Below are positions 1 through 64,000 of a stretch of DNA of 64,000 nt, piece by piece. This stretch comes from Halosolutus halophilus (GTDB lineage: Archaea; Halobacteriota; Halobacteria; Halobacteriales; Natrialbaceae): positions 930,001 through 994,000 of the forward strand of contig NZ_CP094974.1 in assembly GCF_022869805.1 (NCBI RefSeq), read 5' to 3'. Position numbers and translations under genes: made by a program. The notes beneath the pieces are model-generated. The model was not told the DNA's origin. It made no database searches and saw nothing but the letters and a program-made list of their open reading frames with translations. Within the stretch, counting starts at the first letter, position 1. Each line of letters begins with the position of its first letter.

Positions 1-377
1 TCGTCGTCGATCGGCGTCGGAACGGTGATGACGACGTAGTCAGCCTCGCCGATCACGTTCGCGTCGGTGGTATAGGAGATGTCACCGTCCTGAATCACCT
101 CGTCGGAGAGGTCGCCGGTCGTGTCGATCCCCGCCTGCAGTCGATCGACCGTCCTCTCGTCGACGTCGTACCCGAGCACGCGATACTCCGACTGCGCGAA
201 GCCGACTGCGAGCGGCAGTCCGACGTACCCGAGTCCGACGACGCAGATCGTCGCCTCGCGGGTGGCCTCCTCCTCGACGTGCTCGAGGGCGGTTCCCCCG
301 CCGCTCGCGTCCAGGTCGTACCGGTCGCTCTCTCGATCGTCCCCTCGCGTCTCCGTGTCGCTGATTGTCGTGGTCAT
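1..377 (-). CDS. Nucleotide-sugar (UDP-sugar) dehydrogenase, 3' end outside window
   Basis: The minus-strand frame from the ATG at 377 gives an acidic leader of about 40 residues, then a Rossmann nucleotide-binding start (ICVVGLGYVGLPLAVGFA), then YDVDERTVDRLQAGID and YVVITVPTPIDDD. These are hallmarks of the UDP-glucose / UDP-N-acetylmannosamine dehydrogenase family, which oxidises the sugar C6 to a uronate with NAD. Such enzymes feed surface glycan and N-glycan synthesis. Only about 125 codons lie in the window; the catalytic Cys domain is off the left edge, so the exact substrate cannot be told. The extended N-terminus before the GxGxxG motif is usual for haloarchaeal proteins or could mean a later start. 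Confidence 0.88.
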   Translation of the reverse strand, partial: MTTTISDTETRGDDRESDRYDLDASGGGTALEHVEEEATREATICVVGLGYVGLPLAVGFAQSEYRVLGYDVDERTVDRLQAGIDTTGDLSDEVIQDGDISYTTDANVIGEADYVVITVPTPIDD

Positions 378-488
378 GGGTGATACGTTGTCGCAGGACC
401 GTCGCACGACCGAGTGCGACGGCGACTGTGCGAGATTGATGTGCCCGCAATCGTGGGGCGTGCCTCAGAACCCCCAAGTCGGTGGGGG

Positions 489-514
489 CCGTTTACTATA
501 CCTCGAATAAACGG
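489..514 (-). promoter_or_regulatory. Inverted repeat with GTATAGTAAAC core, candidate promoter/operator
   Basis: The plus strand has CCGTTTA (489-495) and TAAACGG (508-514), perfect 7-bp arms around a 12-nt spacer. Read on the minus strand, towards the sugar dehydrogenase, it is CCGTTTATTCG followed by GTATAGTAAAC. A very similar string lies upstream of glmS (1836-1861) and another upstream of the surface-protein gene (6184-6208). It may be a core promoter with TATA-like elements, an operator, or both. Confidence 0.45.
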
Positions 515-600
515 TTGCAAGCGGCGCGGGTGAGAGAATCCGGACGACTGAGCGGGGAGCGGGCTGGTTTGTCGGATCGGCAGGCAGACGTCGTGACGGA

Positions 601-621
601 CGTTTATACCGTTGTTAAACG
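601..621. promoter_or_regulatory. Second CGTTTA/TAAACG inverted repeat
   Basis: CGTTTA at 601-606 and TAAACG at 616-621 form perfect 6-bp arms around 9 nt. The arms match those of the repeat at 489-514, about 110 bp away, and the site lies 115-135 bp before the regulator gene at 736. It may be an operator shared by the divergent pair. Only the inverted repeat itself is seen directly. Confidence 0.35.
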
Positions 622-735
622 CTCATGTACCGATTCATAATGAAGGTCCTTCGGATCCGATTGCCAGTGCGGTCGGTGAACTCACGACGGTCGTGAGTCG
701 ACCACCCATCGACCGCAGCAGAACCGTGACAACCC

Positions 736-1383
736 ATGGTGCCCACTATCCAGACCGGAGTCGGAGCCTCGTTCGCGTCGATCCACAGCAGTTACCCGAT
801 TAACATGGGTTCCGTTCCGATCTCCCAGTTCGACACGCACTCGATCGCGATACCGACGATCGGCTCCGAGATCGGTGTCCGATCCGGTGGACTGTTGTCC
901 TGGATGCAACCGCTTCGCGTGGCGTCGTTCTGGGAGATAGCCATGGTCGCGGTTCTGTTCTTGCTCGTCAGCGGGCTCGTCGGAATTCGCGTCGCAGAGA
1001 TGCTGGCGGAACGCGACGTCGAAATTACGGCGCTCCCGCTGATCACGGACACGGCAGCTGACTCGGACGAGGGGGACCGCACACGTACCGACGATCACCT
1101 GGGGTACGAACGGTATCTCTCGCCCGACACACCACCGGAACTTCTGAGCGACGAAGGGAGAGTGGTCCGACTGCTCGTCGCGAATCGCGGTCGTATTCGA
1201 CAGCACCAGATCGCCGAAGAGACCGGTTGGTCGAAGTCGAAGGTCAGCAGGATCTGCTCGCAGATGCACGCCGACGGGACGATCGAGAAGTCCTCGGTCG
1301 GGAGGGAAAACGTCATCACCCTCACCGAGACCGAACCGGACGACGAGACGCAGTCGGACGAGGTCGAGAATCCGCTTCCGTGA
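736..1383 (+). CDS. Membrane-anchored winged-helix transcriptional regulator
   Basis: The 215-residue protein has one strong transmembrane segment (about residues 71-96, around FWEIAMVAVLFLLVSGLVGI). After an acidic linker comes a C-terminal winged helix-turn-helix (about residues 135-195: VVRLLVANRGRIRQHQIAE, WSKSKVSRICSQM, IEKSSVGRENVITL). This layout, DNA-binding domain in the cytoplasm tethered to the membrane, is common among haloarchaeal MarR-like regulators. The N-terminal 70 residues may be outside the cell. An alternative start is the ATG at 805. Its target is unknown; the inverted repeats just upstream and the adjacent sugar dehydrogenase are plausible targets by position only. Confidence 0.75.
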   Translation: MVPTIQTGVGASFASIHSSYPINMGSVPISQFDTHSIAIPTIGSEIGVRSGGLLSWMQPLRVASFWEIAMVAVLFLLVSGLVGIRVAEMLAERDVEITALPLITDTAADSDEGDRTRTDDHLGYERYLSPDTPPELLSDEGRVVRLLVANRGRIRQHQIAEETGWSKSKVSRICSQMHADGTIEKSSVGRENVITLTETEPDDETQSDEVENPLP

Positions 1384-1453
1384 GCACGCGTCGTGCATGC
1401 CACCACTCTGTTTCGCACCACCCGGAAGCGAACCGGACCCGCCGCGCCGGCGG

Positions 1454-1550
1454 CACCCACTTTTTCCGTCACTTGGCTACCGACGACGCCTTCACTTTCT
1501 CGTCACTTGCCTCTCGACGCCCTCACGTTCCCGTCACTTGCCCACTGGCG
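1454..1550. repeat. Three diverged tandem units around CGTCACTTG
   Basis: CGTCACTTG occurs at 1467, 1501 and 1532, spaced 34 and 31 bp. Neighbouring bases are also shared: a CACTTT or CACGTT string lies before each copy, and a CTCGACGCC-like string after it. This looks like a short degenerate tandem repeat rather than a CRISPR array, since unit length and spacing vary and there are only three copies. Function unknown. Confidence 0.5.
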
Positions 1551-1835
1551 ACGGCATCTCCGACGGCGACGGTTCCACTGGCCGTCACGACACGTCTCAC
1601 AGATCGCAACTGGCGTCCAACCGGAGACTCGTTTAAGATCCACGTAAGCGCGTCGACGCGCCTCGTAGCGGTTTCGAGCCGACGAATTGTTCCTGCCCGT
1701 CTCGGGAGTACTCGGGACGCCGGTTCGATACGTACCGAGCCGGACGGTTGTCACGATATTTGGGTGCGGAATCGGGGGACGAGACACGACTTGCACAGCA
1801 CGAAACCGTGTCTGACGTTATACAGCCGACAGTGA

Positions 1836-1861
1836 CCGTCTTATTCGTCGTATAGTAATGG
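1836..1861 (+). promoter_or_regulatory. Candidate promoter element upstream of glmS
   Basis: CCGTCTTATTCG followed by TC and GTATAGTAATGG, reading towards glmS. It matches the minus-strand element at 489-514 (CCGTTTATTCG, then GTATAGTAAACGG) with few differences. It lies about 220 bp before the glmS ATG, so if it is the promoter the transcript has a long 5' leader. Confidence 0.45.
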
Positions 1862-2081
1862 CCGCTGTCTGATTTGGAGTGCAGTGGAGGCCCGCCCGTC
1901 CAGCAGTGGACGACGGACGCGGGTAGGAATCAACAATGACACGGAACAGTACTGCACTGCGGGCAGCGGTCTCGAATCGTGGCGACACGACCGACACAGT
2001 CGTCGATCTCCCCGTCTCACCCCGATCGCCGGGTGGTGTGACGTGGTCGACGCACGTCTCTCGAACGGAGGTGAACGGCTG

Positions 2082-3890
2082 ATGTGCGGTATCATCGCAC
2101 GTATCGGCCAGGGTGAGGCGGCGGAGACGCTACTGTCGGGACTCGAGAACCTCGAGTACCGCGGCTACGACTCGGCGGGGATCGCCGTCCAGAACGGGTC
2201 GGGCGTCAAGGTTCACAAGACCTCCGGCGAGGTGGCGGACCTCAAGTCCTCGCTCGACGCGCATCCCCACGGGAACATGGGGATCGGCCACACCCGCTGG
2301 AGTACCCACGGGCCACCGACCGACGAGAACGCCCACCCGCATACGGACACCGCGGGCGACGTCGCCGTCGTCCACAACGGCGTCATCGACAACTACGACG
2401 AACTCCGGGCGGAACTCGGCGAGAAGGGCCACGAGTTCGAGAGTGACACCGACACGGAAGTCATCCCGCATCTCATCGACGAGTACCTGAAGACGGCCGA
2501 CGACACCGAGGAGGCGGTTCGACGGGCCGTCGACACCCTCGAAGGGAGCTACGCCATCGCCGCGATCGTCGACGGCGAAGAACGGGTCTACGCCGCACGA
2601 AAGGGCTCCCCGCTCGTGCTCGGACTCGACGAGGCGGAGTGGTACCTCGCCAGCGACGTCCCGGCGTTCCTCGATCACACCGACGAGGTGATCTACCTCG
2701 AGGACGGCGACCTCGTCGTCCTCGAACCCGACTCCTACCGGATCACCGACCTCGAGGGGATTCCGGTCGAGCGATCGGTCGACACCGTCGACTGGGATCC
2801 CGAAGACGCGGGGAAAGGCGAGTACGACCACTACATGTTGAAGGAGATCCACACGCAGCCGACCGCCCTCTCGAACACGATCGAGGGCCGGGTCGAGAAC
2901 GGTGACGTCGCCTTCGAAGCCCTTTCGCCGGGGACGTTCGAGGCGGTCGAGACCGTTCAGTTCGTCGCCTGTGGAACGTCGTATCACGCGGCGATGTACG
3001 GCGGACAGCTGTTGCGGGCGGCCGACGTCCGGACGGAAGTCCTCCGTGCGAGCGAGTACGAGTCGATGTCCGGACCGGTCGACGAGGAGACGCTCGTCGT
3101 CGCGGTCACCCAGAGCGGCGAGACGGCGGACACGCTCGACGCGCTCCGGATCGGGGCCGATCGGGGCGCGCGAACGCTCGCGGTCACGAACGTGGTCGGG
3201 TCGACGGCGGCACGCGAAGCCGACGACGCGGTCTACATCCGGGCCGGCCCGGAGGTCGGCGTCGCCGCGACGAAGACCTACTCCTCGCAGGCAGTCACGC
3301 TCGCGCTACTCACCCAGCGCATCGCCGGCGACGTCCCGGACGCGACCCCCGTCGAGGACCGATCGGCGATGCTCGAGACGCTCGCGGACCTGCCCCAGCA
3401 CGTCGAAACCGTCCTGGAGACGAGCGAGGCCGAGACCCTCGCCCGGGAGACGCTCGACAGCGAGTCGTACTTCTTCATCGGGAACGGCCTCGGCCACTCG
3501 GTGGCGCTCGAGGGGGCGCTGAAGTTCAAGGAGATCACCTACGAACACGCCGAGGGCTTCGCCTCCGGCCAACTCAAACACGGCCCGCTCGCCCTCGTGA
3601 CCGAGGCGTCGCCGGTGATCGCGGTCTCGACCGGCGATGACGACGACAAGACGAAGACGAACGCGATCGAGGCGCAGTCACGCGGTGCGCCGATCGTCGC
3701 CGTCGGTCCGGACGATAACTCGCTCGTCGACGTCGCGGACGTACACCTGTCGATTCCCGAGACCCATCCCGTCTGGGCGGGCCTGCTCGCGAACGTCCAG
3801 CTGCAGTTGCTCTCCTATCACGCCGCGAACCTGCTCGATCGACCGATCGACAAACCACGCAACCTCGCGAAGAGCGTGACGGTCGAATGA
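2082..3890 (+). CDS. glmS: Glutamine--fructose-6-phosphate aminotransferase (isomerizing)
   Basis: This 602-residue enzyme makes glucosamine-6-phosphate from fructose-6-phosphate and glutamine, the first step to UDP-GlcNAc used in surface glycans. The ATG at 2082 is chosen because it places Cys2 (MCGIIARIG) as the exposed N-terminal nucleophile of the class II glutaminase domain; the reading frame is open further upstream but would bury it. HTRWSTHG and HNGVIDNY are glutaminase motifs. Two SIS sugar isomerase domains follow (FVACGTSYHAAMYGG near residue 297; YFFIGNGLGHSVALEGALKF), and it ends in LAKSVTVE, the conserved C-terminus. Length is typical. The nearby UDP-sugar dehydrogenase fits a shared role in nucleotide-sugar metabolism. 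Confidence 0.97.
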   Translation: MCGIIARIGQGEAAETLLSGLENLEYRGYDSAGIAVQNGSGVKVHKTSGEVADLKSSLDAHPHGNMGIGHTRWSTHGPPTDENAHPHTDTAGDVAVVHNGVIDNYDELRAELGEKGHEFESDTDTEVIPHLIDEYLKTADDTEEAVRRAVDTLEGSYAIAAIVDGEERVYAARKGSPLVLGLDEAEWYLASDVPAFLDHTDEVIYLEDGDLVVLEPDSYRITDLEGIPVERSVDTVDWDPEDAGKGEYDHYMLKEIHTQPTALSNTIEGRVENGDVAFEALSPGTFEAVETVQFVACGTSYHAAMYGGQLLRAADVRTEVLRASEYESMSGPVDEETLVVAVTQSGETADTLDALRIGADRGARTLAVTNVVGSTAAREADDAVYIRAGPEVGVAATKTYSSQAVTLALLTQRIAGDVPDATPVEDRSAMLETLADLPQHVETVLETSEAETLARETLDSESYFFIGNGLGHSVALEGALKFKEITYEHAEGFASGQLKHGPLALVTEASPVIAVSTGDDDDKTKTNAIEAQSRGAPIVAVGPDDNSLVDVADVHLSIPETHPVWAGLLANVQLQLLSYHAANLLDRPIDKPRNLAKSVTVE

Positions 3891-4997
3891 GCCTGTCGGT
3901 GCGGAAATAACGCATTTTCGGCGCGTCGTTCGAGACGGACAACGCCTCCGGTTACGATCGCGCGAGTCTGTGCTACAGCGACCGCTGCAGCCCCACCTGG
4001 CGAACCGTGTCGCTGGCCACCGATCGGTCGATCAGCGGCGCTGTGACCATGATCGCCCGCCGTTCGGTCCGGTCGCCCGTGTGGCCGGTGATCCGGATCG
4101 AATCGGCGTCCACGACGGCGGTCGAGTACACGCCGATTTTCTCGGGTGCCGTGGCTCCCACACCGATCCGTACCGAGCGCACACTTGCGACGACGCTGTG
4201 CAGTACAGCGTCTCGAATTCGATCGTTCGTCCACCGTCCAGCAGTCGATCGCTGATCTCCGTGACGATCGACTCGACGACGTCAGGTGCGTAGGCCACCG
4301 GGGAGCGGCCGCCGTACTCGACGCCGACCGACTCTGTCGTGACTATCGGCGATCGTGAGCGCTCTTTCGAGCGGTCGATTCCGCTCCCGCTGAGCCGATC
4401 GAGCCCGGTCACAGTAGTCGATCGCCGCGTCGAAAGACCGGCATAGGAGCGAGCGTCGTTTCGGCGCCGCGAGGAACGCGAGCCGGATGCGCGAACCGGG
4501 CCCAGTCCCCGGTACCGAGGCCCCGATTTCGCCCTCGGTCGGTCACGACGCGTCGACGTGGGGTCTCGATCGATCCCCGAACTGATCGCGGACGCGATTC
4601 GATCGAGTGGGAGTCGCTGGGCTGGACGCGAACGACCGGAAGGCGCTGGGCTCGACTCGAAAGGCTGGGAGTCGGTGAACCGCCGCGCGGACTACCGTCC
4701 GGGTTCCGACCGCCAATCACAGTGCGCTCCGGATGTGGTTCCTGATACCTGCTTGCTGCCGAGTCCGTGATACCCGCCGGGCTTACCGATTCAGGAACAA
4801 AACGATCGGAAACAGCCCCAGCCGCGTGGAGAACCGGCATTCGAGCACGGCCTCACGAGGTGCTGTTCGACGCCTCGTCACCGGATCGAGTCGGGGTTCG
4901 AGAAAACCGCCGTCAGAAAGTGACGAATCCGCGTGTGGCCGGCCCAGGGATACGCGTATGGCCAACCCCTATCGCAGGCGCGATCGCGTCGATCGGG
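3891..4997. other. 1.1-kb region without an intact gene
   Basis: Between glmS and the surface-protein gene, which converge here, no intact gene could be supported. 3973-4412 has coding-like base composition on the minus strand but in two frames (listed as a possible pseudogene). 4413-4997 shows only short partial repeats (GGGAGTCG and GCTGGGCT, each twice, around 4610-4680) and no recognisable protein. Confidence 0.5.
3973..4412 (-). pseudogene. Possible frameshifted remnant of an unknown protein
   Basis: On the minus strand, one frame gives a protein-like stretch (YAPDVVESIVTEISDRLLDG, then TIEFETLYCTAS) and, from about 4230 to 3973, a second frame continues with similarly strong GC3 bias (PEKIGVYSTAVVDADSIRI, RAIMVTAPLIDRSVASDTV) to a TAG stop. 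Joining the two by one frameshift near 4190-4220 would give a continuous ~140-residue C-terminal domain. The shape is faintly like the effector domain of haloarchaeal HTH regulators, but no motif proves this. It could also be two chance open frames. Confidence 0.3.
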
Positions 4998-5942
4998 CTA
5001 GTTCTCGACGAGCGTCAGCGTGATCGTCTCGTCCTTGCCGTCGATCTCGACGTCGGTCGTCGTCTCTTCGTACCCCTCAGCGTTCGCCGTAACCGTGTAC
5101 TGGCCGTCCTCGACCTCGAACTCGGCTTCCCCGTCGTCGTCGACGTCTTGCTTCTCGGTCGAGCCGAAGGGGAATGAGCCATCCTGGAGTTCGACGGTGG
5201 CGTTGTCGATCGGATTCCCGTCCTCGTCTTCGACGATCGTCGTTAGCGTGTACGGCGAGCTATCGCCGGTGTCGTCGTTGCCGTCGTCGGTCGATTCGAG
5301 CGTCAGCGTGATCGTCTCGTTCTCGCCGTCGATCTCGACCTGCTCGCTCGTTTCGTTGTACCCGTCCGCGTTCGCCGTGACGGTGTACTGGCCGTCCTCG
5401 AGTTCGAACTCGGCTTCTCCGTCCTTGTCGACGTCTTGCTGCTCGAACGAGCCGAACCCGCCGTCGACCTCGACCGTGGCATCTTTGATCGGGTCACCCG
5501 CGTCGTCTTCGGCGATCACCGTCAGCGTGTGCGGTTCGTCGGCGCCAGTTTCGTTGTCGGTCTCGTTACTATCGCTGTCGCTACCGTCGTCGTTGCTACC
5601 GTCGTCGTTGCTACCGTCGTCCCCGCCGCCTCCGTCCTCGGTTCCGTCGTTCTGGTCGCCACTATCAGTCTCATCCGTGTCGTTGCTACCGTCCGCGTCG
5701 GAGCCGTCGTTCTCGTCGCCGGAACCCGCCGTATCGTCGTCCGCAGACCCCACGTCGTCAGTCGGCGCTGACTCGTCCCATTCGTCACTCACGGCCCCGA
5801 ACGCACCGCCGACGGAAGCGCCGCTCGCGGCGAGTGCCAGCCCGGCCAGCAGGAGGACGATGCCACTGACGGTGAGCAGCACCTGGACGCTGGTCTGAAT
5901 CGATCGCGACTTCGCACGTTGGTGTCGGGCGTTACGGCGCAT
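4998..5942 (-). CDS. Acidic surface protein with two PEGA-like (carboxypeptidase-regulatory-like) repeats
   Basis: The 314-residue protein starts with a basic N-terminus and a hydrophobic segment (residues about 18-42, VLLTVSGIVLLLAGLALAAS) acting as signal or membrane anchor. Next is a roughly 95-residue linker almost entirely of Asp, Gly, Ser, Asn, Glu and Thr, including DDGSNDDGSNDDGSDSDSN. Two homologous beta-sandwich repeats follow: HTLTVIAEDDAGDPIKDATV to the first ETITLTLE, and YTLTTIVEDEDGNPIDNATV to ETITLTLVEN. Both share the signatures DGEAEFE(L/V)EDGQYTVTANA and GY(N/E)ET. Such modules usually mediate surface or polysaccharide binding. Function unknown; probably exposed on the cell surface. 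Confidence 0.72.
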   Translation of the reverse strand: MRRNARHQRAKSRSIQTSVQVLLTVSGIVLLLAGLALAASGASVGGAFGAVSDEWDESAPTDDVGSADDDTAGSGDENDGSDADGSNDTDETDSGDQNDGTEDGGGGDDGSNDDGSNDDGSDSDSNETDNETGADEPHTLTVIAEDDAGDPIKDATVEVDGGFGSFEQQDVDKDGEAEFELEDGQYTVTANADGYNETSEQVEIDGENETITLTLESTDDGNDDTGDSSPYTLTTIVEDEDGNPIDNATVELQDGSFPFGSTEKQDVDDDGEAEFEVEDGQYTVTANAEGYEETTTDVEIDGKDETITLTLVEN

Positions 5943-6444
5943 TGTCAGTATTGAGGTACAGTGTTCGGTGAGTCACACGCTCGTCGAACGATCCGTTCCC
6001 GCCGGTCCTGGCCGATCGATAACCGACCCAATTTCGCGCTGGGTCACCCGCAGGTCGGTCGATATCTCCGTTCCGGTCGATGGGGAGCGATTCAGCGGAC
6101 GAGTCGGAGTGTACTGCCGGCCGCGTCGGCCGCAGCACACGGTTACAGACGGGGTCATTACCCGGCAGTTTCGCTCCTCGATAGTTCACTATACTCCTGT
6201 TAAACCGTTTCACGAGGCCGAACGGTCCACGGGAACCGCCAGCAACGGTGGACGCGACGGAATCCCTCGTTCCGATCGCCCGGACCGGTCGCGATCGGCC
6301 TCCGTCCGTCGTGGCGGTTGGCTCGGCAGCCAGCAGTGGTCGATCGCTTCGAAAAAAGCTACTGTCAGTACTTCCCAATCGGTGTCAGCGCCGCTGTTGA
6401 ATCCATGGACTGATTACTGGCTGGACCTCGATGGCCGGCGTCGG
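5943..6444. other. 502-bp region without a gene
   Basis: It holds the upstream region of the minus-strand surface-protein gene. A hairpin with GGCCG-CGT-CGGCC at its core and outer GTGT/ACAC arms lies at 6109-6140, and a GTATAGTGAAC-type element at 6184-6208. No supported coding frame. Confidence 0.5.
6184..6208 (-). promoter_or_regulatory. GTATAGTGAAC element, third copy of a recurring motif
   Basis: On the minus strand this reads ACGGTTTAACAGGA then GTATAGTGAAC. It matches the elements at 489-514 and 1836-1861 in the core and in the spacing between the GTTTA and TAAAC/GAAC halves. It points towards the surface-protein gene that starts at 5942. Confidence 0.4.
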
Positions 6445-6762
6445 TCACTGGTCGATTCCGGGTCGCTGGAAGGTCGATTCGGCCGAGTCGTCGTCGGAAA
6501 GCGCCGCCTCGAGTTCCGCCGTGTCGAGGACGTCGTTCCGTGCGTACTCCTCGTCGCGCCAGAAGTAGTACGTCTCGGCACAGCCCGCGACCAGCTCGGA
6601 GAGCGGCGTCTCCTCGTCGTGAACGACGGACACGAGGTCGCCGGTCACCGCGATCAGGATCGCGTCCGAGGGCTTCCGAAAGGCATCTCGAAGGTCAGAG
6701 CAGGTGCAATCCGTCGGGAACTCTACGGAGACACCATCCACGGTCGCCCATCGTGTTTCCAT
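6445..6762 (-). CDS. Conserved-looking hypothetical protein, 105 aa
   Basis: The ATG at 6762 (METRWATVDGVSVEFPTDCT) gives a small acidic soluble protein; a TTG two codons upstream is a less likely start. Strong GC3 bias and balanced composition support a real gene. Features are a DAILIAVTGDLVSVVHDEET stretch, YYFWRDEEYARNDVLD near residue 70, and a disordered acidic tail. No membrane segment or known domain is recognised. It is divergent from msrB across a region with a perfect 17-bp hairpin. Confidence 0.6.
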   Translation of the reverse strand: METRWATVDGVSVEFPTDCTCSDLRDAFRKPSDAILIAVTGDLVSVVHDEETPLSELVAGCAETYYFWRDEEYARNDVLDTAELEAALSDDDSAESTFQRPGIDQ

Positions 6763-7213
6763 AGCCAACCGGTCGGGCGCGACGTCCTATTCCGTTCGGC
6801 CCGCAGGTACAGGCCGGTCTTGACGGTCGCTCCCGTCTGCGGTGGCCGACCACCGGACGGCAACGGCTCCCGCCTGGAGGTCGTGGATGACGGACAGATC
6901 AGACGACCGATTTCCCGGGGCCGGTCCCCGCCTGCCGTGGGACCTCTCGCGAGGGCGTTCCCGGTCGACGCGCCCGCACTGTCAGTCGATCGAGGACCTG
7001 CACGCGGGTCGCCAGCCCGGACCGCGACCCGCGTGCAGGTAGCGGACGATCGGCGCTCGAATGTACGACAACAGACGATCGGCGACCCGTGAACCGCGCC
7101 CGCGGCACCGAGCGCGGGGAGGGACCCGTTGTCACGTCCGCGAACGAGAACACTCCCCCGATCGTCGGTGTGATGGGATGGCACTCAAATGGCTTCGACA
7201 CCTACGGAAGGGT
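6763..7213. other. 451-bp divergent intergenic region with strong hairpin
   Basis: It separates the minus-strand hypothetical gene from msrB. Apart from the inverted repeat at 6996-7040 nothing is recognised; open frames here lack protein-like composition. The region could carry a small RNA. Confidence 0.45.
6996..7040. repeat. Perfect 17-bp inverted repeat (hairpin), 11-nt loop
   Basis: The left arm 6996-7012 (ACCTGCACGCGGGTCGC) is exactly the reverse complement of the right arm 7024-7040, with 11 nt between. A 17-bp GC-rich perfect stem is well beyond chance for this location. It lies about 175 bp before msrB and 235 bp before the divergent gene. It could be a structured RNA, a transcription boundary, or a protein-binding palindrome. 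Confidence 0.7.
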
Positions 7214-7630
7214 ATGACCGACCAACTGTCCGACGACGACCGATCGGGGACGGACGAGAACTGGACGGACCGACTGTCCGACGACGAGTATCGCGTGCTC
7301 CGGGAGTGTGGAACCGAACCTCGCGGCTCCTCCGAGTTGCTGGACATCGACGAGGAGGGCGTCTTCCGGTGTGCCGGCTGTGGCCAAGAACTGTTCACGA
7401 CGGACGAGAAGTTCGGCTCCGGAACCGGGTGGCCCAGTTTCTGGGATCCGGCCGAGGACGACGCCGTCGAGACGAAACCCGATCGCAGCCACGGCATGAT
7501 CCGCACCGAGGTCGTCTGCAGCAACTGCGACGGCCACCTCGGCCACGTCTTCGACGACGGACCGGAGCCGACCGGGAAACGGTACTGCATCAACGGCGTC
7601 GCGCTCGAGTTCGAGACGACCGACGAGTGA
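7214..7630 (+). CDS. msrB: Peptide-methionine (R)-S-oxide reductase MsrB
   Basis: This 138-residue cytosolic repair enzyme reduces methionine-R-sulfoxide. Evidence: zinc-binding CxxC pairs (FRCAGCGQ at Cys53/Cys56 and VCSNCDGHLGH), the family motif SGTGWPSFWDP, and catalytic RYCINGVALEF with Cys125. The ATG at 7214 (MTDQLSDD) gives the usual length plus a short acidic haloarchaeal N-terminus; an in-frame ATG at 7187 exists but would add a basic leader. The resolving Cys is not obvious. Followed by a convergent gene about 195 bp away. Confidence 0.95.
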   Translation: MTDQLSDDDRSGTDENWTDRLSDDEYRVLRECGTEPRGSSELLDIDEEGVFRCAGCGQELFTTDEKFGSGTGWPSFWDPAEDDAVETKPDRSHGMIRTEVVCSNCDGHLGHVFDDGPEPTGKRYCINGVALEFETTDE

Positions 7631-7824
7631 GCTACGGGCGCGGGGACGAGCGAGCGGCGGTGCAGAGACGAGTGAGCCGCGGCGCAGAGGCATCGCCGGA
7701 GGACCGCAATTTTCGGCACGGTGATCCCCCGCGATCGGGTCCGACGTCGCCTCCGGCGCGAGACAACGCGTCCGGAACGGAACTGCAACGGAACGCGGTG
7801 CGAGGGCTCCATCCCGGGGCACCG

Positions 7825-8283
7825 TCAGCCGGGACCAGCGTGATCCGGCGGGCCGCGCTCGCCGTCCGACGGCGGCCCGGCGTGATCGGGCGGCCCCGGT
7901 TCACTGGCGTTGTCCGGTGAATCGTCCTCGTGATCCGGTGGCCCGCCATCTCCGTCGGCGCTCTCGGGGTCGCCCCGTGGCGAAGACTCACCGGAATCGG
8001 AGCCAGGGCCGGCCACCGAATCCGAGTCGGTGGTCTCCCCGGACGTCTCCTCGTCGGCCGCCGTCGGCTCCGTAACCGCCATCTCGTCCCCGTCGACTGC
8101 CCCGGTATCGTTCCGATCGACGACGATCGGCGTGTCGTCTCTCTCGTCCGCGTCCGACGACGTCGATCCGTCCGGGACGAGCCCCGGTGCGAACGCGACG
8201 ACGAGCAGACAGCACGTTCCCAGCACGAACGCGGCCGTAACGAGCACGACGCGATCGGAGGGCCCCGGGTCGTCACGAGACAT
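7825..8283 (-). CDS. Single-pass membrane protein with acidic, Pro-rich tail
   Basis: 152 residues: MSRDDPGPSDR, one transmembrane segment (about residues 12-36, VVLVTAAFVLGTCCLLVVAF), then a low-complexity tail of Asp, Glu, Ser, Gly and Pro ending in two copies of GPPDHAGP (EPGPPDHAGPPSDGERG, then GPPDHAGPG). The tail probably faces outside. Low-complexity haloarchaeal proteins of this kind are poorly conserved and have no assigned role. It is divergent from leuS. Confidence 0.6.
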   Translation of the reverse strand: MSRDDPGPSDRVVLVTAAFVLGTCCLLVVAFAPGLVPDGSTSSDADERDDTPIVVDRNDTGAVDGDEMAVTEPTAADEETSGETTDSDSVAGPGSDSGESSPRGDPESADGDGGPPDHEDDSPDNASEPGPPDHAGPPSDGERGPPDHAGPG

Positions 8284-8479
8284 GCGAACCGGGTTCGACT
8301 ACGATTGCCACCGGCTTTGTTAGGCAGCGCCCACAGCGTGGGGGCGAACGGCTCCGGTCTCCGGTCGAAACCGGCCCGATCGCACGGTGGGGACCACCTC
8401 GCGATCCGAATCGGTCGGTCGAGCGGCCGAACAATCATATAGCCGGCACGCCGAGTAAGCGGCAACGACTTCCCCGAGA

Positions 8480-11233
8480 ATGACCAGTCATTACGATCAC
8501 GCGCAAGTGCAGGAGTTCTGGCAGTACGTCTGGGAGCGCGACGACGTCTACGAACTGGACGAGGACGCGGCGGATCCGACCTACGTCCTCGGGATGTTCC
8601 CCTACACCTCCGGGGAGCTCCACATGGGGCACATCCGAAACTACGCGATCACGGACGCGTACGCCCGCTATCGACGGATGCAGGGCGACGACGTCCTCCA
8701 CCCGATGGGCTGGGACGCGTTCGGCCTCCCCGCGGAAAACGCCGCCTACGAGCGGGCGAGCGACCCGGAATCCTGGACGCAGGCGTGTATCCGCCGGATG
8801 CGCGAGGAACTCGAGACGATGGGCTTTGGCTACGACTGGTCCCGGGAGATCACCACCTGCGAACCGGACTACTACCGCTGGAACCAGTGGCTGTTCAAGC
8901 GCCTCTACGAGGCGGGATTCGTCGAGTACGAGGCGGCGACGGTCAACTGGTGTCCGGACTGCGAGACCGTGCTGGCCGACGCACAGGTCGAGGAACGCGA
9001 GGACGAACGCAGTGAGTCCCCGGATCAGGAGAGCGGCGAAGCCGCGAGCCGCGCGAACGATCGGGTCTGCTGGCGCTGCGAGACGCCTGTCGGCCGCCGG
9101 GAACTCGACCAGTGGTTCTTCACGATCACCGACTACGCCGAGGAACTCCACGACGGACTGGACGACCTCACGGAGTGGCCCGACGGCGTCCGCGAGATCC
9201 AGCGCAACTGGATCGGCCGGCAGGAGGGGGCACGGATCGCGTTCGACGTCGAAACGAGCGGGGACGGCGGCCTCGGAAACGGGAGTGACGCGATCGACGT
9301 GTTCAGCACCCGCCCCGAGACGGTCTTCGGGGCGACCTACGTCGCCGTCTCGCCGGGCCACGACCTCGCGCAGGACCTGGCCGCGGCCGACGACGCGATC
9401 GAAGACTACGTGGAGTCGGTCCGCGAGCGGGGGCCGGACGAGGTCGGCTTCGCCGGCGTCGAAACGGACGCGCACGCACTGAACCCACTAACTGGCGAAG
9501 AACTGCCGGTGTACGTGGCGGGCTACGTCCTCGACGACGTCGGTACCGGTGCCGTGATGGGCGTGCCCGCGCACAACGATCGCGACCACGCGTTCGCCCG
9601 CGAACACGACCTACCGATCGAGTCGGTCGTCGTGCCGGCGGCCGCCGATGAGACGCCCACCGAAGACGACGCGGTCGACGTGGAGTCGGCAGCGTACACG
9701 GGCGAGGGACGCCTCGCGGTTCCGACCCGCGAGGAGTACGACGGACTCGAGAGCGCCACCGTCCGGGAGCGGCTGCCCGCCGAGCACGACGCGATCGAGG
9801 AGGACGTGACCTATCGGCTGCGGGACTGGCTGATCTCCCGCCAGCGCTACTGGGGGACGCCGATCCCGGTCGTCCACTGTGACGACTGCGGCCACGTCCT
9901 CGTCCCGGACGAGGACCTTCCGGTAGAACTGCCGGAGTTCGTCCGGACGACGGGGAACCCGCTCGCGGAACACGACTCGTTCCGCGAGACGACCTGTCCG
10001 GAATGCGGCGAGCCCGCACACCGCGAGACGGACACGATGGACACGTTCGTCGACTCCTCGTGGTACTTCCTGCGATTCCTCTCGCCGGACCTCGACGACG
10101 CGCCGTTCGATACCGATCGGGCCGCCGAATGGCTGCCGGTCGACGTCTACGTCGGCGGCGACGAACACGCGGTCCTCCACCTGCTGTACATCCGGTTCTT
10201 TACCCGGGCGCTCGCCGATCTCGGGCTACTGGAGGGGCGCGAGCCAGTCGAGAAACTCGTCAGTCAGGGGACGGTGCTGTACGACGGCGAGAAGATGTCC
10301 AGTTCGAAAGGGAACGTCGTCACGCCACAGGAGTACGGCGCGGAGACGACGCGGCTGTTCCTCCTCTCGGCAGCCCACCCGGAACAGGACTTCGAGTGGA
10401 CCGCGAACGACGTGCGCGAGGCGTACGACCTCCAGCAGACCGTCCATCGGATGGTGACCTCGTTCGTCAACGAGGGCGACACCCGCGTCGAGCGACGGGG
10501 TCACGACGACTACCTCGCCGCCGAGATCGATCGGACGATCGCCGCGGTGACCGACGAGTACGAGCGGTTCCGGTTCCACCGTGCGGCGACGGAGATTCAG
10601 GAACTCGCGCGCCTGCTCGGTCGGTACCGCGAGTTCGACCGCCCTCACGACGCGATCTACCGACGCGGCCTGCTGACGCTTACGGCACTGCTCGCGCCGA
10701 TGGCACCGCACCTCGGTGAGGAACTGTGGAACAAACTCCGTGGTGACGGACTCGTCGTCGAAGCCGACTGGCCCGACCCCGAACGGGACGTCACCGCGTA
10801 CGAGCGCGAACGGCGACTCGTCGAGACGACCCTCGACGACGTCCGCGACATCGTCGACGTGGCGGCGATCGACGATCCCGATCGGATCGAACTGGTCGTC
10901 GCCCCCGACTGGAAGTACCGGGTCGCGGCGTTACGAACCGAAGACGCCCCGGAGGAGGGAGAGGCGAAAGAGGAGGGGACGTCACTCGTCGAGCGAGCCG
11001 TCGACGACGAGGCGGTCCCGGTGGATCGCGAAACCGTCGCGTCGTTCCTCGCTGACCTGGAAACGGAGTCCGGTCAGCAGCTCTCGCCCGATCGAGAACG
11101 GGAACTCCTGGCACAGGCGACGTGGCTCGTGACCGACGAATTCGACGCGGCAGTGTCCGTGCGGACGGCCTCGCCGGGTTCGGAGTCGGCCGCGAAAGCG
11201 CGTCCCGGAAAGCCCGCGATACACATCTCCTGA
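8480..11233 (+). CDS. leuS: Leucyl-tRNA synthetase (bacterial-type)
   Basis: The 917-residue class I synthetase charges tRNA-Leu. Signature HMGH (residues 48-51, in ELHMGHIRNYAITDAYARY) and KMSSSKGN (from residue 605) form the ATP site. The CP1 editing domain is present (STRPETVFGATYVAVSPGH; GTGAVMGVPAHNDRDHAFA). The WDAFGLPAENAA and YWGTPIPVVHCDDCG strings and domain order resemble bacterial LeuRS rather than the archaeal/eukaryal form, as is known for haloarchaea. Zinc-ribbon Cys pairs are visible (CPDC..CWRC; CDDC..CPEC). The anticodon-binding domain follows KMSKS, and an acidic insert (PEEGEAKEEG) lies near the C-terminus. Confidence 0.97.
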   Translation: MTSHYDHAQVQEFWQYVWERDDVYELDEDAADPTYVLGMFPYTSGELHMGHIRNYAITDAYARYRRMQGDDVLHPMGWDAFGLPAENAAYERASDPESWTQACIRRMREELETMGFGYDWSREITTCEPDYYRWNQWLFKRLYEAGFVEYEAATVNWCPDCETVLADAQVEEREDERSESPDQESGEAASRANDRVCWRCETPVGRRELDQWFFTITDYAEELHDGLDDLTEWPDGVREIQRNWIGRQEGARIAFDVETSGDGGLGNGSDAIDVFSTRPETVFGATYVAVSPGHDLAQDLAAADDAIEDYVESVRERGPDEVGFAGVETDAHALNPLTGEELPVYVAGYVLDDVGTGAVMGVPAHNDRDHAFAREHDLPIESVVVPAAADETPTEDDAVDVESAAYTGEGRLAVPTREEYDGLESATVRERLPAEHDAIEEDVTYRLRDWLISRQRYWGTPIPVVHCDDCGHVLVPDEDLPVELPEFVRTTGNPLAEHDSFRETTCPECGEPAHRETDTMDTFVDSSWYFLRFLSPDLDDAPFDTDRAAEWLPVDVYVGGDEHAVLHLLYIRFFTRALADLGLLEGREPVEKLVSQGTVLYDGEKMSSSKGNVVTPQEYGAETTRLFLLSAAHPEQDFEWTANDVREAYDLQQTVHRMVTSFVNEGDTRVERRGHDDYLAAEIDRTIAAVTDEYERFRFHRAATEIQELARLLGRYREFDRPHDAIYRRGLLTLTALLAPMAPHLGEELWNKLRGDGLVVEADWPDPERDVTAYERERRLVETTLDDVRDIVDVAAIDDPDRIELVVAPDWKYRVAALRTEDAPEEGEAKEEGTSLVERAVDDEAVPVDRETVASFLADLETESGQQLSPDRERELLAQATWLVTDEFDAAVSVRTASPGSESAAKARPGKPAIHIS

Positions 11234-11310
11234 GATATATATTTGAAATCTATCAGTACCGGTAAATTGTGGCAAATTTTGCGATCGGCGGACGTGACAA
11301 AACCGGTCGC

Positions 11311-11344
11311 CTGTGGCCATTCACCACAGCCTTCGATACCGAAG
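11311..11344. repeat. Two adjacent small hairpins after leuS
   Basis: CTGTGG (11311-11316) pairs with CCACAG (11324-11329), and CTTCG (11331-11335) with CGAAG (11340-11344). They sit in the leuS to HalOD1 spacer, about 80 bp after the leuS stop and 80 bp before the next start. They may form the leuS transcript end or a 5' leader structure; no long T-run follows. Confidence 0.35.
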
Positions 11345-11424
11345 GTACCGCGGCGCCAGGACTATCAATATCTCGACCGGAAAGGAATACATTTATTCGA
11401 TCGGGTTGGAAAGGAGAGAGTGCC

Positions 11425-11712
11425 ATGGTGGGGGATGGTGACGGCATCGATACGACGGTAAAGCGGCCGCCGAGTCGGGCAGTTATCGAGGCAGTTGCGT
11501 CCGTAGAAGGGGTTCCACCGGACGAAGTGGGTCCGCCCGAGTACGAGTCGCTCTACGAGGTCCTCGAACCGGAGGCACTCGATTCGCTCTTTGCCGATCA
11601 GCCCGATGGGACGCCCCGGCCCGGCGGTTTCGTTTCGTTCACGTACTGCGGCTACAGGATCACAGTCGAGAAGTGCGGAACGGTGACGATCGAGGGCACA
11701 GTCGACGACTGA
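11425..11712 (+). CDS. HalOD1 output domain protein
   Basis: The 95-residue protein is one HalOD1 domain, a haloarchaeal module associated with signalling: SRAVIEAVASVEGVPPDEVG, PPEYESLYEVLEPEALDSLF, then GGFVSFTYCGYRITVEKCGT. The ATG at 11425 is chosen because it starts the acidic lead-in and because a TATA-like ACATTTATTCG lies about 30-35 nt upstream, fitting a leaderless message. Stand-alone HalOD1 proteins are numerous in haloarchaea; the biochemical role is unknown. Confidence 0.88.
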   Translation: MVGDGDGIDTTVKRPPSRAVIEAVASVEGVPPDEVGPPEYESLYEVLEPEALDSLFADQPDGTPRPGGFVSFTYCGYRITVEKCGTVTIEGTVDD

Positions 11713-11998
11713 CGGACGAAGGACACGGGAGGGCACTGTCGATCGCGGGCGGACACGCGGGACGCGGGACTGAAACGTCGACTTCCGGCCAGGCCGTGCG
11801 CTCGGCGCAGTCGTGATCGCCACGGAGTTTCCCGAAGACGTGACCGTCAGGAACGTCGTCGACACCCATCCCGTCCCCGATTCGGTCGGAACCGGCGTCG
11901 AGGACGCGGAATGCTACCGCTTCGATCGCCCCCTCCATCCCTGGCCGGGACGTTCCGGAATGGGAAGACAAATACGGACGCTTTCCGAACGCTCGACA

Positions 11999-12601
11999 AT
12001 GGCAACCGCGGACGCGAGACGACGCCTTCGAGAGCGCCCGATCGGTGTAACGGTCCTGTTGACGATCGTCGGCTACGCACTCGTCATCGGAACGTTCGTC
12101 CTCGAGGTCCCGTTCTACCCCGATCTCACGAACGCGCAGGTGAACGCCCTCTCGCACGCTATCGCGGTCATCAACGCGTCGGCGACGGTCCTGCTGGTGG
12201 CCGGCTGGTACTGGATCCGCGCGGGCGAAATCGAGAAACACCGCTTCGCGATGACCAGCGCGTTCGGGCTGATCCTGCTGTTCCTGGTCGTCTACCTGGT
12301 CCGGGTCGGGGGCGGTGGCGAGAAGTATTTCGTGGGCCCCGATCCCGTCTACTACGCCTACCTGCTCATGCTGGCGGTCCACATCATCCTCTCGATCGTA
12401 GCCGTGCCGGTGGTCCTCTACGCGTTGATTCTGGGGGTGAGCCACACGCCGGCGGAACTGCGAAACACCGCCCACGCCCGGGTCGGCCGGATCGCGGCCG
12501 GTTCGTGGATCCTGAGTCTCGTCCTCGGGGTCGTCACCTACGTGCTGCTCAACCACGCGTACGAGTACACGTTCACGCCATCGGTCCTGCTCCCGCTGTA
12601 G
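11999..12601 (+). CDS. DUF420 family membrane protein
   Basis: About 200 residues with five predicted transmembrane helices: GVTVLLTIVGYALVIGTFVL; LSHAIAVINASATVLLVAGW; FAMTSAFGLILLFLVVYLVR; YYAYLLMLAVHIILSIVAVP; and a last one ending LVLGVVTYVLLNHAYEY. Conserved intramembrane His residues (HAIA, IEKHR, AVHI, NHAYEY) suggest heme or metal contact. The family is associated with cytochrome oxidase or respiratory chain biogenesis, but its role is not established. The ATG at 11999 is preceded by a TATA-like ACAAATACG about 30 nt upstream; an in-frame ATG at 11960 is possible. Confidence 0.82.
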   Translation: MATADARRRLRERPIGVTVLLTIVGYALVIGTFVLEVPFYPDLTNAQVNALSHAIAVINASATVLLVAGWYWIRAGEIEKHRFAMTSAFGLILLFLVVYLVRVGGGGEKYFVGPDPVYYAYLLMLAVHIILSIVAVPVVLYALILGVSHTPAELRNTAHARVGRIAAGSWILSLVLGVVTYVLLNHAYEYTFTPSVLLPL

Positions 12602-12680
12602 ATCACACTCCGATGTACGATCGCGCAACAATCGGCCGCGTGCGCGCCGTGATCGCGGGGTTACTGACGGGGTCCGCGTT

Positions 12681-12824
12681 TCAATCGCGAAGCTGCTCGA
12701 GGAGCTGCTCGCCCCACCGCGACTCCCGTTCGGGATGGTTGCTCCAGACCCACTTGCAGTAGCGCAAGTGCTCGATACAGTCGCGGTGAGAGAGCTGATT
12801 GTTGCAGCCTGGGCACGTGGGCAT
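12681..12824 (-). CDS. 47-aa zinc-finger microprotein
   Basis: Starting at the ATG at 12824, MPTCPGCNNQLSHRDCIEHL gives a CPGC pair, then HRDC and HLRYC, consistent with one zinc site (CxxC with C/H ligands), then a basic tail with WSNHPERESRWGEQLLEQLRD. Small zinc-finger proteins of this size are common and often functional in haloarchaea. The frame is open upstream but that part has no protein-like quality. Function unknown. Confidence 0.6.
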   Translation of the reverse strand: MPTCPGCNNQLSHRDCIEHLRYCKWVWSNHPERESRWGEQLLEQLRD

Positions 12825-12972
12825 AGACAGCCGTACGCTGCCGGCGGGAGAGTAGCTTCCGGTGAGACTCACCCCGGACGGATCGGCAACGAAGACTGTC
12901 CCGGCGGGCTGGGAGTCACGACATGCGATCGGTTGCCAAGCGCTTTTCCTCCGGGACATAGCCAGAGGGTGT

Positions 12973-13995
12973 ATGCAGTTCGGTGCTGCCGCGATCGGTC
13001 TCGGCGGGCTCGGCCAGCTCGAACTCGAGATCCTAGCCGGGCTCGACGGCGTCGACGTGATCGCCGGAGTCGACGTCTCGTCCGACGCGAGGACGGTGTT
13101 CGAGCGCGAGTTCGACGTGCCGGCCTACGCCGAGAGTACGGACATGCTCGCGGACCACGGTGACGAGATCGACGTCGCCCTGATCGTCACTCCCCACACG
13201 CTCCACTACGAACAGGCCCGTGCCTGTCTCGCGGCCGACGTCCACGTCTACCTGGAGAAACCGATGGTGACCGACGTCTCGGACGCCGTCGACCTGATCG
13301 ACCGGGCCGACCGGAACGACCTCGTGGTGCAGGTCGGGTACCAGCGGCACTTCCACCCGGGATTCACCGAGGTCAAACGGCTCGTCGACAGCGGGCGGAT
13401 CGGACGGATCCACGCCGCGAACGCCGCCATCGGTCAGAACTGGATCGACCTCCACCAGGGGACCTGGCGGGTCGACCCCTCGCTCTCGGGTGGGGGACAG
13501 CTCTACGACACCGGGTCACACCTGCTCGATGCGCTCCTGTGGCTCACCGACGCGGATCCGTCTCACGTCTCGGCGACGATCGAGTACGCGAGTCCCGGCG
13601 TGGACGTCAACAGTGCGCTCTCCGTACAACTCGATCGGGACGACCAGCAGGTGATCGCCGGCGTGACCATCAGCGGGAACGGAGTCCAACTGGCGCCGTT
13701 CGAGAACTATTCGCTCTGGGGAACGAACGGCCGCATCACCTTCGACGGGGAACGGATCCGGCTCGCGGAGCGCGACGCGGCGGTCTACGAGAGCATCATC
13801 GAGGCCCAGACCGACTTCGCGTCGCTCACGACGGCCAAACTACAGAACTTCCTCGACTCGATCGAGGGAACCGCCGAGCCGGAAGTTCCGGGGACGGTGG
13901 GGCTGTCCGTGACCGCGCTGACGGAAGCCGCCTACGAGGCGGCCGACACCGATAGCCGCGTGGACGTCCAGGCCCTGATCGACGACGCCTCCTGA
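12973..13995 (+). CDS. Gfo/Idh/MocA family oxidoreductase
   Basis: The 340-residue protein has an N-terminal NAD(P)-binding fold (FGAAAIGLGGLGQLELEIL; VDVIAGVDVSSDARTVFE), the family motif EKPMVTDVSDAVDLID, and a C-terminal alpha/beta domain with YQRHFHPGF and GGGQLYDTGSHLLDALLW, where Asp and His act on the sugar. The enzyme probably oxidises or reduces a sugar, inositol or sugar-nucleotide derivative; substrate unknown. The ATG at 12973 puts the dinucleotide motif at the N-terminus. The frame is open upstream, but there it overlaps the divergent zinc-finger gene. Confidence 0.9.
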   Translation: MQFGAAAIGLGGLGQLELEILAGLDGVDVIAGVDVSSDARTVFEREFDVPAYAESTDMLADHGDEIDVALIVTPHTLHYEQARACLAADVHVYLEKPMVTDVSDAVDLIDRADRNDLVVQVGYQRHFHPGFTEVKRLVDSGRIGRIHAANAAIGQNWIDLHQGTWRVDPSLSGGGQLYDTGSHLLDALLWLTDADPSHVSATIEYASPGVDVNSALSVQLDRDDQQVIAGVTISGNGVQLAPFENYSLWGTNGRITFDGERIRLAERDAAVYESIIEAQTDFASLTTAKLQNFLDSIEGTAEPEVPGTVGLSVTALTEAAYEAADTDSRVDVQALIDDAS

Positions 13996-14034
13996 CAGTC
14001 CGCGCTTATTACGCTCGCGGTCGATAGCTACCCT

Positions 14035-14502
14035 ATGAACGTCCGTGGCCCCCTCTCGGCGGCCGAGATACGATCGTTTCTCGCGGAGACGACGATCCCG
14101 ATCCGGCTGGCCTGTCAGACGCCTGCTGGCAACCTCTGGATGGTCTCGCTGTGGTACCGTCACCGCTCGACCGGCGACGACGCCGACGGCTGGGTCCTCC
14201 AGTGTGCGACCGGGGCCGACGCGGACATCGTCGCGTTTCTTCGCGAGCACTCGGCCGTTGCCTTCGAAATCTCGACGAACCAGCCGCCGTACAGGGGCGT
14301 CCGCGGTCGTGGCACGGCCTCGATCGATCCCGACCCCGAGAAGGAGACGCTACGCGACCTCCTCGAGCGCTACCTCGACGGCACGGACTCGTCCCTGGCG
14401 CGGAATCTGCTCCGCGAGGACCGCAACGAGGTGACGATTACGATCGATCCTGCCGTGGTCTCTAGCTGGGACTACACCGATCGGATGGGGGCGGACGAAT
14501 AG
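14035..14502 (+). CDS. Pyridoxamine 5'-phosphate oxidase-like (PPOX) flavin-binding protein
   Basis: 155 residues with split-barrel character: IPIRLACQTPAGNLWMVSLW, VLQCATGADADIVAFLREH, VAFEISTNQPPYRGVRGRGT, and a helical tail YLDGTDSSLARNLLRED. This matches FMN- or F420-binding PPOX proteins (the YRGVRGRGTA strand is typical). It lies 39 nt after the oxidoreductase gene in the same direction and may be co-transcribed. The substrate cannot be told. Confidence 0.82.
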   Translation: MNVRGPLSAAEIRSFLAETTIPIRLACQTPAGNLWMVSLWYRHRSTGDDADGWVLQCATGADADIVAFLREHSAVAFEISTNQPPYRGVRGRGTASIDPDPEKETLRDLLERYLDGTDSSLARNLLREDRNEVTITIDPAVVSSWDYTDRMGADE

Positions 14503-14606
14503 CGTCAGTGTCGCCGGTGGACGACGGCGATCGATGCCGGTGATGGCCCGTTGGCGGGCGTCCCGGATGTTCCGCTCGTGCGTCGGGGATCCGTCTATAC
14601 CCCCGT

Positions 14607-15056
14607 TCACGTCGGGGCGGGGTGCTGTGCCGAATCGATCCAGAACCGTTCGACCGCACGGGCGATCGAACTGAACTCGCTGGGGGTGTTCGGTTTGGTG
14701 AGGTACGCGTTCGCGGCTCGGTCGTAGCTTCCGGCGATGTCCGCTTCGTCGGCCGAACTCGACAGGACGAGCACCGGCGGTGGCGGGTGCTCGAAGTCGC
14801 GTTCGAGCACTTCGAGGATCGTAAAGCCGTCCACCCGCGGGAGGTTCAGATCCAGGAGTATCATGTCGGGGCAAGATCGTGAGTCGTCTCGCTGACACCT
14901 GTGGAGGTGCTCGAGCGCCTCGTCTCCGTCGGTGGCGGTGTGAAAGCGTATCTCGCTGTCGGTCGATTTGAACGCTTCCCGCGTGAGGCGGACGTCGCCC
15001 GGGTTGTCTTCGACGAGGAGGATATCGATCGGTTCGGTGGGGGAGTGGGCGGTCAT
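14607..15056 (-). CDS. Single-domain response regulator receiver
   Basis: 149 residues: ILLVEDNPGDVRLTREAFKS (acidic pocket Glu/Asp), phosphoacceptor in MILLDLNLPRVDG, conserved LSSSADE and the Lys in NAYLTKPNTPSEF. It is a stand-alone Rcp1-like receiver with no output domain, typically partnered with phytochrome-like histidine kinases. Start ATG at 15056 (MTAHSPTEPIDIL); an upstream in-frame start would add a leader without homology. It is divergent from a large multi-PAS histidine kinase 240 bp away, its likely partner. Confidence 0.93.
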   Translation of the reverse strand: MTAHSPTEPIDILLVEDNPGDVRLTREAFKSTDSEIRFHTATDGDEALEHLHRCQRDDSRSCPDMILLDLNLPRVDGFTILEVLERDFEHPPPPVLVLSSSADEADIAGSYDRAANAYLTKPNTPSEFSSIARAVERFWIDSAQHPAPT

Positions 15057-15295
15057 GGTGCTCACGAAACACTCGTGTACCCGGACGCCTAAGGACACTC
15101 CCTAATTACGTGGTGTTTACCGATCGACCCTGTCGTTGGGCTCACCCGATCCGCACCGAACGGCTGGCCGACGCGGGTAAGAACGCTACGGCTCCGGAGC
15201 CGCCGCGCTCGACCCCAGCGGAACCTGTGACCCGGTCGAAATTCTGTGGTTTTCAATACGAGCCTTTACGGGCGCCCGAGAACTAACGCCACGAA

Positions 15296-18088
15296 ATGGA
15301 CCCGTCGTCCTCCAGTTCCGGATCGGACCGCCAGGACCGCGTTCGCCAGCAGCGGGTCGTGGCCGACCTCGGCAATCGAGCGCTCGAATGCACCGATCTC
15401 GATCGCCTCTTCCGGGACGCGACGGAGGCGGTGCAGACGACCCTGGAGACGGATACGTGCAAACTCCTCGAGTTGCTGCCCGGGGAGGAACGATTCTTGC
15501 TTCGAGACGGCTGCGGGTGGAACGACGGCGTCGTCGGAACGGAAACGGTTCCGACGAACCGCGAGTCACAGGCCGGACACACGCTGGAGACGACCGATCC
15601 GGTCGTCGTCGACGACCTGCAGACCGAAGATCGGTTCGCCGGCCCGGACCTGCTTCTCGACCACGATATCGTCAGCGGAATCAGCGCCGTCGTCGGCCCG
15701 TCCGACGACCCGTGGGGCGTCCTCGGAACGCACACGACGACGCGACGCGAGTTCAGCGAGGGGGACGCGGCGTTCGTCCAGAACGTGGCGAACGTCCTCG
15801 CGTCGGCCGTCGAACGCGATCGTGCGAACCGGCGACGCGACGAGGATGCGTCCCTCACCGATACGATCCTCGAGACGAGTCCGATCGGGATCACGATCGT
15901 CGACGCCGACGGGGAGATGCGATTCACCAACGAACGGGCCGAGGAGATATTCGGCCGGAGCAAAGCGCGGATCGACGAACTCAGTTTCGACGATCCCGCG
16001 TGGGACGAGGTGGGACCGGACGGCGAACCGCTGACGGCGGACGAGTTGCCCTTCCGGCGGATCGCCGAGTCCGGAGAGCAGGTGTTCGACCAGGTGACCG
16101 GTGTACTGCGGTCCGACGGCGAGCGGGTCTGGGTGTCCGTCAACGGGGCCCCGGTTCGGGACGAAGACAGGGAACTCGACGCCGTCGTCTTCGCGATCGA
16201 GGACGTCACGGACCGGTTCGACCGGGAACGGGACCTCGAGCGCTACGAGACCGTCGTCGAGACGGCCCACGACGGCATCTACGTGCTCGACGACGAGCGC
16301 CGCTTCGAACTGGTCAACGACTCGTTCGCGGCGCTGACGGGGTTCAGCCGCGACGAACTGCACGGGACTCACGCGTCCGTCGTGTTCGGCGAAGAGTTCG
16401 CGTCCATCGAAGCCGACCAGCTCGACGCGGCCGCCTCGCGGAGGAGCCCGACGTTCGAGGAAACGATCGTCGCGGGACCGGACGAGACCGACACGCGGAC
16501 GGTCGAGAACCGGTTTGCGATCCTGTCGACGGAGGACGGAACCAGACGGATCGGGGTGGTCCGCGACATCACCGAGCGCAAGGAGATGGAGGCGAAGCTT
16601 CGCGAGAGCGAGGAGCGGTTCCGAACGCTCAGCGAACACCTGGAGGAGGTCGTCTGGATGACCGGCGCCGACCCGGAATCGCTGAGCTATATCAACCCGG
16701 CCTACGAGGAGGTCTGGGGACTCGATCGCGACTCGCTGTACGACGACGCGCTCTCGTTTCTCGAGGTCGTCCATCCCGACGACCGCGAACGGGTCCGGGA
16801 GGCGTACACCGGCCTTCCCGAGGAGGAGTACGACGAGGAGTTCCGGATCGAGAGACCGGACGGCGAGAGACGGTGGATACACGGCCGGGCGACCCCCGTC
16901 CGCAGCGAGGACGGCACCGTCGATCGGATCGTCGGCATCGACACCGACGTCACTCGGCGCAAAGAGCGCGAGCGGGCCCTCGAGGAGAGCGAACAGCGCT
17001 ACCGGACGGTCCTCGAACACTTCCCGAACGGGGCGATCGCCCTGTTCGACGAGGACCTCCGGTACAGCCTCGTCGGCGGACAGGCGCTCGGGGAGATCGA
17101 TCTCGACGCCAGCGAGGTGGTCGGCGCGACGATCGAGGAGTTCTACCCCGACGAGATCGTCCCGAAACTCGAGTCGGCGTGTCGTGGCGCACTCGAGGGA
17201 GACTCGACCCAGGTCGACGTCGCGTTCCGCGACCGGGACTGGAGCGTCCACGCGGTCCCCGTTCGAGACACCGACGCCGACGTGTTCGCCGGGATGCTCA
17301 TGGCCCAGGACGTCACCGAGCGCAAGGAGTACCAGCGACGGCTCGAGGAGTCGAACGAGCGACTCGAGCAGTTCGCCTACGTGGCCTCCCACGACCTGCA
17401 AGAGCCCCTGCGGATGATCTCGAGCTACCTCGGATTCGTCCAGGATCGGTACGGCGACGAGTTGGACGACGACGGACAGGAGTTCGTCGAGTTCGCCGTC
17501 GAGGGCGCCGACCGCATGCGCGAGATGATCGACGGCCTGCTCGAGTTCTCCCGGGTCGAGACGCGCGGCGACCCGCTCGAACCGATCGAACTGGACGACA
17601 GCTTCGCCGACGCCCGCCGAGATTTGAAACTCCAGATCGAGGAGCAGGACGCCGAGATCACGGCCGAACCGCTCCCGCGTGTCGTGGGCGACGGCAACCA
17701 GTTGCGCCAGGTCTTCCAGAACCTGCTCTCGAACGCGATCGAATACTCGGGCGACGAGCAGCCGCGGATCGACGTCTCGGCCCACCGCGAGGGCAGCGAG
17801 TGGGTGATCTCGGTCGAGGACGACGGAATCGGGATCGATCCCGCGGATACCGATCGCATCTTCGGGGTCTTCGAGCGCCTGCACGCCGTCGACGAACACT
17901 CGGGGAGCGGCATCGGACTCGCACTCTGTGAGCGCATCGTCGAGCGCCACGGCGGCGAGATCTGGGTCGAGTCCGAACCCGGCGAGGGTTCGACGTTCTC
18001 GTTCACACTGCCGGCACATGATGGCTCCGGCACGGGTTCTCACTGCGGCGACGCTAGCGAGCGTTCGCAGACCGAGTCGCCGGAATAA
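15296..18088 (+). CDS. GAF/multi-PAS sensor histidine kinase
   Basis: 930 residues. A GAF domain (about 20-180: VVADLGNRALECTDLDRLFR, AFVQNVANVLASAVERDRA), then four PAS modules (about 185-310, 312-430, 440-560 and 565-690; ITIVDADGEMRFTNERAEEI, IYVLDDERRFELVNDSFAAL, DPESLSYINPAYEEVWGLDR, NGAIALFDEDLRYSL) with PAC motifs ending VTDR, ITERK, VTRRK and VTERK. The HisKA box is FAYVASHDLQEPLRMI, and the HATPase has N box QNLLSNAIEYS, G1 EDDGIGIDP and G2 GSGIGLALC. No membrane segment is visible, so it is cytosolic. It probably phosphorylates the divergent receiver. Confidence 0.95.
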   Translation: MDPSSSSSGSDRQDRVRQQRVVADLGNRALECTDLDRLFRDATEAVQTTLETDTCKLLELLPGEERFLLRDGCGWNDGVVGTETVPTNRESQAGHTLETTDPVVVDDLQTEDRFAGPDLLLDHDIVSGISAVVGPSDDPWGVLGTHTTTRREFSEGDAAFVQNVANVLASAVERDRANRRRDEDASLTDTILETSPIGITIVDADGEMRFTNERAEEIFGRSKARIDELSFDDPAWDEVGPDGEPLTADELPFRRIAESGEQVFDQVTGVLRSDGERVWVSVNGAPVRDEDRELDAVVFAIEDVTDRFDRERDLERYETVVETAHDGIYVLDDERRFELVNDSFAALTGFSRDELHGTHASVVFGEEFASIEADQLDAAASRRSPTFEETIVAGPDETDTRTVENRFAILSTEDGTRRIGVVRDITERKEMEAKLRESEERFRTLSEHLEEVVWMTGADPESLSYINPAYEEVWGLDRDSLYDDALSFLEVVHPDDRERVREAYTGLPEEEYDEEFRIERPDGERRWIHGRATPVRSEDGTVDRIVGIDTDVTRRKERERALEESEQRYRTVLEHFPNGAIALFDEDLRYSLVGGQALGEIDLDASEVVGATIEEFYPDEIVPKLESACRGALEGDSTQVDVAFRDRDWSVHAVPVRDTDADVFAGMLMAQDVTERKEYQRRLEESNERLEQFAYVASHDLQEPLRMISSYLGFVQDRYGDELDDDGQEFVEFAVEGADRMREMIDGLLEFSRVETRGDPLEPIELDDSFADARRDLKLQIEEQDAEITAEPLPRVVGDGNQLRQVFQNLLSNAIEYSGDEQPRIDVSAHREGSEWVISVEDDGIGIDPADTDRIFGVFERLHAVDEHSGSGIGLALCERIVERHGGEIWVESEPGEGSTFSFTLPAHDGSGTGSHCGDASERSQTESPE

Positions 18089-18130
18089 ATGGTGATCCGA
18101 CGGGAGTGATGGAATCGTGGACGGTTGTGA

Positions 18131-19372
18131 TCAGTACCCTTCGAGGGTAAAGATGTAGAGTCCAGTAGTGGCGTCGGACACGTAGATGTGCCCGCTGTCT
18201 CCCGCCAGTGAGCTTTCCGCACCCCACGTGAACGGGACGTTGTCAACCAGGTCCAACCGCGCGGGATCTTTTCGACGGATCTCACCGACTCCCTCAGTTG
18301 GTTGGTATTGGTCGATACGCACGGGGTCGCCCGGATCCGAAAGGTCGAACACCTGGACTCCAGCCTTGTAGTCGCCGCTGAACAGGACGTCTTCCTGGTC
18401 GCCGACGCCCCAGTCGGAGAAGTGGCCGGTCCACCAGAAGCCCTGGCGTCCGGTCGGCTGGTTCGCGTGCTGGGGGAACTGGAACGAAGCCAGGAGTTCT
18501 GTCTCGCCGGAGTCGAGGTCGAAATCGATGACGTGCTTGTATCCCGGTTCACCGCCGCCGACCTCTTCGCCGAGCAGGACGATGTCCTTCGAGGGGTGCG
18601 GGACCGCGTGATGGGCGAACCGAAGGGGGACGTCGGCTTCTTCCTCCTCGTAGTCGAACATGGCGACTACTTCCGGATCCGTGGGATCGCTCATGTCGAA
18701 GATGTACAATCCGTTCCCCGAGGCGGCGACGTACGCGTAGTCACCGCGGACGTGCGCGGCGTGAGTGTGGATCTCCTCGAAGCTCGACACCTCCACCGGG
18801 TCTTCCGGGTCGCTGATGTCGTAGACGACGACACCGCGACCGTGCCCCAGCGTGATGAGGTAGTCGTCGCCGAACGTCTGGACGTTGTGCGCACCACTAT
18901 GGGAATCCTCGACGGTGAAGGGGCCATGGAGTTGGGGATCCGCCTTATCGCTCGCATCGACGATGGCCCACCCGGCATCTTCTCCACCTTCGTTGGCAGT
19001 GAACACCCACGGTTTCGTGGGGTGGATGTCCGAGTTACGGATGTCGCTGGAGTGGCCCTCGGGATCCGTGCCGATAGTCGACATCATCGTCGGATCGGTC
19101 CGATCTGAGATGTCGACGATCCGTAATTCGTTGTTACCGAAGACGAACGATCCCACCGCCGCGAGATCGTGCTCCTCACTGACGGCGCCGTGAGTATTTG
19201 CGCCGTCGCGCGCACCGAGCGTCGTGTGGCCGACCAGTTCCAGCGACGGATTTCGGCCGCCTCGCTCCTGATTTGCGCTCGCCGCTGAACTCGCCGCACC
19301 GAGGCCGACTGCGGTCGCACCGAGTCCCTTCAGTACTGTTCGCCTGTTCGTACGGTCACGGTTCGGAGACAT
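18131..19372 (-). CDS. Tat-exported LVIVD-repeat beta-propeller protein
   Basis: 413 residues from the ATG at 19372. The N-terminus carries a twin-arginine signal (TNRRTVLKGLGATAVGLGAA). The body has repeated LVIVD-type blades: LRIVDISDRTDP, GVVVYDISDPEDPV, GLYIFDMSDPTDPE, GVQVFDLSDPGDPV, and a closing GLYIFTLEGY. These form a beta-propeller on the cell surface or outside the membrane. Catalytic function is not evident; related proteins are called choice-of-anchor or LVIVD repeat proteins. An AT-rich upstream region with TATA-like strings sits at 19380-19455. Confidence 0.88.
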   Translation of the reverse strand: MSPNRDRTNRRTVLKGLGATAVGLGAASSAASANQERGGRNPSLELVGHTTLGARDGANTHGAVSEEHDLAAVGSFVFGNNELRIVDISDRTDPTMMSTIGTDPEGHSSDIRNSDIHPTKPWVFTANEGGEDAGWAIVDASDKADPQLHGPFTVEDSHSGAHNVQTFGDDYLITLGHGRGVVVYDISDPEDPVEVSSFEEIHTHAAHVRGDYAYVAASGNGLYIFDMSDPTDPEVVAMFDYEEEEADVPLRFAHHAVPHPSKDIVLLGEEVGGGEPGYKHVIDFDLDSGETELLASFQFPQHANQPTGRQGFWWTGHFSDWGVGDQEDVLFSGDYKAGVQVFDLSDPGDPVRIDQYQPTEGVGEIRRKDPARLDLVDNVPFTWGAESSLAGDSGHIYVSDATTGLYIFTLEGY

Positions 19373-19664
19373 TCCGGATTTATAGTAGTACACCACAAAT
19401 TATGAGTTCGACCCTGAGAACCGATAACTGCAACAGGTCGACAATTATATCTAGAAGAGCGTAGAATGGCCTACGAATTTTCCGTCCGGGGTTCTCGATT
19501 CCGGGATTCGATCGAATCGGCCCTCGCGTAAATCCATCGAGTCGCCCGCTTCCTCGTCGCGGATCGCCACCAGGCGGGACAGCCCCGGCCGAGACGCTGG
19601 AGATCACGTGTCCGAAATCGAGGGGGCTGCGGCCGGGGACAGCGTTTCGCTGTACTCCCGCGGC

Positions 19665-20438
19665 TCAATCCGTTCGCGGGATCGAGCGGGCTCCGAGCGC
19701 GAACGTGACGACGGCCAGCGCCGCGAGGATTCCGAGGTTCGCGAGCGCGGGGTCGAGTCCGGCCACCGCCGGGGTCCCGGCGTCGGGGTAGGTCACGGCC
19801 CGGACGCCGCGGGCGAAGTAGGTCAGCGGCGAGAGGTTCACGAACGGCTCGAACCAGGCCGGAAGCTGGTCGAGCGCGATGAACGTCTCCGAGAGAAAGA
19901 GCAGGGGGAGTCCGATCGCGTTGCTGGCGGCGACGGCGCCGTCCTGGGAGTCGGTGTAGCTGCCGAGCATCGCGCCGACGCCGCAGAAACAGACGACGCC
20001 GACGAGGACGTAGGGGACGAGCAGCGGCGAAAACGCGATCGTAGCGCCCGTGAGGGCGATCACCAGCCCGAGGATGAGCAGGCTCGCGAGACCGATGATG
20101 ACGGCGTTGACCACGGTCTGGGCGAGTAACCACTCGTCACGGGACAGCGGCGTCGTCGCGAGTTTCTCGAAGCGGTTCCCGTCGCGATGGCGTGCCACTT
20201 CGCTGCCCAGCCGCGACAGGGGCGTAAAGAGGACGACGACCGCGAGATAGCCGGGCACGTAGTAGGCCGGCGGCTCGGTGAAGAGCCCCTCGCCCGTGGG
20301 GTCGGTCCGCACGAGCGCCCCGAAGATGACGATCAGAATGACCGGGAAGAAGAACGTGAAGAAGACCGCCGTCCGGCGCCGGACGAACGATCGCCAGCCG
20401 GCACCGGTCTCGGCCCCGACGCGTCCCAGTCGGGTCAC
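19665..20438 (-). CDS. ABC-2 type transporter permease
   Basis: 257 residues with six hydrophobic segments, from AVFFTFFFPVILIVIFGALV to ILAALAVVTFALGARSI. The conserved ABC-2 sequence GLPLLFLSETFIALDQLP and PLTYFARGVRAVTYP near the C-terminus match drug/lipid exporter permeases. It starts with a GTG at 20438 inside a GTGA overlap with the stop of the ATPase gene, so the two are translated together. Confidence 0.93.
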   Translation of the reverse strand: MTRLGRVGAETGAGWRSFVRRRTAVFFTFFFPVILIVIFGALVRTDPTGEGLFTEPPAYYVPGYLAVVVLFTPLSRLGSEVARHRDGNRFEKLATTPLSRDEWLLAQTVVNAVIIGLASLLILGLVIALTGATIAFSPLLVPYVLVGVVCFCGVGAMLGSYTDSQDGAVAASNAIGLPLLFLSETFIALDQLPAWFEPFVNLSPLTYFARGVRAVTYPDAGTPAVAGLDPALANLGILAALAVVTFALGARSIPRTD

Positions 20439-21385
20439 GCCGTCTCACCCGCTCGCGCGAGCCCGGTGGCGCTGTCGGTAGCGCGATCCGTCCCCGCGCG
20501 TTCGGCGTCGTCCGCCAGCGCGAGGTAGACGTCCTCGAGATCGGGTTCGGCCCACGTCAGGCCGGTGTACGCGAGGTCGCGATCGTCGAGGAAGTCGACG
20601 ACGGTCCCGATCTCGGCGGGGTCGACGTCGCGGACGACGATCGCACCGTCGCGTGCGTCGACCGGGAATCCGAGGTCGGCGAACGCCGCTGGGTCGGCCC
20701 CCGTCTCGATCGTGAGTCGGCTCGCGCCGCCGTGCTCGCGGACGAGCGCCTCGGGCGTTCCCTGGGCGACGAGCGAGCCATCGGCGAGCAGCCCGACCCG
20801 ATCGGCGAGTCGCTCGGCCTCGGCCATGTCGTGCGTGGTGAGGACGACGGTCGTACCGCCGGCGGCGAGGTCCTCGATCAGTTGCCAGATAGTCCGACGG
20901 CCGGCGGGGTCGATCCCCGTCGTCGGCTCGTCGAGAAAGAGGACCTCGGGATCGTTGACCAGCGTCGCGCCGACGCAGACGCGGCGCTGTTGCCCCCCCG
21001 AGAGGTTCTCGTACCACGTGTCGCCGGCCTCGCCGAGGCCGACGTCCGCGAGCACCGCGTCGGGGTCGCGGGCCTCGTCGTAGAGCCCGGCGTAGTACGC
21101 GAGCAGTTCGCGGGCGCTCAACCGATCCGGCGGCGAGAAGTCCTGGGGGAGCACGCCGAGCCTGTGGCGATCGACGGCCGTCGGTGGGTCACCGAGGACA
21201 CGAACCGAGCCGTCGTCGGGTGTCGTCGTCCCGGTCAGCGCGCGAACGAGGGTCGTCTTCCCCGCCCCGTTCGGCCCGATCAGCCCGAAGACCTCACCCG
21301 GCTCCACCGAGAGGGACGCACCGGACAGCGCGATCGTCTCGCCGTAGGTTTTCCGAACGTCTTCCGCCTCGACCACGGCTTCCAT
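20435..21385 (-). CDS. ABC transporter ATP-binding protein (ABC-2 exporter)
   Basis: 316 residues. Walker A GLIGPNGAGKTTLVRAL, Q-loop VLPQDFSPPDRLS, signature YENLSGGQQRRVCV, Walker B EVLFLDEPTTGIDP and H-switch TTHDMAEAE are all intact. A C-terminal DUF4162-like extension (FADLGFPVDARDGAIVVRDV to LEDVYLALADD) is typical of daunorubicin-resistance-type exporters. The start is the ATG at 21385. It pairs with the permease gene downstream; the substrate is unknown. Confidence 0.95.
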   Translation of the reverse strand: MEAVVEAEDVRKTYGETIALSGASLSVEPGEVFGLIGPNGAGKTTLVRALTGTTTPDDGSVRVLGDPPTAVDRHRLGVLPQDFSPPDRLSARELLAYYAGLYDEARDPDAVLADVGLGEAGDTWYENLSGGQQRRVCVGATLVNDPEVLFLDEPTTGIDPAGRRTIWQLIEDLAAGGTTVVLTTHDMAEAERLADRVGLLADGSLVAQGTPEALVREHGGASRLTIETGADPAAFADLGFPVDARDGAIVVRDVDPAEIGTVVDFLDDRDLAYTGLTWAEPDLEDVYLALADDAERAGTDRATDSATGLARAGETA

Positions 21386-21504
21386 ACGGGCCGGTAGCCA
21401 CGCGTGGCGGGTAAGGGGTTCGATTCCGGCGCTCGCAGTTCGAGTTACGCTGCGCCTCGCATTCGCTCCCCGATCGCATTCCAGGGCTCTCGCTGTTCGC
21501 AACA

Positions 21505-21595
21505 CGCGGTTCTCGCTCACTTCGTTCGCTCCGGACCGCGAAACGCGAACGGGAAGCGAAGCGACCCGTGAGCCGCGACGTGAGCGAGAACCGCG
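21505..21595. repeat. 16-bp perfect inverted repeat between divergent genes
   Basis: CGCGGTTCTCGCTCAC (21505-21520) is the exact reverse complement of 21580-21595, with a 59-nt centre. The centre holds further complementary GAAGCGAAGCGA and TTCGTTCGCT-like strings. The repeat lies between the minus-strand ABC exporter and the plus-strand F420 oxidoreductase. GAGCGAAGCGAG-type palindromes recur in haloarchaeal spacers, so it may be a dispersed element or an operator. Confidence 0.5.
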
Positions 21596-21650
21596 CTCTT
21601 GCCCTCGCAGGCTCAACCGTTACCCACCCGTCCGTGGTAGCGGACCGGGT

Positions 21651-22607
21651 ATGACCCAGCTCGGATACACCCTCTCGAGCGAGGAGCACGGTCCGAAGAC
21701 CCTCGTCGAGATCGCGCGCCACGCCGAGGAGGTCGGGTTCGACTTCGTCTCGATCTCCGATCACTTCCACCCGTGGATCTCCGCACAGGGGGAGTCGCCG
21801 TTCGTCTGGTCGACGCTCGGGGGCATCGCGGCGATGACCGACGAAATCGAGGTCGGCGTCGGCGTCACCTGCCCGACGATGCGGATCCACCCGGTCAACG
21901 TCGCCCACGCCGTCGCCACGGTCGACGAGATGTTCGACGACCGGTTCACGTTCGGCGTCGGAACCGGCGAGAACCTGAACGAGCACGTCACGGGCCAGCG
22001 CTGGCCGGAACACGACGTTCGCCTCGAGATGTTAGACGAGGCCATGGACGTGATGCGTTCTCTCTGGACGGGCGAGACGACGAGCCATCACGGCGATCAC
22101 TTCACGGTCGAAAACGCGCGGCTCTACACCGTCCCCGACGAGCAGCCGACGACGATCGCGAGCGCCTTCGGGCCACAGACCGCCGGGTGGGCCGCCGAGA
22201 ACGCCGACGGCCTCTGGTGTTCCGGACCGAAAGAAGGCCCCGTCGACGCCTACGAGGACGCCGGCGGCGACGGGCCGAAATACACCCAGCTCCACGGCTG
22301 CTACGCGGAAACCGAGGCCAAAGCGATCGACACGATCCTCGAGTACTGGCCCAACGGTTCGATCCCGGGCGAACTCGGCCAGGAGCTGTCGACGCCGGCT
22401 CACTTCGAGCAAGCCGCACAGCTGGTCGATCGGGAGGACGTCGCCGAGGCCGGCACCACGACCGATCCGGACCCGCAGGCCCACATCGACAGTATCGAAC
22501 AGGCGATCGACGTCGGCTACGACCACGTCTACGTCCACCAGATCGGGCCCGAGCAGGAACTCGCGCTTCAGTTCTACGAGGAAGAGGTGCTGCCGTCCTT
22601 CCGGTGA
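21651..22607 (+). CDS. F420-dependent LLM-class oxidoreductase (TIGR03557-type)
   Basis: The 318-residue luciferase-like (bacterial luciferase fold) flavin/F420 enzyme starts MTQLGYTLSSEEHGP and has VGFDFVSISDHFHPW, GIAAMTDEIEVGVGVTCP, FTFGVGTGENLNEHV and a C-terminal DVGYDHVYVHQIGPEQ. The GTGENLNEHV and FHPW strings are typical of the glucose-6-phosphate-dehydrogenase-like TIGR03557 family. F420 is made by haloarchaea. The substrate is not known. Confidence 0.92.
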   Translation: MTQLGYTLSSEEHGPKTLVEIARHAEEVGFDFVSISDHFHPWISAQGESPFVWSTLGGIAAMTDEIEVGVGVTCPTMRIHPVNVAHAVATVDEMFDDRFTFGVGTGENLNEHVTGQRWPEHDVRLEMLDEAMDVMRSLWTGETTSHHGDHFTVENARLYTVPDEQPTTIASAFGPQTAGWAAENADGLWCSGPKEGPVDAYEDAGGDGPKYTQLHGCYAETEAKAIDTILEYWPNGSIPGELGQELSTPAHFEQAAQLVDREDVAEAGTTTDPDPQAHIDSIEQAIDVGYDHVYVHQIGPEQELALQFYEEEVLPSFR

Positions 22608-22794
22608 TCGAGGGTCGGGGTCGTTCGAGGCCGGAAATTCAAGGACGAGACACGTGTCCGTGACGCGATGATCATCACTGTCCCGGTCGTCTCCGGTCAG
22701 CAGAATCCGTCGTGACGCTATCCTGGTAGAGACCCTTGACACGGGTTTCCGATCCGTCGTCGAACCGCCAGGTTACATACCCTTCGGCGTCTAT

Positions 22795-24432
22795 ATGCGG
22801 ACGATGAATACGTGGTGGCGACGAATCGCCCTCTCCCTCGCCGCCGTGTTCGGGATCGTGGTCGTCTACGCCTTCCTCTACCAGTGGGGAATGGCGACGT
22901 TCGAGGGGACCGACCGATCGCTGGTCAAGTCGACACAGATCGTCATCGAGATACTGACGACCGCCGGGTTCGGCGGCGACACGGACTCCTGGACCAGCGC
23001 GCCGATGAACCTCATCGTGATCCTGATGAATCTCAGCGGGGTGTTGCTCGTCTTCCTCGCCCTGCCGCTGGTCGTCGTGCCGCTCTTCCAGCAGGCACTC
23101 GCGACGCAACCGCCGGAGTCGACCGACCTCACCGAGCACGTCATCATCTGTTCCCACACCGAACGCCAAGACGTGCTCAGAAACGAACTCGAGGCCGCGG
23201 GCATCCCGTCCGTCTTCATCGACGACGACCCGGAGACGGTGACGGACCTCGTCGACGACGGCATCGACGCGATGCTCGGTGACCCGGAGCAAGAACAGAC
23301 CCTCCGGGCGGCGAACGTCGACGAGGCTCGCGCCCTGGTGATCGACGTCTCCGACGAGGCCAATCCCGAAGTGATCCTCACGGCGCGGGAACTCCGCGAC
23401 GACGTCAGGATCATCAGCGTCGCAGAGGACCGGGAGGTCGCGACCTACCACCGCTACGCGGGCGCGGACGCCGTCGTTCGACCGCGACAGGTTCTCGGCC
23501 GTAGCCTCGCAGGGAAAGCCACGATATCGGTGACCGCGCAACTCCAGGAAACGATCGAACTCGGCGACCAGCTCGAGATCACCGAACTCCTCGTCGAGGA
23601 TGACAGCGATCTCGCCGGCCAGACGATCGCCGAGTCGAGCATGCGTGACCGGTTGGGCGTCAACGTGATCGGGGCGTGGTTCGACGGCGAATTCCAGCCG
23701 GCACCGGATCCCGAGACGGTCATCGACGGAAACACGATCCTGCTCGTCGCCGGCTCTCACGAGACGCTTACGGAACTGACCTCGCGAACGGTCTCGCCGT
23801 CCAGCAGCGGCTCCTACCGCGTGATCGTCGGCGGATACGGAGAAGTCGGGCGCACCGTCAGCGCGACGCTCGACGACGCCACCGTTCCGCACACGGTCAT
23901 CGACAGCGACGACGAAGAGGGCGTCGACGTCGTCGGGAACGTGACGGACCCGGACGCGCTCGCCGCTGCAGGCGTCGAGAACGCCCGATCGATCGTGCTC
24001 GCGCTCGACGACGACACGGCGGCCATCTACGCCACACTCGTCCTCGAGAAGGTCGCCCCGGACACCGAGGTGATCGCCCGGGCCAACGAGACCGAAAGCA
24101 TCCGGAAGCTCTACCGGGCGGGTGCCGAGTACGTCCTCGCGCTGTCGACGGTGACGGGGCGCATGCTCTCGTCGGTGTTGCTCGAGGACGAGGAGGTCCT
24201 GACGCCGGAAACGCAGTTCGAAATCGTTCGCATGACGGCACCGAAACTCGTCGGCCAGAGCCTGGGCGAAACCGACATCCGCGCGCGGCTCGGGTGTACG
24301 GTCGTCGCCGCCGAGCGGGACGGCGAGTTGCTGACCAACCTCGGTCCCGAATTCACCGTCCGGGAAGACGATACCCTCATCGTCGCCGGCAGCGACGAGA
24401 CCGTCAACCGGTTCATCGAGGTCGCCCGGTGA
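22795..24432 (+). CDS. Two-TM potassium channel with double RCK (TrkA) module, copy 1
   Basis: 545 residues. TM1 (IALSLAAVFGIVVVYAFLY), a pore loop with EILTTAGFGGD as selectivity filter, TM2 (LIVILMNLSGVLLVFLALPL), then two TrkA-N/TrkA-C units. The second RCK has the glycine motif GGYGEVG; the first has CSHTERQ there, so it has probably lost normal nucleotide binding. Architecture resembles GsuK/MthK-type ligand-gated K+ channels; the filter differs from TVGYG (A for V, F for Y). It starts at the ATG at 22795 or at 22804. A TATA-like GTTACATACC about 25 nt before suggests a leaderless message. A paralogue follows at 24546. Confidence 0.9.
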   Translation: MRTMNTWWRRIALSLAAVFGIVVVYAFLYQWGMATFEGTDRSLVKSTQIVIEILTTAGFGGDTDSWTSAPMNLIVILMNLSGVLLVFLALPLVVVPLFQQALATQPPESTDLTEHVIICSHTERQDVLRNELEAAGIPSVFIDDDPETVTDLVDDGIDAMLGDPEQEQTLRAANVDEARALVIDVSDEANPEVILTARELRDDVRIISVAEDREVATYHRYAGADAVVRPRQVLGRSLAGKATISVTAQLQETIELGDQLEITELLVEDDSDLAGQTIAESSMRDRLGVNVIGAWFDGEFQPAPDPETVIDGNTILLVAGSHETLTELTSRTVSPSSSGSYRVIVGGYGEVGRTVSATLDDATVPHTVIDSDDEEGVDVVGNVTDPDALAAAGVENARSIVLALDDDTAAIYATLVLEKVAPDTEVIARANETESIRKLYRAGAEYVLALSTVTGRMLSSVLLEDEEVLTPETQFEIVRMTAPKLVGQSLGETDIRARLGCTVVAAERDGELLTNLGPEFTVREDDTLIVAGSDETVNRFIEVAR

Positions 24433-24545
24433 GCGCCCGACGATCGTCGGACGGGGCTGTCGCGTTCCGCAGCCACGCTCGTCCGATCCGAACGGTCCCG
24501 GATGTGTTGAAAAGGATTCAGTAGCCGGCTGCTCAATACTCGTGC

Positions 24546-26168
24546 ATGGAGCGCTGGCAACGGCGTGCGGCGAAGACGATCGGTGGCGTGGTCGTCCTGA
24601 TCGTCCTGACGTCGATCATCTATCACTACCTCATGGTCGCCGTCGAGGGCCGGTCGGGGAGCTACTTCCACTCGTCGCAGGTCGTCGTCGAGACCGTCAC
24701 GGGAACGGGGTACGGCTCCGACTCGCCGTGGGACTCGCCGCTCTCGAACCTCTTCGTGATGGCGATGGACCTCGGCACCTTCCTGATCCTGTTTATCGTC
24801 CTTCCGTACGTCTTCCAGCCGATTCTCGAGGAGACGCTCTCCCCCACCGTTCCCCGGACCACGGACCTGACCGACCACGTCGTCGTCTGCGGCTACTCGC
24901 CGCGGGGCGATCGGCTGGTCGACGAGTTCGAGGCTCGCGACGTCGACTACGTCGTCGTCGACGATGACGAACCGGAAGCGATCGAGTTGGACGATGCGGG
25001 CGTGTCGGTGGTCTACGGGGACCCCACGTCCGTCGAGACGCTCGATCGGGCACGGATCGACGAGGCTGCGTCGGTCGTGATCGACACCGAAGACGAGGTC
25101 GCGGCGAGCGTCGTGCTGGCCGTCAGGGAACGCTCCGATTCGATCCGTATCGTCGTCATGAGCAGCGATCTCACGCTCGAGCGCCCGCTGCGGTACGCCG
25201 GGGCCGATACCGTCGTGACGCCGCGACACCTGCTCGGACGGCGGATCGCCGAACGGATCCAGTCCGAGATCGATCCGCGACTGAGCGACGTGACGAGTCT
25301 CGGCGAGGACTTCTCCCTCGTCGAGGTGACGGTCTTCGAGGAGAGTCCGATCTGCGGGCAGACCCTCGCGGAGACCGGAGTCCTCGAGACGGAGGACGTG
25401 TCGATCGCCGGCCTCTGGACGGACGGCGAGTTCGTCAGTTCCCCCTCGCCGGACCTCGAGATCGACGAGAACACCGTGCTACTCCTCGCCGGGAGCGAAG
25501 CGCAACTGAAAGCCCTCGAGGCACGGACTGCGCCCGTCCGCCCGGAGCGAGCGCGCGTCGTCGTGGCCGGCTACGGCGAGGTCGGTTCGACGGTCCGGGA
25601 GCGACTTCGCGCGACCGACGCAGAGTGTACGGTCATCGACATCCGGGACGCCGAGGAGGTCGACGTCGTGGGCGACGTGACGAGGGAGTCGGTGCTCCAG
25701 CGAGCGGAACTCGAGACGGCGACCGTGTACGTCGTCACGATCGCAGACGACGACGAAGCGATTCTCTCGGTGCTCGTCGCCCGTGAACTCGCGTCCGACC
25801 TCGACATCGTCGTCCGGGTAAACGACTCGGAAAAGGAGAACAAGGCTCGGCGAGCCGGTGCCGACTACGTCCTCAGTCTCCCCGACATTAGCGGTCGATT
25901 GCTCGCTCTGGACGTACTCCGGGAGGAAATCCTCTCCTACGACCGGCAGCTACAGGTCGTCCGGTTCGAGGCCGACGACCTCGCGGGTCAGTCGCTCGCC
26001 GACACCGAAATTCCGGCGACCGACTGCATCCTCGTCGGCGTCGAGCGATCGGGCGAGATCCTCACGGACGTCCCGCCCGAGTTTCGGTTCGAGGGCGACG
26101 ACAGCCTCCTCCTCGCCGGCGACGACGAAGCGATCGACGCGTTCGAGTCGGCGTCCGAACCGGCCTGA
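24546..26168 (+). CDS. Two-TM potassium channel with double RCK (TrkA) module, copy 2
   Basis: 540 residues, co-linear with the gene before it: TM1 (TIGGVVVLIVLTSIIYHYLM), pore ETVTGTGYGSD, TM2 (VMAMDLGTFLILFIVLPYVF), then TrkA-N (VVVCGYSPRGDRL), TrkA-C (EVTVFEESPICGQTLAETG), a second TrkA-N (VVVAGYGEVGSTV) and TrkA-C (VRFEADDLAGQSLADTEI). Here both RCK glycine motifs are partly or fully intact. The filter reads GTGYG instead of TVGYG. The pair of about 110-bp-separated paralogues probably arose by duplication and may form homo- or hetero-tetramers that control K+ in a high-salt cell. Confidence 0.9.
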   Translation: MERWQRRAAKTIGGVVVLIVLTSIIYHYLMVAVEGRSGSYFHSSQVVVETVTGTGYGSDSPWDSPLSNLFVMAMDLGTFLILFIVLPYVFQPILEETLSPTVPRTTDLTDHVVVCGYSPRGDRLVDEFEARDVDYVVVDDDEPEAIELDDAGVSVVYGDPTSVETLDRARIDEAASVVIDTEDEVAASVVLAVRERSDSIRIVVMSSDLTLERPLRYAGADTVVTPRHLLGRRIAERIQSEIDPRLSDVTSLGEDFSLVEVTVFEESPICGQTLAETGVLETEDVSIAGLWTDGEFVSSPSPDLEIDENTVLLLAGSEAQLKALEARTAPVRPERARVVVAGYGEVGSTVRERLRATDAECTVIDIRDAEEVDVVGDVTRESVLQRAELETATVYVVTIADDDEAILSVLVARELASDLDIVVRVNDSEKENKARRAGADYVLSLPDISGRLLALDVLREEILSYDRQLQVVRFEADDLAGQSLADTEIPATDCILVGVERSGEILTDVPPEFRFEGDDSLLLAGDDEAIDAFESASEPA

Positions 26169-26250
26169 CAGGTCGGAATCCGAACCGACCCGACCGCTCC
26201 GGGGCGAGTCCGACGTCGGTCGACGGGCGGATACCCGCCGCAGCGACGCA

Positions 26251-26895
26251 CTACGCGGCGTCCCGGACGCGCTCGACGATGGCGTCAGCGTCGAACGGGT
26301 CGTCGACTTCCTCCCCGTCGACCAGGACCGTCGGCGTCTCGGTCACGCCGTTTTCGTCCCCGCGTTGCCAGTCGGCTGCGAGCGTCGGATAGTACGTCCC
26401 CTCGTCGAGAGCGTCGCGGACGACGGGCTCCTCGACGTCGGTTTCGTCGGCAGCGATCGCAGCCAGCCCGTCGTCACTCAGGTCGTCGGCCTCGATCACG
26501 GCCGCCTTGTAGGTGAAGAACTCGCCAGCGGGGTCGTCGTCCGTTCTCGTCTCCGCCTGGACCGCTCGCGCGGCGTTCGCCATCGCGATCGATCGATCGC
26601 CGGCCGGTAGCGGGAAGTCGTTGTGGCGGTAGGTCGCCTCGTCCGGTTCGAGGAGTCGGGCCTCGATGTCGGGGAACACGTCCGCCTGGAACTCGTGACA
26701 GTGGGGACAGGCGAAATCCTCGTAGACGTCGATCGGCACTGGCCCCGTTCCGATCGACGGTGCCGGTAGCTGATCGGGATCCGGATCGACGCCCTCGAGT
26801 TCGTCGGGAAGCGACGCCTCGAAAAGTGCCGTACAGCCGGCGAGCGAGAGGGTCGCTCCCGTGCCGGCCACGGTCAGAAACGAACGGCGGTGCAT
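26251..26895 (-). CDS. DsbA-family thioredoxin-fold lipoprotein
   Basis: 214 residues. The start at ATG 26895 gives MHRRSFLTVAGTGATLSLAG followed by Cys (lipobox), a Tat-type exported lipoprotein. The thioredoxin fold has the CPHC active site in VYEDFACPHCHEFQADVFPD and the cis-proline loop VTETPTVLVDG. It belongs to the DsbA/DSBA-like thiol oxidoreductases that act on exported proteins outside the membrane. It sits next to the heme A/O synthesis fusion gene transcribed in the same direction about 70 bp upstream, so it may assist cytochrome oxidase or cytochrome maturation, though that is inference. Confidence 0.92.
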   Translation of the reverse strand: MHRRSFLTVAGTGATLSLAGCTALFEASLPDELEGVDPDPDQLPAPSIGTGPVPIDVYEDFACPHCHEFQADVFPDIEARLLEPDEATYRHNDFPLPAGDRSIAMANAARAVQAETRTDDDPAGEFFTYKAAVIEADDLSDDGLAAIAADETDVEEPVVRDALDEGTYYPTLAADWQRGDENGVTETPTVLVDGEEVDDPFDADAIVERVRDAA

Positions 26896-26965
26896 TGGCT
26901 GCGGGTACGAACTGGACACTGTTAGGGATGCGGATTCCGGCGCGCGACGGTGCGTTCCGCCCCGG

Positions 26966-28399
26966 TCAGAACAGCGGTCCGGTGAGTGCGAGCGCGTCCA
27001 CGAGAATCGCGACGAGGATCGCACCGAGGAAGGCGTTCGAGGCGTGGAACGCCCGGAACGCCGCGGCTTCGGTCCGCTCGAAGTGCAGCCGGACGGCGGC
27101 CCAGAGGAAGACGCCCCCGAAGACCGCGACCGTCGTGGCGTACAGCGCGCCGAGGTCGGTGATCCAGGCCAGCGCGATCGTACTGACGAGCGTCGCCGCG
27201 ATGTAGTAGACGATGTGTTTCCGGGTCTCCGTCTCGCCGCGGACGACGGGCATCATCGGGAAGCCGCCGCGAGCGTAGTCGTCCTTGTACGCCAGCGCGA
27301 GGTTGTAGAAGTGCGCCGGCGTCCAGAGGAAGATGACGCCCGCGAGCGCGAGCGCGGGGAGTCCGATCTCGTTGGTGACCGCTGCCCAGCCGATCAGCGC
27401 GGGCAGCGCACCGGCGAACCCGCCGATGACCGTGTTCTGGACCGTGTTTGGCTTGAGCAGGAGCGTGTAGACGACGCTGTAGAAGAGGATCGCGGCGAAT
27501 CCGAGCGCCGCCGCGAGCCTGTTGATCGTCAGGAAGACGGTCATCGACGCCGCCGTCAGGAAGAGGCCAAAGAGCAAGGCGTTGCGAACCGGCACGAGGT
27601 CGGTCGCCAGCGGTCGATCGGACGTCCGGGCCATCTGCCGATCGACGTCGCGTTCGAGGACGTGATTGAACGTGCCCGAGGCGCCGATCGCGAGCACGCC
27701 GCCGCCGAGCGTGGCGACGATCGTGGCAGCGTCGAGTTCCGGCCCCGCGGCGAGGGCCATCCCCGCGGCGGCGACGAGACAGAGCAGCCACATCAGCCGC
27801 GGCTTCATCATCTTGAAGTACGCGAACGCGGTCAACCGAGCGCGGGCGAGCCAGCCCGCGGGCAGCGTGCGTTCGGCTGCCGATCCCGTCGGGTCCTCGA
27901 TCGGCTCCGGCTGTTCGATGGCGTCGTCCTCCTGGCCGGTCGCGAGTTCCAGGTCCCACGCGAGCGCGAGGACGACCGCCGTGAAGATCACGAGTCCGAG
28001 CGCGAGGTGGAGTCCCGGGACGATCGCGGCGGGGCCGACCGTCGCCGTCACGGCACCGACGCCGACCTGGACGACGTAGAGGACCGCTCCCGCGAGCAGG
28101 GTCGCCCGGACGCGACGGGAGACGTCACCCAGCGCAGCGCAGACCGCAGTCGCCGCGACGAGGACGCCGACGAGCACGGCGGCGATCCGGTGGCCCCACG
28201 CGATCGCGAGTTCCGTCTGGCTGAGGGGATCGGTCGGGGCGTGACAGGTCGGCCACGTCGTACACGCCGAGGCCGCGTTCGTGAGCGACGTCGTTGCCCC
28301 GACGATCAACAGGAGGTAGACGCCGACCGCAGTCGCTGCGAGCAGCGCGGAGAACCGTCGGTGCGTGTCGATCGGTCGGGGAAACGACTCGGTTGTCAC
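26966..28399 (-). CDS. ctaB: CtaA-half/CtaB fusion: heme A-synthase-like + protoheme IX farnesyltransferase
   Basis: 477 residues from the GTG at 28399 (TTESFPRPIDTHRRFSALL follows). Residues about 15-150 form four transmembrane helices like half of a CtaA/COX15 heme A synthase, with His in WGHRIAAVLVG and GLHLALGLVIF and a Cys-containing loop (ACTTWPTCHAP). After an acidic linker, residues about 185-477 are a UbiA-family heme O synthase: FNHVLERDVDRQMARTSDRP (NxxxDxxxD prenyl-diphosphate site), LLLKPNTVQNTVIGGFAGAL, YKDDYARGGFPMMPVV. The product supplies heme O/A for terminal oxidases. Combined CtaA-like/CtaB proteins are known in haloarchaea. Confidence 0.92.
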   Translation of the reverse strand: MTTESFPRPIDTHRRFSALLAATAVGVYLLLIVGATTSLTNAASACTTWPTCHAPTDPLSQTELAIAWGHRIAAVLVGVLVAATAVCAALGDVSRRVRATLLAGAVLYVVQVGVGAVTATVGPAAIVPGLHLALGLVIFTAVVLALAWDLELATGQEDDAIEQPEPIEDPTGSAAERTLPAGWLARARLTAFAYFKMMKPRLMWLLCLVAAAGMALAAGPELDAATIVATLGGGVLAIGASGTFNHVLERDVDRQMARTSDRPLATDLVPVRNALLFGLFLTAASMTVFLTINRLAAALGFAAILFYSVVYTLLLKPNTVQNTVIGGFAGALPALIGWAAVTNEIGLPALALAGVIFLWTPAHFYNLALAYKDDYARGGFPMMPVVRGETETRKHIVYYIAATLVSTIALAWITDLGALYATTVAVFGGVFLWAAVRLHFERTEAAAFRAFHASNAFLGAILVAILVDALALTGPLF

Positions 28400-28508
28400 G
28401 GCTGTTCTCGTCTGAATCCTTCGGCTCCGGCTATTTATTCGTCCCGCTTTTGCGCCCCCGCAGTCGTCGGGTCCCGGCTCGCAGCGAGCGCCCGTCGACC
28501 CAACACCC

Positions 28509-28838
28509 ATGGTGGGCCCTCCCGTTCGTGGTGGTACTGTGGCGACGGGCGACTCCGATACCGCGTCAGCAGCGTCCTCCCCGGTCCCGACGACGGATCG
28601 TGGCCCCGAGCCGGCCGTTCGGTGTCCGTACTGCGGCCAGCCGTTCCGGGACCGGCGCCTGCAGCGCCTCCACTGTGGCCGCGTACACCCCCATCGGCTC
28701 TCCGATCGCGAGCGTGCCGCCTTCGAACGGGCGCTGCGCGAGGAACGCGCCGCGATTCGTCGCTTCCGCCTCCACGTCCTCGGCGGACTCGTCCTGCTGT
28801 ACTTCGTCTTTCTGCTCACGTACGCGATCGTCACGTGA
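28509..28838 (+). CDS. Zinc-finger protein with C-terminal transmembrane helix
   Basis: 109 residues. A zinc-finger motif RCPYCGQPFRDRRLQRLHCG with HPHRL (C-x2-C and later His residues, C2H2-like) is followed by a charged helix (ERAAFERALREERAAIRRF) and one transmembrane helix (LHVLGGLVLLYFVFLLTYAI) at the C-terminus. It is divergent from the ctaA/ctaB fusion across 109 bp, and haloarchaeal genes of this kind often flank it. A role in oxidase assembly or regulation is only a positional guess. The first 30 residues look disordered, so the start could be later. Confidence 0.72.
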   Translation: MVGPPVRGGTVATGDSDTASAASSPVPTTDRGPEPAVRCPYCGQPFRDRRLQRLHCGRVHPHRLSDRERAAFERALREERAAIRRFRLHVLGGLVLLYFVFLLTYAIVT

Positions 28839-28969
28839 GGTGGTGCGATGCGTGAGGTGGTGCGACGACTGCGGTGCGTGATGAGGCCAGACATCGTCGG
28901 TGTCGATCGGTTCGACGACGTCGCCGCGTGACTGCTCGATCGTCGGACGGTACGCGTCCGATCGAGGGC

Positions 28970-29266
28970 TTACATTCCCATATCTTCGGCCGCCGGCGGA
29001 ACCGGGAGGTCGTGCGGTGAGACGCCGAGCAGTTCCCCGGCGTGATCGAGCGCCATGTCGAACCCGTAGTAGCGCTCGAGTTCGTCGCCGTCCGCGGTCG
29101 ATCGCACCTTCAACATCGCGTACCCCTCGACGTTCTGGGCGATCGCGGCGGTCCCGCTGGCGCGAGTCGCGTCGTCGATCGATCGCAACTCGAGTATCCG
29201 TTCCGTCGCCGTCTCCTCGTAGGTCGCCCGGATCCCGTTCGCCTCGGCAGTCTGGTCGTCGGTCAT
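28970..29266 (-). CDS. Conserved haloarchaeal hypothetical protein, 98 aa
   Basis: From the ATG at 29266: MTDDQTAEANGIRATYEETA, then RILELRSIDDATRASGTAAI, EGYAMLKVRSTADGDELERY, and a hydrophobic-tailed C-terminus GVSPHDLPVPPAAEDMGM. It looks like a small soluble alpha/beta protein with good coding composition. The frame is open far upstream, but this is the antisense of the plus-strand gene. It is divergent from the DUF3267 gene. Function unknown. Confidence 0.68.
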   Translation of the reverse strand: MTDDQTAEANGIRATYEETATERILELRSIDDATRASGTAAIAQNVEGYAMLKVRSTADGDELERYYGFDMALDHAGELLGVSPHDLPVPPAAEDMGM

Positions 29267-29389
29267 GCCCGACAATCGGGAATCGACCACCGGGAACCTG
29301 TCGGTTTCGGCGGCCGGCGGTCGCGAACCCGCGGACGCGACTCGATCTACACCGACACGGCTTTTTCGCCCCTCTCGAGAGTGTGGATC

Positions 29390-30292
29390 GTGACAGCGAC
29401 GGATTCCGACGCGGCCCCGGAACCGCGGCCGATCGCGACCGTTCGCTCGACGCGAACGGTCGCCGCCCGGACGATCGCCGTCTCCGTGGTCGCCTTCTTC
29501 GGCTTCGCGTACGCGTTCGGCCGGCTTCGCGGGGCGATCCACGCCGAGCCGTTCGAACCGATCGTCGTTCCGGCGGTCGCACCGTCGACGGTCCTCGGCT
29601 GGCTCGTCGTCGCCCTCGGAGTCGTCGCGCTCGTCGTCGTCCCGCACGAACTCCTCCACGGGGTGTTCATGGCCCGGTACGGTGGCACTCCTTCCTACGG
29701 CGTCGGGGTCTCGAACTTCCTCCTGCCGTACGCCTACGCCACGACGGGCGGGACGAGCTACACGCGCAATCAGTTGCTCGTCGCCCTGCTCGCCCCATTC
29801 GTCGGCATCACGGCCGTTGGCCTCGCCGCGATGACGATCGTCCAGTCCTCGCTCCTCGTGGTGGCGCTCGCCGCGAACGCCGCCGGCTCGGTGGGCGACC
29901 TCCGAATGGCCGCCACGCTGGCGCGGTATCCGGCCACCGTCCGGGTCGCGGAACGTCCACACGCCGACGCGCAGGGGTTCGCCGTCTACGGTTCGTCCGC
30001 TGTCGCCGCCGATCGCGGCCCCCGCTGGGACGCGGCCTCGTCTATCGCCGCGGGAACCGTCGGCACCCTCGTCCTGAGCACGGCGACGCTGGGCGCACTC
30101 GTCTTCCACGCCCTCGCCGTCGGCACCGGGGACGTGATCGTCGGCGGCGACGGCTGGCTGCTCTTACGCCACGAACTCCAGGCAGACGGCACCGTGCACC
30201 TCGAACTCGGGGCCCGGCTCCTGCTCGCCGTGTCGATCGCCGGCGGCTTCGCGTGGACGGCGATCGATCGGGCGCGGAGTAGATTCGGATAG
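29390..30292 (+). CDS. DUF3267-like membrane metalloprotease
   Basis: About 300 residues, starting with GTG at 29390 or 29381. A multi-pass membrane protein with the zinc-protease motif HELLH in VVVPHELLHGVFMARYGGTP, and YGVGVSNFLLPYAYATTGGT and YTRNQLLVALLAPFVGITAV around helices 3 and 4. NAAGSVGDLRMAATL gives the Asp typical of site-2-like zincins. About six hydrophobic segments are visible. Substrate unknown; may process membrane proteins. The long frame upstream of 29381 is antisense to another gene and lacks protein-like quality. Confidence 0.83.
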   Translation: MTATDSDAAPEPRPIATVRSTRTVAARTIAVSVVAFFGFAYAFGRLRGAIHAEPFEPIVVPAVAPSTVLGWLVVALGVVALVVVPHELLHGVFMARYGGTPSYGVGVSNFLLPYAYATTGGTSYTRNQLLVALLAPFVGITAVGLAAMTIVQSSLLVVALAANAAGSVGDLRMAATLARYPATVRVAERPHADAQGFAVYGSSAVAADRGPRWDAASSIAAGTVGTLVLSTATLGALVFHALAVGTGDVIVGGDGWLLLRHELQADGTVHLELGARLLLAVSIAGGFAWTAIDRARSRFG

Positions 30293-30354
30293 CGATCGGG
30301 CGCGGAACGGGACCAGATCGGAACCTTCGAGCGGTTGCCGTACGACGTCGACGC

Positions 30355-30648
30355 ATGGCGAAGTGGCTCCGGAGCGGCCGGCGACGCGATATCTGTATCC
30401 TGCTCGCGGCCGGCGGCGAGATGCGCGGCCAGCAATTGAAATCCGACCTCGAATCGCACTACGACGATCGGCTCGAGCCGAAGGCGTTCTACGGCTCGCT
30501 GTCGGCGCTGGTCGACGCCGGGTTCGTGGAGAAGCGAACGGAGGGGATCCACGACGTCTACGCGCTGACCGACGCGGGCGAGCGGCGGGTGAACGAACAC
30601 TACGAGTGGATGCGATCGTGTCTCGAGGCGGAAGGCGATCCGGGGTGA
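30355..30648 (+). CDS. PadR-family winged-helix regulator
   Basis: 97 residues matching the PadR DNA-binding domain: RRRDICILLAAGGEMRGQQL, KSDLESHYDDRLEPKAFYGS, LSALVDAGFVEKRTEGIHDV and YALTDAGERRVNEHYEWM. The YALTDAGERR wing is diagnostic. It lacks the long C-terminal dimerisation domain, as is usual in small archaeal PadR proteins. It lies 62 bp after the metalloprotease gene and may regulate it or act elsewhere. Confidence 0.9.
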   Translation: MAKWLRSGRRRDICILLAAGGEMRGQQLKSDLESHYDDRLEPKAFYGSLSALVDAGFVEKRTEGIHDVYALTDAGERRVNEHYEWMRSCLEAEGDPG

Positions 30649-30705
30649 TCGACCCCGTCGACGGGCGACGTTCAGCCTCGATCGAATCCGATCGGATCGA
30701 CCGGC

Positions 30706-31851
30706 TTACTCGTCGAGCAGTTGATCGCCGATCGTGTTGCGCAGCACTTCGCTCGTGCCCTCGTAGATCTCGTTGAGTTTGGCGTCGCGGTAGAACCGCT
30801 CGGCGGCGAAGTCCTTCGTGTAGCCGTAGCCGCCGTGGATCTGGATCCCCTCGTTTGCGACCTCGCGACTCACTTCGGAGGCGTAGAGTTTGGCCTGGGC
30901 GGCGTCCTTGATGTAGTTCTCGCCGCGGATCTTCTTGTCCGCCGCCCTGTGCATCAGCATCTTCGCGGCCTGGATCTTGGTGTCCATGTCGGCGAGTTTG
31001 TGCTTGATCGACTGGAACTCGCCGATCGGCTGGCCGAACTGCTCGCGCTCGTTCGCGTAGTCGCGGGCCCCCTCGAAGGCGGCGCGGGCGATGCCGACGC
31101 CGCGGGCGGCGATCGTGATGCGGCCGCCGTTCAGAGTCTTCAGCGCGTGGACGAACCCATCACCCTCCTCGCCGAGGCGGCGGTCCTCGGGAATCCGGAG
31201 GTCGTCGAAGCGGAGTTCGGCCGTCGGACAGCCCTTGTCTCCGAGTTTCTCCTCGGTGCCCTCGACGTAGAAGCCGACGTCCTCCCCGGGTCGGACGATA
31301 AAGGAGGAGATGCCCTTGTTGCCGGCGTCCGGGTCGGTCTTCGCGAAGAGGGTGACCGTGTCCGCGACCGAGCCGTTCGAGATCCAGAGTTTGCCGCCGT
31401 CGATGACGTACTCGTCGCCGTCTTTCTCCGCCGTCGTTTCCATCGCCGGGACGTCACTGCCGGCCCCGGCTTCCGAGAGGGCGAACGCGCCGACGTCCCG
31501 CCCTTCCGCGAGCGGCGTCAGGTACGTCTCCTTCTGGGACTCGTCGCCGAACTCGTAGAGCATGTTGCCCGCCAGCGAGGTGTGGGCGGCGACGATCGTT
31601 CCCAGGCCGCCCGAACCCCGCGAGATTTCTTCGAGGCCGATCGCGTAGGAGTGGTAGTCGAGGCCGGCACCGCCGTACTCCTCGGGGAAGGGCATACCCA
31701 TCAGCCCGAGGTCCGCCATCTCGCTCACGAGGTCGTGGGGGAACTCGTCGTCGTGGTCGATCTCGTCCGCGATGGGGACGACCTCTTCGTCGACGAACTC
31801 CGATACCATGTCCCGGATCTGCTGTTGCTCGGCAGAGAGCGCAAAGTCCAT
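30706..31851 (-). CDS. Acyl-CoA dehydrogenase
   Basis: 381 residues, full length for the family. It oxidises acyl-CoA to enoyl-CoA with FAD. Signatures: FALSEAGAGSDVPAMETTA, YVIDGGKLWISNGSVADTVT, RITIAARGVGIARAAFEGAR, and C-terminal QIHGGYGYTKDFAAERFYRD with the catalytic base region AKLNEIYEGTSEVLRNTIG (Glu in YEGTSE). It starts at the ATG at 31851 (MDFALSAEQQQIRDMV). Chain-length preference cannot be told from sequence. The 3-hydroxyacyl-CoA dehydrogenase at 35135 belongs to the same pathway. Confidence 0.95.
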   Translation of the reverse strand: MDFALSAEQQQIRDMVSEFVDEEVVPIADEIDHDDEFPHDLVSEMADLGLMGMPFPEEYGGAGLDYHSYAIGLEEISRGSGGLGTIVAAHTSLAGNMLYEFGDESQKETYLTPLAEGRDVGAFALSEAGAGSDVPAMETTAEKDGDEYVIDGGKLWISNGSVADTVTLFAKTDPDAGNKGISSFIVRPGEDVGFYVEGTEEKLGDKGCPTAELRFDDLRIPEDRRLGEEGDGFVHALKTLNGGRITIAARGVGIARAAFEGARDYANEREQFGQPIGEFQSIKHKLADMDTKIQAAKMLMHRAADKKIRGENYIKDAAQAKLYASEVSREVANEGIQIHGGYGYTKDFAAERFYRDAKLNEIYEGTSEVLRNTIGDQLLDE

Positions 31852-32054
31852 AGCGGGAGTATCGGCCGGTCGCTTCTTTACTGTTTTTGTACGGAAATCA
31901 CGTTGTCAGGTGTGGTCCGGGCCCCGACCCCGCCGACGAGAGGCGACTGGCACTGCCGACAGCAGGATCCGATCGCCCACTTTTGTCAACGATCGGAATA
32001 TCCCGCCGGGACCGCGGCGTTTTTCCGGGATGGGAACAAACCAAACGCGAGTAG

Positions 32055-33101
32055 ATGACCACGGGCCAGCACGAAGGGACAGCCGAATCCGACCTCGAGT
32101 GGTGTTTCGAGGCGGTTCATGGCGTTTCGCGGACTTTTTCGATCACTATCGATCGGCTCGAAGAACCGATGTCGAGACATATCTGTCTGGGATATCTCCT
32201 CTGTCGCGTCGCTGATACCATCGAGGACGCCGGCCACATCCCGCCGGAGACGCAGGCCGACCTGTTGACCGGGTACGATCGGTTGCTCGATACGGACGCC
32301 GACATGACGGTCGAGGCGTTCATGGCCGACGTCGAACCGTGGATCCCGGACGATCCCAACGAGGACTGGAAGGTCGTCGCCGAGACGCCGCGAGTCCTCC
32401 GGACGTTCGACGCCCTCGACGACGAACCGCGGGAGATCATGCGCGAACCCGTCCGCGAACTCGTCGGCGGGATGGCGATGTTCACCGATCGATACGCCGA
32501 GGAGGGCGGGCTACGCCTGCAGACGCTCGAGGAACTCGAGGAGTACTGCTGGTACGCCGCCGGAACCGTCGGCAAACTCATCACCGGACTCGTCGCCCGT
32601 GGGGCTTCACAGGACCGTGCGGACGAACTGCGTGCGAACGCGCGATCGTTCGCACTCCTCTTGCAACTGGTCAATATCGCCAAAGACGTCGAGAACGACT
32701 ACCACGAGGAGAACAACGTCTACCTGCCGGCCGAGTGGCTCGCGGAGGAAGACGTTACCGTCGAGGGCGTGACCGACGCGTCGAACCACAGCGGCGTCAC
32801 GAACGTCATCAGGCGCGTCACCGGCCGTGCCGAAACCTACCTCGACGACGCCCAGCGCTACCTCGAGGTCGTCCCGGAGAGTCACGGCAACCGCCTCTCG
32901 GCGTGGGCGATTCCCTACCTGCTCGCGGTCGGGACGATGCGGGAACTTCGCGAACGGCCCGAGGACGTCATCCGGGAGGGCGACGTGAAGGTCTCCCGAG
33001 CGGAGGTGTTCGCCCTCCTCCAGCAGTTCGACGACGGCGTCTCGCGATCGAACCTCGCCGACCTTCGCACGAAGATGGCCGAAAAACCGTTGCATCACTG
33101 A
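32055..33101 (+). CDS. Squalene/phytoene synthase family, probably squalene synthase
   Basis: 348 residues. The two Asp-rich prenyl-diphosphate motifs are CRVADTIEDAG and NIAKDVENDYHEENNVYLP. EYCWYAAGTVGKLITGLVA also matches. The DTIED first motif and the extended NVYLP region are nearer to squalene synthases than to phytoene synthases. Haloarchaea make squalene as a major membrane neutral lipid from farnesyl diphosphate. It is isolated from other lipid genes and has its own spacer of about 200 bp before the ATG. Confidence 0.88.
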   Translation: MTTGQHEGTAESDLEWCFEAVHGVSRTFSITIDRLEEPMSRHICLGYLLCRVADTIEDAGHIPPETQADLLTGYDRLLDTDADMTVEAFMADVEPWIPDDPNEDWKVVAETPRVLRTFDALDDEPREIMREPVRELVGGMAMFTDRYAEEGGLRLQTLEELEEYCWYAAGTVGKLITGLVARGASQDRADELRANARSFALLLQLVNIAKDVENDYHEENNVYLPAEWLAEEDVTVEGVTDASNHSGVTNVIRRVTGRAETYLDDAQRYLEVVPESHGNRLSAWAIPYLLAVGTMRELRERPEDVIREGDVKVSRAEVFALLQQFDDGVSRSNLADLRTKMAEKPLHH

Positions 33102-33190
33102 GCAACCGCCGGACCGCCGTCTCGACCCGGGCGTCGATCGGACCCGCGCTGGAACAGCAATGGTATCAGTCGTGGTTGTCACGAAGGAGT

Positions 33191-33679
33191 ATGTACTGTC
33201 CGTCGTGCGGAGAGGAAATTTCGGCGTCGAGTGCGTACTGCCAGCACTGCGGGGCCGCGCTTTCGGAGGCCGGCGACGACGTCCGGGACGCTGGCGCCGA
33301 CGAGTGGGGGACGACGAGGTCGGCCGATCGAGGCCCCGACGTCGAACCCGCCGGGTACGGGTCCGGGCCGTCGACCGACGCCGAGACGCTCGCCGCCCTC
33401 GGTCACGTGCTGGCGCTGTTCACGTGGGCGATCGGTCCGGCCGTGCTCCTGCTTTCGACCGACGACGAGTTCGTTCGCGAGAACGCGACGAACGCGATCA
33501 ACTGGCAGCTATCGTTCGCGATTTACATGCTGGTATCGCTGGTGTTGACGCTCGTTATCGTCGGTATCTTCGCCGCGATCCTCGTCGGCCTGCTCGACAC
33601 GGTGTTCTGTATCGTCGCGGCGGTGAAAGCCGCGGACGGGGAGACCTGGGAGTATCCGCTCACGATCGATTTCTTCTGA
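33191..33679 (+). CDS. Zinc-ribbon DUF4870-like membrane protein
   Basis: 162 residues. Two CxxC pairs at the N-terminus (MYCPSCGEEISASSAYCQHC) form a zinc ribbon, followed by a Gly/Ser/Asp-rich linker. The DUF4870 (Tic20-like) domain has TLAALGHVLALFTWAIGPAV, NATNAINWQLSFAIYMLVSL and FCIVAAVKAADGETWEYPLT, giving about three transmembrane helices. Function unknown. It starts at the ATG at 33191, which begins the zinc ribbon. Confidence 0.82.
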   Translation: MYCPSCGEEISASSAYCQHCGAALSEAGDDVRDAGADEWGTTRSADRGPDVEPAGYGSGPSTDAETLAALGHVLALFTWAIGPAVLLLSTDDEFVRENATNAINWQLSFAIYMLVSLVLTLVIVGIFAAILVGLLDTVFCIVAAVKAADGETWEYPLTIDFF

Positions 33680-33754
33680 GACGACCGGCGAATCGCGATC
33701 GACTCCGAACGTCCTCAGCGAGAAACTGCCCGGGAGTGCCGCTCCGTCGCCGAA

Positions 33755-34993
33755 TTACGTCGGTCCCGGGGCGGGACCGGTCCCGTTCTCGGCAAGGCGT
33801 CGTCCGACCAGCGAGAGGCCGTACCCGACGACGCCGGTACCGATCGCCCAGGGGGCGAACAGCACCCAGGCGAACGGAGGCCCGTACCCGAAGCCGTAGT
33901 ACGGCGCGAACGCGATCGTCGCGACGACCGGCGACGTCGCCGCGAGAAGCCCGAATCGCCACGAGGACTCGTCCCGCTCGAGGGCGTGGCCGAGGGGGAG
34001 AAACACCCCCGTCGCGAACCCGAACGTGCCGAGAAGGACCGCCTGGGTTACCCCGAAGACGAGCCAGCAGGCCGCGCCGAGCAGGGCCACCGAACCGACG
34101 ACGACCCCGACGAGCGTCCGTCGCTCGAGCGCCCAGCCGAACCGGCTACAGACCCGATCGAGTCCCCGACGGCCAGTGTCGCCGACGGTTCGACCGACGC
34201 CGCCGACGACGCCCCACCGGCCGTCACCGAACCGTCCCGCCGCGACGGTCGCGAGGCCGACGATCGCGATCGGAACGAGACTCGCGAGGAGGCCGTGTGA
34301 CAGCACTAGGGGGCCGAAGACGACTCCGGCCGACGTCCACGAGGCGAGCGTCCCGGCGACCCCGGGCGACCCGTAGGTCACGTACGTCTTCTGTGCGATT
34401 CCGTCCTCGTCGGGGCTACCGGCGTCGGCGCTCGTCCACGTGACCGATCCGTCCTCGACGTGGGCGTTCGGGGGTGCGTTCGTCACCCGCGCATCCGCGG
34501 GCGCGTGAACCGTGACGCGATCGGCCCGGAGTTCGTACCGGTACTGCGTCCCGCCGGCGTAGAGGTAGTCGAAGACCCAGCCGTCGCCGACGCCGGATTC
34601 GGCGACGTCGGAGACTGCGTACTCCACGCGGACGACACCGTCCTCGATCGACGCGTCGACGTTCCGGGCGTCGTCGACGGCGACGTCGTAGCGGTACCAC
34701 CCCTCGTCGACGGCGGTCTCGAGGGCGGCGTCGTCGTTCCGATAGGTCTCGGCGGCGCTCTCGTCGACCGGAACCCGTGCGATCCAGCGGGAATCGCCGC
34801 GCTCGTCGACGTGGACGTCGAGCGTTCCGGCGTCGGTCGCGCCGTCGATCGAGTCGCAGACGCCACAGACCGACAGCGGCGGATGGCCGGAGACCGCGAG
34901 GCCGGAACCCGCGGCCGCGACGCCGAGAACCAGGAGGGCGACGCCGACGAGACGGCGGGAATCGCGCCGCGGGACCGCTTCCGTCAGGGACAT
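33755..34993 (-). CDS. Multi-pass membrane protein with N-terminal extracellular domain
   Basis: 412 residues. An N-terminal hydrophobic segment (LVGVALLVLGVAAAGSGLAV), then a 190-residue soluble beta-rich domain outside the cell with SVCGVCDSIDG (possible disulfide), DVHVDERGDSRWIARVPVDE, YAVSDVAESGVGDGWVFDYL and YRYELRADRVTVHAPADARV. From about residue 230 come six hydrophobic helices, including AGVVFGPLVLSHGLLASLVP and FAWVLFAPWAIGTGVVGYGL. Coding composition is clear. No catalytic motif or assigned family is recognised; probably haloarchaea-specific. Confidence 0.7.
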   Translation of the reverse strand: MSLTEAVPRRDSRRLVGVALLVLGVAAAGSGLAVSGHPPLSVCGVCDSIDGATDAGTLDVHVDERGDSRWIARVPVDESAAETYRNDDAALETAVDEGWYRYDVAVDDARNVDASIEDGVVRVEYAVSDVAESGVGDGWVFDYLYAGGTQYRYELRADRVTVHAPADARVTNAPPNAHVEDGSVTWTSADAGSPDEDGIAQKTYVTYGSPGVAGTLASWTSAGVVFGPLVLSHGLLASLVPIAIVGLATVAAGRFGDGRWGVVGGVGRTVGDTGRRGLDRVCSRFGWALERRTLVGVVVGSVALLGAACWLVFGVTQAVLLGTFGFATGVFLPLGHALERDESSWRFGLLAATSPVVATIAFAPYYGFGYGPPFAWVLFAPWAIGTGVVGYGLSLVGRRLAENGTGPAPGPT

Positions 34994-35134
34994 ACCTCCT
35001 CAGATCGCCCGCAGTGAAATAAAGGTATTCCAACAAGAATCCGAGTCCGCGGTCGGCAGTCGATTCGGAGTCTCCGGTCGGCGGTTGATTCGGAGTCCGC
35101 GATCGGCCATCGGGTCCGATACCTGCGCGCGAAC

Positions 35135-35989
35135 TCAGTCGTACTCGTAGAACCCTTTGCCGGACTTCTTGCCGAGATCACCGGCCTCGACCTTCCGGGC
35201 GAGCAGATAGGCGGGTTTGTACCGATCGCCGAGTTCCTCGTGGAGGGTCTCCGAGGCGTGCAGACAGATGTCCAGCCCGATGTGGTCGGCGAGTCGCAGT
35301 GGGCCCATGGGGACGTTCGTCCCGAGTTCCATCCCGGCGTCGATGTCCTCCTTCGTGGCGACGCCCTCGTCGTACGCCCGGATGCCCTCGTTGATCCACG
35401 GCATGAGGATCCGGTTCGTGACGAAGCCGGGTTTGTCGTCGGACTCCCAGGTCGTCTTCCCCAGGTCCTCGGCGATCGCGTGGGCCAGATCGGTGACCTC
35501 GTCGGTCGTCTTCTCGCCGACGACGACCTCGACGCCCTCCATGATCGGCACTGGATTCATGAAGTGCAACCCGATCACGCGCTCGGGACGCTCGAGTTCC
35601 GACGCGATCGAGGTGATCGAGATCGTGCTGGTGTTCGTCGCGAGCACCACGTCGTCGTCACACACCCGCTCGAGGTCCTCGAAGACGTCCCGTTTGACGT
35701 CCAGGTCCTCGAGTGCGGCTTCCACCACGAGGTCACAGTCGGCGAGCGTCTCGATCGCGGTCGTGCCCTCGATGCGATCGCGAATCGTCTCGGGGTCGTC
35801 GTCGAGTGCGTCCCGATCGGCCAGTCGCCCGAGGCTATCCTCGATCGTGTCGAAGCCGTTTTCGACGAACTCCGACTCGATGTCACGCATCACGACGTCG
35901 TAGCCCCTGGTGGCCGCGACCTGTGCGATGCCGCTGCCCATCGTACCCGCACCGACGACGCCGATTCGATCGATCTGCTGTCGAACCAT
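35135..35989 (-). CDS. 3-hydroxyacyl-CoA dehydrogenase
   Basis: 284 residues, the size of short-chain 3-hydroxybutyryl-CoA dehydrogenases. NAD site GVVGAGTMGSGIAQVAATR, catalytic His in IGLHFMNPVPIMEGVEVVVG, and C-terminal RILMPWINEGIRAYDEGVAT, GPLRLADHIGLDICLHASET and KSGKGFYEYD are all typical. It starts at the ATG at 35989 (MVRQQIDRIG). The frame is open further upstream but carries nothing conserved. It works after enoyl-CoA hydratase in fatty acid oxidation or butyrate-type metabolism. Confidence 0.95.
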   Translation of the reverse strand: MVRQQIDRIGVVGAGTMGSGIAQVAATRGYDVVMRDIESEFVENGFDTIEDSLGRLADRDALDDDPETIRDRIEGTTAIETLADCDLVVEAALEDLDVKRDVFEDLERVCDDDVVLATNTSTISITSIASELERPERVIGLHFMNPVPIMEGVEVVVGEKTTDEVTDLAHAIAEDLGKTTWESDDKPGFVTNRILMPWINEGIRAYDEGVATKEDIDAGMELGTNVPMGPLRLADHIGLDICLHASETLHEELGDRYKPAYLLARKVEAGDLGKKSGKGFYEYD

Positions 35990-36126
35990 ACCGCGGCGTA
36001 CACGGAAGACCGGCGTAAGCCTGATGGTAGACGCCGTCGACGACCGGCGGCCGGTCACCGACTCTCGTAAACCACTTGCACGTTCCCGTCAGAAACTATA
36101 ACAACGTCCCTCTCGATTACTCCGCC

Positions 36127-36420
36127 ATGTGTCGGGAAACGAAGCGCGAACCCGCGTGGGTGTCGGCGATCCGGCTGGCGTTCCTCCGGGGGCAGGTCGA
36201 CGTCGACGGCGTGATGGAAGAGGGGAATCTGATTCCCGGTCGCGAAGGCACGGTTCGGGACGTTCTCTCGACGATGGCGGACCGCGGCCTCCTCGAATCG
36301 GTCGACGGGACCGAAGATCGGTACGTTCCGGGACCGGTGCTCATCGAGTCCGACCGATACGATCTGGACTTCACCAAGGCGTCCGACGGGGGCGCTCACC
36401 GATGGCGCTCGAGCGGCTAA
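36127..36420 (+). CDS. Small winged-helix-like protein, 97 aa
   Basis: From the ATG at 36127 (MCRETKREPAWVSAIRLAF), with FLRGQVDVDGVMEEGNLIPG, TVRDVLSTMADRGLLESVDG and RYVPGPVLIESDRYDLDF. The TVRDVLSTMADRGLL segment followed by a strand resembles a winged helix-turn-helix. It ends 57 nt before the AbrB-type gene in the same direction. Cys2 alone is not a zinc motif. Function probably DNA binding; not proven. Confidence 0.6.
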   Translation: MCRETKREPAWVSAIRLAFLRGQVDVDGVMEEGNLIPGREGTVRDVLSTMADRGLLESVDGTEDRYVPGPVLIESDRYDLDFTKASDGGAHRWRSSG

Positions 36421-36433
36421 CTGCTATCCGTCG

Positions 36434-36446
36434 GTATAGCGTAAAC
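36434..36446 (+). promoter_or_regulatory. GTATAGCGTAAAC, TATA-like element before abrB gene
   Basis: GTATAG and TAAAC separated by CG lie 32-44 nt before the ATG at 36478, the right place for a TATA box of a leaderless message. The core resembles the GTATAGTRAAC elements at 489, 1836 and 6184. Confidence 0.35.
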
Positions 36447-36477
36447 TATGTATCGACTAGGGCTGTACGCCACGTCG

Positions 36478-36630
36478 ATGGGTACGCTTACGGATACGAA
36501 GATTTCCGAAAAGAACCTGACGACAGTGCCGAAACCGGTTCGTAATTTCCTCGCCGTTGGCGAAGGGGATCGGATCGAGTGGCACGTCGAGGACGGACAG
36601 ATTATCGTCAAAAAACTCGAGTCGGAGTAG
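36478..36630 (+). CDS. AbrB/SpoVT-family DNA-binding protein
   Basis: 50 residues: MGTLTDTKISEKNLTTVPKP, VRNFLAVGEGDRIEWHVEDG, QIIVKKLESE. This is a single swapped-hairpin AbrB domain (ISEKNLTTVPKPVRNFLAV is the core). Such small proteins act as transcription regulators or antitoxin-type DNA-binding domains. No toxin gene follows in the next spacer. It starts at the ATG at 36478; an in-frame ATG at 36448 would add 10 residues. Confidence 0.88.
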   Translation: MGTLTDTKISEKNLTTVPKPVRNFLAVGEGDRIEWHVEDGQIIVKKLESE

Positions 36631-36704
36631 CGCTTCGATCGTCGGCCGGTCGCCCGTTCCTTCGACGAGCACCGTGACAGCGACACGCCACACGAGGTGG
36701 TCGC

Positions 36705-37388
36705 CTACACGTCGCCGGGGACGTCGATATCACGCCGTACGCCGGGGTCGTCGACGGAGACGAGAACGCTCGCATCGCTCTCCAGCAGGATCTCGCGACC
36801 GCCGACGTCGCCGTCGACGTCGGTGAGCGCGTCGAAGAACCGCTCGTCGAACAGCACCGGGTTGCCGCGGGTGCCGTCGAACGCCGCTGCGATCGCATCA
36901 CCGGCGTCCGCAGCGTACGCCGTCACCAGTGTGTCTACCGACGCGGGCGAGACGAACGGCATGTCGCCGAGCGCGACGACGGCGGCGTCAGGTTCGCGGT
37001 CGCGCTCGCGAATCGCCCGGATTCCGGTCCGGAGCGACGACGCCTGGCCGGTGTCGTAGGCCTCGTTGACGACGGTCTCGACGGCGAGTCCCTCCAGTTC
37101 GCTCCGAACCCGATCGGCCTCGTGGCCGAGAACGGCGACGACCGGATCGACGGCACTGCGAACGAGCGTGCGTGCGGCGTGACGGACCACCGGCTCGCCC
37201 TCGACCGTCGCCAGCAGCTTGTTCTCGTCACCGAAGCGGCTGCTCGTCCCGGCGGCGAGCAACACCCCGGCCACCGCCGGTGCGTCCGACCGCGAGTCGG
37301 GGTCGCGAGGGAGGTCGGCAGGTTCGACGACGGGAAGCGCGGCCGTCGCGGGCCGTTCCGGCGTCTCGTCGGACGAGTCCTCCGTCAT
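36705..37388 (-). CDS. mocA: MobA-like/MocA nucleotidyltransferase (molybdopterin cytidylyltransferase)
   Basis: 227 residues. AGVLLAAGTSSRFGDENKLL is the nucleotidyltransferase P-loop-like site, followed by RSAVDPVVAVLGHEADRVRS, AYDTGQASSLRTGI, VVALGDMPFVSPASVDTLV and GNPVLFDERFFDALTDVDGD. The AxGxSxR and GDMP motifs define the MocA/MobA-like group. It likely attaches CMP to molybdopterin, giving the MCD form used by CO dehydrogenase and its relatives. Its ATG overlaps the stop of moeA (ATGA at 37385-37388), so it is translated after moeA and stands divergent from the cox operon. Confidence 0.88.
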   Translation of the reverse strand: MTEDSSDETPERPATAALPVVEPADLPRDPDSRSDAPAVAGVLLAAGTSSRFGDENKLLATVEGEPVVRHAARTLVRSAVDPVVAVLGHEADRVRSELEGLAVETVVNEAYDTGQASSLRTGIRAIRERDREPDAAVVALGDMPFVSPASVDTLVTAYAADAGDAIAAAFDGTRGNPVLFDERFFDALTDVDGDVGGREILLESDASVLVSVDDPGVRRDIDVPGDV

Positions 37389-38614
37389 CGCTCCAGCACC
37401 GTCGACGGAACGACGGCGACCTCCTCGTCGGCGGCGACGGCGTCCGTCGTCAGCACGAACCCGTCGGCTCGGCTCGCACGCGTGCTCGAGGAGAGGACGC
37501 TCGGATCGAACGTGGTCTCGTAGATCGAAAGCGGCGAGTCGACGTGGCCGAGCGGCATCGCGGTTCCGTCCTCGAGCGCGACGGGAATCGCGTAGGTGAA
37601 GCCGGCGGTGGCGATCCCGACGTCGCGGGCCATCCCCGCGGAAACCGTCGGCAGTGACGCGTCGCCGGTAAAGAAGGGCCGGGCGACGAGCGCCGTCACC
37701 AGATAGGCACCGACCGGCTTCCCGGGGACGGCGATCGCCACCGCGTCGTGGTCGGGGAGCCGCGCGACGGCGATCGGTTTCCCCGGGCGCAGCCGGACGC
37801 GATGGAACAGAACGTCGCCGAGGGCGTCGAGCGTCCGGACGACGTAATCCTTGTCGCCGACGCTCGTCCCGCCGGTCGTGACGACGACGTCGTACTCGCG
37901 GGCGAGTTCGTCGATTCGGGACTCGACCCGATCGTTCGCGTCGGGGACCGAGCCCTCGTACGTCGCGTCGTGTCCCCATTCTCGGACGAGCCCCGCGAGC
38001 ATCGGCGAGTCGAGGTCGCGGTGGCGTCCCTCGTGAATCTCGGTTCCGGTCGCCACCAGTCCGACGGACGCCCGCTCGCGAACGACGACGTCGTCGATGC
38101 CGAGGTCGCCGAGCAACAGCGCGTCCTTCGCCCCGAGTCGATCGCCCGCGTCGAACAGTTCCTCTCCCTCACTGACGTTGCTGCCCCGCTGGTAGACGTA
38201 GGTCCCCGGTTCGAGCTCCGTCCCGGTGAGCCGACCGTCCTCGACGGTCGCTTCTTCGCGCTTGAGAACCGCGTTCGCCGACTCCGGCACCGGCGCACCG
38301 GTCGCGATCCGAACCGCCGTCCCGGCCTCGAGCGTCGGCGGCTCGTCTTCCGGGTACACCGGTTCGTCGACCACCGCGAGCGGATACTCGTCGGTCGCGT
38401 CGAACGCGAAGCCGTCCATCGTCGCGTGGCTGTGTGCGGGGACGTCGACCGGCGCACGGATCGGCTCCGCGAGCGTCCGACCGGCCAGTCCGTCGAGCGA
38501 GACGCGCTCCGTTCCGAGCGACGAGAGCCACTCCGCTCGAAGCGCACGAACGCGCTCGACGGCCGCATCCAGTTCGATCAGATCGTCGCCGTCGTGTGAT
38601 TTCTCGTCGGTCAT
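37385..38614 (-). CDS. moeA: Molybdopterin molybdenumtransferase
   Basis: 409 residues. It inserts molybdate into molybdopterin. Signatures are HSHATMDGFAFDATDEYPLA (the MDG site), TGAPVPESANAVLKREE, VVTTGGTSVGDKDYVVRTLD, RLRPGKPIAVARL and VPGKPVGAYLVTALV. Domain order and size are those of archaeal MoeA. It starts at the ATG at 38614. It is divergent from coxG across 164 bp and shares a likely regulatory region, which links cofactor insertion to CO dehydrogenase production. Confidence 0.95.
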   Translation of the reverse strand: MTDEKSHDGDDLIELDAAVERVRALRAEWLSSLGTERVSLDGLAGRTLAEPIRAPVDVPAHSHATMDGFAFDATDEYPLAVVDEPVYPEDEPPTLEAGTAVRIATGAPVPESANAVLKREEATVEDGRLTGTELEPGTYVYQRGSNVSEGEELFDAGDRLGAKDALLLGDLGIDDVVVRERASVGLVATGTEIHEGRHRDLDSPMLAGLVREWGHDATYEGSVPDANDRVESRIDELAREYDVVVTTGGTSVGDKDYVVRTLDALGDVLFHRVRLRPGKPIAVARLPDHDAVAIAVPGKPVGAYLVTALVARPFFTGDASLPTVSAGMARDVGIATAGFTYAIPVALEDGTAMPLGHVDSPLSIYETTFDPSVLSSSTRASRADGFVLTTDAVAADEEVAVVPSTVLER

Positions 38615-38703
38615 CGGTGTGAACTACCGCCGGAACGTGGTTTTCGATTAACACTAATGTTTATTTGTGTGGTACGGGATAACATATGATGTGGTAAATA
38701 GTA

Positions 38704-38716
38704 TGCACATAGTGCA
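38704..38716. promoter_or_regulatory. Palindrome TGCAC-ATA-GTGCA upstream of cox TATA box
   Basis: TGCACATAGTGCA is a perfect inverted repeat with a 3-nt centre. It ends 3 nt before the cox TATA box, covering the place where a BRE or activator would bind. The shorter ACATATGATGT lies nearby (38684-38694). It is the best operator or activator site in this divergent region. Confidence 0.5.
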
Positions 38717-38719
38717 GGG

Positions 38720-38728
38720 TTATAAAAG
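38720..38728 (+). promoter_or_regulatory. TATA box of the cox operon (TTATAAAAG)
   Basis: TTATAAAAG is a strong archaeal TATA box. A transcript starting about 25 nt downstream would begin near 38750 and carry a leader of about 30 nt to the coxG ATG at 38779. No strong Shine-Dalgarno string is seen before that ATG. This would drive the chain of overlapping cox genes. Confidence 0.65.
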
Positions 38729-38778
38729 ATGACGGCGGCCGACACACGACCCTCGCGGATCGAGACCGGGTGGTCGTA

Positions 38779-39375
38779 ATGGAGTTCGACGGGGAGTTCG
38801 AACTCGAGGAGGTACCGCCGGAGAAGGCGTGGATCGTCCTCTCGGACCCGATCGCGGTCCGAAATTCGCTGAAGGGCTGTCGGTACATTACCCCGATGGA
38901 CGACGACTTCAGTTTCGACGAATACGAACCCGACGAGGACCTGGAGACGCTACCCGAGGCCGATCCGGAGACCGTCGCCGCACGCGCGTTCGAAGAAGGC
39001 CGGGAGTACGCCGCGCTGATGCAGGTCGGAGTCGGGAGCGTCAAACCCCGGTTCGAGACGTCGGTGACGATCCAGGAGCGCGACACGGAGTCGTTCGTCA
39101 TGGTCGCGACCGGAAGCGGGACCGCGAGCGGGAGCAGCTTCAGCATGGACTCGGGGATGCAGATTCACCCGCTCGAGGACGGCGACGGCTCGCGGATCGA
39201 GTGGTGGACCGAAGCCGACATCTCGGGACGCATCGCCCAGCTCGGTTCGCGGGTCATCGACCCCGTCGCGAACAAGATCGTGGGCAACTTCTTCGGAGAT
39301 ATCGAACAGCAAATGACCGACGTCGACGAGGAGACGGATTCGGGCATCACGGACCGGATCCGCGGAATGTTATGA
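38779..39375 (+). CDS. coxG: CoxG-like SRPBCC domain protein
   Basis: 198 residues, START/SRPBCC fold: MEFDGEFELEEVPPEKAWIV, LSDPIAVRNSLKGCRYI, QVGVGSVKPRFETSVTIQER, GTASGSSFSMDSGMQIHPLE and IAQLGSRVIDPVANKIVGNF. In Oligotropha, CoxG recruits CO dehydrogenase to the membrane. Here no transmembrane segment is visible. Its position as the first gene of the operon is unusual compared with the bacterial order, where it is last. The ATG at 38779 is used (the GTG three codons before is less likely); its stop overlaps the coxM ATG (ATGA at 39372-39375). Confidence 0.9.
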   Translation: MEFDGEFELEEVPPEKAWIVLSDPIAVRNSLKGCRYITPMDDDFSFDEYEPDEDLETLPEADPETVAARAFEEGREYAALMQVGVGSVKPRFETSVTIQERDTESFVMVATGSGTASGSSFSMDSGMQIHPLEDGDGSRIEWWTEADISGRIAQLGSRVIDPVANKIVGNFFGDIEQQMTDVDEETDSGITDRIRGML

Positions 39376-40259
39376 AACCAGCACAGTTCGAGCAACACGA
39401 GCCCGAGACCGTCGAGGAAGCCGTGAGCCTGCTCGAGAGTCTCGACGATCGGGCGATTCTGGCCGGCGGACAGAGCATGGTTCCGATGCTCCGGTTCCGA
39501 CTCGCGGTTCCGGAGACCGTCATCGACATCAACCGAATCGAGAGCCTCGATTACCTCGAAGAGGACGACGAGTGGCTCAGAATCGGCGCGCTCGCACGCC
39601 ACGCGGACGTCGAGGAGTCCGAGCTGATCGCCGAGAAGTACGGCAGCTTCGCCGACACGGCACCGCTCGTCGCGGACCCGCAGATCCGCAATCGCGGCAC
39701 GGTCGCCGGCGCGATCGCGCAGGCGGACCCGAAAGGCGACTGGGGGAGCGTCCTGCTCGCACACGAAGGCGAGGTCGTCGCGCAGGGCCCCGACGGCGAG
39801 CGGGTCATCCCCGCGGACGACTTCTTCCTGTTGCCCTACGATACGACCCTCGACGAGAACGAACTGCTCACCGAACTTCGCGTCCCGGTGCCGGCCGATC
39901 GTGAGGGAAGCGCCTACCACAAGCTGAAACGGAAGGTCGGCGACTACGCGATGGCCGGCTCGGCCGCACGGCTCGTCCTCGACGAGGACGGACGCATCGA
40001 GCGCGCCGGCATCGGACTCACTGCCGTCGACATCACGAACGTCCGGGCGACCGACGCCGAGGCGCACCTCGAGGGTGAACGGCCTGGGAGCGAACTGTTC
40101 AAGCGCGCGGGCGAGCTGGCGGCCGAGCAGTCCAACCCCGAGTCCGACGAACACGGCGATGCGGACTACAAAGAACGCATGGTGAACGTCCTCACCCAGC
40201 GCGCGCTCGCCGACGCCGCCGAGCGTGCCGGACTGGTCAAACGGAGGGTATCACAGTGA
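39372..40259 (+). CDS. coxM: CO dehydrogenase medium (FAD-binding) subunit
   Basis: 295 residues. It carries the FAD that passes electrons from the [2Fe-2S] clusters of CoxS to quinone. FAD motifs: [20 protein letters not shown] (the AGGQS pyrophosphate-binding loop) and [20 protein letters not shown] (equivalent of the TIGG loop). The C-terminal CO_deh_flav_C domain ([36 protein letters not shown]) follows. It starts at the ATG at 39372 overlapping the coxG stop. Size and order are those of form I systems. Confidence 0.95.
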
Positions 40260-40903
40260 CAAACGCACGAGAGATCACGCTGACGGTCAACGGAACCGAA
40301 CACACGATCGAGGTCGAACCGCGGCAACTGCTCGTCCACGCCATCCGGGAGGAACTGGACCTGACCGGGACGCACATCGGGTGTGACACCGGGAACTGCG
40401 GCGCGTGTACCGTCATCAAAGACGGGGAGCCGATCAAGTCCTGTCTCATGTTCGCGACCCAGGCCGACGGGAGCGAGCTCATGACCGTCGAAGGCATGGA
40501 GGATCTCCCCGAAGCGCGCGGCGAATTGCATCCGTTGCAGGAAGGGTTCCGCGAGGAACACGGGCTCCAGTGTGGCTACTGTACGCCCGGGATGCTCATG
40601 TCCGGAAAGGCGTTACTCGACGAGAACCCGGATCCGAACGAGGACGAGATCCGCGAAGCGATCAGCGGCAACCTCTGTCGGTGTACCGGCTACCAGAACA
40701 TCGTGCGATCGATCGAGTACGCCGCGGACGAACTCGAGTCGGTCGCGGCCGCGGACGGCGGTGAGCGACCCACGGATTCGCGATCCGCGTCGGAGACCCG
40801 ATCCGACGGCGGCGTCGCCGTCGACGGCGAGTTCGACTGCGGCGTCGAGAACTGCTGTGGTGGGCCGACGACCGATCGCGAACGCGGAGGTGAGTCAGAA
40901 TGA
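40256..40903 (+). CDS. coxS: CO dehydrogenase small ([2Fe-2S]) subunit with Cys-rich tail
   Basis: 215 residues from a GTG in a GTGA overlap. Residues 1-80 hold the plant-type [2Fe-2S] domain ([20 protein letters not shown], then KSCLMFATQ). Residues 80-160 hold the second cluster domain ([40 protein letters not shown]). These deliver electrons from the Mo centre to FAD. Bacterial CoxS is about 160-166 residues; the extra 50 residues here are low complexity and end in [18 protein letters not shown], which has three Cys (CGVENCC) and may hold metal. Confidence 0.94.
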
Positions 40904-43383
40904 GCAGCGATTCCGAACAGTACGCGGAGGCGGAGGACGGCGGCCCCCAGCCCGAGAAGCACTGCGGTCACGGCCGTGGTGGGATGGGTGAAGAGGTCAA
41001 ACGAAAGGAAGATCAGCGGTTCATCACCGGTCGCGGCAACTACGTCGACGACATCAAGAAACCGGAGATGCTCCACTGCGAACTCGTCCGCAGTCCGCAC
41101 GCACACGCCCGCATCGAGGACATCGACAAATCTCGGGCGCTGAAGGTCGACGGAGTCGTCGCCGTCCTCACCGCGGAGGACTTGCTCGAGTACGACCTCG
41201 CGACGATGCCGACGCTGATGGACGACACGCAGGACGTGCTGGTCAACGACAAGGTCAAGTTCCAGTCCCAGGAGGTCGCGGCCGTCATCGCGGACGATCG
41301 GTACGCGGCGAAAGACGGGGCGGAGAAAGTCGTCGTCGACTACGACGTGCTCGAGCCGGTCGTCGACGCCGAGGAGGCCCTCGAGGACGACGCCCCGGTG
41401 ATCAGAGACGACATCGAGGGCAAGGAGGACAATCACTGTCTCGACTGGGAGACCGGCGACGAGGAGGCCACCGCCGCGGCCTTCGAAGAGGCCGACGTCA
41501 CCGTCGAGGAGGACATGCTCTACCAGCGACTGCACCCCGCCCCGATCGAGACCTGCGGTGCAGTCGGCGACTACGATCCCGGCAAGGACAAGCTGACGGT
41601 CCACATGACCTCGCAGGCGCCGCACATCCACCGGACGCTGTTCGCGCAGGTCTCGGGGATCCCCGAACACAAGATCCGGATCGTGAGCCCCGACGTCGGG
41701 GGCGGATTCGGGAACAAGGTGCCGATCTATCCCGGCTACGTCGTCGCCGCCGCGGCGTCGTACGTGCTCGAACGGCCGGTGAAGTGGATCGAAGAGCGAT
41801 CGGAGAACATCCAGTCGACCGGGTTCGCACGCGACTACGACATGACGGGCGAACTCGCGGCGACCGACGACGGCGAGATCCTGGCGGTTCGAACCGACGT
41901 GCTGGCCGATCACGGCGCGTACAACGCCGTGGCCCAGCCGTCGAAGTTCCCCGCCGGGTTCTTCAACATCTTCACGGGGTCGTACGACGTCGAGACGGCC
42001 TACGGGTCGCTGACGGCGGCCTACACGAACAGCGCACCGGGCGGCGTGGCGTACCGGTGTTCGTTCCGCGTGACGGAGGCGGTCTACCTCATCGAGCGGA
42101 TGGTGAAGGTCCTCGCGGACGAACTCGGGATGGATCCCGCCGACGTTCGGCGGAAGAACTTCATCCAGCCGGACCAGTTCCCCTACGAGAGTCCGACGGG
42201 GTGGAACTACGACTCGGGCGACTACGAGACGGCGCTCGACAAGGCCCTCGAGATGGCCGACTACGAGGCCTACCGCGAGGAACAGCAACGCCGGATCGAG
42301 GAGGACGCCGACAAACTGCTCGGGATCGGTATCTCCTCCTTTACCGAAGTCGTCGGGGCCGGCCCCGGGAAGTCCTGCGACATCGCCGGCGTCGAGATGT
42401 TCGACTCCGCCGAGATCCGGGTCCACCCGACCGGGAACGCGACGGTCCGGGTCGGCGTCCAGACGCAGGGCCAGGGCCACGAAACGACGTTCGCCCAGAT
42501 CGTCGCCGAGGAACTCGGGATGGACGTCGACGACATCACCGTCGAACACGGCGACACCGACACCGATCCCTACGGCCTCGGCACGTACGGCTCCCGGAGT
42601 ACGCCCGTCGCCGGCGCGGCGGCCGCCGTCGCCTCGCGCAAGGTTCGCGAGAAGGCGAAAGCGATCGCGGCGAACGAACTCGAGGCTGCCGAGGAGGACA
42701 TCACGTGGGACCGCGAGAGCGGCGAGTTCCACGTCGCCGGCGCGCCGGATCGATCGATCTCGATCACCGAGATCGCCGCCGGGGCGTACATGAACCACCC
42801 CACGAGCGAAGAGCCGGGGCTCGAAGCGGTCAACTACTACGATCCGCCGGAGATGACGTATCCGTTCGGGTCCTACGTCGTGATCGTCGAAGTCGACCGC
42901 GAGACCGGCGAGGTCGACTTCGAGAAGTTCGTCGCCGTCGACGACTGCGGCAACCGGATCAATCCGATGATCATCGAGGGCCAGATCCACGGCGGCCTCG
43001 CCCAGGGGATCGGAACGGCGATGCTGGAACACGTCACCTTCGACGACAACGGCAACGTCACCGGTGGCGACTTCATGAACTATCTGCTGCCGACCGCGAT
43101 GGAGATCCCCGAATTCGAGACGGGCCACACCGTCACGCCGTCACCCCACCACCCGATCGGCGCGAAAGGGGTCGGCGAGTCGCCGACGGTCGGTTCGCCG
43201 CCGGCGATCGTCAACGCGGTCGTCGACTCGATGGCCCACGGCGGCATCAGCCACGTCGAGATGCCGATGACCCCCGACGTCGTCTGGGAGAAACTCGACG
43301 AAGCGGGACTCGCGGCCGATCCCGCCGACAACATCGCGCTCGAGTTCGATGACCAGCGGAGCGACGAGGCGGCGGACGACTGA
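40900..43383 (+). CDS. coxL: CO dehydrogenase large (molybdenum) subunit, form I
   Basis: 827 residues, the catalytic subunit of aerobic CO dehydrogenase (CO + water to CO2, electrons to quinone). The form I active-site loop is VAYRCSFR, with Cys387 (Cys388 in Oligotropha) binding Cu of the Mo-S-Cu centre. The other form uses AYRGAGR, so this is form I. The catalytic base is Glu760 in [13 protein letters not shown]-binding strings include [36 protein letters not shown] and [20 protein letters not shown]. The N-terminal 25 residues are acidic with a [11 protein letters not shown] string. It starts at the ATG at 40900 (ATGA overlap). CO oxidation by haloarchaea with form I coxL is known. Confidence 0.97.
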
Positions 43384-43527
43384 GCGGCGGTCGCCCGGGA
43401 ACCGACGGGTCCAACGGCCGCCACGTCGACCCGCCGCGAGCGAGGGAATCTCGCGACCGGCCCGATCGGTTCCGATCGCGGCTCGTGCCCGTGTGACGGG
43501 CACACGCGCCGACACGACACGACCGAA
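43384..43527. other. Spacer after coxL
   Basis: 144 nt, the longest gap inside the cox operon. CoxL stop is at 43381-43383. The next gene begins 144 nt later with an ATG without overlap, so a separate internal promoter or processing site is possible; an AT-poor GC-rich run gives no clear TATA box. Confidence 0.4.
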
Positions 43528-44646
43528 ATGACAGCAGACACACCACCAGACGCCGACGAGACCGAGGCGACTACCGATCGAGCAGCTGTAGCGTCCGACG
43601 GGGAGCTCGCGGAGCGAGAGCGAGCCCTGAGAAATCGCGACGAGCCCTACGCCCGCGCGACCGTCGTCCGCCGCGAACCGCCGGTTTCCGCCAACGTCGG
43701 CGATCGGGCGCTCGTCACGGCCGACGGCGACCTCCACGGGTGGATCGGCGGTGCAGCCTGCGCCCAGTCGCGGGTCGTCAGCGAGGCCCAGTCGGCCATC
43801 GCGAACGACGAACCACAGTTGATCGGCCTCGCACCCGATCCCGACGACGTCGATCGGCCCGGACTCGCGGCCTTTCCGATGCTGTGTCACAGCGAGGGAA
43901 CGCTCGAAATATTCGTCGAACCGGTGATTCCGGCGACGCGACTCCTCGTCGTGGGTGGGTCGCCGATCGCCCGCTCGCTCGTCAGGCTGGCGACCGAACT
44001 CGACGTCGACGTGACGATCGTCGATCCCGAGGCGGCGGACGCGGATCTCCCGGACGGGACGAGCGTCCTCTCCACGCTCGAACCCGACGAGATCGCCGAG
44101 GCGGTCGGTGCGGGCCCGTTCGTCGTCGTGGCCTCGATGGGAGAGTTCGACGCTCGTGGCGTCGCTGCCGGCGTGCTCTCGGATGCACCGTACGTCGGAC
44201 TCGTCGCGAGTGACGCCCGCGCGACCGAGGTCGTCGACCGGGCTGCCGGCCTCCTGGATCGCGATCCGGCGGCGGTTCGAGACGCGATCACGAATCCGGC
44301 GGGCGTCGACATCGCGGCCAGGTCCGCGGCCGAGATCGCGACGAGCCTGCTGGCCGAACTGGTCGACGTGCGGGCCGACACCGGGACGAGTACGGCGTCC
44401 GCGATCGACTCGAGCGCCGATACGGACGACGCCGAACGCGCCGGTTCCGACGACGAGGAGTCGGTCACCGAGGCGTCGGCGATCGATCCCGTCTGCGGGA
44501 TGACGGTCGACCCTGACGACGCCCCGAGCGTCACCCACGAGGGGACGACGTACTACTTCTGTTGTCCCGGCTGTGCGGACTCCTTTCGAAACGAGCCCGA
44601 CGAGTATCTAGAGGCGACCGAAGACGGACCGATGGAATCAGTATGA
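43528..44646 (+). CDS. XdhC/CoxF-family protein fused to a C-terminal YHS domain
   Basis: 372 residues. Residues about 25-110 match the XdhC_CoxI domain (ERALRNRDEPYARATVVRRE, DLHGWIGGAACAQSRVV). Residues about 135-285 are the Rossmann-like XdhC_C domain (RLLVVGGSPIARSLVRLATE, FVVVASMGEFDARGVAAGVL, AITNPAGVDIAARSAAEIAT). An acidic linker then leads to a YHS/metal-binding domain (residues about 320-365): DPVCGMTVDPDDAPSV, TYYFCCPGCADSFRNEPDEY, with four Cys (one, then CC, then C). XdhC proteins load the sulfurated Mo cofactor; YHS domains bind metals such as copper. The fusion suggests a role in building the Mo-S-Cu centre. Confidence 0.9.
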   Translation: MTADTPPDADETEATTDRAAVASDGELAERERALRNRDEPYARATVVRREPPVSANVGDRALVTADGDLHGWIGGAACAQSRVVSEAQSAIANDEPQLIGLAPDPDDVDRPGLAAFPMLCHSEGTLEIFVEPVIPATRLLVVGGSPIARSLVRLATELDVDVTIVDPEAADADLPDGTSVLSTLEPDEIAEAVGAGPFVVVASMGEFDARGVAAGVLSDAPYVGLVASDARATEVVDRAAGLLDRDPAAVRDAITNPAGVDIAARSAAEIATSLLAELVDVRADTGTSTASAIDSSADTDDAERAGSDDEESVTEASAIDPVCGMTVDPDDAPSVTHEGTTYYFCCPGCADSFRNEPDEYLEATEDGPMESV

Positions 44647-45659
44647 CGGGCGATACGCCGGTGACGCCGGTCGACGCGCTGTCCGAATCGGAGATCAGGG
44701 AGCGCTTCGAGCGCCGGAACTACGTCGCGGACGACCGCGTGATCACGACCGTACAGCTCGCCCTCCAGCTCGGGCGACCGCTCCTCGTCGAGGGGCCGCC
44801 CGGCAGCGGAAAGACCGAACTCGGCAAGGTCCTCGCCGACGGGTTCGACACGGAGCTGATTCGGCTCCAGTGTTACGAGGGACTCACGGCCGAGAACGCG
44901 CTCTACGAGTGGAATTACACGAAACAGCTGCTCGCGGTGCAGTCGAACGAGGGAACGGTGGCCGGCAGATCCGCGAGGTCCGACGCCCCGCCGGACGACC
45001 CGGAAACCGGCCCCGGCTCCGACGCCGAAATCGACGGCCCGCCGTCCGTATTCGACGACGAGTACCTGCTCGAGCGACCGCTCTTGCGCGCGCTCACCGC
45101 CGGCGGCGACCGATCGCCGGTCCTGTTGATCGACGAAATCGACCGCGCAGACGAAGGGTTCGAGGCCTTCCTGCTCGAACTCCTCTCGGATTATCAGGTG
45201 TCGATTCCGGAACTGGGGACGATCAGCGCCGAGAACCCGCCGATCGTCGTCCTCACCTCGAATCGCACTCGCGGTCTCAGCGACGCGCTCAAGCGGCGGT
45301 GTCTGTACCTGCACGTCGAGCCGCCGTCGTTCGAGACGGAGTACGAGATCGTCTCCCGCAAGGTCCCCGAACTCGACGCGGCGATCGCGGCCGAAGTGTG
45401 CGCCGTCGTCGAACGCCTCCGGGAGGAATCGTTCCTCAAACGACCGGGCGTCGCCGAGACGCTCGACTGGGCGCGTGCGATCGCGGCACTCCGATCCGAG
45501 GGCGAGGCCGAATCGCTCTCGACGGCCGAAATCGAACGGACGATCGGTTGCCTCCTCAAGGAAGTCGAAGACGTCACCCGCGTCGACACCGCCTTGCTCG
45601 AACAGCTCCACGCGGCCGCCGCTGCGGCCGACGAGCGAGTCGAACCCGCCGACACATGA
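44643..45659 (+). CDS. coxD: CoxD-type MoxR AAA+ ATPase
   Basis: 338 residues. Walker A LVEGPPGSGKTELGKVLADG, Walker B PVLLIDEIDRADEGFEAFLL, sensor 1 VVLTSNRTRGLSD, and R-finger region DALKRRCLYLHVEPP. MoxR ATPases of the CoxD type assist maturation of the [MoO2S]Cu site. An acidic insert of about 35 residues (RSARSDAPPDDPETGPGSDA) between the first helices and EYLLERPLLRALTA is probably halophile-specific. The ATG at 44643 overlaps the stop of the preceding gene (ATGA), showing translational coupling. Confidence 0.94.
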   Translation: MTGDTPVTPVDALSESEIRERFERRNYVADDRVITTVQLALQLGRPLLVEGPPGSGKTELGKVLADGFDTELIRLQCYEGLTAENALYEWNYTKQLLAVQSNEGTVAGRSARSDAPPDDPETGPGSDAEIDGPPSVFDDEYLLERPLLRALTAGGDRSPVLLIDEIDRADEGFEAFLLELLSDYQVSIPELGTISAENPPIVVLTSNRTRGLSDALKRRCLYLHVEPPSFETEYEIVSRKVPELDAAIAAEVCAVVERLREESFLKRPGVAETLDWARAIAALRSEGEAESLSTAEIERTIGCLLKEVEDVTRVDTALLEQLHAAAAAADERVEPADT

Positions 45660-47077
45660 CCCCCAACCGGAACTCCTCGGACGCCGTCGACGACTCCCGT
45701 CGAGTCGACGCCGCGCGTGACGACATGCGAGGGCTCGATCGACGGCCCGGGAACGGGTTGCCGGACTTCGAGGCTGCACGCACCCACGTGCTGACGGAAC
45801 TCGTTCGCTTCGTCGGCCGTCTCCGCCGCGAGGGCGTCCCCGTGGCGGCGAACGGCACCCTCGAGGCGGCGCGAGCGCTCGCCGTGGTCGGACTCGGTGA
45901 TCGGGAACGCGTCCGCGACGCGCTCCGTGCAACGCTGCTCACCGGGGCGAACGACCGCGAGGCGTTCGAGGAGTCGTTTCCCACGTTCTGGCATCGCGTG
46001 CGGACCGGAATCGATCGAATAGCGACGCACGAAGGGGCGCGTTCGTCCGACGGGGCCGACCCAGCCGACTCAACCGCAACGGAACACCGGGAGTCCGAGC
46101 CGTTGTCCGCCGCCGATCCGCCGTCGCCCGACTCGAGCGACGGCCCGGAGACGGTCGACGTCCGGATCGCGACCGGCCGCCGGCACGCGACCGGGGAGCG
46201 CCCGAGCGGCGACGGCGGTGACGACGCGCGTCGGTATAGCGCCGTCGGGGGACGCGCCCCCGTCACGGCCGACGGCGTGTCGTTGTCCGACGACGACGGC
46301 GCAGCGATCGACCGGTTCGTCGATGCGCTGGCGTCGATCCCCGGTCGGCGCACCCGTCTGGCCCCGGGCGGTGACCGCATCGACGCTCGACGAGCGCTCC
46401 GGACGAGTCTCGGGACCGGAGGGACGGCGATGGAGCTGCCGACCCGCGAATCGGTCCCGAGCGAACTTCGCTGCTGTCTGTTGCTCGACGTCAGCGGCTC
46501 CGTCCTCGATACGATCGACCGCGAAACGCTGCTCGCCGTGGCGGAACGAGTACAGGGAGTCGCACGAACGGGGTCCGTCTTCCTGTTCGACACGGATCTC
46601 GTCGACGCGACCGAGCAGTTCGAGCGCGCGGACGGCGATCCGGCCGCGGCCCTTCGAGAGGCCGAGATAGAGTGGGGTGGCGGCACGCGGATCGGCGACG
46701 CGTTCGAAACGCTCCGGCGACGCCACCCCCACGCGGTGGACCGGCGGACCGTCGTCGTCGTGGTCAGCGACGGTCTCGACGTCGGTGACCGGACGACCCT
46801 GGAGGACGGGATCACCTGGCTCGCCCGCCGAGCCGACGCGATCGTCTGGCTCAATCCGCTCGCAGTATCGCCGGCGTACGAACCGCGGTCGCGAGGGATG
46901 GCGACGTGTCTCCCCTACGTCGACGGCCTGTTCGGCTTCGCGGAACCGGCCGACCTCGCCGAAGTCGCTCGACAACTCGAGCGCCGCGGGATCGGCGGGC
47001 CGATCGGCTACGAACACGATCCGCGCCGCGTCGGGACCGGAGACGACCCGCAGAGAGACGAGGGAGACGGAGCATGA
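45656..47077 (+). CDS. coxE: CoxE-type VWA domain protein
   Basis: 473 residues. Helical N-terminus (ARTHVLTELVRFVGRLRREG; RDALRATLLTGANDREAFEE), a long acidic linker, and a C-terminal von Willebrand A domain with the MIDAS motif DVSGS (CCLLLDVSGSVLDTIDRET), GGGTRIGDAFETL and VVVVVSDGLDVGDRTTLEDG. The YDPxxxRxSxF-type end is present as PYVDGLFGFAEPADLAEVAR. CoxE works with CoxD in copper or sulfur insertion into the CoxL centre. The ATG at 45656 overlaps the coxD stop. Confidence 0.92.
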   Translation: MTPNRNSSDAVDDSRRVDAARDDMRGLDRRPGNGLPDFEAARTHVLTELVRFVGRLRREGVPVAANGTLEAARALAVVGLGDRERVRDALRATLLTGANDREAFEESFPTFWHRVRTGIDRIATHEGARSSDGADPADSTATEHRESEPLSAADPPSPDSSDGPETVDVRIATGRRHATGERPSGDGGDDARRYSAVGGRAPVTADGVSLSDDDGAAIDRFVDALASIPGRRTRLAPGGDRIDARRALRTSLGTGGTAMELPTRESVPSELRCCLLLDVSGSVLDTIDRETLLAVAERVQGVARTGSVFLFDTDLVDATEQFERADGDPAAALREAEIEWGGGTRIGDAFETLRRRHPHAVDRRTVVVVVSDGLDVGDRTTLEDGITWLARRADAIVWLNPLAVSPAYEPRSRGMATCLPYVDGLFGFAEPADLAEVARQLERRGIGGPIGYEHDPRRVGTGDDPQRDEGDGA

Positions 47078-48042
47078 TCGACCCGATCCTTCCGGCCGTC
47101 GTCGACCGACTCCGCTCGATCGGCGCTCTCGAGGGAGCGACGGCGGAGCGCGTCACGCTCGGTGACGCGACGCTCATGGTCGAACTCGCGGGCGTCGAGT
47201 CCGGAACCGGGGCCGAAGCCGGAACTGCGGACGTAGCCGGTGGCTCCCGGGGAAGCCACCGAACCGCCGGCTTCGCCCATCGACCGCCCGGGAACGGACG
47301 GACGGCGGACGCTCTCGACGAGTCGACGGACGGCGTCGACGTCGAAACGCTCGTCCGGTGGGCGACGCGAACGCCGGGCGGATCGTCGACCGAAACGATC
47401 GGCTATCCCGGGACACCGCGAGACGGCACGCTGCTCGAGCGCGCACTCGGCGTCGCCGCGATCAACGCGCTGTCGGCACCGTTCGTCGACTGGAACCCGG
47501 GCGATCCGATGGCGTTGCTGGATCCGGCCGTCGACGCGATCACGACGGTCGGCCTCTTCCGGCCCGCGTTCCGGAAGTTCGCCGACGTCGACGTTCGCGT
47601 CATCGAACGGACCGACGTCGGATCGGTGTCCTCTCCCGACGGCGTCAGCGTCACGACGTTCCGACCGGACGCGGCGAGCGCGGCGATGGCGGACGCGGAC
47701 GTCGTCTTCGTCACCGGCTCCACGTTCGTGTACGGCGGTCTCGAGGCGTACCTCGAGGCCGCGCCGGCGGCGGCGACGGTCGTTCTGATCGGTGCGACCG
47801 CGTCGGTCCTTCCCGGACCGGCGTTCGCGGCCGGGGTGGACGTCGTCGCCGGGGCGTCGGTAACCGAAACCGAACGCGATCGCGTCCGCGAGGCCGTCCG
47901 AGCAGGCGCGTGCGGAACTGACCTGCACGACGCCGGCGTTCGGAAAGTGTACGCGGTGGCCGATCGAGCCACCGGACCGGGCCAGGCCCTGAAACGCGTG
48001 CGAAACGAGCGGCCGGATCGAGACGACACGACGAACGACTGA
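47074..48042 (+). CDS. DUF364 family protein (putative heavy-metal chelation domain)
   Basis: 322 residues, translationally coupled to coxE (ATGA). Residues about 110-322 are the DUF364-like fold: LERALGVAAINALSAPFVDW, NPGDPMALLDPAVDAITTVG, LFRPAFRKFADVDVRVIERT, VVFVTGSTFVYGGLEAYLEA and VVLIGATASVLPGPAFAAGV. The family (PF04016-like) is described as a putative heavy-metal chelator. The N-terminal 110 residues match a DUF4213-like piece and have a disordered, acidic insertion. Its fixed place between coxE and the second xdhC suggests a role in metal delivery to the active site, not known in bacterial operons. Confidence 0.85.
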   Translation: MIDPILPAVVDRLRSIGALEGATAERVTLGDATLMVELAGVESGTGAEAGTADVAGGSRGSHRTAGFAHRPPGNGRTADALDESTDGVDVETLVRWATRTPGGSSTETIGYPGTPRDGTLLERALGVAAINALSAPFVDWNPGDPMALLDPAVDAITTVGLFRPAFRKFADVDVRVIERTDVGSVSSPDGVSVTTFRPDAASAAMADADVVFVTGSTFVYGGLEAYLEAAPAAATVVLIGATASVLPGPAFAAGVDVVAGASVTETERDRVREAVRAGACGTDLHDAGVRKVYAVADRATGPGQALKRVRNERPDRDDTTND

Positions 48043-48043
48043 A

Positions 48044-48050
48044 CTGGAGG
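48044..48050 (+). promoter_or_regulatory. Shine-Dalgarno (TGGAGG) before second XdhC gene
   Basis: The only gene in the operon with a clear ribosome-binding string: TGGAGG 8-9 nt before the ATG at 48059. It follows the DUF364 stop by a few bases. This shows an intra-operon start that does not use stop/start coupling and supports the ATG at 48059 over the GTG at 48050. Confidence 0.6.
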
Positions 48051-48058
48051 TGCGAACT

Positions 48059-49225
48059 ATGACACAACGCAACTGGAGTGTTCCGGAGACAGAGGTGGTA
48101 CAGCGCATTCACGAGCGACTCGACGCGGCGGGGACGGACGTCCTCGCGACGATCGTCGACGTCGAGGGGAACGCGTACCGACGGCCGGGTGCGAAAATGC
48201 TCCTCGACGAAGCGGGCGACGGCGTCGGCAGCATTACGGCCGGCTGTCTCGAAGACGAACTGCTCGCGACGGCCGAGTCGGTTCGCGAACGCGGCCGCCC
48301 GGAGCTGGTAACGTACGATCTGATGGAGGACGACGACGTCTGGGGCCTCGGGGTCGGCTGCAACGGGATTATCGACGTTCTGCTGGAGCCGCTGACCGAC
48401 GCCTATCGCCCGACGGTCGAGGCATTCGCCGACGGGCGGAACGTAGCCGTTCTCACCGTTCTCGAGGGCTCGGAGGGACCGCTCGACCGTGGCGACCGCG
48501 TGTACTACTATCCGGACGAGGGAGTCCTCACGACCCCGGACGGTGAACCGGCGACGGACTGGCCCGCCGACCTCTCGGGCCCCGCGGCCGACCTCGCCGA
48601 ACGCGGGCGAGCCGACGTCGTCGAGGTCGCTCTGCAGGGGAGCCAGCTGGAGGTGTTCGTCGACGGACTCACGGCGCCGACGGAACTGGTCGTCTTCGGA
48701 TCGGGTCACGACGTGGGGCCGGTCACCGAACTGGCCGCGATGAACGACTTCCGCGTCACCGTCGTCGGCTTCCGCGGGAGCGTCGACCTCGAGGACCGGT
48801 TTCCAGCGGCGGACGAAACGGTGACGACCTCGCCGGCGGCCGTCGACGACGCGATCGACCTCGACGATCGGACCTACGCGGTCGTCATGACCCACAACTT
48901 CGTCGACGATCGGTTGACGATCGAGCAGCTACTGGATTCGCCCGTCCCGTACGTCGGCCTGATGGGGCCTCGCAAGCGGTTCGAGGAAATGCTCGAGGAG
49001 TTCGAGAGCGAGGGCCGGACGTTCGAGGAGGCGGCGCTATCGAGGCTGTATACGCCGATCGGACTCGATCTCGGCGGCGGTTCTCCCTACCAGATCGCCC
49101 TCAGTATCGTCGCGGAGGTACTGGCGGTGTCCAACGATCGGACGCCGCGCCACCTGAAGAGCCGCGAGGGCCACATCCACGATCGCGTCGCCGTCGACTC
49201 GAACGGCAACGTCCCGTCACAGTAG
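48059..49225 (+). CDS. XdhC/CoxI family molybdoenzyme maturation protein
   Basis: 388 residues. XdhC_CoxI domain: VVQRIHERLDAAGTDVLATI, DVEGNAYRRPGAKMLLDEAG, VGSITAGCLEDELLATA, MEDDDVWGLGVGCNGIIDVL (GCNGxxDVL motif). Then the XdhC_C Rossmann part: ELVVFGSGHDVGPVTELAAM, RTYAVVMTHNFVDDRLTIEQ, VPYVGLMGPRKRFEEML and IGLDLGGGSPYQIALSIVAE. It likely delivers a sulfurated MCD cofactor to CoxL. The other XdhC member of the operon carries the YHS domain; the two are probably distinct in role. Last gene of the cluster. Confidence 0.95.
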   Translation: MTQRNWSVPETEVVQRIHERLDAAGTDVLATIVDVEGNAYRRPGAKMLLDEAGDGVGSITAGCLEDELLATAESVRERGRPELVTYDLMEDDDVWGLGVGCNGIIDVLLEPLTDAYRPTVEAFADGRNVAVLTVLEGSEGPLDRGDRVYYYPDEGVLTTPDGEPATDWPADLSGPAADLAERGRADVVEVALQGSQLEVFVDGLTAPTELVVFGSGHDVGPVTELAAMNDFRVTVVGFRGSVDLEDRFPAADETVTTSPAAVDDAIDLDDRTYAVVMTHNFVDDRLTIEQLLDSPVPYVGLMGPRKRFEEMLEEFESEGRTFEEAALSRLYTPIGLDLGGGSPYQIALSIVAEVLAVSNDRTPRHLKSREGHIHDRVAVDSNGNVPSQ

Positions 49226-49421
49226 CGCGGTCCTCGATCGACGGTCGCTCCAGGGTCAGTCTCGAGTCGTGGTGAAGACGGTCTCTCGTAGCTTCGTACC
49301 CGCCGTTCCTGTTCGATCAGACGGGTGCGAACCCGGTAACGTTCCGAAGTCCCAACTCGAATGACGCCCGTCTGACGTTTTGTCCGGGGCGAAAACGGGG
49401 TAACTTTCAAGACGAGAGAGT

Positions 49422-50183
49422 GTGAGCTACGGACAACCGGTGAATCGCGTGAGCAAGGAATTCGTACACAGCGATCCAGACGCCGACGGGCGATCCGATC
49501 GAAAATCCGACGCGGGTGCCGACCGGGCCGTCGATTTGCAGCGGGACGTAACGGTCGATCGAACCGCCGACGTGACGGCGGACGCGCCAGCCGGTCGAGA
49601 CGGGGACACGGTCTCCGCGACCAGACTGGTGTTCGGCATGGGATCGACGCCGGACAGCGTCGACCCGGGGATCGAACCGGCAGAGCGGACGTCCCTCGAG
49701 GCGGCCGACGTCGATCCCGACGCGGTCGCGAGCAAGGAGTACTCCTACCGGATGCTGCTCGACGCCGGCGTCGACGAACCGGTGGCGGACGACCTCCGGC
49801 GGCGGTTCTCGCTCCCGTGGTCGTTCGAGAACGACGGCGACCTCGATCGCCGATCGACCGAGATCCGGGGGCTGGGCGCCGCCGAGCGCGAGTGGATCGC
49901 CGTCAGCGGGGACGAGGACTGGCAGTCGTTCGACTACACCGAATCCCGCGACCTCGACGTCGTGCGAGAGGAACCCACCGATCGGCCATATCCGGAACCG
50001 ACGCCGGTTACCGCCGTCGTGGGCGTCGGCCCGGACGACGCCGATCGGCTGGCCGAGGCTGGCGTCGTGTCGGCAGAGCGGCTGGCGACGATCGACGCCT
50101 TCGCGATCGCGAAGGCGCTCGACTTCGACGTCCTTCACGTCCGCTTCTGGCGACACAACGCGCGCGAACTGGTCGACGCGTGA
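49422..50183 (+). CDS. Acidic protein with C-terminal helix-hairpin-helix-like domain
   Basis: About 253 residues from GTG at 49422; GTG at 49449 (SKEFVHSDPDADGR) is a likely alternative. A long disordered acidic N-terminus, then a central region (KEYSYRMLLDAGVDEPVADD, RRRFSLPWSFENDGDLDRRS, LGAAEREWIAVSGDEDWQSF) and a C-terminal helix-hairpin-helix-like end (VVGVGPDDADRLAEAGVVSA, ATIDAFAIAKALDFDVLHVR). Proteins of this layout are found across haloarchaea without a known function; a nucleic-acid contact is plausible from the HHH fold. Confidence 0.7.
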   Translation: MSYGQPVNRVSKEFVHSDPDADGRSDRKSDAGADRAVDLQRDVTVDRTADVTADAPAGRDGDTVSATRLVFGMGSTPDSVDPGIEPAERTSLEAADVDPDAVASKEYSYRMLLDAGVDEPVADDLRRRFSLPWSFENDGDLDRRSTEIRGLGAAEREWIAVSGDEDWQSFDYTESRDLDVVREEPTDRPYPEPTPVTAVVGVGPDDADRLAEAGVVSAERLATIDAFAIAKALDFDVLHVRFWRHNARELVDA

Positions 50184-50492
50184 CGTCCGCGACTCGCGCC
50201 GATGCGTGCCGTTCGCGACCCGTTCGAAATCGGTAACGTAGCGCATGCCGGCCACGGTCCCCGGTCGCGGTACGAGTGACGAACGCAGCGGGTGTTGGCC
50301 GGCCCCCGATTACGCCGCGAGTACCGATCGGATAGCGGATTCCTGACCCGGCCCGTCGTCAGTCTCGCCCGCAGTATTCGATCCCGGTAACGGGAATCGC
50401 GACGCTACGCGCGCATCTTTACTACTGGAATGAGTAATTTCGATAATCCGGACCATCAGAGATATATAGCGGCCTCGTGGACCATCTACCAG
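50184..50492. other. 309-bp spacer with fba promoter
   Basis: Mostly featureless, with an imperfect palindrome (CGATCCCGGTAACGGGAATCG, one bulge) about 90 bp before fba and a TATA box near the end. No open frame with coding quality. Confidence 0.5.
50461..50470 (+). promoter_or_regulatory. TATA box of fba (GATATATAGC)
   Basis: GATATATAGC lies 23-32 nt before the ATG at 50493. This spacing fits a leaderless transcript starting at the A of ATG and favours that start over an upstream in-frame ATG at 50430, which would put the box inside the gene. Confidence 0.6.
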
Positions 50493-51281
50493 ATGATTCC
50501 GATCGACGACTCTCCGATCGTTCGCGACGGCAAGTCACTGATTCTCGCGATGGATCACGGTCTCGAACACGGCCCCGTCGACTTCGAGGAGGTCCCGGAG
50601 AAACTGGATCCGTCGACGGTCTTCGAGACGGCGACCCACGACGCCGTTACCGCGATGGCGGTCCAGAAGGGGATCGCGGAGGGGTACTACCCCAGCTACG
50701 AGGACGACGTCAACCTGCTGGCGAAACTGAACGGGACCTCGAACATGTGGATGGGCGAACCCGACTCGGCGATCAACTGTTCGGTCGACTACGCCGTCGA
50801 ACTCGGTGCCGACGCCGTCGGCTTCACCGTCTACAGCGGGTCGAATCACGAGGTCGAGATGTACGAGGAGTTCCGCGAGGTCCAGGAGCAGGCCCGCGAC
50901 TACGACCTCCCCGTCGTCATGTGGTCGTATCCGCGCGGACAGGGACTGAAGAACGACACCAAGCCGTCCACTATCTCGTACGCGACCCGCATCGGCCTCG
51001 AACTGGGTGCCGACATCGCGAAGGTCAAGTACCCCGGCAGCACCGAGGCGATGGAACACGCCTGCAGGGCCGCGGGTGACATGAAGGTCGTCATGAGCGG
51101 TGGCTCCAAGACCTCCGACTACGAGTTCCTCTCGACCGTCGAGGCCGCCGTCAACGCCGGCTGCAAGGGGCTCGCCGTCGGCCGCAACGTCTGGCAGCGC
51201 GAGGACCCCACCCGCATCCTCGACGCGCTCGAACGGGTCATCTACGAGGAGGAAACCGCCGACGCTGCACTCGAGGCGTAA
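50493..51281 (+). CDS. fba: Archaeal class I fructose-bisphosphate aldolase
   Basis: 262 residues. MIPIDDSPIVRDGKSLILAM, then DHGLEHGPVDFEEV, WMGEPDSAINCSVDYAVELG, YPRGQGLKNDTKPSTISYAT, and the Schiff-base Lys region GADIAKVKYPGSTEAM, ending MSGGSKTSDYEFLSTV and GLAVGRNVWQREDP. It belongs to the DhnA/DeoC-like archaeal family, not the classical animal type. It interconverts fructose-1,6-bisphosphate and triose phosphates, mainly in gluconeogenesis in haloarchaea. The FBPase gene follows after 2 bp, forming a gluconeogenic operon. Start at 50493 is set by the TATA box. Confidence 0.95.
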   Translation: MIPIDDSPIVRDGKSLILAMDHGLEHGPVDFEEVPEKLDPSTVFETATHDAVTAMAVQKGIAEGYYPSYEDDVNLLAKLNGTSNMWMGEPDSAINCSVDYAVELGADAVGFTVYSGSNHEVEMYEEFREVQEQARDYDLPVVMWSYPRGQGLKNDTKPSTISYATRIGLELGADIAKVKYPGSTEAMEHACRAAGDMKVVMSGGSKTSDYEFLSTVEAAVNAGCKGLAVGRNVWQREDPTRILDALERVIYEEETADAALEA

Positions 51282-51283
51282 CC

Positions 51284-52156
51284 GTGACTGTGTCGGATCC
51301 AGTCGTCGAGAACGCCGTCGCGACGGTCAGCAGAACGGCCACCGAGATCCGGCAGGGTCTGGTCGGCCGTCGCGGCACGGTCGACGAGGAAAACCCCACC
51401 GGCGACACCCAGGTCGAGGCCGACGTCTGGGCCGACGACCTGCTGGCCGATCGGCTCTCGTCGATCGACGGCGTCGGACAGTACGCCAGCGAGGAGCGAC
51501 CCGAGCCGATGGACTGTGGCGGCGACCCCGCCACCGAGTCGGACACCTACGCGATCGCGGTCGATCCGCTGGACGGGTCGTCGAACCTCAGGTCGAACAA
51601 CTCGATGGGGACGATCTTCGGCATCTACGACGCCCGGGTGCCGGCACGGGGAGAGACGATCGTCGCCGCGGGGTACGTGCTCTACGGGCCGATCACGACG
51701 ATGGTGGTCGCGACCGACGAGACCGTCACCGAGTACGAACTGACCGGCGGCGAACGGACCGTCGTCCGGCGGGACGTGACCTTACCCGATGACCCCGTCG
51801 TCTACGGCTTCGGCGGCCGCGTCCCGGACTGGCCGGACGAGTTCCGCGAGTACGCACGGACGATCGAGGACGAACTGAAACTCCGGTACAGCGGGGCCAT
51901 GATCGGCGACGTCAACCAGGTGCTCACCTACGGCGGCATCTTCGGCTATCCCGGCCTCGAGTCCCGCCCCGAGGGGAAGCTTCGCCTGCAGTTCGAGGGG
52001 AACCCGATCGGCTACGTCGTCGAGCAGGCCGGCGGCCGGTCCTCGAACGGCGAGACGTCGCTGCTCTCCGTCGACCCCGACGAGCTTCACGAGCGAACGC
52101 CGCTGCACGTCGGTTCCGCCGCGTTGATCGATCGGCTCGAGTCGACGCTCGGGTAG
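51284..52156 (+). CDS. fbp: Fructose-1,6-bisphosphatase (class I)
   Basis: 290 residues from a GTG two bases after the fba stop. Signatures: metal site VGQYASEERPEPMDCGGDPA, catalytic YAIAVDPLDGSSNLRSNNSM, TIFGIYDARVPARGETIVAA, GYVLYGPITTMVVATDE, and the C-terminal KLRLQFEGNPIGYVVEQAGG. It removes a phosphate from FBP to give fructose-6-phosphate, the feed for GlmS elsewhere in this window. Neighbouring fba means the two work in sequence. Confidence 0.95.
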   Translation: MTVSDPVVENAVATVSRTATEIRQGLVGRRGTVDEENPTGDTQVEADVWADDLLADRLSSIDGVGQYASEERPEPMDCGGDPATESDTYAIAVDPLDGSSNLRSNNSMGTIFGIYDARVPARGETIVAAGYVLYGPITTMVVATDETVTEYELTGGERTVVRRDVTLPDDPVVYGFGGRVPDWPDEFREYARTIEDELKLRYSGAMIGDVNQVLTYGGIFGYPGLESRPEGKLRLQFEGNPIGYVVEQAGGRSSNGETSLLSVDPDELHERTPLHVGSAALIDRLESTLG

Positions 52157-52267
52157 CTCTCGCGCCGGCCGCCTCGCACGCGGCGGGCGGCCACGCCTCA
52201 CGTCCGCCTCTCGTCTCTCCGGCCACCGGATCGCCGGTCACCTCCGTCGCGCACTCGGTGAGCGGCG

Positions 52268-52483
52268 TCACCCCCACCCGGCGGTGAACTGGACGTAGCC
52301 GCCGACGCCCAGGATGAGCGCAGCGTAGAACGCCCACTGGGGCCAGCCGGTCGCGAGGAAGACCAGCGTCACGAAGACGACCCAGAGGCTAACGATGAGG
52401 AAGTCGACGAAGAGCCGGGTCCCGATTCTCACGACGCTGCGTCCGGTTCCGCGTCGACTCGATCGGGTTCGATCGTTACTCAT
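52268..52483 (-). CDS. Small two-helix membrane protein, 71 aa
   Basis: Basic N-terminus (SNDRTRSSRRGTGRSVVRIG) then two transmembrane helices (LFVDFLIVSLWVVFVTLVFL and WAFYAALILGVGGYVQF) with GW residues. The start is the ATG at 52483. Small conserved membrane proteins like this occur widely in haloarchaea; the role is unknown. It is convergent with fbp. Confidence 0.65.
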   Translation of the reverse strand: MSNDRTRSSRRGTGRSVVRIGTRLFVDFLIVSLWVVFVTLVFLATGWPQWAFYAALILGVGGYVQFTAGWG

Positions 52484-52601
52484 CGGGAGGGCCCTCGCTC
52501 GAACCGGTGGCGCTCGCGGATCGGTGCCAGTTCGGACCCGTGAAACCGGGGATCGATGACCGTTCAGGGTGGTGGACGCGTGTGGGTTCCATGATGCGTA
52601 C

Positions 52602-53765
52602 TCAGAAGTGATAGCCGTACTGCTCGGTCAGTTTGTAGGCGGCGACGCCCCAGACGTAGCTCTGGCCGGGCCACCAGGTTCGGGCGTTGTTGAACCCCGC
52701 GATGAGGACGTCGCCGTCCTCGCCGTCGGGATCGGGGTGGTAGCTCACCGACCCGCTGTCGCCGTCGGTCAGGTCCATCTCGCCGCCCCAGCGAATCTGG
52801 CCGCTCCGACAGAACTCGTCGGTGAAACAGGTGACGGCGTCGATTCCCTGGATCCGACCGACCGTGTGGCCGGTCAGGGCACCGACCTTCTCGAGCTGTG
52901 CCCCGCGCGCGACGAGGTCGGCGAGCCCCCAGCGGGTGAACTGGCCCCGGACCCGGACCGGCGTCGGCGCGTCGATACGATTCGAGGGGCTGAACTCGCC
53001 CGTTGGCTCCACCGCGACGACGTCTTCGACCGCGTGGGCGTACTCGACGGTGCCGAGATCGATCCGTTCCGCCCCTTGAATCGGAAGTGACAGTTCGCCA
53101 GCCCGCAGGTCTTCGAACGCGTGTTCGGCCGTCACGAAGAACTCCTGTTCGTCGTCGGGATGGTACATCGCCGGGCCGAGCGTCGCCAGGCTCGAGGGGG
53201 TTTCACAGGCGACGCCGCTCGGGACGGTCTGGTCCGCGAGGGAGTCGACGACGCGCGGTTCGAGCGATTCGAGGCCGTCCTCGAGCTCCTGAATGTCGAC
53301 GATCGTCTCGACGTCGATCGAGATTCCGTCCGCGAGTTCGTCGAGAAACTGCTCGATCGAGTCGGCGTTGCTGGAGACACCGACCGAGACCGTGGCGGTG
53401 CCGCTGTCGTAGTCCCCGGGGACGACGGCACTGCCGAGATAGCCGGTGAACGCGACCCGAGCCAGCAGTTCGTTCAGTTCGATCGCCTTCTCGACGGCCG
53501 TGTACCACTCCACGGGTACGTGCCGCGTTCGTTCCTCGAGCGACCACGGGTCGTCGGGATCGGACCGGGAGAGGGCCGTCACGATGGGAACTTCGCCGTC
53601 GTCGGCGCCGAGGAAGTCGTCGACCCCGAGCAGGTGTGCCATTCCGATCGCGTAGCCACCGGTGGCGAGGGTTCGGAGGAACTCGCGGCGGTCCATTCCC
53701 GCGTCCAGTCGATCGCGAATCGTCGCCAGTTGTTGTTCTACGTGTCCGGTCTGAGTGTCAGGCAT
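52602..53765 (-). CDS. Tat-exported trypsin-like (chymotrypsin-fold) serine protease candidate
   Basis: 387 residues from the ATG at 53765. Tat signal: DRREFLRTLATGGYAIGMAH. The body shows a possible triad: His in FFVTAEHAFEDL (TAxH), Asp in VEYAHAVEDVVAVEP, and Ser in LTDGDSGSVSYHP (GDSGS motif). ACETPSSLATLGPAM and FTDEFCRSGQIRWGG suggest disulfide-bonded loops. Together this indicates a chymotrypsin-like fold exported across the membrane. Only the GDSGS motif is strong; the His and Asp assignments are inferred. The N-terminal 100 residues may be a pro-region. Confidence 0.6.
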   Translation of the reverse strand: MPDTQTGHVEQQLATIRDRLDAGMDRREFLRTLATGGYAIGMAHLLGVDDFLGADDGEVPIVTALSRSDPDDPWSLEERTRHVPVEWYTAVEKAIELNELLARVAFTGYLGSAVVPGDYDSGTATVSVGVSSNADSIEQFLDELADGISIDVETIVDIQELEDGLESLEPRVVDSLADQTVPSGVACETPSSLATLGPAMYHPDDEQEFFVTAEHAFEDLRAGELSLPIQGAERIDLGTVEYAHAVEDVVAVEPTGEFSPSNRIDAPTPVRVRGQFTRWGLADLVARGAQLEKVGALTGHTVGRIQGIDAVTCFTDEFCRSGQIRWGGEMDLTDGDSGSVSYHPDPDGEDGDVLIAGFNNARTWWPGQSYVWGVAAYKLTEQYGYHF

Positions 53766-54309
53766 GTCGTCGATATCGATTCGTGGGCTCGTATACCGAT
53801 GGACGCCCCACGCCAAAGCTAATCTTCAGCTACTCGCCGGTAGTGGTGAAATACTCGGCGAAATCGACGATAGTGATTGTGCCTGCACCTGCCGAGGAAC
53901 CGCGACGAATCGGAACGGCGGTCGGCAGTCCGATTCCCATTATAATGTGTGAACGACGACAGGCGAGCGTTCGTGTGTGAGGCCCCTACACTGAGAGACG
54001 TCTCCGTGCTGGTGACCACGGAGGCAGACGAACTCACTTCCGATCGGTTCGCGCCCCCTCGATCCCCGATCCACCTCATCTCACCTGCTCGTGGTGAACT
54101 CCGACCGATCAGCGGTGATCGATTCGGCGCGAACCGGTCTCTCTATCCCCGACCGTCTCGCGTGGCACTTGCCGACGCGACGGAAAGGGGAAGTTCCGAC
54201 GGGACTGGGAGTCCACGTACGTTTCGTTATCGGTGATGAACGATGTCGTTCACCGACCGACGACCGCCGAGGGAAAACGACTTGTAGCGGGGCGGTCACA
54301 AATTTTGCC
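53766..54309. other. 544-bp region with no supported gene
   Basis: It separates the divergent protease and carboxylase genes. TATA-like strings are seen at 53939-53947 (CATTATAAT). An imperfect inverted repeat CGGTGATGAACGA/TCGTTCACCG lies at 54231-54256, about 55 bp before the carboxylase start. Open frames here lack recognisable proteins. ACAAATTTTGCC directly precedes the carboxylase ATG. Confidence 0.5.
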
Positions 54310-56112
54310 ATGAAAGTCCGAATCGCGGCAGGGGCCTCGGACGACGAGGCGTCGGCAATTGCCGCCGCGCTCGCCGAGCACGTCGGGAACACGGTCGAGG
54401 TGTACGTCGGCAGCGACGACGATCCGCTGGCAGTTCACGAGTACGACGCGGAGCCGTCACCGGGATCGGGCGCGAGCGGACAGCAGGTCGCGTCGACACC
54501 GGCGGACGACGTCGCGGCGGACGGCGACGAACTGGGCCCGACCGAACGCGAAGCGCTGCTCCGGGAGGAGATCGCGGACATCCTCGAAGGCGGCCCCGAG
54601 AAGTATCGAGCGGGATTGCCCGAGGAGGGGAAACTGTTCGTCCGGGATCGACTCGAGCACTGGTTCGGCGGCGAGGACGACGAGTTCCTCTTCGAGGACG
54701 GCAAGTTCGCGGCGTTCGACGACTGGCATCCCCGCGGTGCGGACCCGGACACCGACGATCGCCTCCCGGCGGACGGTCTCATCACGGGTGCCGCGACGTT
54801 CGAGGGACGAGACGTCCACTTCATGGCCAACGACTACACCGTCAAACGCGGGAGCATGGCCGAGAAGGGGGTCGAGAAGTTCCTCCGGATGCAACAGCGC
54901 GCGCTCAAGACGGGCCGGCCGGTGCTGTACCTGATGGACTCCTCGGGCGGCCGGATCGACCAGCAGACCGGCTTCTTCGCCAACCGCGAGGGAATCGGGA
55001 AGTACTACTACAACCACTCGATGCTCTCCGGGCGAGTCCCACAGATCTGCGTCCTCTACGGCCCCTGTATCGCCGGTGCGGCCTACACCCCCGTCTTCGC
55101 CGACTTCACGATCATGGTCGAAGGGATGTCCGCGATGGCGATCGCCTCCCCCCGGATGGTTCAGATGGTCACCGGCGAGGACATCGATCTGCAGGAGCTC
55201 GGTGGCCCAGCCGTCCACGCGCGCGAGTCCGGTTCCGCCGACCTGGTCGCGCGGGACGAGGAACACGCCCGCGAACTCGTGGCCCAGTTGATCACCTACC
55301 TGCCGGACAACGCCGACGAGAAGCCGCCTCGCCGGGACCCGATCGAGCCGGCGAAATCGCCCGCCGGAATCGACAGCGTCGTCCCACAGCACCCGAACAG
55401 AGGGTACGACATGACCGACGTCATCGATCGGCTCGTCGACGCGGGGTCGTACTTCGAATTGCGCCCCGACTACGGCGAGGAGATCATCACCGCCTACGCC
55501 CGCATCGGCGGCCGGCCGATCGGGATCGTCGCGAACCAGCCCGCCCACCGCGCGGGAGCGATCTTCCCCGACGCGGCCGAGAAGGCCGCGGAGTTCATCT
55601 GGAAGTCGGACGCGTTCAACGTCCCGATCCTCTATCTCTGTGACACGCCCGGCTTCATGGCCGGCTCCCAGGTCGAGAAAGACGGCATCTTGGAGCAGGG
55701 CAAGAAGATGATCTACGCGACCTCGGCGGCAACCGTGCCCCAGCAGACGGTGATCGTGCGCAAGGCCTACGGCGCGGGGATCTACGCGATGGGCGGCCCG
55801 GCCTACGACCCCGAGAGCGTCATCGGCCTTCCGTCCGGCGAGATCGCCATCATGGGTCCCGAGGCGGCGATCAACGCCGTCTACGCTCGCAAGCTCTCCG
55901 AGATCGACGATCCCGAGGAACGCGAGCGGAAAGAACAGGAGCTACGCGAGGCCTACCGCGAGGACATCGACGTCCATCGAATGGCCAGCGACGTGGTCAT
56001 CGACGAGATCGTGCCGCCCAGTACGCTACGCGAGGAACTCGGTGCCCGCTTTGCGTTCTACGAGGACGTCGAGAAGGAGTTGCCGAGCAAGAAACACGGC
56101 ACGATCATCTGA
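54310..56112 (+). CDS. Acyl-CoA carboxylase carboxyltransferase subunit with fused epsilon-like N-terminus
   Basis: 600 residues. Residues about 90-600 are a biotin-dependent carboxyltransferase (propionyl/acetyl-CoA carboxylase beta, or methylmalonyl-CoA decarboxylase-like): MLSGRVPQICVLYGPCIAGA, SGSADLVARDEEHARELVAQ, YFELRPDYGEEIITAYARIG, NQPAHRAGAIFPDAAEKAAE and YGAGIYAMGGPAYDPESVIG. Residues 1-40 (MKVRIAAGASDDEASAIAAA) resemble the small acyl-CoA carboxylase epsilon subunit, here joined by a Gly/Ser/Asp-rich linker. The usual beta subunit has about 515 residues, so the extra N-terminus explains the length. No biotin carboxylase gene is adjacent. Confidence 0.88.
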   Translation: MKVRIAAGASDDEASAIAAALAEHVGNTVEVYVGSDDDPLAVHEYDAEPSPGSGASGQQVASTPADDVAADGDELGPTEREALLREEIADILEGGPEKYRAGLPEEGKLFVRDRLEHWFGGEDDEFLFEDGKFAAFDDWHPRGADPDTDDRLPADGLITGAATFEGRDVHFMANDYTVKRGSMAEKGVEKFLRMQQRALKTGRPVLYLMDSSGGRIDQQTGFFANREGIGKYYYNHSMLSGRVPQICVLYGPCIAGAAYTPVFADFTIMVEGMSAMAIASPRMVQMVTGEDIDLQELGGPAVHARESGSADLVARDEEHARELVAQLITYLPDNADEKPPRRDPIEPAKSPAGIDSVVPQHPNRGYDMTDVIDRLVDAGSYFELRPDYGEEIITAYARIGGRPIGIVANQPAHRAGAIFPDAAEKAAEFIWKSDAFNVPILYLCDTPGFMAGSQVEKDGILEQGKKMIYATSAATVPQQTVIVRKAYGAGIYAMGGPAYDPESVIGLPSGEIAIMGPEAAINAVYARKLSEIDDPEERERKEQELREAYREDIDVHRMASDVVIDEIVPPSTLREELGARFAFYEDVEKELPSKKHGTII

Positions 56113-56355
56113 GGCCGCGTTCCCGCGCGCCAGCTTCGGGCCCCAGACGCGGAGTACGACCGACGGCTTCGAGAGATCGGACGACGAAATCCCTCGATAC
56201 CGATCGGTTCGGCTCAGTTGTTCCTGATTACTTCTCCCGCCGATCGCCCTACGGCTGCAATAACAATACCGCGAGTGGTGGAACCGGCGCGTGCGGCGAT
56301 CCCGCACGCTCTCCGGTGGCGCGGTCGCGATCGGTTCGACTCCGATCGAGAGCTT

Positions 56356-56706
56356 ATGAGTTACGACGGCGCGTCCCTGCGCCGCCGATTGCCCGGTGAG
56401 GTCACGCCCGTCGAACTGGAGCGTGTACTCTGGATCGTCGTCGGGTTGTCGCTCGTCGGCGACGTCGTGACGACGTTCGTCGGCTTACACCTCGGCCTCA
56501 GCGAGTCGAACCCGATCGCCCGCGGTGCGATCTCCAGCCACGGGCTGGCCGGCATGCTCGCACTGAAAGGCGTCGCGATCGGGGTCGGGTTGCTCTGTCG
56601 CCCGCTCCTCCCGGCAGCCTACCGGGCGGTCGTCCCCGCCGGTCTCGCCCTCCCGTGGGCGGTGGCCGTCTGCGTCAACGTCTACATGATCGCGACGGTG
56701 ACGTGA
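56356..56706 (+). CDS. DUF5658 family membrane protein
   Basis: 116 residues: VERVLW-type lead-in, then four hydrophobic stretches (WIVVGLSLVGDVVTTFVGLH, HGLAGMLALKGVAIGVGLLC, AVVPAGLALPWAVAVCVNVY) and GDVVTTFVGLHLGLSESNPI with the typical GD..TT...GL..G..E.NP pattern of DUF5658. Function unknown. The start is the ATG at 56356 with an AGAGCTT spacer; the frame is open upstream. Confidence 0.85.
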   Translation: MSYDGASLRRRLPGEVTPVELERVLWIVVGLSLVGDVVTTFVGLHLGLSESNPIARGAISSHGLAGMLALKGVAIGVGLLCRPLLPAAYRAVVPAGLALPWAVAVCVNVYMIATVT

Positions 56707-56958
56707 ACGCGGCGCCCCTCCGATCCTCGCTCCTCGACGCACCCTCGTTCGACTCGGAGCGCTCGGCCGAGCGCTCCACGTGATCGACGGCCTCCTTCAG
56801 CGTCCGGTGTGGGTTCTACGTCACGTACTCGGTGACCTCTTCGATCCCCGGGTCCGACGAACAGATCTCGTAGAGGTCGAACACGTCGACCGTCTCGGGT
56901 CGCAGGACCTCGAGCCGAACCGATCGGTTTCGATCGTCGCCGGGAAGGGGTTCGTCAT
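56701..56958 (-). pseudogene. Truncated GNAT acetyltransferase pseudogene
   Basis: The minus strand from the ATG at 56958 reads MTNPFPATIETDRF, then a +1/-1 shift near the CGGTTCGGCTC string moves to the frame LEVLRPETVDVFDLYEICSS, DPGIEEVTEYVT. An in-frame TAG at 56816-56818 takes the place of a Trp codon (TGG), after which NPHRTLKEAVDHVERSAERS continues in frame with GNAT-like character and then breaks up. IETDR(L)(R)LEVL, YEICSSDPGIEEVTEY and (W)NPHRT(L)KEA are typical of haloarchaeal GNAT N-acetyltransferases. So a 1-bp indel and a nonsense change are present, and the 3' two thirds are missing. Confidence 0.65.
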
Positions 56959-57081
56959 AATCCCGACACCAGAGCGATGAACAAAAACCCTGCCGATGGT
57001 GAGGCAGTGAGAGGCATGCAGCGGCGAATCGGTCCTGCACGGCGCTATCGGGGCACCGATTCAGCAGTCGATCGCAGGTGC

Positions 57082-57684
57082 TCACCGGGACCGATCGAGG
57101 GTGCGACGCCACTCCCGGACCTCCGCGAGGACGGCCGCCCACTGCTCGCTGGTGCCGGGGAACGTCCCGGAGGCAGTTCCGTCGCGTTGGGCTTCGAGCC
57201 TGGCTCGCACGTCGGCCGGCGTCTCGACGTTCCAGAAGACGAGTTCCGAGCCACCCGCGGTCTCGATCGTGACCCGTCCGTAGCCGATCAGTCGGCCGAT
57301 CGGGTTCTGGGTGATTCTCGTGTTCTGGACGCGTTCCAGTCCGACGACGCGGACGGTGACGCCGAGGACTCCCGTTCTGACGGCGACCCGGCGGTTCGTG
57401 ATCAGGAACGTCGTTCGGGAGACGCGGGCGTACTGCCAGCACGCCGGCGCGGCGAGGACCGGAAGCCAGAGCAGCCCCAGCGGCGAGAGGACCTCGAGTG
57501 CGACGGCTGCGCCGATCACGAGGGTCCCCACGACGGCGAGTGCGACCCACGGGTAGACGGTCTGGACCCGCGGCCCGCCCTGCCAGCGGATCGCCTCACC
57601 GTCCCCGAGTGCGAGCCACGCGACGTCCCGGTCGGCGGCTGTCCCGTCGCGCTCGGCGACCGATCGTCGGTCGGGAGTCGTCAT
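57082..57684 (-). CDS. PH domain (bPH2) membrane protein A
   Basis: 200 residues from the ATG at 57684. Two transmembrane segments (WVALAVVGTLVIGAAVALEV, LLWLPVLAAPACWQY) precede a bacterial PH-like domain: TFLITNRRVAVRTGVLGVTV, RVVGLERVQNTRITQNPIGR, YGRVTIETAGGSELVFWNVE and PADVRARLEAQRDG. The RITQNPIGRLIGYGRVTI string is the core of bPH2. It overlaps the paired PH protein gene by 4 bp (57681-57684), so the two are made together, probably as a membrane heteromer of unknown function. Confidence 0.9.
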   Translation of the reverse strand: MTTPDRRSVAERDGTAADRDVAWLALGDGEAIRWQGGPRVQTVYPWVALAVVGTLVIGAAVALEVLSPLGLLWLPVLAAPACWQYARVSRTTFLITNRRVAVRTGVLGVTVRVVGLERVQNTRITQNPIGRLIGYGRVTIETAGGSELVFWNVETPADVRARLEAQRDGTASGTFPGTSEQWAAVLAEVREWRRTLDRSR

Positions 57685-58277
57685 CGCGGGGACCGGGGAT
57701 CGTCCGAGTTCGAGCGCGCGTCCCCGGGTCGATCCGGGCGTGCATTCGACTCCGATTCCTCGACAGCCTCCCGGATCGCACGGAGTTCGGTGAGGATCTC
57801 GGCGAGGATGTCGTCGACCGGTTCCTCGTCTCTCGACCCGCGTCCGCCGCGATCGACGAGGTCGCTGATCCGTCCCTGGACGGCCCGCGGGTCGGGAACG
57901 GACTGGAACGCCAGTTCGACCCCGGAACCGCCCGCCGTGCTGACCTCGACCGTCCCGTAGCCGAAGTGGTTCCCCACGGCGCTCTGGGAGTACGAGATGT
58001 CCTGTACTTTCGCGTGTTCGATCCGCTTGACGTCCCGGGAGAACACTCCCGTCTTCTTGTAGAGGGCCTGGTTCGTGACGACGTAGTGGGTGTTCGTCAC
58101 GCGAAGGTACTCGCTTGCTATGATGACGATCCCGATCAGGACGATCGAAAGCGGGATTCCGACGGCGAACGCCGGGACCAGCGTCCGCCGATCGGGGCCG
58201 CTGGCCCAGACGATCTCCTCGCCGTCCTCGAGCGAGAGCCACTCCAGCGCCGCGGGATCGAGGTCGGTCGCAGACAT
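57681..58277 (-). CDS. PH domain (bPH2) membrane protein B
   Basis: 198 residues from the ATG at 58277 (a GTG one codon earlier overlaps the MaoC stop). Contents: EWLSLEDGEEIVWASGPDRR, transmembrane VPAFAVGIPLSIVLIGIVII, then HYVVTNQALYKKTGVFSRDV, KRIEHAKVQDISYSQSAVGN and YGTVEVSTAGGSGVELAFQS. A C-terminal helical acidic tail (DDILAEILTELRAIREAVEE) could form a coiled coil. It is the first of two PH-domain genes after the MaoC gene, all coupled. Confidence 0.9.
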   Translation of the reverse strand: MSATDLDPAALEWLSLEDGEEIVWASGPDRRTLVPAFAVGIPLSIVLIGIVIIASEYLRVTNTHYVVTNQALYKKTGVFSRDVKRIEHAKVQDISYSQSAVGNHFGYGTVEVSTAGGSGVELAFQSVPDPRAVQGRISDLVDRGGRGSRDEEPVDDILAEILTELRAIREAVEESESNARPDRPGDARSNSDDPRSPR

Positions 58278-58753
58278 CACGTCCCCGCGTCCGCGGCGCG
58301 GTCGCGTTTCAGCGACAGGACGGTCCGATCGAACTCGAAGACGAGCGGTTCGTCCGGATCGTTGACTTTGAAGACCTCGACGTGCATGGTGACGATTCCG
58401 CGCTCGCCGTCGCTGGTCTCGCGCTTGTCCGTGACCGTCGACTGGACGCGGATCGTGTCGCCGTGAAAGACCGGATTCGGGTGTTCGACGTCGTCGTAGG
58501 AGAGGTTCGCGACGATCGTCCCGTCCGTCGTCTCGGGAATGGAAATTCCAACGGCGAGGCTCATCGTGTAGAGACCGTTGACCAGTCGCTCGCCGAACTG
58601 GGTGTCGGCGGCGAACTCGCCGTCGAGGTGAAGCGGTTGCTGGTTCATCGTCATGTCGCAGAACCGCTGGTTGTCGCTCTCGGAGATCGTTCGTCGGCGA
58701 TCGTGTTCGATCGTCTCTCCGACGGTAAACTCCTCGTAGTACAGTCCGGACAT
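58277..58753 (-). CDS. MaoC-family acyl dehydratase/hydratase
   Basis: 158 residues, one hotdog fold. YYEEFTVGETIEHDRRRTIS, ESDNQRFCDMTMNQQPLHLD (hydratase-2-like, Asp/His in NQQPLHLD), FGERLVNGLYTMSLAVGISI and YDDVEHPNPVFHGDTIRVQS. MaoC proteins hydrate enoyl-CoA esters. It is first in a coupled group with two PH-domain genes (TGA at 58277-58279 overlaps their start). The acyl-CoA substrate is not known; a mesaconyl-CoA role is possible but not shown by sequence. Confidence 0.88.
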   Translation of the reverse strand: MSGLYYEEFTVGETIEHDRRRTISESDNQRFCDMTMNQQPLHLDGEFAADTQFGERLVNGLYTMSLAVGISIPETTDGTIVANLSYDDVEHPNPVFHGDTIRVQSTVTDKRETSDGERGIVTMHVEVFKVNDPDEPLVFEFDRTVLSLKRDRAADAGT

Positions 58754-58912
58754 AGGTGCGCAGTCACGGAGATCCTACAAAAACGTATCCTTCGATCGAC
58801 GTGTCCGCCGGACCGATCGGCGACGGACGAGTGACCGAGGACCGGTCCCGCGACCGAATCCCGACGAGCGCAAGGCCTACGCCGAAGGTGACGCGACCCC
58901 GAGCATCGATCG

Positions 58913-60262
58913 GTGAGGCCCGTGACTGCACACCGAGTCGATACCGGGGCGCTCGGCGATTCGGAACGAGCGGCGACCGCCCTCGCGGACCGTGCGACGC
59001 CGATCCGAGACGGGTTCGACGACCTCGTCGAGGGCGTCGCCGACGCGGACGTCGTCCTGCTTGGCGAGGCGTCCCACGGGACGTCGGAGTACTACCGCCT
59101 CCGGGCGCGGCTCACGGCCGCGTTGCTCGCACGCCACGACTTCGCGTTCGTCGCCGTCGAGGGCGACTGGACCGACTGCTACGAGGTGACGCGGTACGTG
59201 ACGGGGCGATCGGACGCCGACGGCGCGCGCGAGGTCCTCGAGGGGTTCGAGCGCTGGCCGACGTGGATGTGGGCCAACTGGGAGATCGTCGAGTTCCTCG
59301 ACTGGCTGGCCGACCACAACGCCGATCGGCCGGACGACGACGTGGCCGGCTTCTACGGGCTCGACGTCTACGGCCTCTACGAGTCGATGGCCGCCGTGAT
59401 CGACTACCTCGAGGAGGTCGATCCCGACCTCGCGGCCCGCGCGCGGGACGCCTACCACTGTTTCGAGCCGTACGGCGAGGACGCCCGCGAGTACGCCCAG
59501 TCGATCCGGCTGGTGCCCGAGGACTGCGAGGGCGAGGTGCTGGAGGTCCTCCAAACGCTTCGCGAGGACATTGCCGAACAGGAGTACGATGGCGACGACC
59601 CGCTCGAATCCTTCGCCGCCGAACAGAACGCGCTGGTCGCGAAGAACGCGGAGTCGTACTACCGTGCGATGGCCCGCGGCGACGCCAACTCCTGGAACGT
59701 CAGGGATCGCCACATGAGCGAGACGCTCGACCGCCTCCTCGACTTTCACGACGGCCCGGGGATCGTCTGGGCGCACAACACCCACGTCGGCGACGCCCGC
59801 GCGACGGACATGGTCGATCGCGGCAGGCTCAATCTCGGCCAACTCGTCCGCGACGAGGTCTGTGCGGACGAGACCGACGCCGCGGTCGTCGGCTTCGGCT
59901 CCCACCGCGGCACCGTCATCGCGGGTGCAGAGTGGGGCGCGCCGATGGAGCGGATGTCCGTTCCCGAGGCGCGATCGGGGAGCCACGAGGCCGTCTTCCA
60001 CCGGGCGGGCCTCGACGACGCCGTCGTCCGGTTCGACCGAGGCTACGGCACGGCGGACGACGCGGATCCGCTGGCCGAACCGCGCGGCCACCGCGCGATC
60101 GGCGTCGTCTACGATCCGGCGTACGAGGGCGGCAACTACGTTCCGACGGTGCTGCCCGATCGGTACGACGCGTTCGTCTACGTCGACGAAACCGAGGCGC
60201 TGCACCCGCTGGGGATCGAGGGCGGCGAGATGCCGCCCGAGACGTACCCCTGGGGCGTCTGA
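58913..60262 (+). CDS. Erythromycin esterase family protein
   Basis: 449 residues from the GTG at 58913 (another GTG at 58922 is possible). Family signatures: DVVLLGEASHGTSEYYRLRA (Glu and His), VAVEGDWTDCYEVTRYVTG, GFYGLDVYGLYESMAAVIDY, CFEPYGEDAREYAQSIRLVP, and IVWAHNTHVGDARATDMVDR (catalytic His in HNTH). The family includes macrolide esterases and succinoglycan-synthesis-linked enzymes; in halophilic archaea it is not known to inactivate antibiotics. No membrane or signal segment. Confidence 0.92.
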   Translation: MRPVTAHRVDTGALGDSERAATALADRATPIRDGFDDLVEGVADADVVLLGEASHGTSEYYRLRARLTAALLARHDFAFVAVEGDWTDCYEVTRYVTGRSDADGAREVLEGFERWPTWMWANWEIVEFLDWLADHNADRPDDDVAGFYGLDVYGLYESMAAVIDYLEEVDPDLAARARDAYHCFEPYGEDAREYAQSIRLVPEDCEGEVLEVLQTLREDIAEQEYDGDDPLESFAAEQNALVAKNAESYYRAMARGDANSWNVRDRHMSETLDRLLDFHDGPGIVWAHNTHVGDARATDMVDRGRLNLGQLVRDEVCADETDAAVVGFGSHRGTVIAGAEWGAPMERMSVPEARSGSHEAVFHRAGLDDAVVRFDRGYGTADDADPLAEPRGHRAIGVVYDPAYEGGNYVPTVLPDRYDAFVYVDETEALHPLGIEGGEMPPETYPWGV

Positions 60263-60289
60263 ACGGTCTGGAAAGCGCGCGGGCGAGGA

Positions 60290-61705
60290 TCACTCGACCA
60301 TGTCCGTCTCCTCGCCGGCCTCGCGTTGCACCCAGATCGTCTTCGTGTTCACGAACTCGCGGATGCCGTCGCGGGCGAGTTCCCGGCCGTACCCGGAGTC
60401 CTTCACGCCGCCGAAGGGGAGGCGGGGATCCGACTTGACGAGTTCGTTCACGAACGCCAGGCCGGACTCGAACTGTCGGGCGACCCGCTCACCCCGATCG
60501 AGGTCCGCGGTCCAGACGCTCGCACCCAACCCGAACCGGGTGTCGTTGGCCTTTGCGATCGCGCTCTCCTCGTCGGGCACCTCGAACACCGTCGCCACAG
60601 GGCCGAACAGTTCCTCCCGGTCCGCGGGCGTATCCTCGGGCGCGTCCGTGATCACCGTCGGCGGGTAGTACGCGCCGTCGCGATCCATCGGTTCGCCGCC
60701 GAGTTCGAGGGTGCCGCCCCGGTCGATCGTCTCTTCGACCTGCTCGTGGAGGTCCTCCATCAGGTCCTCGCGGGCCTGCGGACCGATGTCTGTCTCCTCG
60801 TCCGTCGGATCGCCGACGACCTGCGCGTCCATTTCGTCGACGAACCGATCAAGGAACTCGTCGTAGACGTCCTCGACGACGATGAACCGCTTGGCGGCGA
60901 TACAGGACTGCCCGTTGTTGATGAGGCGGGCCTGGACCGCCGTCTCCACCGTCTCCTCCATCGGCGCGTCCTCGAGGACGACGAACGGGTCGCTGCCGCC
61001 GAGTTCGAGGACGCTCTTCTTGAGTTGACTGCCGGCCGTCTCGCCGACGGCTCGTCCGGCGCCGTCGCTCCCGGTGAGCGTGACGCCCTCGATGCGATCG
61101 TCTTCGATCACCGCGTCGACCTCGTCGGAGCCGATCAGCAGGGAGGTGAAGACGCCCTCGGGGTAGCCCGCCTCCCGGAAGACGTCCTCGATCGCCCGCG
61201 CACAGCCGGGAACGTTCGAGGCGTGTTTCAGCAGGCCGACGTTGCCCGCGGTGAGGTTCGGCGCGGCGAACCGAAACACCTGCCAGAACGGGAAGTTCCA
61301 CGGCATGATCGCGAGGATCGGCCCCAGCGGCTGGAAGACCACTTTCGTCGTCGCGTCCGGCTCCCCCGCCACGGATTCGTCCGCGAGGAACTCGGCGGCG
61401 TGTTCGGCGTAGTAGTCACAGACCCACGCGCACTTTTCGACCTCGGATCGCGCCTGACCGATCGGCTTGCCCATCTCCTCGGTCATCAGGGTGGCGTACT
61501 TCTCGCTGTTCTCCCGGAGGATCTCCCCCGCCGCGGCGAGCAGTTGCTGGCGGTGTTCGATCGGCGTCTCCCGCCACTCCGCGAACGTCTCGGTCGCGCG
61601 CTCGATACGATCGTCCCGGTCGCTACCGGAGTCGTCGTCGAAGGTGTCGACGACTTCTCCCGTCGCCGGATTGGTGCTCTCGATCGTCACGTGACGATCG
61701 TCCAC
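60290..61705 (-). CDS. Aldehyde dehydrogenase, succinate-semialdehyde type
   Basis: 471 residues. [55 protein letters not shown] (Glu in [11 protein letters not shown]), catalytic Cys in [20 protein letters not shown] and [20 protein letters not shown]. The [11 protein letters not shown] string and overall match are closest to NAD(P)-dependent succinate-semialdehyde dehydrogenase (GabD-like), though aldehyde specificity is uncertain. The start is a GTG at 61705 or 61690; ends in EETDMVE. It is convergent with the erythromycin esterase gene, 27 bp away. Confidence 0.92.
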
Positions 61706-62014
61706 GGGAACGGGCTTGAATCAGGGGCCGGCACGTACGGGCCGACCCGATCGCGACGGTAGCGGACGCCACGACGGTGCCAGACGTTCCAGTAGCGGCC
61801 GACGTCGCAACGGTAGCGGACGACACACGGGCGAGCGTGTCGCGACGGCGAGGGGTGTGCAAATATTGCACGAACCGGCGCGAAGTAGCAAGGGTTATCG
61901 GGTCGGTGGCGGAACCCTTCGTATCGGAACCCGGAGACGGTCGCTGCGAAGACGACGGCCGTCCGATGGTCATCCGCGGCCCGCACTTCGGGACGAGACA
62001 CCTACGGCGCTACC
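61706..62014. other. 309-bp divergent intergenic region
   Basis: It lies between the minus-strand aldehyde dehydrogenase and gdhB. Nothing clear was found beyond a CxxC-like string in one open frame, and an AT-rich CAAATATTGCACG near 61861. No supported gene. Confidence 0.45.
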
Positions 62015-63289
62015 ATGACAACAGCTGAACCACCACTGGAAGCGGAAGAAGAGAGTGCCGTCGAGACAGCCCGCCGCCAACTCGAGCGGGCAGCCACCCA
62101 CCTCGACGTCGACGAGGGGATCGTCGAACGACTGCGACACCCGCGGGACGTCTACCGGGTGACCATCCCGCTCGAGCGCGACGACGGCAGTCGTGAGATG
62201 TTCACGGGGTATCGCGCCCACCACGACAGCGTTCGCGGCCCCTACAAGGGCGGGTTGCGCTACCACCCCGGCGTGAGCGAGGACGAGTGCGTCGGCCTCT
62301 CGATGTGGATGACCTGGAAGTGTGCCGTGATGGACCTCCCCTTTGGCGGCGCGAAAGGTGGCGTCGTCGTCGACCCGAAAGATCTCAGCGACGAGGAGAC
62401 CGAACGGCTCACCCGCCGGTTCGCGGAGGAACTTCGACCCGTCATCGGACCGATGAAAGACATCCCTGCGCCGGACATGGGGACCGGGCCCCAGACGATG
62501 GCGTGGTTCATGGACGCCTACTCGATGCAGGAAGGCGAGACCGAACCCGGCGTCGTCACCGGCAAGCCACCCGTCATCGGGGGCTCCTACGGCCGGGAGA
62601 AAGCGCCCGGACGGAGCGTCGGCATCGTCACGCGGGAGGCGATCAACTACTACGACTGGGATCCCGCAGAGACGACCGTCGCCGTCCAGGGGTTCGGCAG
62701 CGTCGGGGCCAACGCGGCTCGCTATCTCGACGACATCGGGGCCACCATCGTCGCCGTGTCGGACGTCGAGGGGGCGATCTACGATCCCGACGGACTCGAC
62801 ACGACCGACGTCGAAGATCACGACGAGACGCCGGGGATGGTCTCCGGCTACGACGCGCCCCGATCGCTCACGAACGACGAACTGCTCGAACTCGACGTCG
62901 ACGTGCTCATCCCGGCAGCGGTCGGGAACGTCCTGACCGGCGAGAACGCCCGCGAGGTCGAGGCCGACCTGATCGTCGAGGGCGCGAACGGGCCGACGAC
63001 CTCGACGGCCGATCGAATCTTCGAGGAGCGCGGGATTCCGGTGCTCCCCGACATCCTCGCGAACGCCGGCGGCGTGACGGTGAGTTACTTCGAGTGGCTC
63101 CAGGACATCAACCGCCGCGCGTGGCCGCTGGAGCGGGTTCACGAGGAACTCGAGACGGAGATGCTCCAGGCGTGGGATGCCGTCCGCGAGGAGTACGACG
63201 CACGCGACGTCACGTGGCGCGACGCGACCTACATCGTCGCGCTCTCACGGATCGCCGCGGCCCACGAGGCCCGCGGACTGTGGCCGTAG
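62015..63289 (+). CDS. gdhB: Glutamate dehydrogenase (Glu/Leu/Phe/Val family)
   Basis: 424 residues. [40 protein letters not shown] (catalytic Lys in GGAKGG), [23 protein letters not shown](P) site [20 protein letters not shown], and [39 protein letters not shown] and [20 protein letters not shown] all match. It interconverts glutamate and 2-oxoglutarate plus ammonia, linking nitrogen and carbon metabolism. NAD or NADP preference is not settled from sequence. Start at ATG 62015 ([19 protein letters not shown]). Confidence 0.95.
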
Positions 63290-63623
63290 CGCCTCGAACC
63301 GGGTGAAACAACCGTATTCAGCACTGGCTCTCCTCACACCCCTCGTTCAGCGTAAACGCACCGTCCGGACATCGAGAACCGTCCGGCGTCTCCTCGGTAC
63401 CGTTTCGCTCTGAACGACGGACCTCTTCCCTCAACTGTCCGAATCGATCGGGTCGTCGCCAGCCGTCGTCTGGAGAGTGGAAACCGCAACATCCGAAGAT
63501 TCCGGCGAGCGCGTTCGAATTTTCACGCTGAACGAGGGGCGTCCGTCGCGCCACCGATCGATCGGAATCCCCACACTCCACTGGCAAGCGTAGCTCTTTG
63601 GTCGTGGATTGTGGAGACAACGT
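63290..63623. other. 334-bp spacer
   Basis: It lies between gdhB and the lyase gene. A GTCCGGAC-like self-palindrome appears near 63362, and a second CGTCCGGC-type string follows. No coding frame with protein-like quality on either strand. No TATA box clearly assigned for the lyase gene. Confidence 0.4.
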
Positions 63624-64000
63624 ATGGTCCGCAGAAGTGTCATGTTCACGCCCGGCGATCGACCCGAGATGCTCCGGAAGGCACCCGGTGCGGGGGCCGA
63701 CGTGATCGTCTTCGATCTCGAGGACGCCGTCGCCCCGGCGCGCAAGGACGAGGCACGCGAGGCCGTTCGCGAGGTCCTCGCCGATCCCGATTTCGACCCC
63801 GACTGCGAGGTCTGCGTGCGCGTCAACGCGACTCCGGACGCGATCGCGGCCGATCTCGACGCCGTGCTCGGGTCGTCCGCCGACGTTCGGCTGGACAGCG
63901 TGATGCTCCCGAAGGCGGGACACGCCGACGACGTTCGCGACCTCGCCGATCGACTCGCCACCTACGACGCCGCCGTCCCGGTACTGGCCCTGATCGAGAG
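63624..64000 (+). CDS. HpcH/HpaI aldolase / CitE-family lyase, 3' end outside window
   Basis: From the ATG at 63624 (MVRRSVMFTPGDRPEMLRKA) with ADVIVFDLEDAVAPARKDEA, EVCVRVNATPDAIAADLDAV and VMLPKAGHADDVRDLADRL, this is the start of a CitE-like (beta-methylmalyl/malyl-CoA or citramalyl-CoA lyase) protein with the metal-binding motif DLEDAV and substrate Lys/Arg regions VRVN and LPK. The last visible residues (VPVLALIE) are the next catalytic strand, where a Glu binds Mg2+. In haloarchaea such proteins work in the methylaspartate cycle or in thioesterase roles; which is unknown here. Confidence 0.9.
   Translation, partial: MVRRSVMFTPGDRPEMLRKAPGAGADVIVFDLEDAVAPARKDEAREAVREVLADPDFDPDCEVCVRVNATPDAIAADLDAVLGSSADVRLDSVMLPKAGHADDVRDLADRLATYDAAVPVLALIE

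Follow-up and report, generated by a model that had tools for sequence, protein, structure and literature searches.

Genomic context of coxF in Halosolutus halophilus

The window, a 64,000-nucleotide stretch of the Halosolutus halophilus genome (contig NZ_CP094974.1 of assembly GCF_022869805.1, positions 930,001 to 994,000 of the forward strand), contains a cox operon whose genes all lie on one strand in the order coxG-coxM-coxS-coxL, coxF-YHS, coxD-coxE-DUF364-coxI. Read along the plus strand in window coordinates, it comprises genes for a CoxG-like SRPBCC protein (38779..39375; PF06240 COXG), the FAD subunit CoxM (39372..40259; PF00941, PF03450), the 2Fe-2S subunit CoxS (40256..40903; PF01799, PF00111), and the large subunit CoxL (40900..43383), followed by coxF-YHS (43528..44646). 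The stop codon of coxF is overlapped by the ATG of coxD, which encodes a MoxR-type AAA+ ATPase (44643..45659; PF07728). Further downstream are coxE, encoding a VWA protein (45656..47077; PF05762 VWA_CoxE, E = 1.8e-38), a gene for a DUF364 protein (“putative heavy-metal chelation”; 47074..48042; PF04016), and coxI, encoding a second XdhC paralogue without a YHS domain (48059..49225; PF02625, PF13478). Most neighbours overlap by 4 bases, and a gap of 144 bases separates coxL from coxF. Upstream of the operon, on the minus strand, lie moeA (37385..38614; PF03453, PF00994) and a gene for a MobA/MocA-like nucleotidyltransferase (36705..37388; family read from the translation).

CoxL scores 1218.7 bits against the equivalog model TIGR02416 (cut-off 991.15), and the motif AYRCSFR in its translation fits the form I motif AYxCSFR. 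By these sequence matches, the client encoded next to coxF-YHS is a form I (Mo/Cu) CO dehydrogenase (CODH), an enzyme with what is, to our knowledge, the sole Mo/Cu centre known. With form I coxL and coxG, coxM, coxS, coxD, coxE, and coxI around the gene, the cox-operon setting proposed in an earlier, sequence-only reading of this DNA is borne out.

The tail of CoxS carries a CCGG-type cysteine motif (CGVENCCGG) that is possibly an extra metal site. CoxL has an N-terminal extension containing Cys/His. The DUF364 gene between coxE and coxI is also present in nearly all of the form I cox clusters fetched from haloarchaea, is absent from one of them (L126), and possibly encodes a further metal-handling factor.

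Domain architecture and predicted structure of CoxF

The coxF-YHS gene is an intact open reading frame from ATG to stop and encodes 372 amino acids with matches to three Pfam domains, all on the plus strand: XdhC_CoxI (residues 35-98, 43630..43821; PF02625, E = 6e-13), the Rossmann domain XdhC_C (residues 139-278, 43942..44361; PF13478, E = 1.5e-18), and YHS (residues 319-363, 44482..44616; PF04945, E = 7.4e-14). Both XdhC matches exceed the Pfam cut-off, and the YHS match reaches 51.9 bits against a gathering cut-off of 30.3. The intact frame and the three matches confirm the earlier description of an XdhC/CoxF-like protein with a C-terminal YHS domain. Two cysteines of the XdhC part, C78 within the XdhC_CoxI domain (codon 43759-43761) and C120 in MLCHSEGTLE (codon 43885..43887), are invariant among 61 fusion proteins.

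An AlphaFold2 model built from the 61-sequence alignment (mean pLDDT 88.5) predicts two confident folded parts (pLDDT mostly >90) with a disordered linker between them. In a PDB fold search, the only strong matches were XdhC structures (2we7/2we8, the Mycobacterium smegmatis Rv0376c homologue, and 3on5), and the Rossmann domain matches the fold of these same entries. The Rhodobacter capsulatus XdhC binds the molybdenum cofactor (Moco) and acts as a sulfuration chaperone. Both this protein and the Rv0376c homologue share the XdhC fold with the window CoxF and lack a YHS domain; the client of the R. capsulatus protein is an enzyme without copper, whereas the window CoxF sits beside a Mo/Cu CODH.

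The linker (residues 286-317, 44383..44478; pLDDT <50 at 298-314) has 10 acidic residues and 1 basic residue among its 32. The acidic linker noted in the sequence-only reading is therefore present in this protein, but linkers in the bacterial CoxF-YHS proteins sampled are mostly 10-28 residues long and non-acidic, and we rejected acidity as a functional element in favour of a halophile trait. Natronorubrum CoxF linkers (L037, L075) contain a CCGG-type cysteine motif (SCCGGG), possibly an extra metal site.

YHS domains are related to treble-clef zinc fingers (TRASH), and that of the window CoxF fits the ligand pattern D/C-x2-C ... C-x3-C, with D320, C323, C345, and C349 as putative ligands. These four residues are near-invariant: they are kept in 27 of 27 haloarchaeal copies, which were chosen through coxL alone, and are 97–100% conserved over 112 fusion proteins, part of which were selected with the DPVCGM pattern. 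The XdhC parts, by comparison, are ∼41% identical on average across fusion lineages. In the CoxF of Deinococcus sp. AJ005 (L040:5947-7008), the YHS domain is degenerate, with PVDGE for PVCGM and threonine at the C345 position (FTCANC).

The four residues match the D-C-C-C set proposed for the YHS domain of the Mycobacterium phlei adenylyl cyclase, which makes the cyclase responsive to copper but to none of the other metals tried (PMC4626032). Both domains are C-terminal and follow a linker, a short one in M. phlei, but the M. phlei YHS regulates the cyclase and has no tie to metalloenzyme assembly, unlike that of CoxF. Other YHS proteins of the H. halophilus genome (L004, L005, L006, L008) include permease-like membrane proteins with two YHS-like segments and a YHS-MaoC-like fusion; a YHS domain alone thus does not mean copper.

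Distribution of the XdhC-YHS fusion

The form I coxL motif was found in 28 of 292 haloarchaeal genomes, and a CoxF match (E ≤ 1e-30) was present in exactly those 28 and in no others. The CoxF adjacent to coxL carries the YHS domain in 27 of the 28 (26 of 27 fetched clusters plus the window), and it is for haloarchaea only, a set chosen via coxL alone, that we claim prevalence. The sole YHS-less CoxF, in haloarchaeon G020, ends after the linker; no YHS remnant was found there in any frame, and we rejected a broken gene with a remnant in another frame as an explanation.

Among the XdhC genes of a 116-genome haloarchaeal subset, the YHS domain is restricted to CoxF. This subset contained 58 XdhC_C genes, namely 9 CoxF and 49 others (9 CoxI and 40 elsewhere); YHS was present on eight of the nine CoxF and on none of the 49 non-CoxF genes (Fisher p = 5e-9, with genes matched by coordinates and kinship uncorrected). 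For haloarchaea, these zero cases in 49 led us to reject the possibility, raised in the earlier reading, that such fusions occur widely away from cox clusters.

Beyond haloarchaea, a collection scan with patterns including DPVCGM, which biases the set towards DPVCGM-bearing fusions so that it shows breadth and not prevalence, returned 80 fusion loci in many phyla. Seventy-four of the 80 hold coxL, and in 68 loci the CoxF domain starts ≤400 bases from the coxL stop. Groups with a fusion next to form I coxL include actinobacteria (mycobacteria among them), Chloroflexi, Thermomicrobia, and further phyla. CoxF-YHS proteins of Thermomicrobium roseum, mycobacteria, Streptomyces, Ktedonobacter, and Natronorubrum have the same three domains in the same place after coxL; those of non-halophiles differ from the window CoxF in their shorter, non-acidic linkers, and T. 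roseum lacks the adjoining coxD and coxE seen in the window.

Six fusion loci lack coxL, four of them on short or cut contigs. The other two have ample flanks: L088 carries coxD and coxE with no coxL within 9 kb, and in L044 (a Chloroflexi MAG, 8968-10161) two YHS domains come after XdhC and cox genes are absent within 9 kb. A Thermoplasmata MAG (L052:2143-3996) has a single open reading frame combining a MobA-like nucleotidyltransferase, XdhC, and YHS, in which internal starts are possible, on a contig too short to show coxL.

With fusions present across phyla, uniqueness to this genome is rejected. In most lineages sampled, CoxF typically has this architecture; the core of the sequence-only reading, a CoxF-type XdhC-YHS fusion in a form I Mo/Cu operon, stands.

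CoxF orthology and history of the YHS domain

In a quick CoxI-rooted tree, CoxI rows stand apart from all CoxF rows, whether these have YHS or not (SH-aLRT 96), and this one tree identifies the window protein as orthologous to CoxF, an XdhC-type factor for the maturation of form I CODH. In alphaproteobacteria, the homologue found in this genomic setting is CoxF; that of Oligotropha carboxidovorans (Afipia) OM5 is encoded on pHCG3 (L151:8983-9825). Like the window CoxF, the OM5 protein combines XdhC_CoxI and XdhC_C, adjoins coxL, coxD, and coxE in a form I operon, and has both N-domain cysteines. It differs in length and in the YHS domain (280 amino acids without YHS versus 372 with it) and in gene order (coxL-D-E-F versus coxL-F-D-E in the window).

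CODH from O. carboxidovorans coxE and coxF mutants is without copper, and copper has been proposed to be carried at M107CPSHGTM of CoxF (PMC4240915). This motif aligns at C120 of the window CoxF. C78 and C120 have counterparts in the CoxI sequences compared (alignment by eye), and with a cysteine at the equivalent place in CoxI, the C120 site is probably not copper-specific. The YHS domain is the only extra candidate metal site in the window CoxF. Since copper insertion in O. carboxidovorans depends on a CoxF that has no YHS, the domain is not indispensable in principle.

CoxF without YHS was found in O. carboxidovorans, seven other alphaproteobacteria, and the haloarchaeon G020. On the CoxI-rooted tree, a quick one with a distant outgroup and sampling that favours fusions, this state requires a change on the branch leading to alphaproteobacteria (8 rows, support 98) and a second in G020, which suggests that YHS was ancestral in CoxF and lost twice. 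The two parts of the fusion have co-evolved: distances between XdhC parts correlate with those between YHS domains (Mantel r = 0.58, with 0 of 1000 permutations as high), which fits joint inheritance.

The O. carboxidovorans cluster includes the MHYT-type regulator CoxC, none of which was found in the YHS clusters examined, and MHYT and YHS never occurred together in the cox clusters examined. In the alphaproteobacterial form I clusters L151-L153 and L155-L158, an MHYT protein lies upstream of coxM and CoxF has no YHS. We considered a copper-binding MHYT protein that replaces YHS and rejected it: CoxC is a CO-responsive transcription regulator (PMC11347149), so the mutual exclusion is better read as different regulation.

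Possible role of the YHS domain in CODH maturation

With moderate confidence, we favour a reading in which the CoxF YHS domain binds copper, holds it by the maturation site, and passes it on during CODH maturation. The XdhC part would work at the molybdenum cofactor site of apo-CODH, either together with CoxD and CoxE or after them. The tethered YHS would bind a transition metal, most likely copper, through D320, C323, C345, and C349, and the flexible linker would let it reach the maturation site. Copper could then be handed on directly or via the XdhC cysteines C78 and C120, as the last step towards the [CuSMoO2] cluster. Copper as the metal, its transfer, and this order of events are what we infer; delivery is favoured because of the match to the D-C-C-C set of a copper-responsive YHS, the conserved ligands, and the flexible tether. 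The YHS domain is a good candidate for the part of CoxF that provides or senses copper, and the copper chaperone-insertase suggested in the sequence-only reading is a putative role.

Delivery is challenged most by lineages that insert copper in the absence of YHS: the CoxF proteins of alphaproteobacteria and G020 indicate that insertion can work without the domain. Where YHS is present, it would then help when copper is scarce or stand in for another donor. That O. carboxidovorans CoxF works without YHS would also suit a copper sensor or gate, in which copper-bound YHS switches CoxF so that completion of the sulfurated Mo site waits for available copper. Such a role gains from the sole functionally tested YHS, in the M. 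phlei cyclase, being a copper-responsive regulatory domain (PMC4626032), and from the tethering of YHS by a linker at the end of CoxF. We nevertheless regard it as unlikely, as XdhC proteins have no known regulatory output; delivery would predict the near-fixed pairing with a Cu-dependent CODH just as well.

Slightly less probable still is a structural or docking zinc finger, with YHS holding zinc and offering a binding surface for CoxL, CoxD, or CoxE outside copper chemistry. YHS/TRASH domains are placed in the treble-clef zinc-finger group, the metal of the L24e TRASH domain is structurally bound (PMC4626032; PMC4999995), and YHS also occurs on the MaoC-like enzyme of the same genome. A general docking role would, however, predict YHS on CoxI too, and the domain is found on the XdhC protein that goes with the only family member known to depend on Cu but on none of the 49 other XdhC genes. 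Near-fixed ligands in proteins whose XdhC parts have diverged so far, with the 27 haloarchaeal copies free of DPVCGM selection, make it very improbable that YHS is an inherited passenger, an old fusion with little present function kept by descent. The losses in alphaproteobacteria and G020 while the cluster stayed, and the Deinococcus sp. AJ005 domain without its first ligand cysteine and with threonine at the C345 position, are what such a passenger would have in its favour.

Combining copper delivery with the history of the domain, we raise tentatively, as a possibility rather than the expected outcome, that CoxF-YHS is an ancestral one-protein Mo-S-Cu builder, with the XdhC part handling the sulfurated Mo site and YHS dedicated to delivering copper; alphaproteobacteria would have lost YHS and would need another copper route.

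Significance for CO oxidizers

In the library of papers searched, XdhC and YHS, or YHS and CoxF, are not mentioned together, nor are the TRASH domain and carbon monoxide dehydrogenase; the reviews and the CO-oxidation survey covered name CoxF as an XdhC homologue only or omit it. The earlier suggestion that the fusion is undescribed holds for that literature, which gives no account of the architecture, but subscription journals and domain-architecture databases may show it.

The maturation model in current use derives from a single alphaproteobacterium and involves a putative copper motif and a phytase activity of CoxF. Should the CoxF of most CO oxidizers, mycobacteria and halophiles among them, contain its own metal-binding domain, the source of the copper would become testable in tractable species; M. 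smegmatis would be one, provided that its CoxF has YHS. CoxF-YHS could also be tried as a helper in heterologous CODH production.
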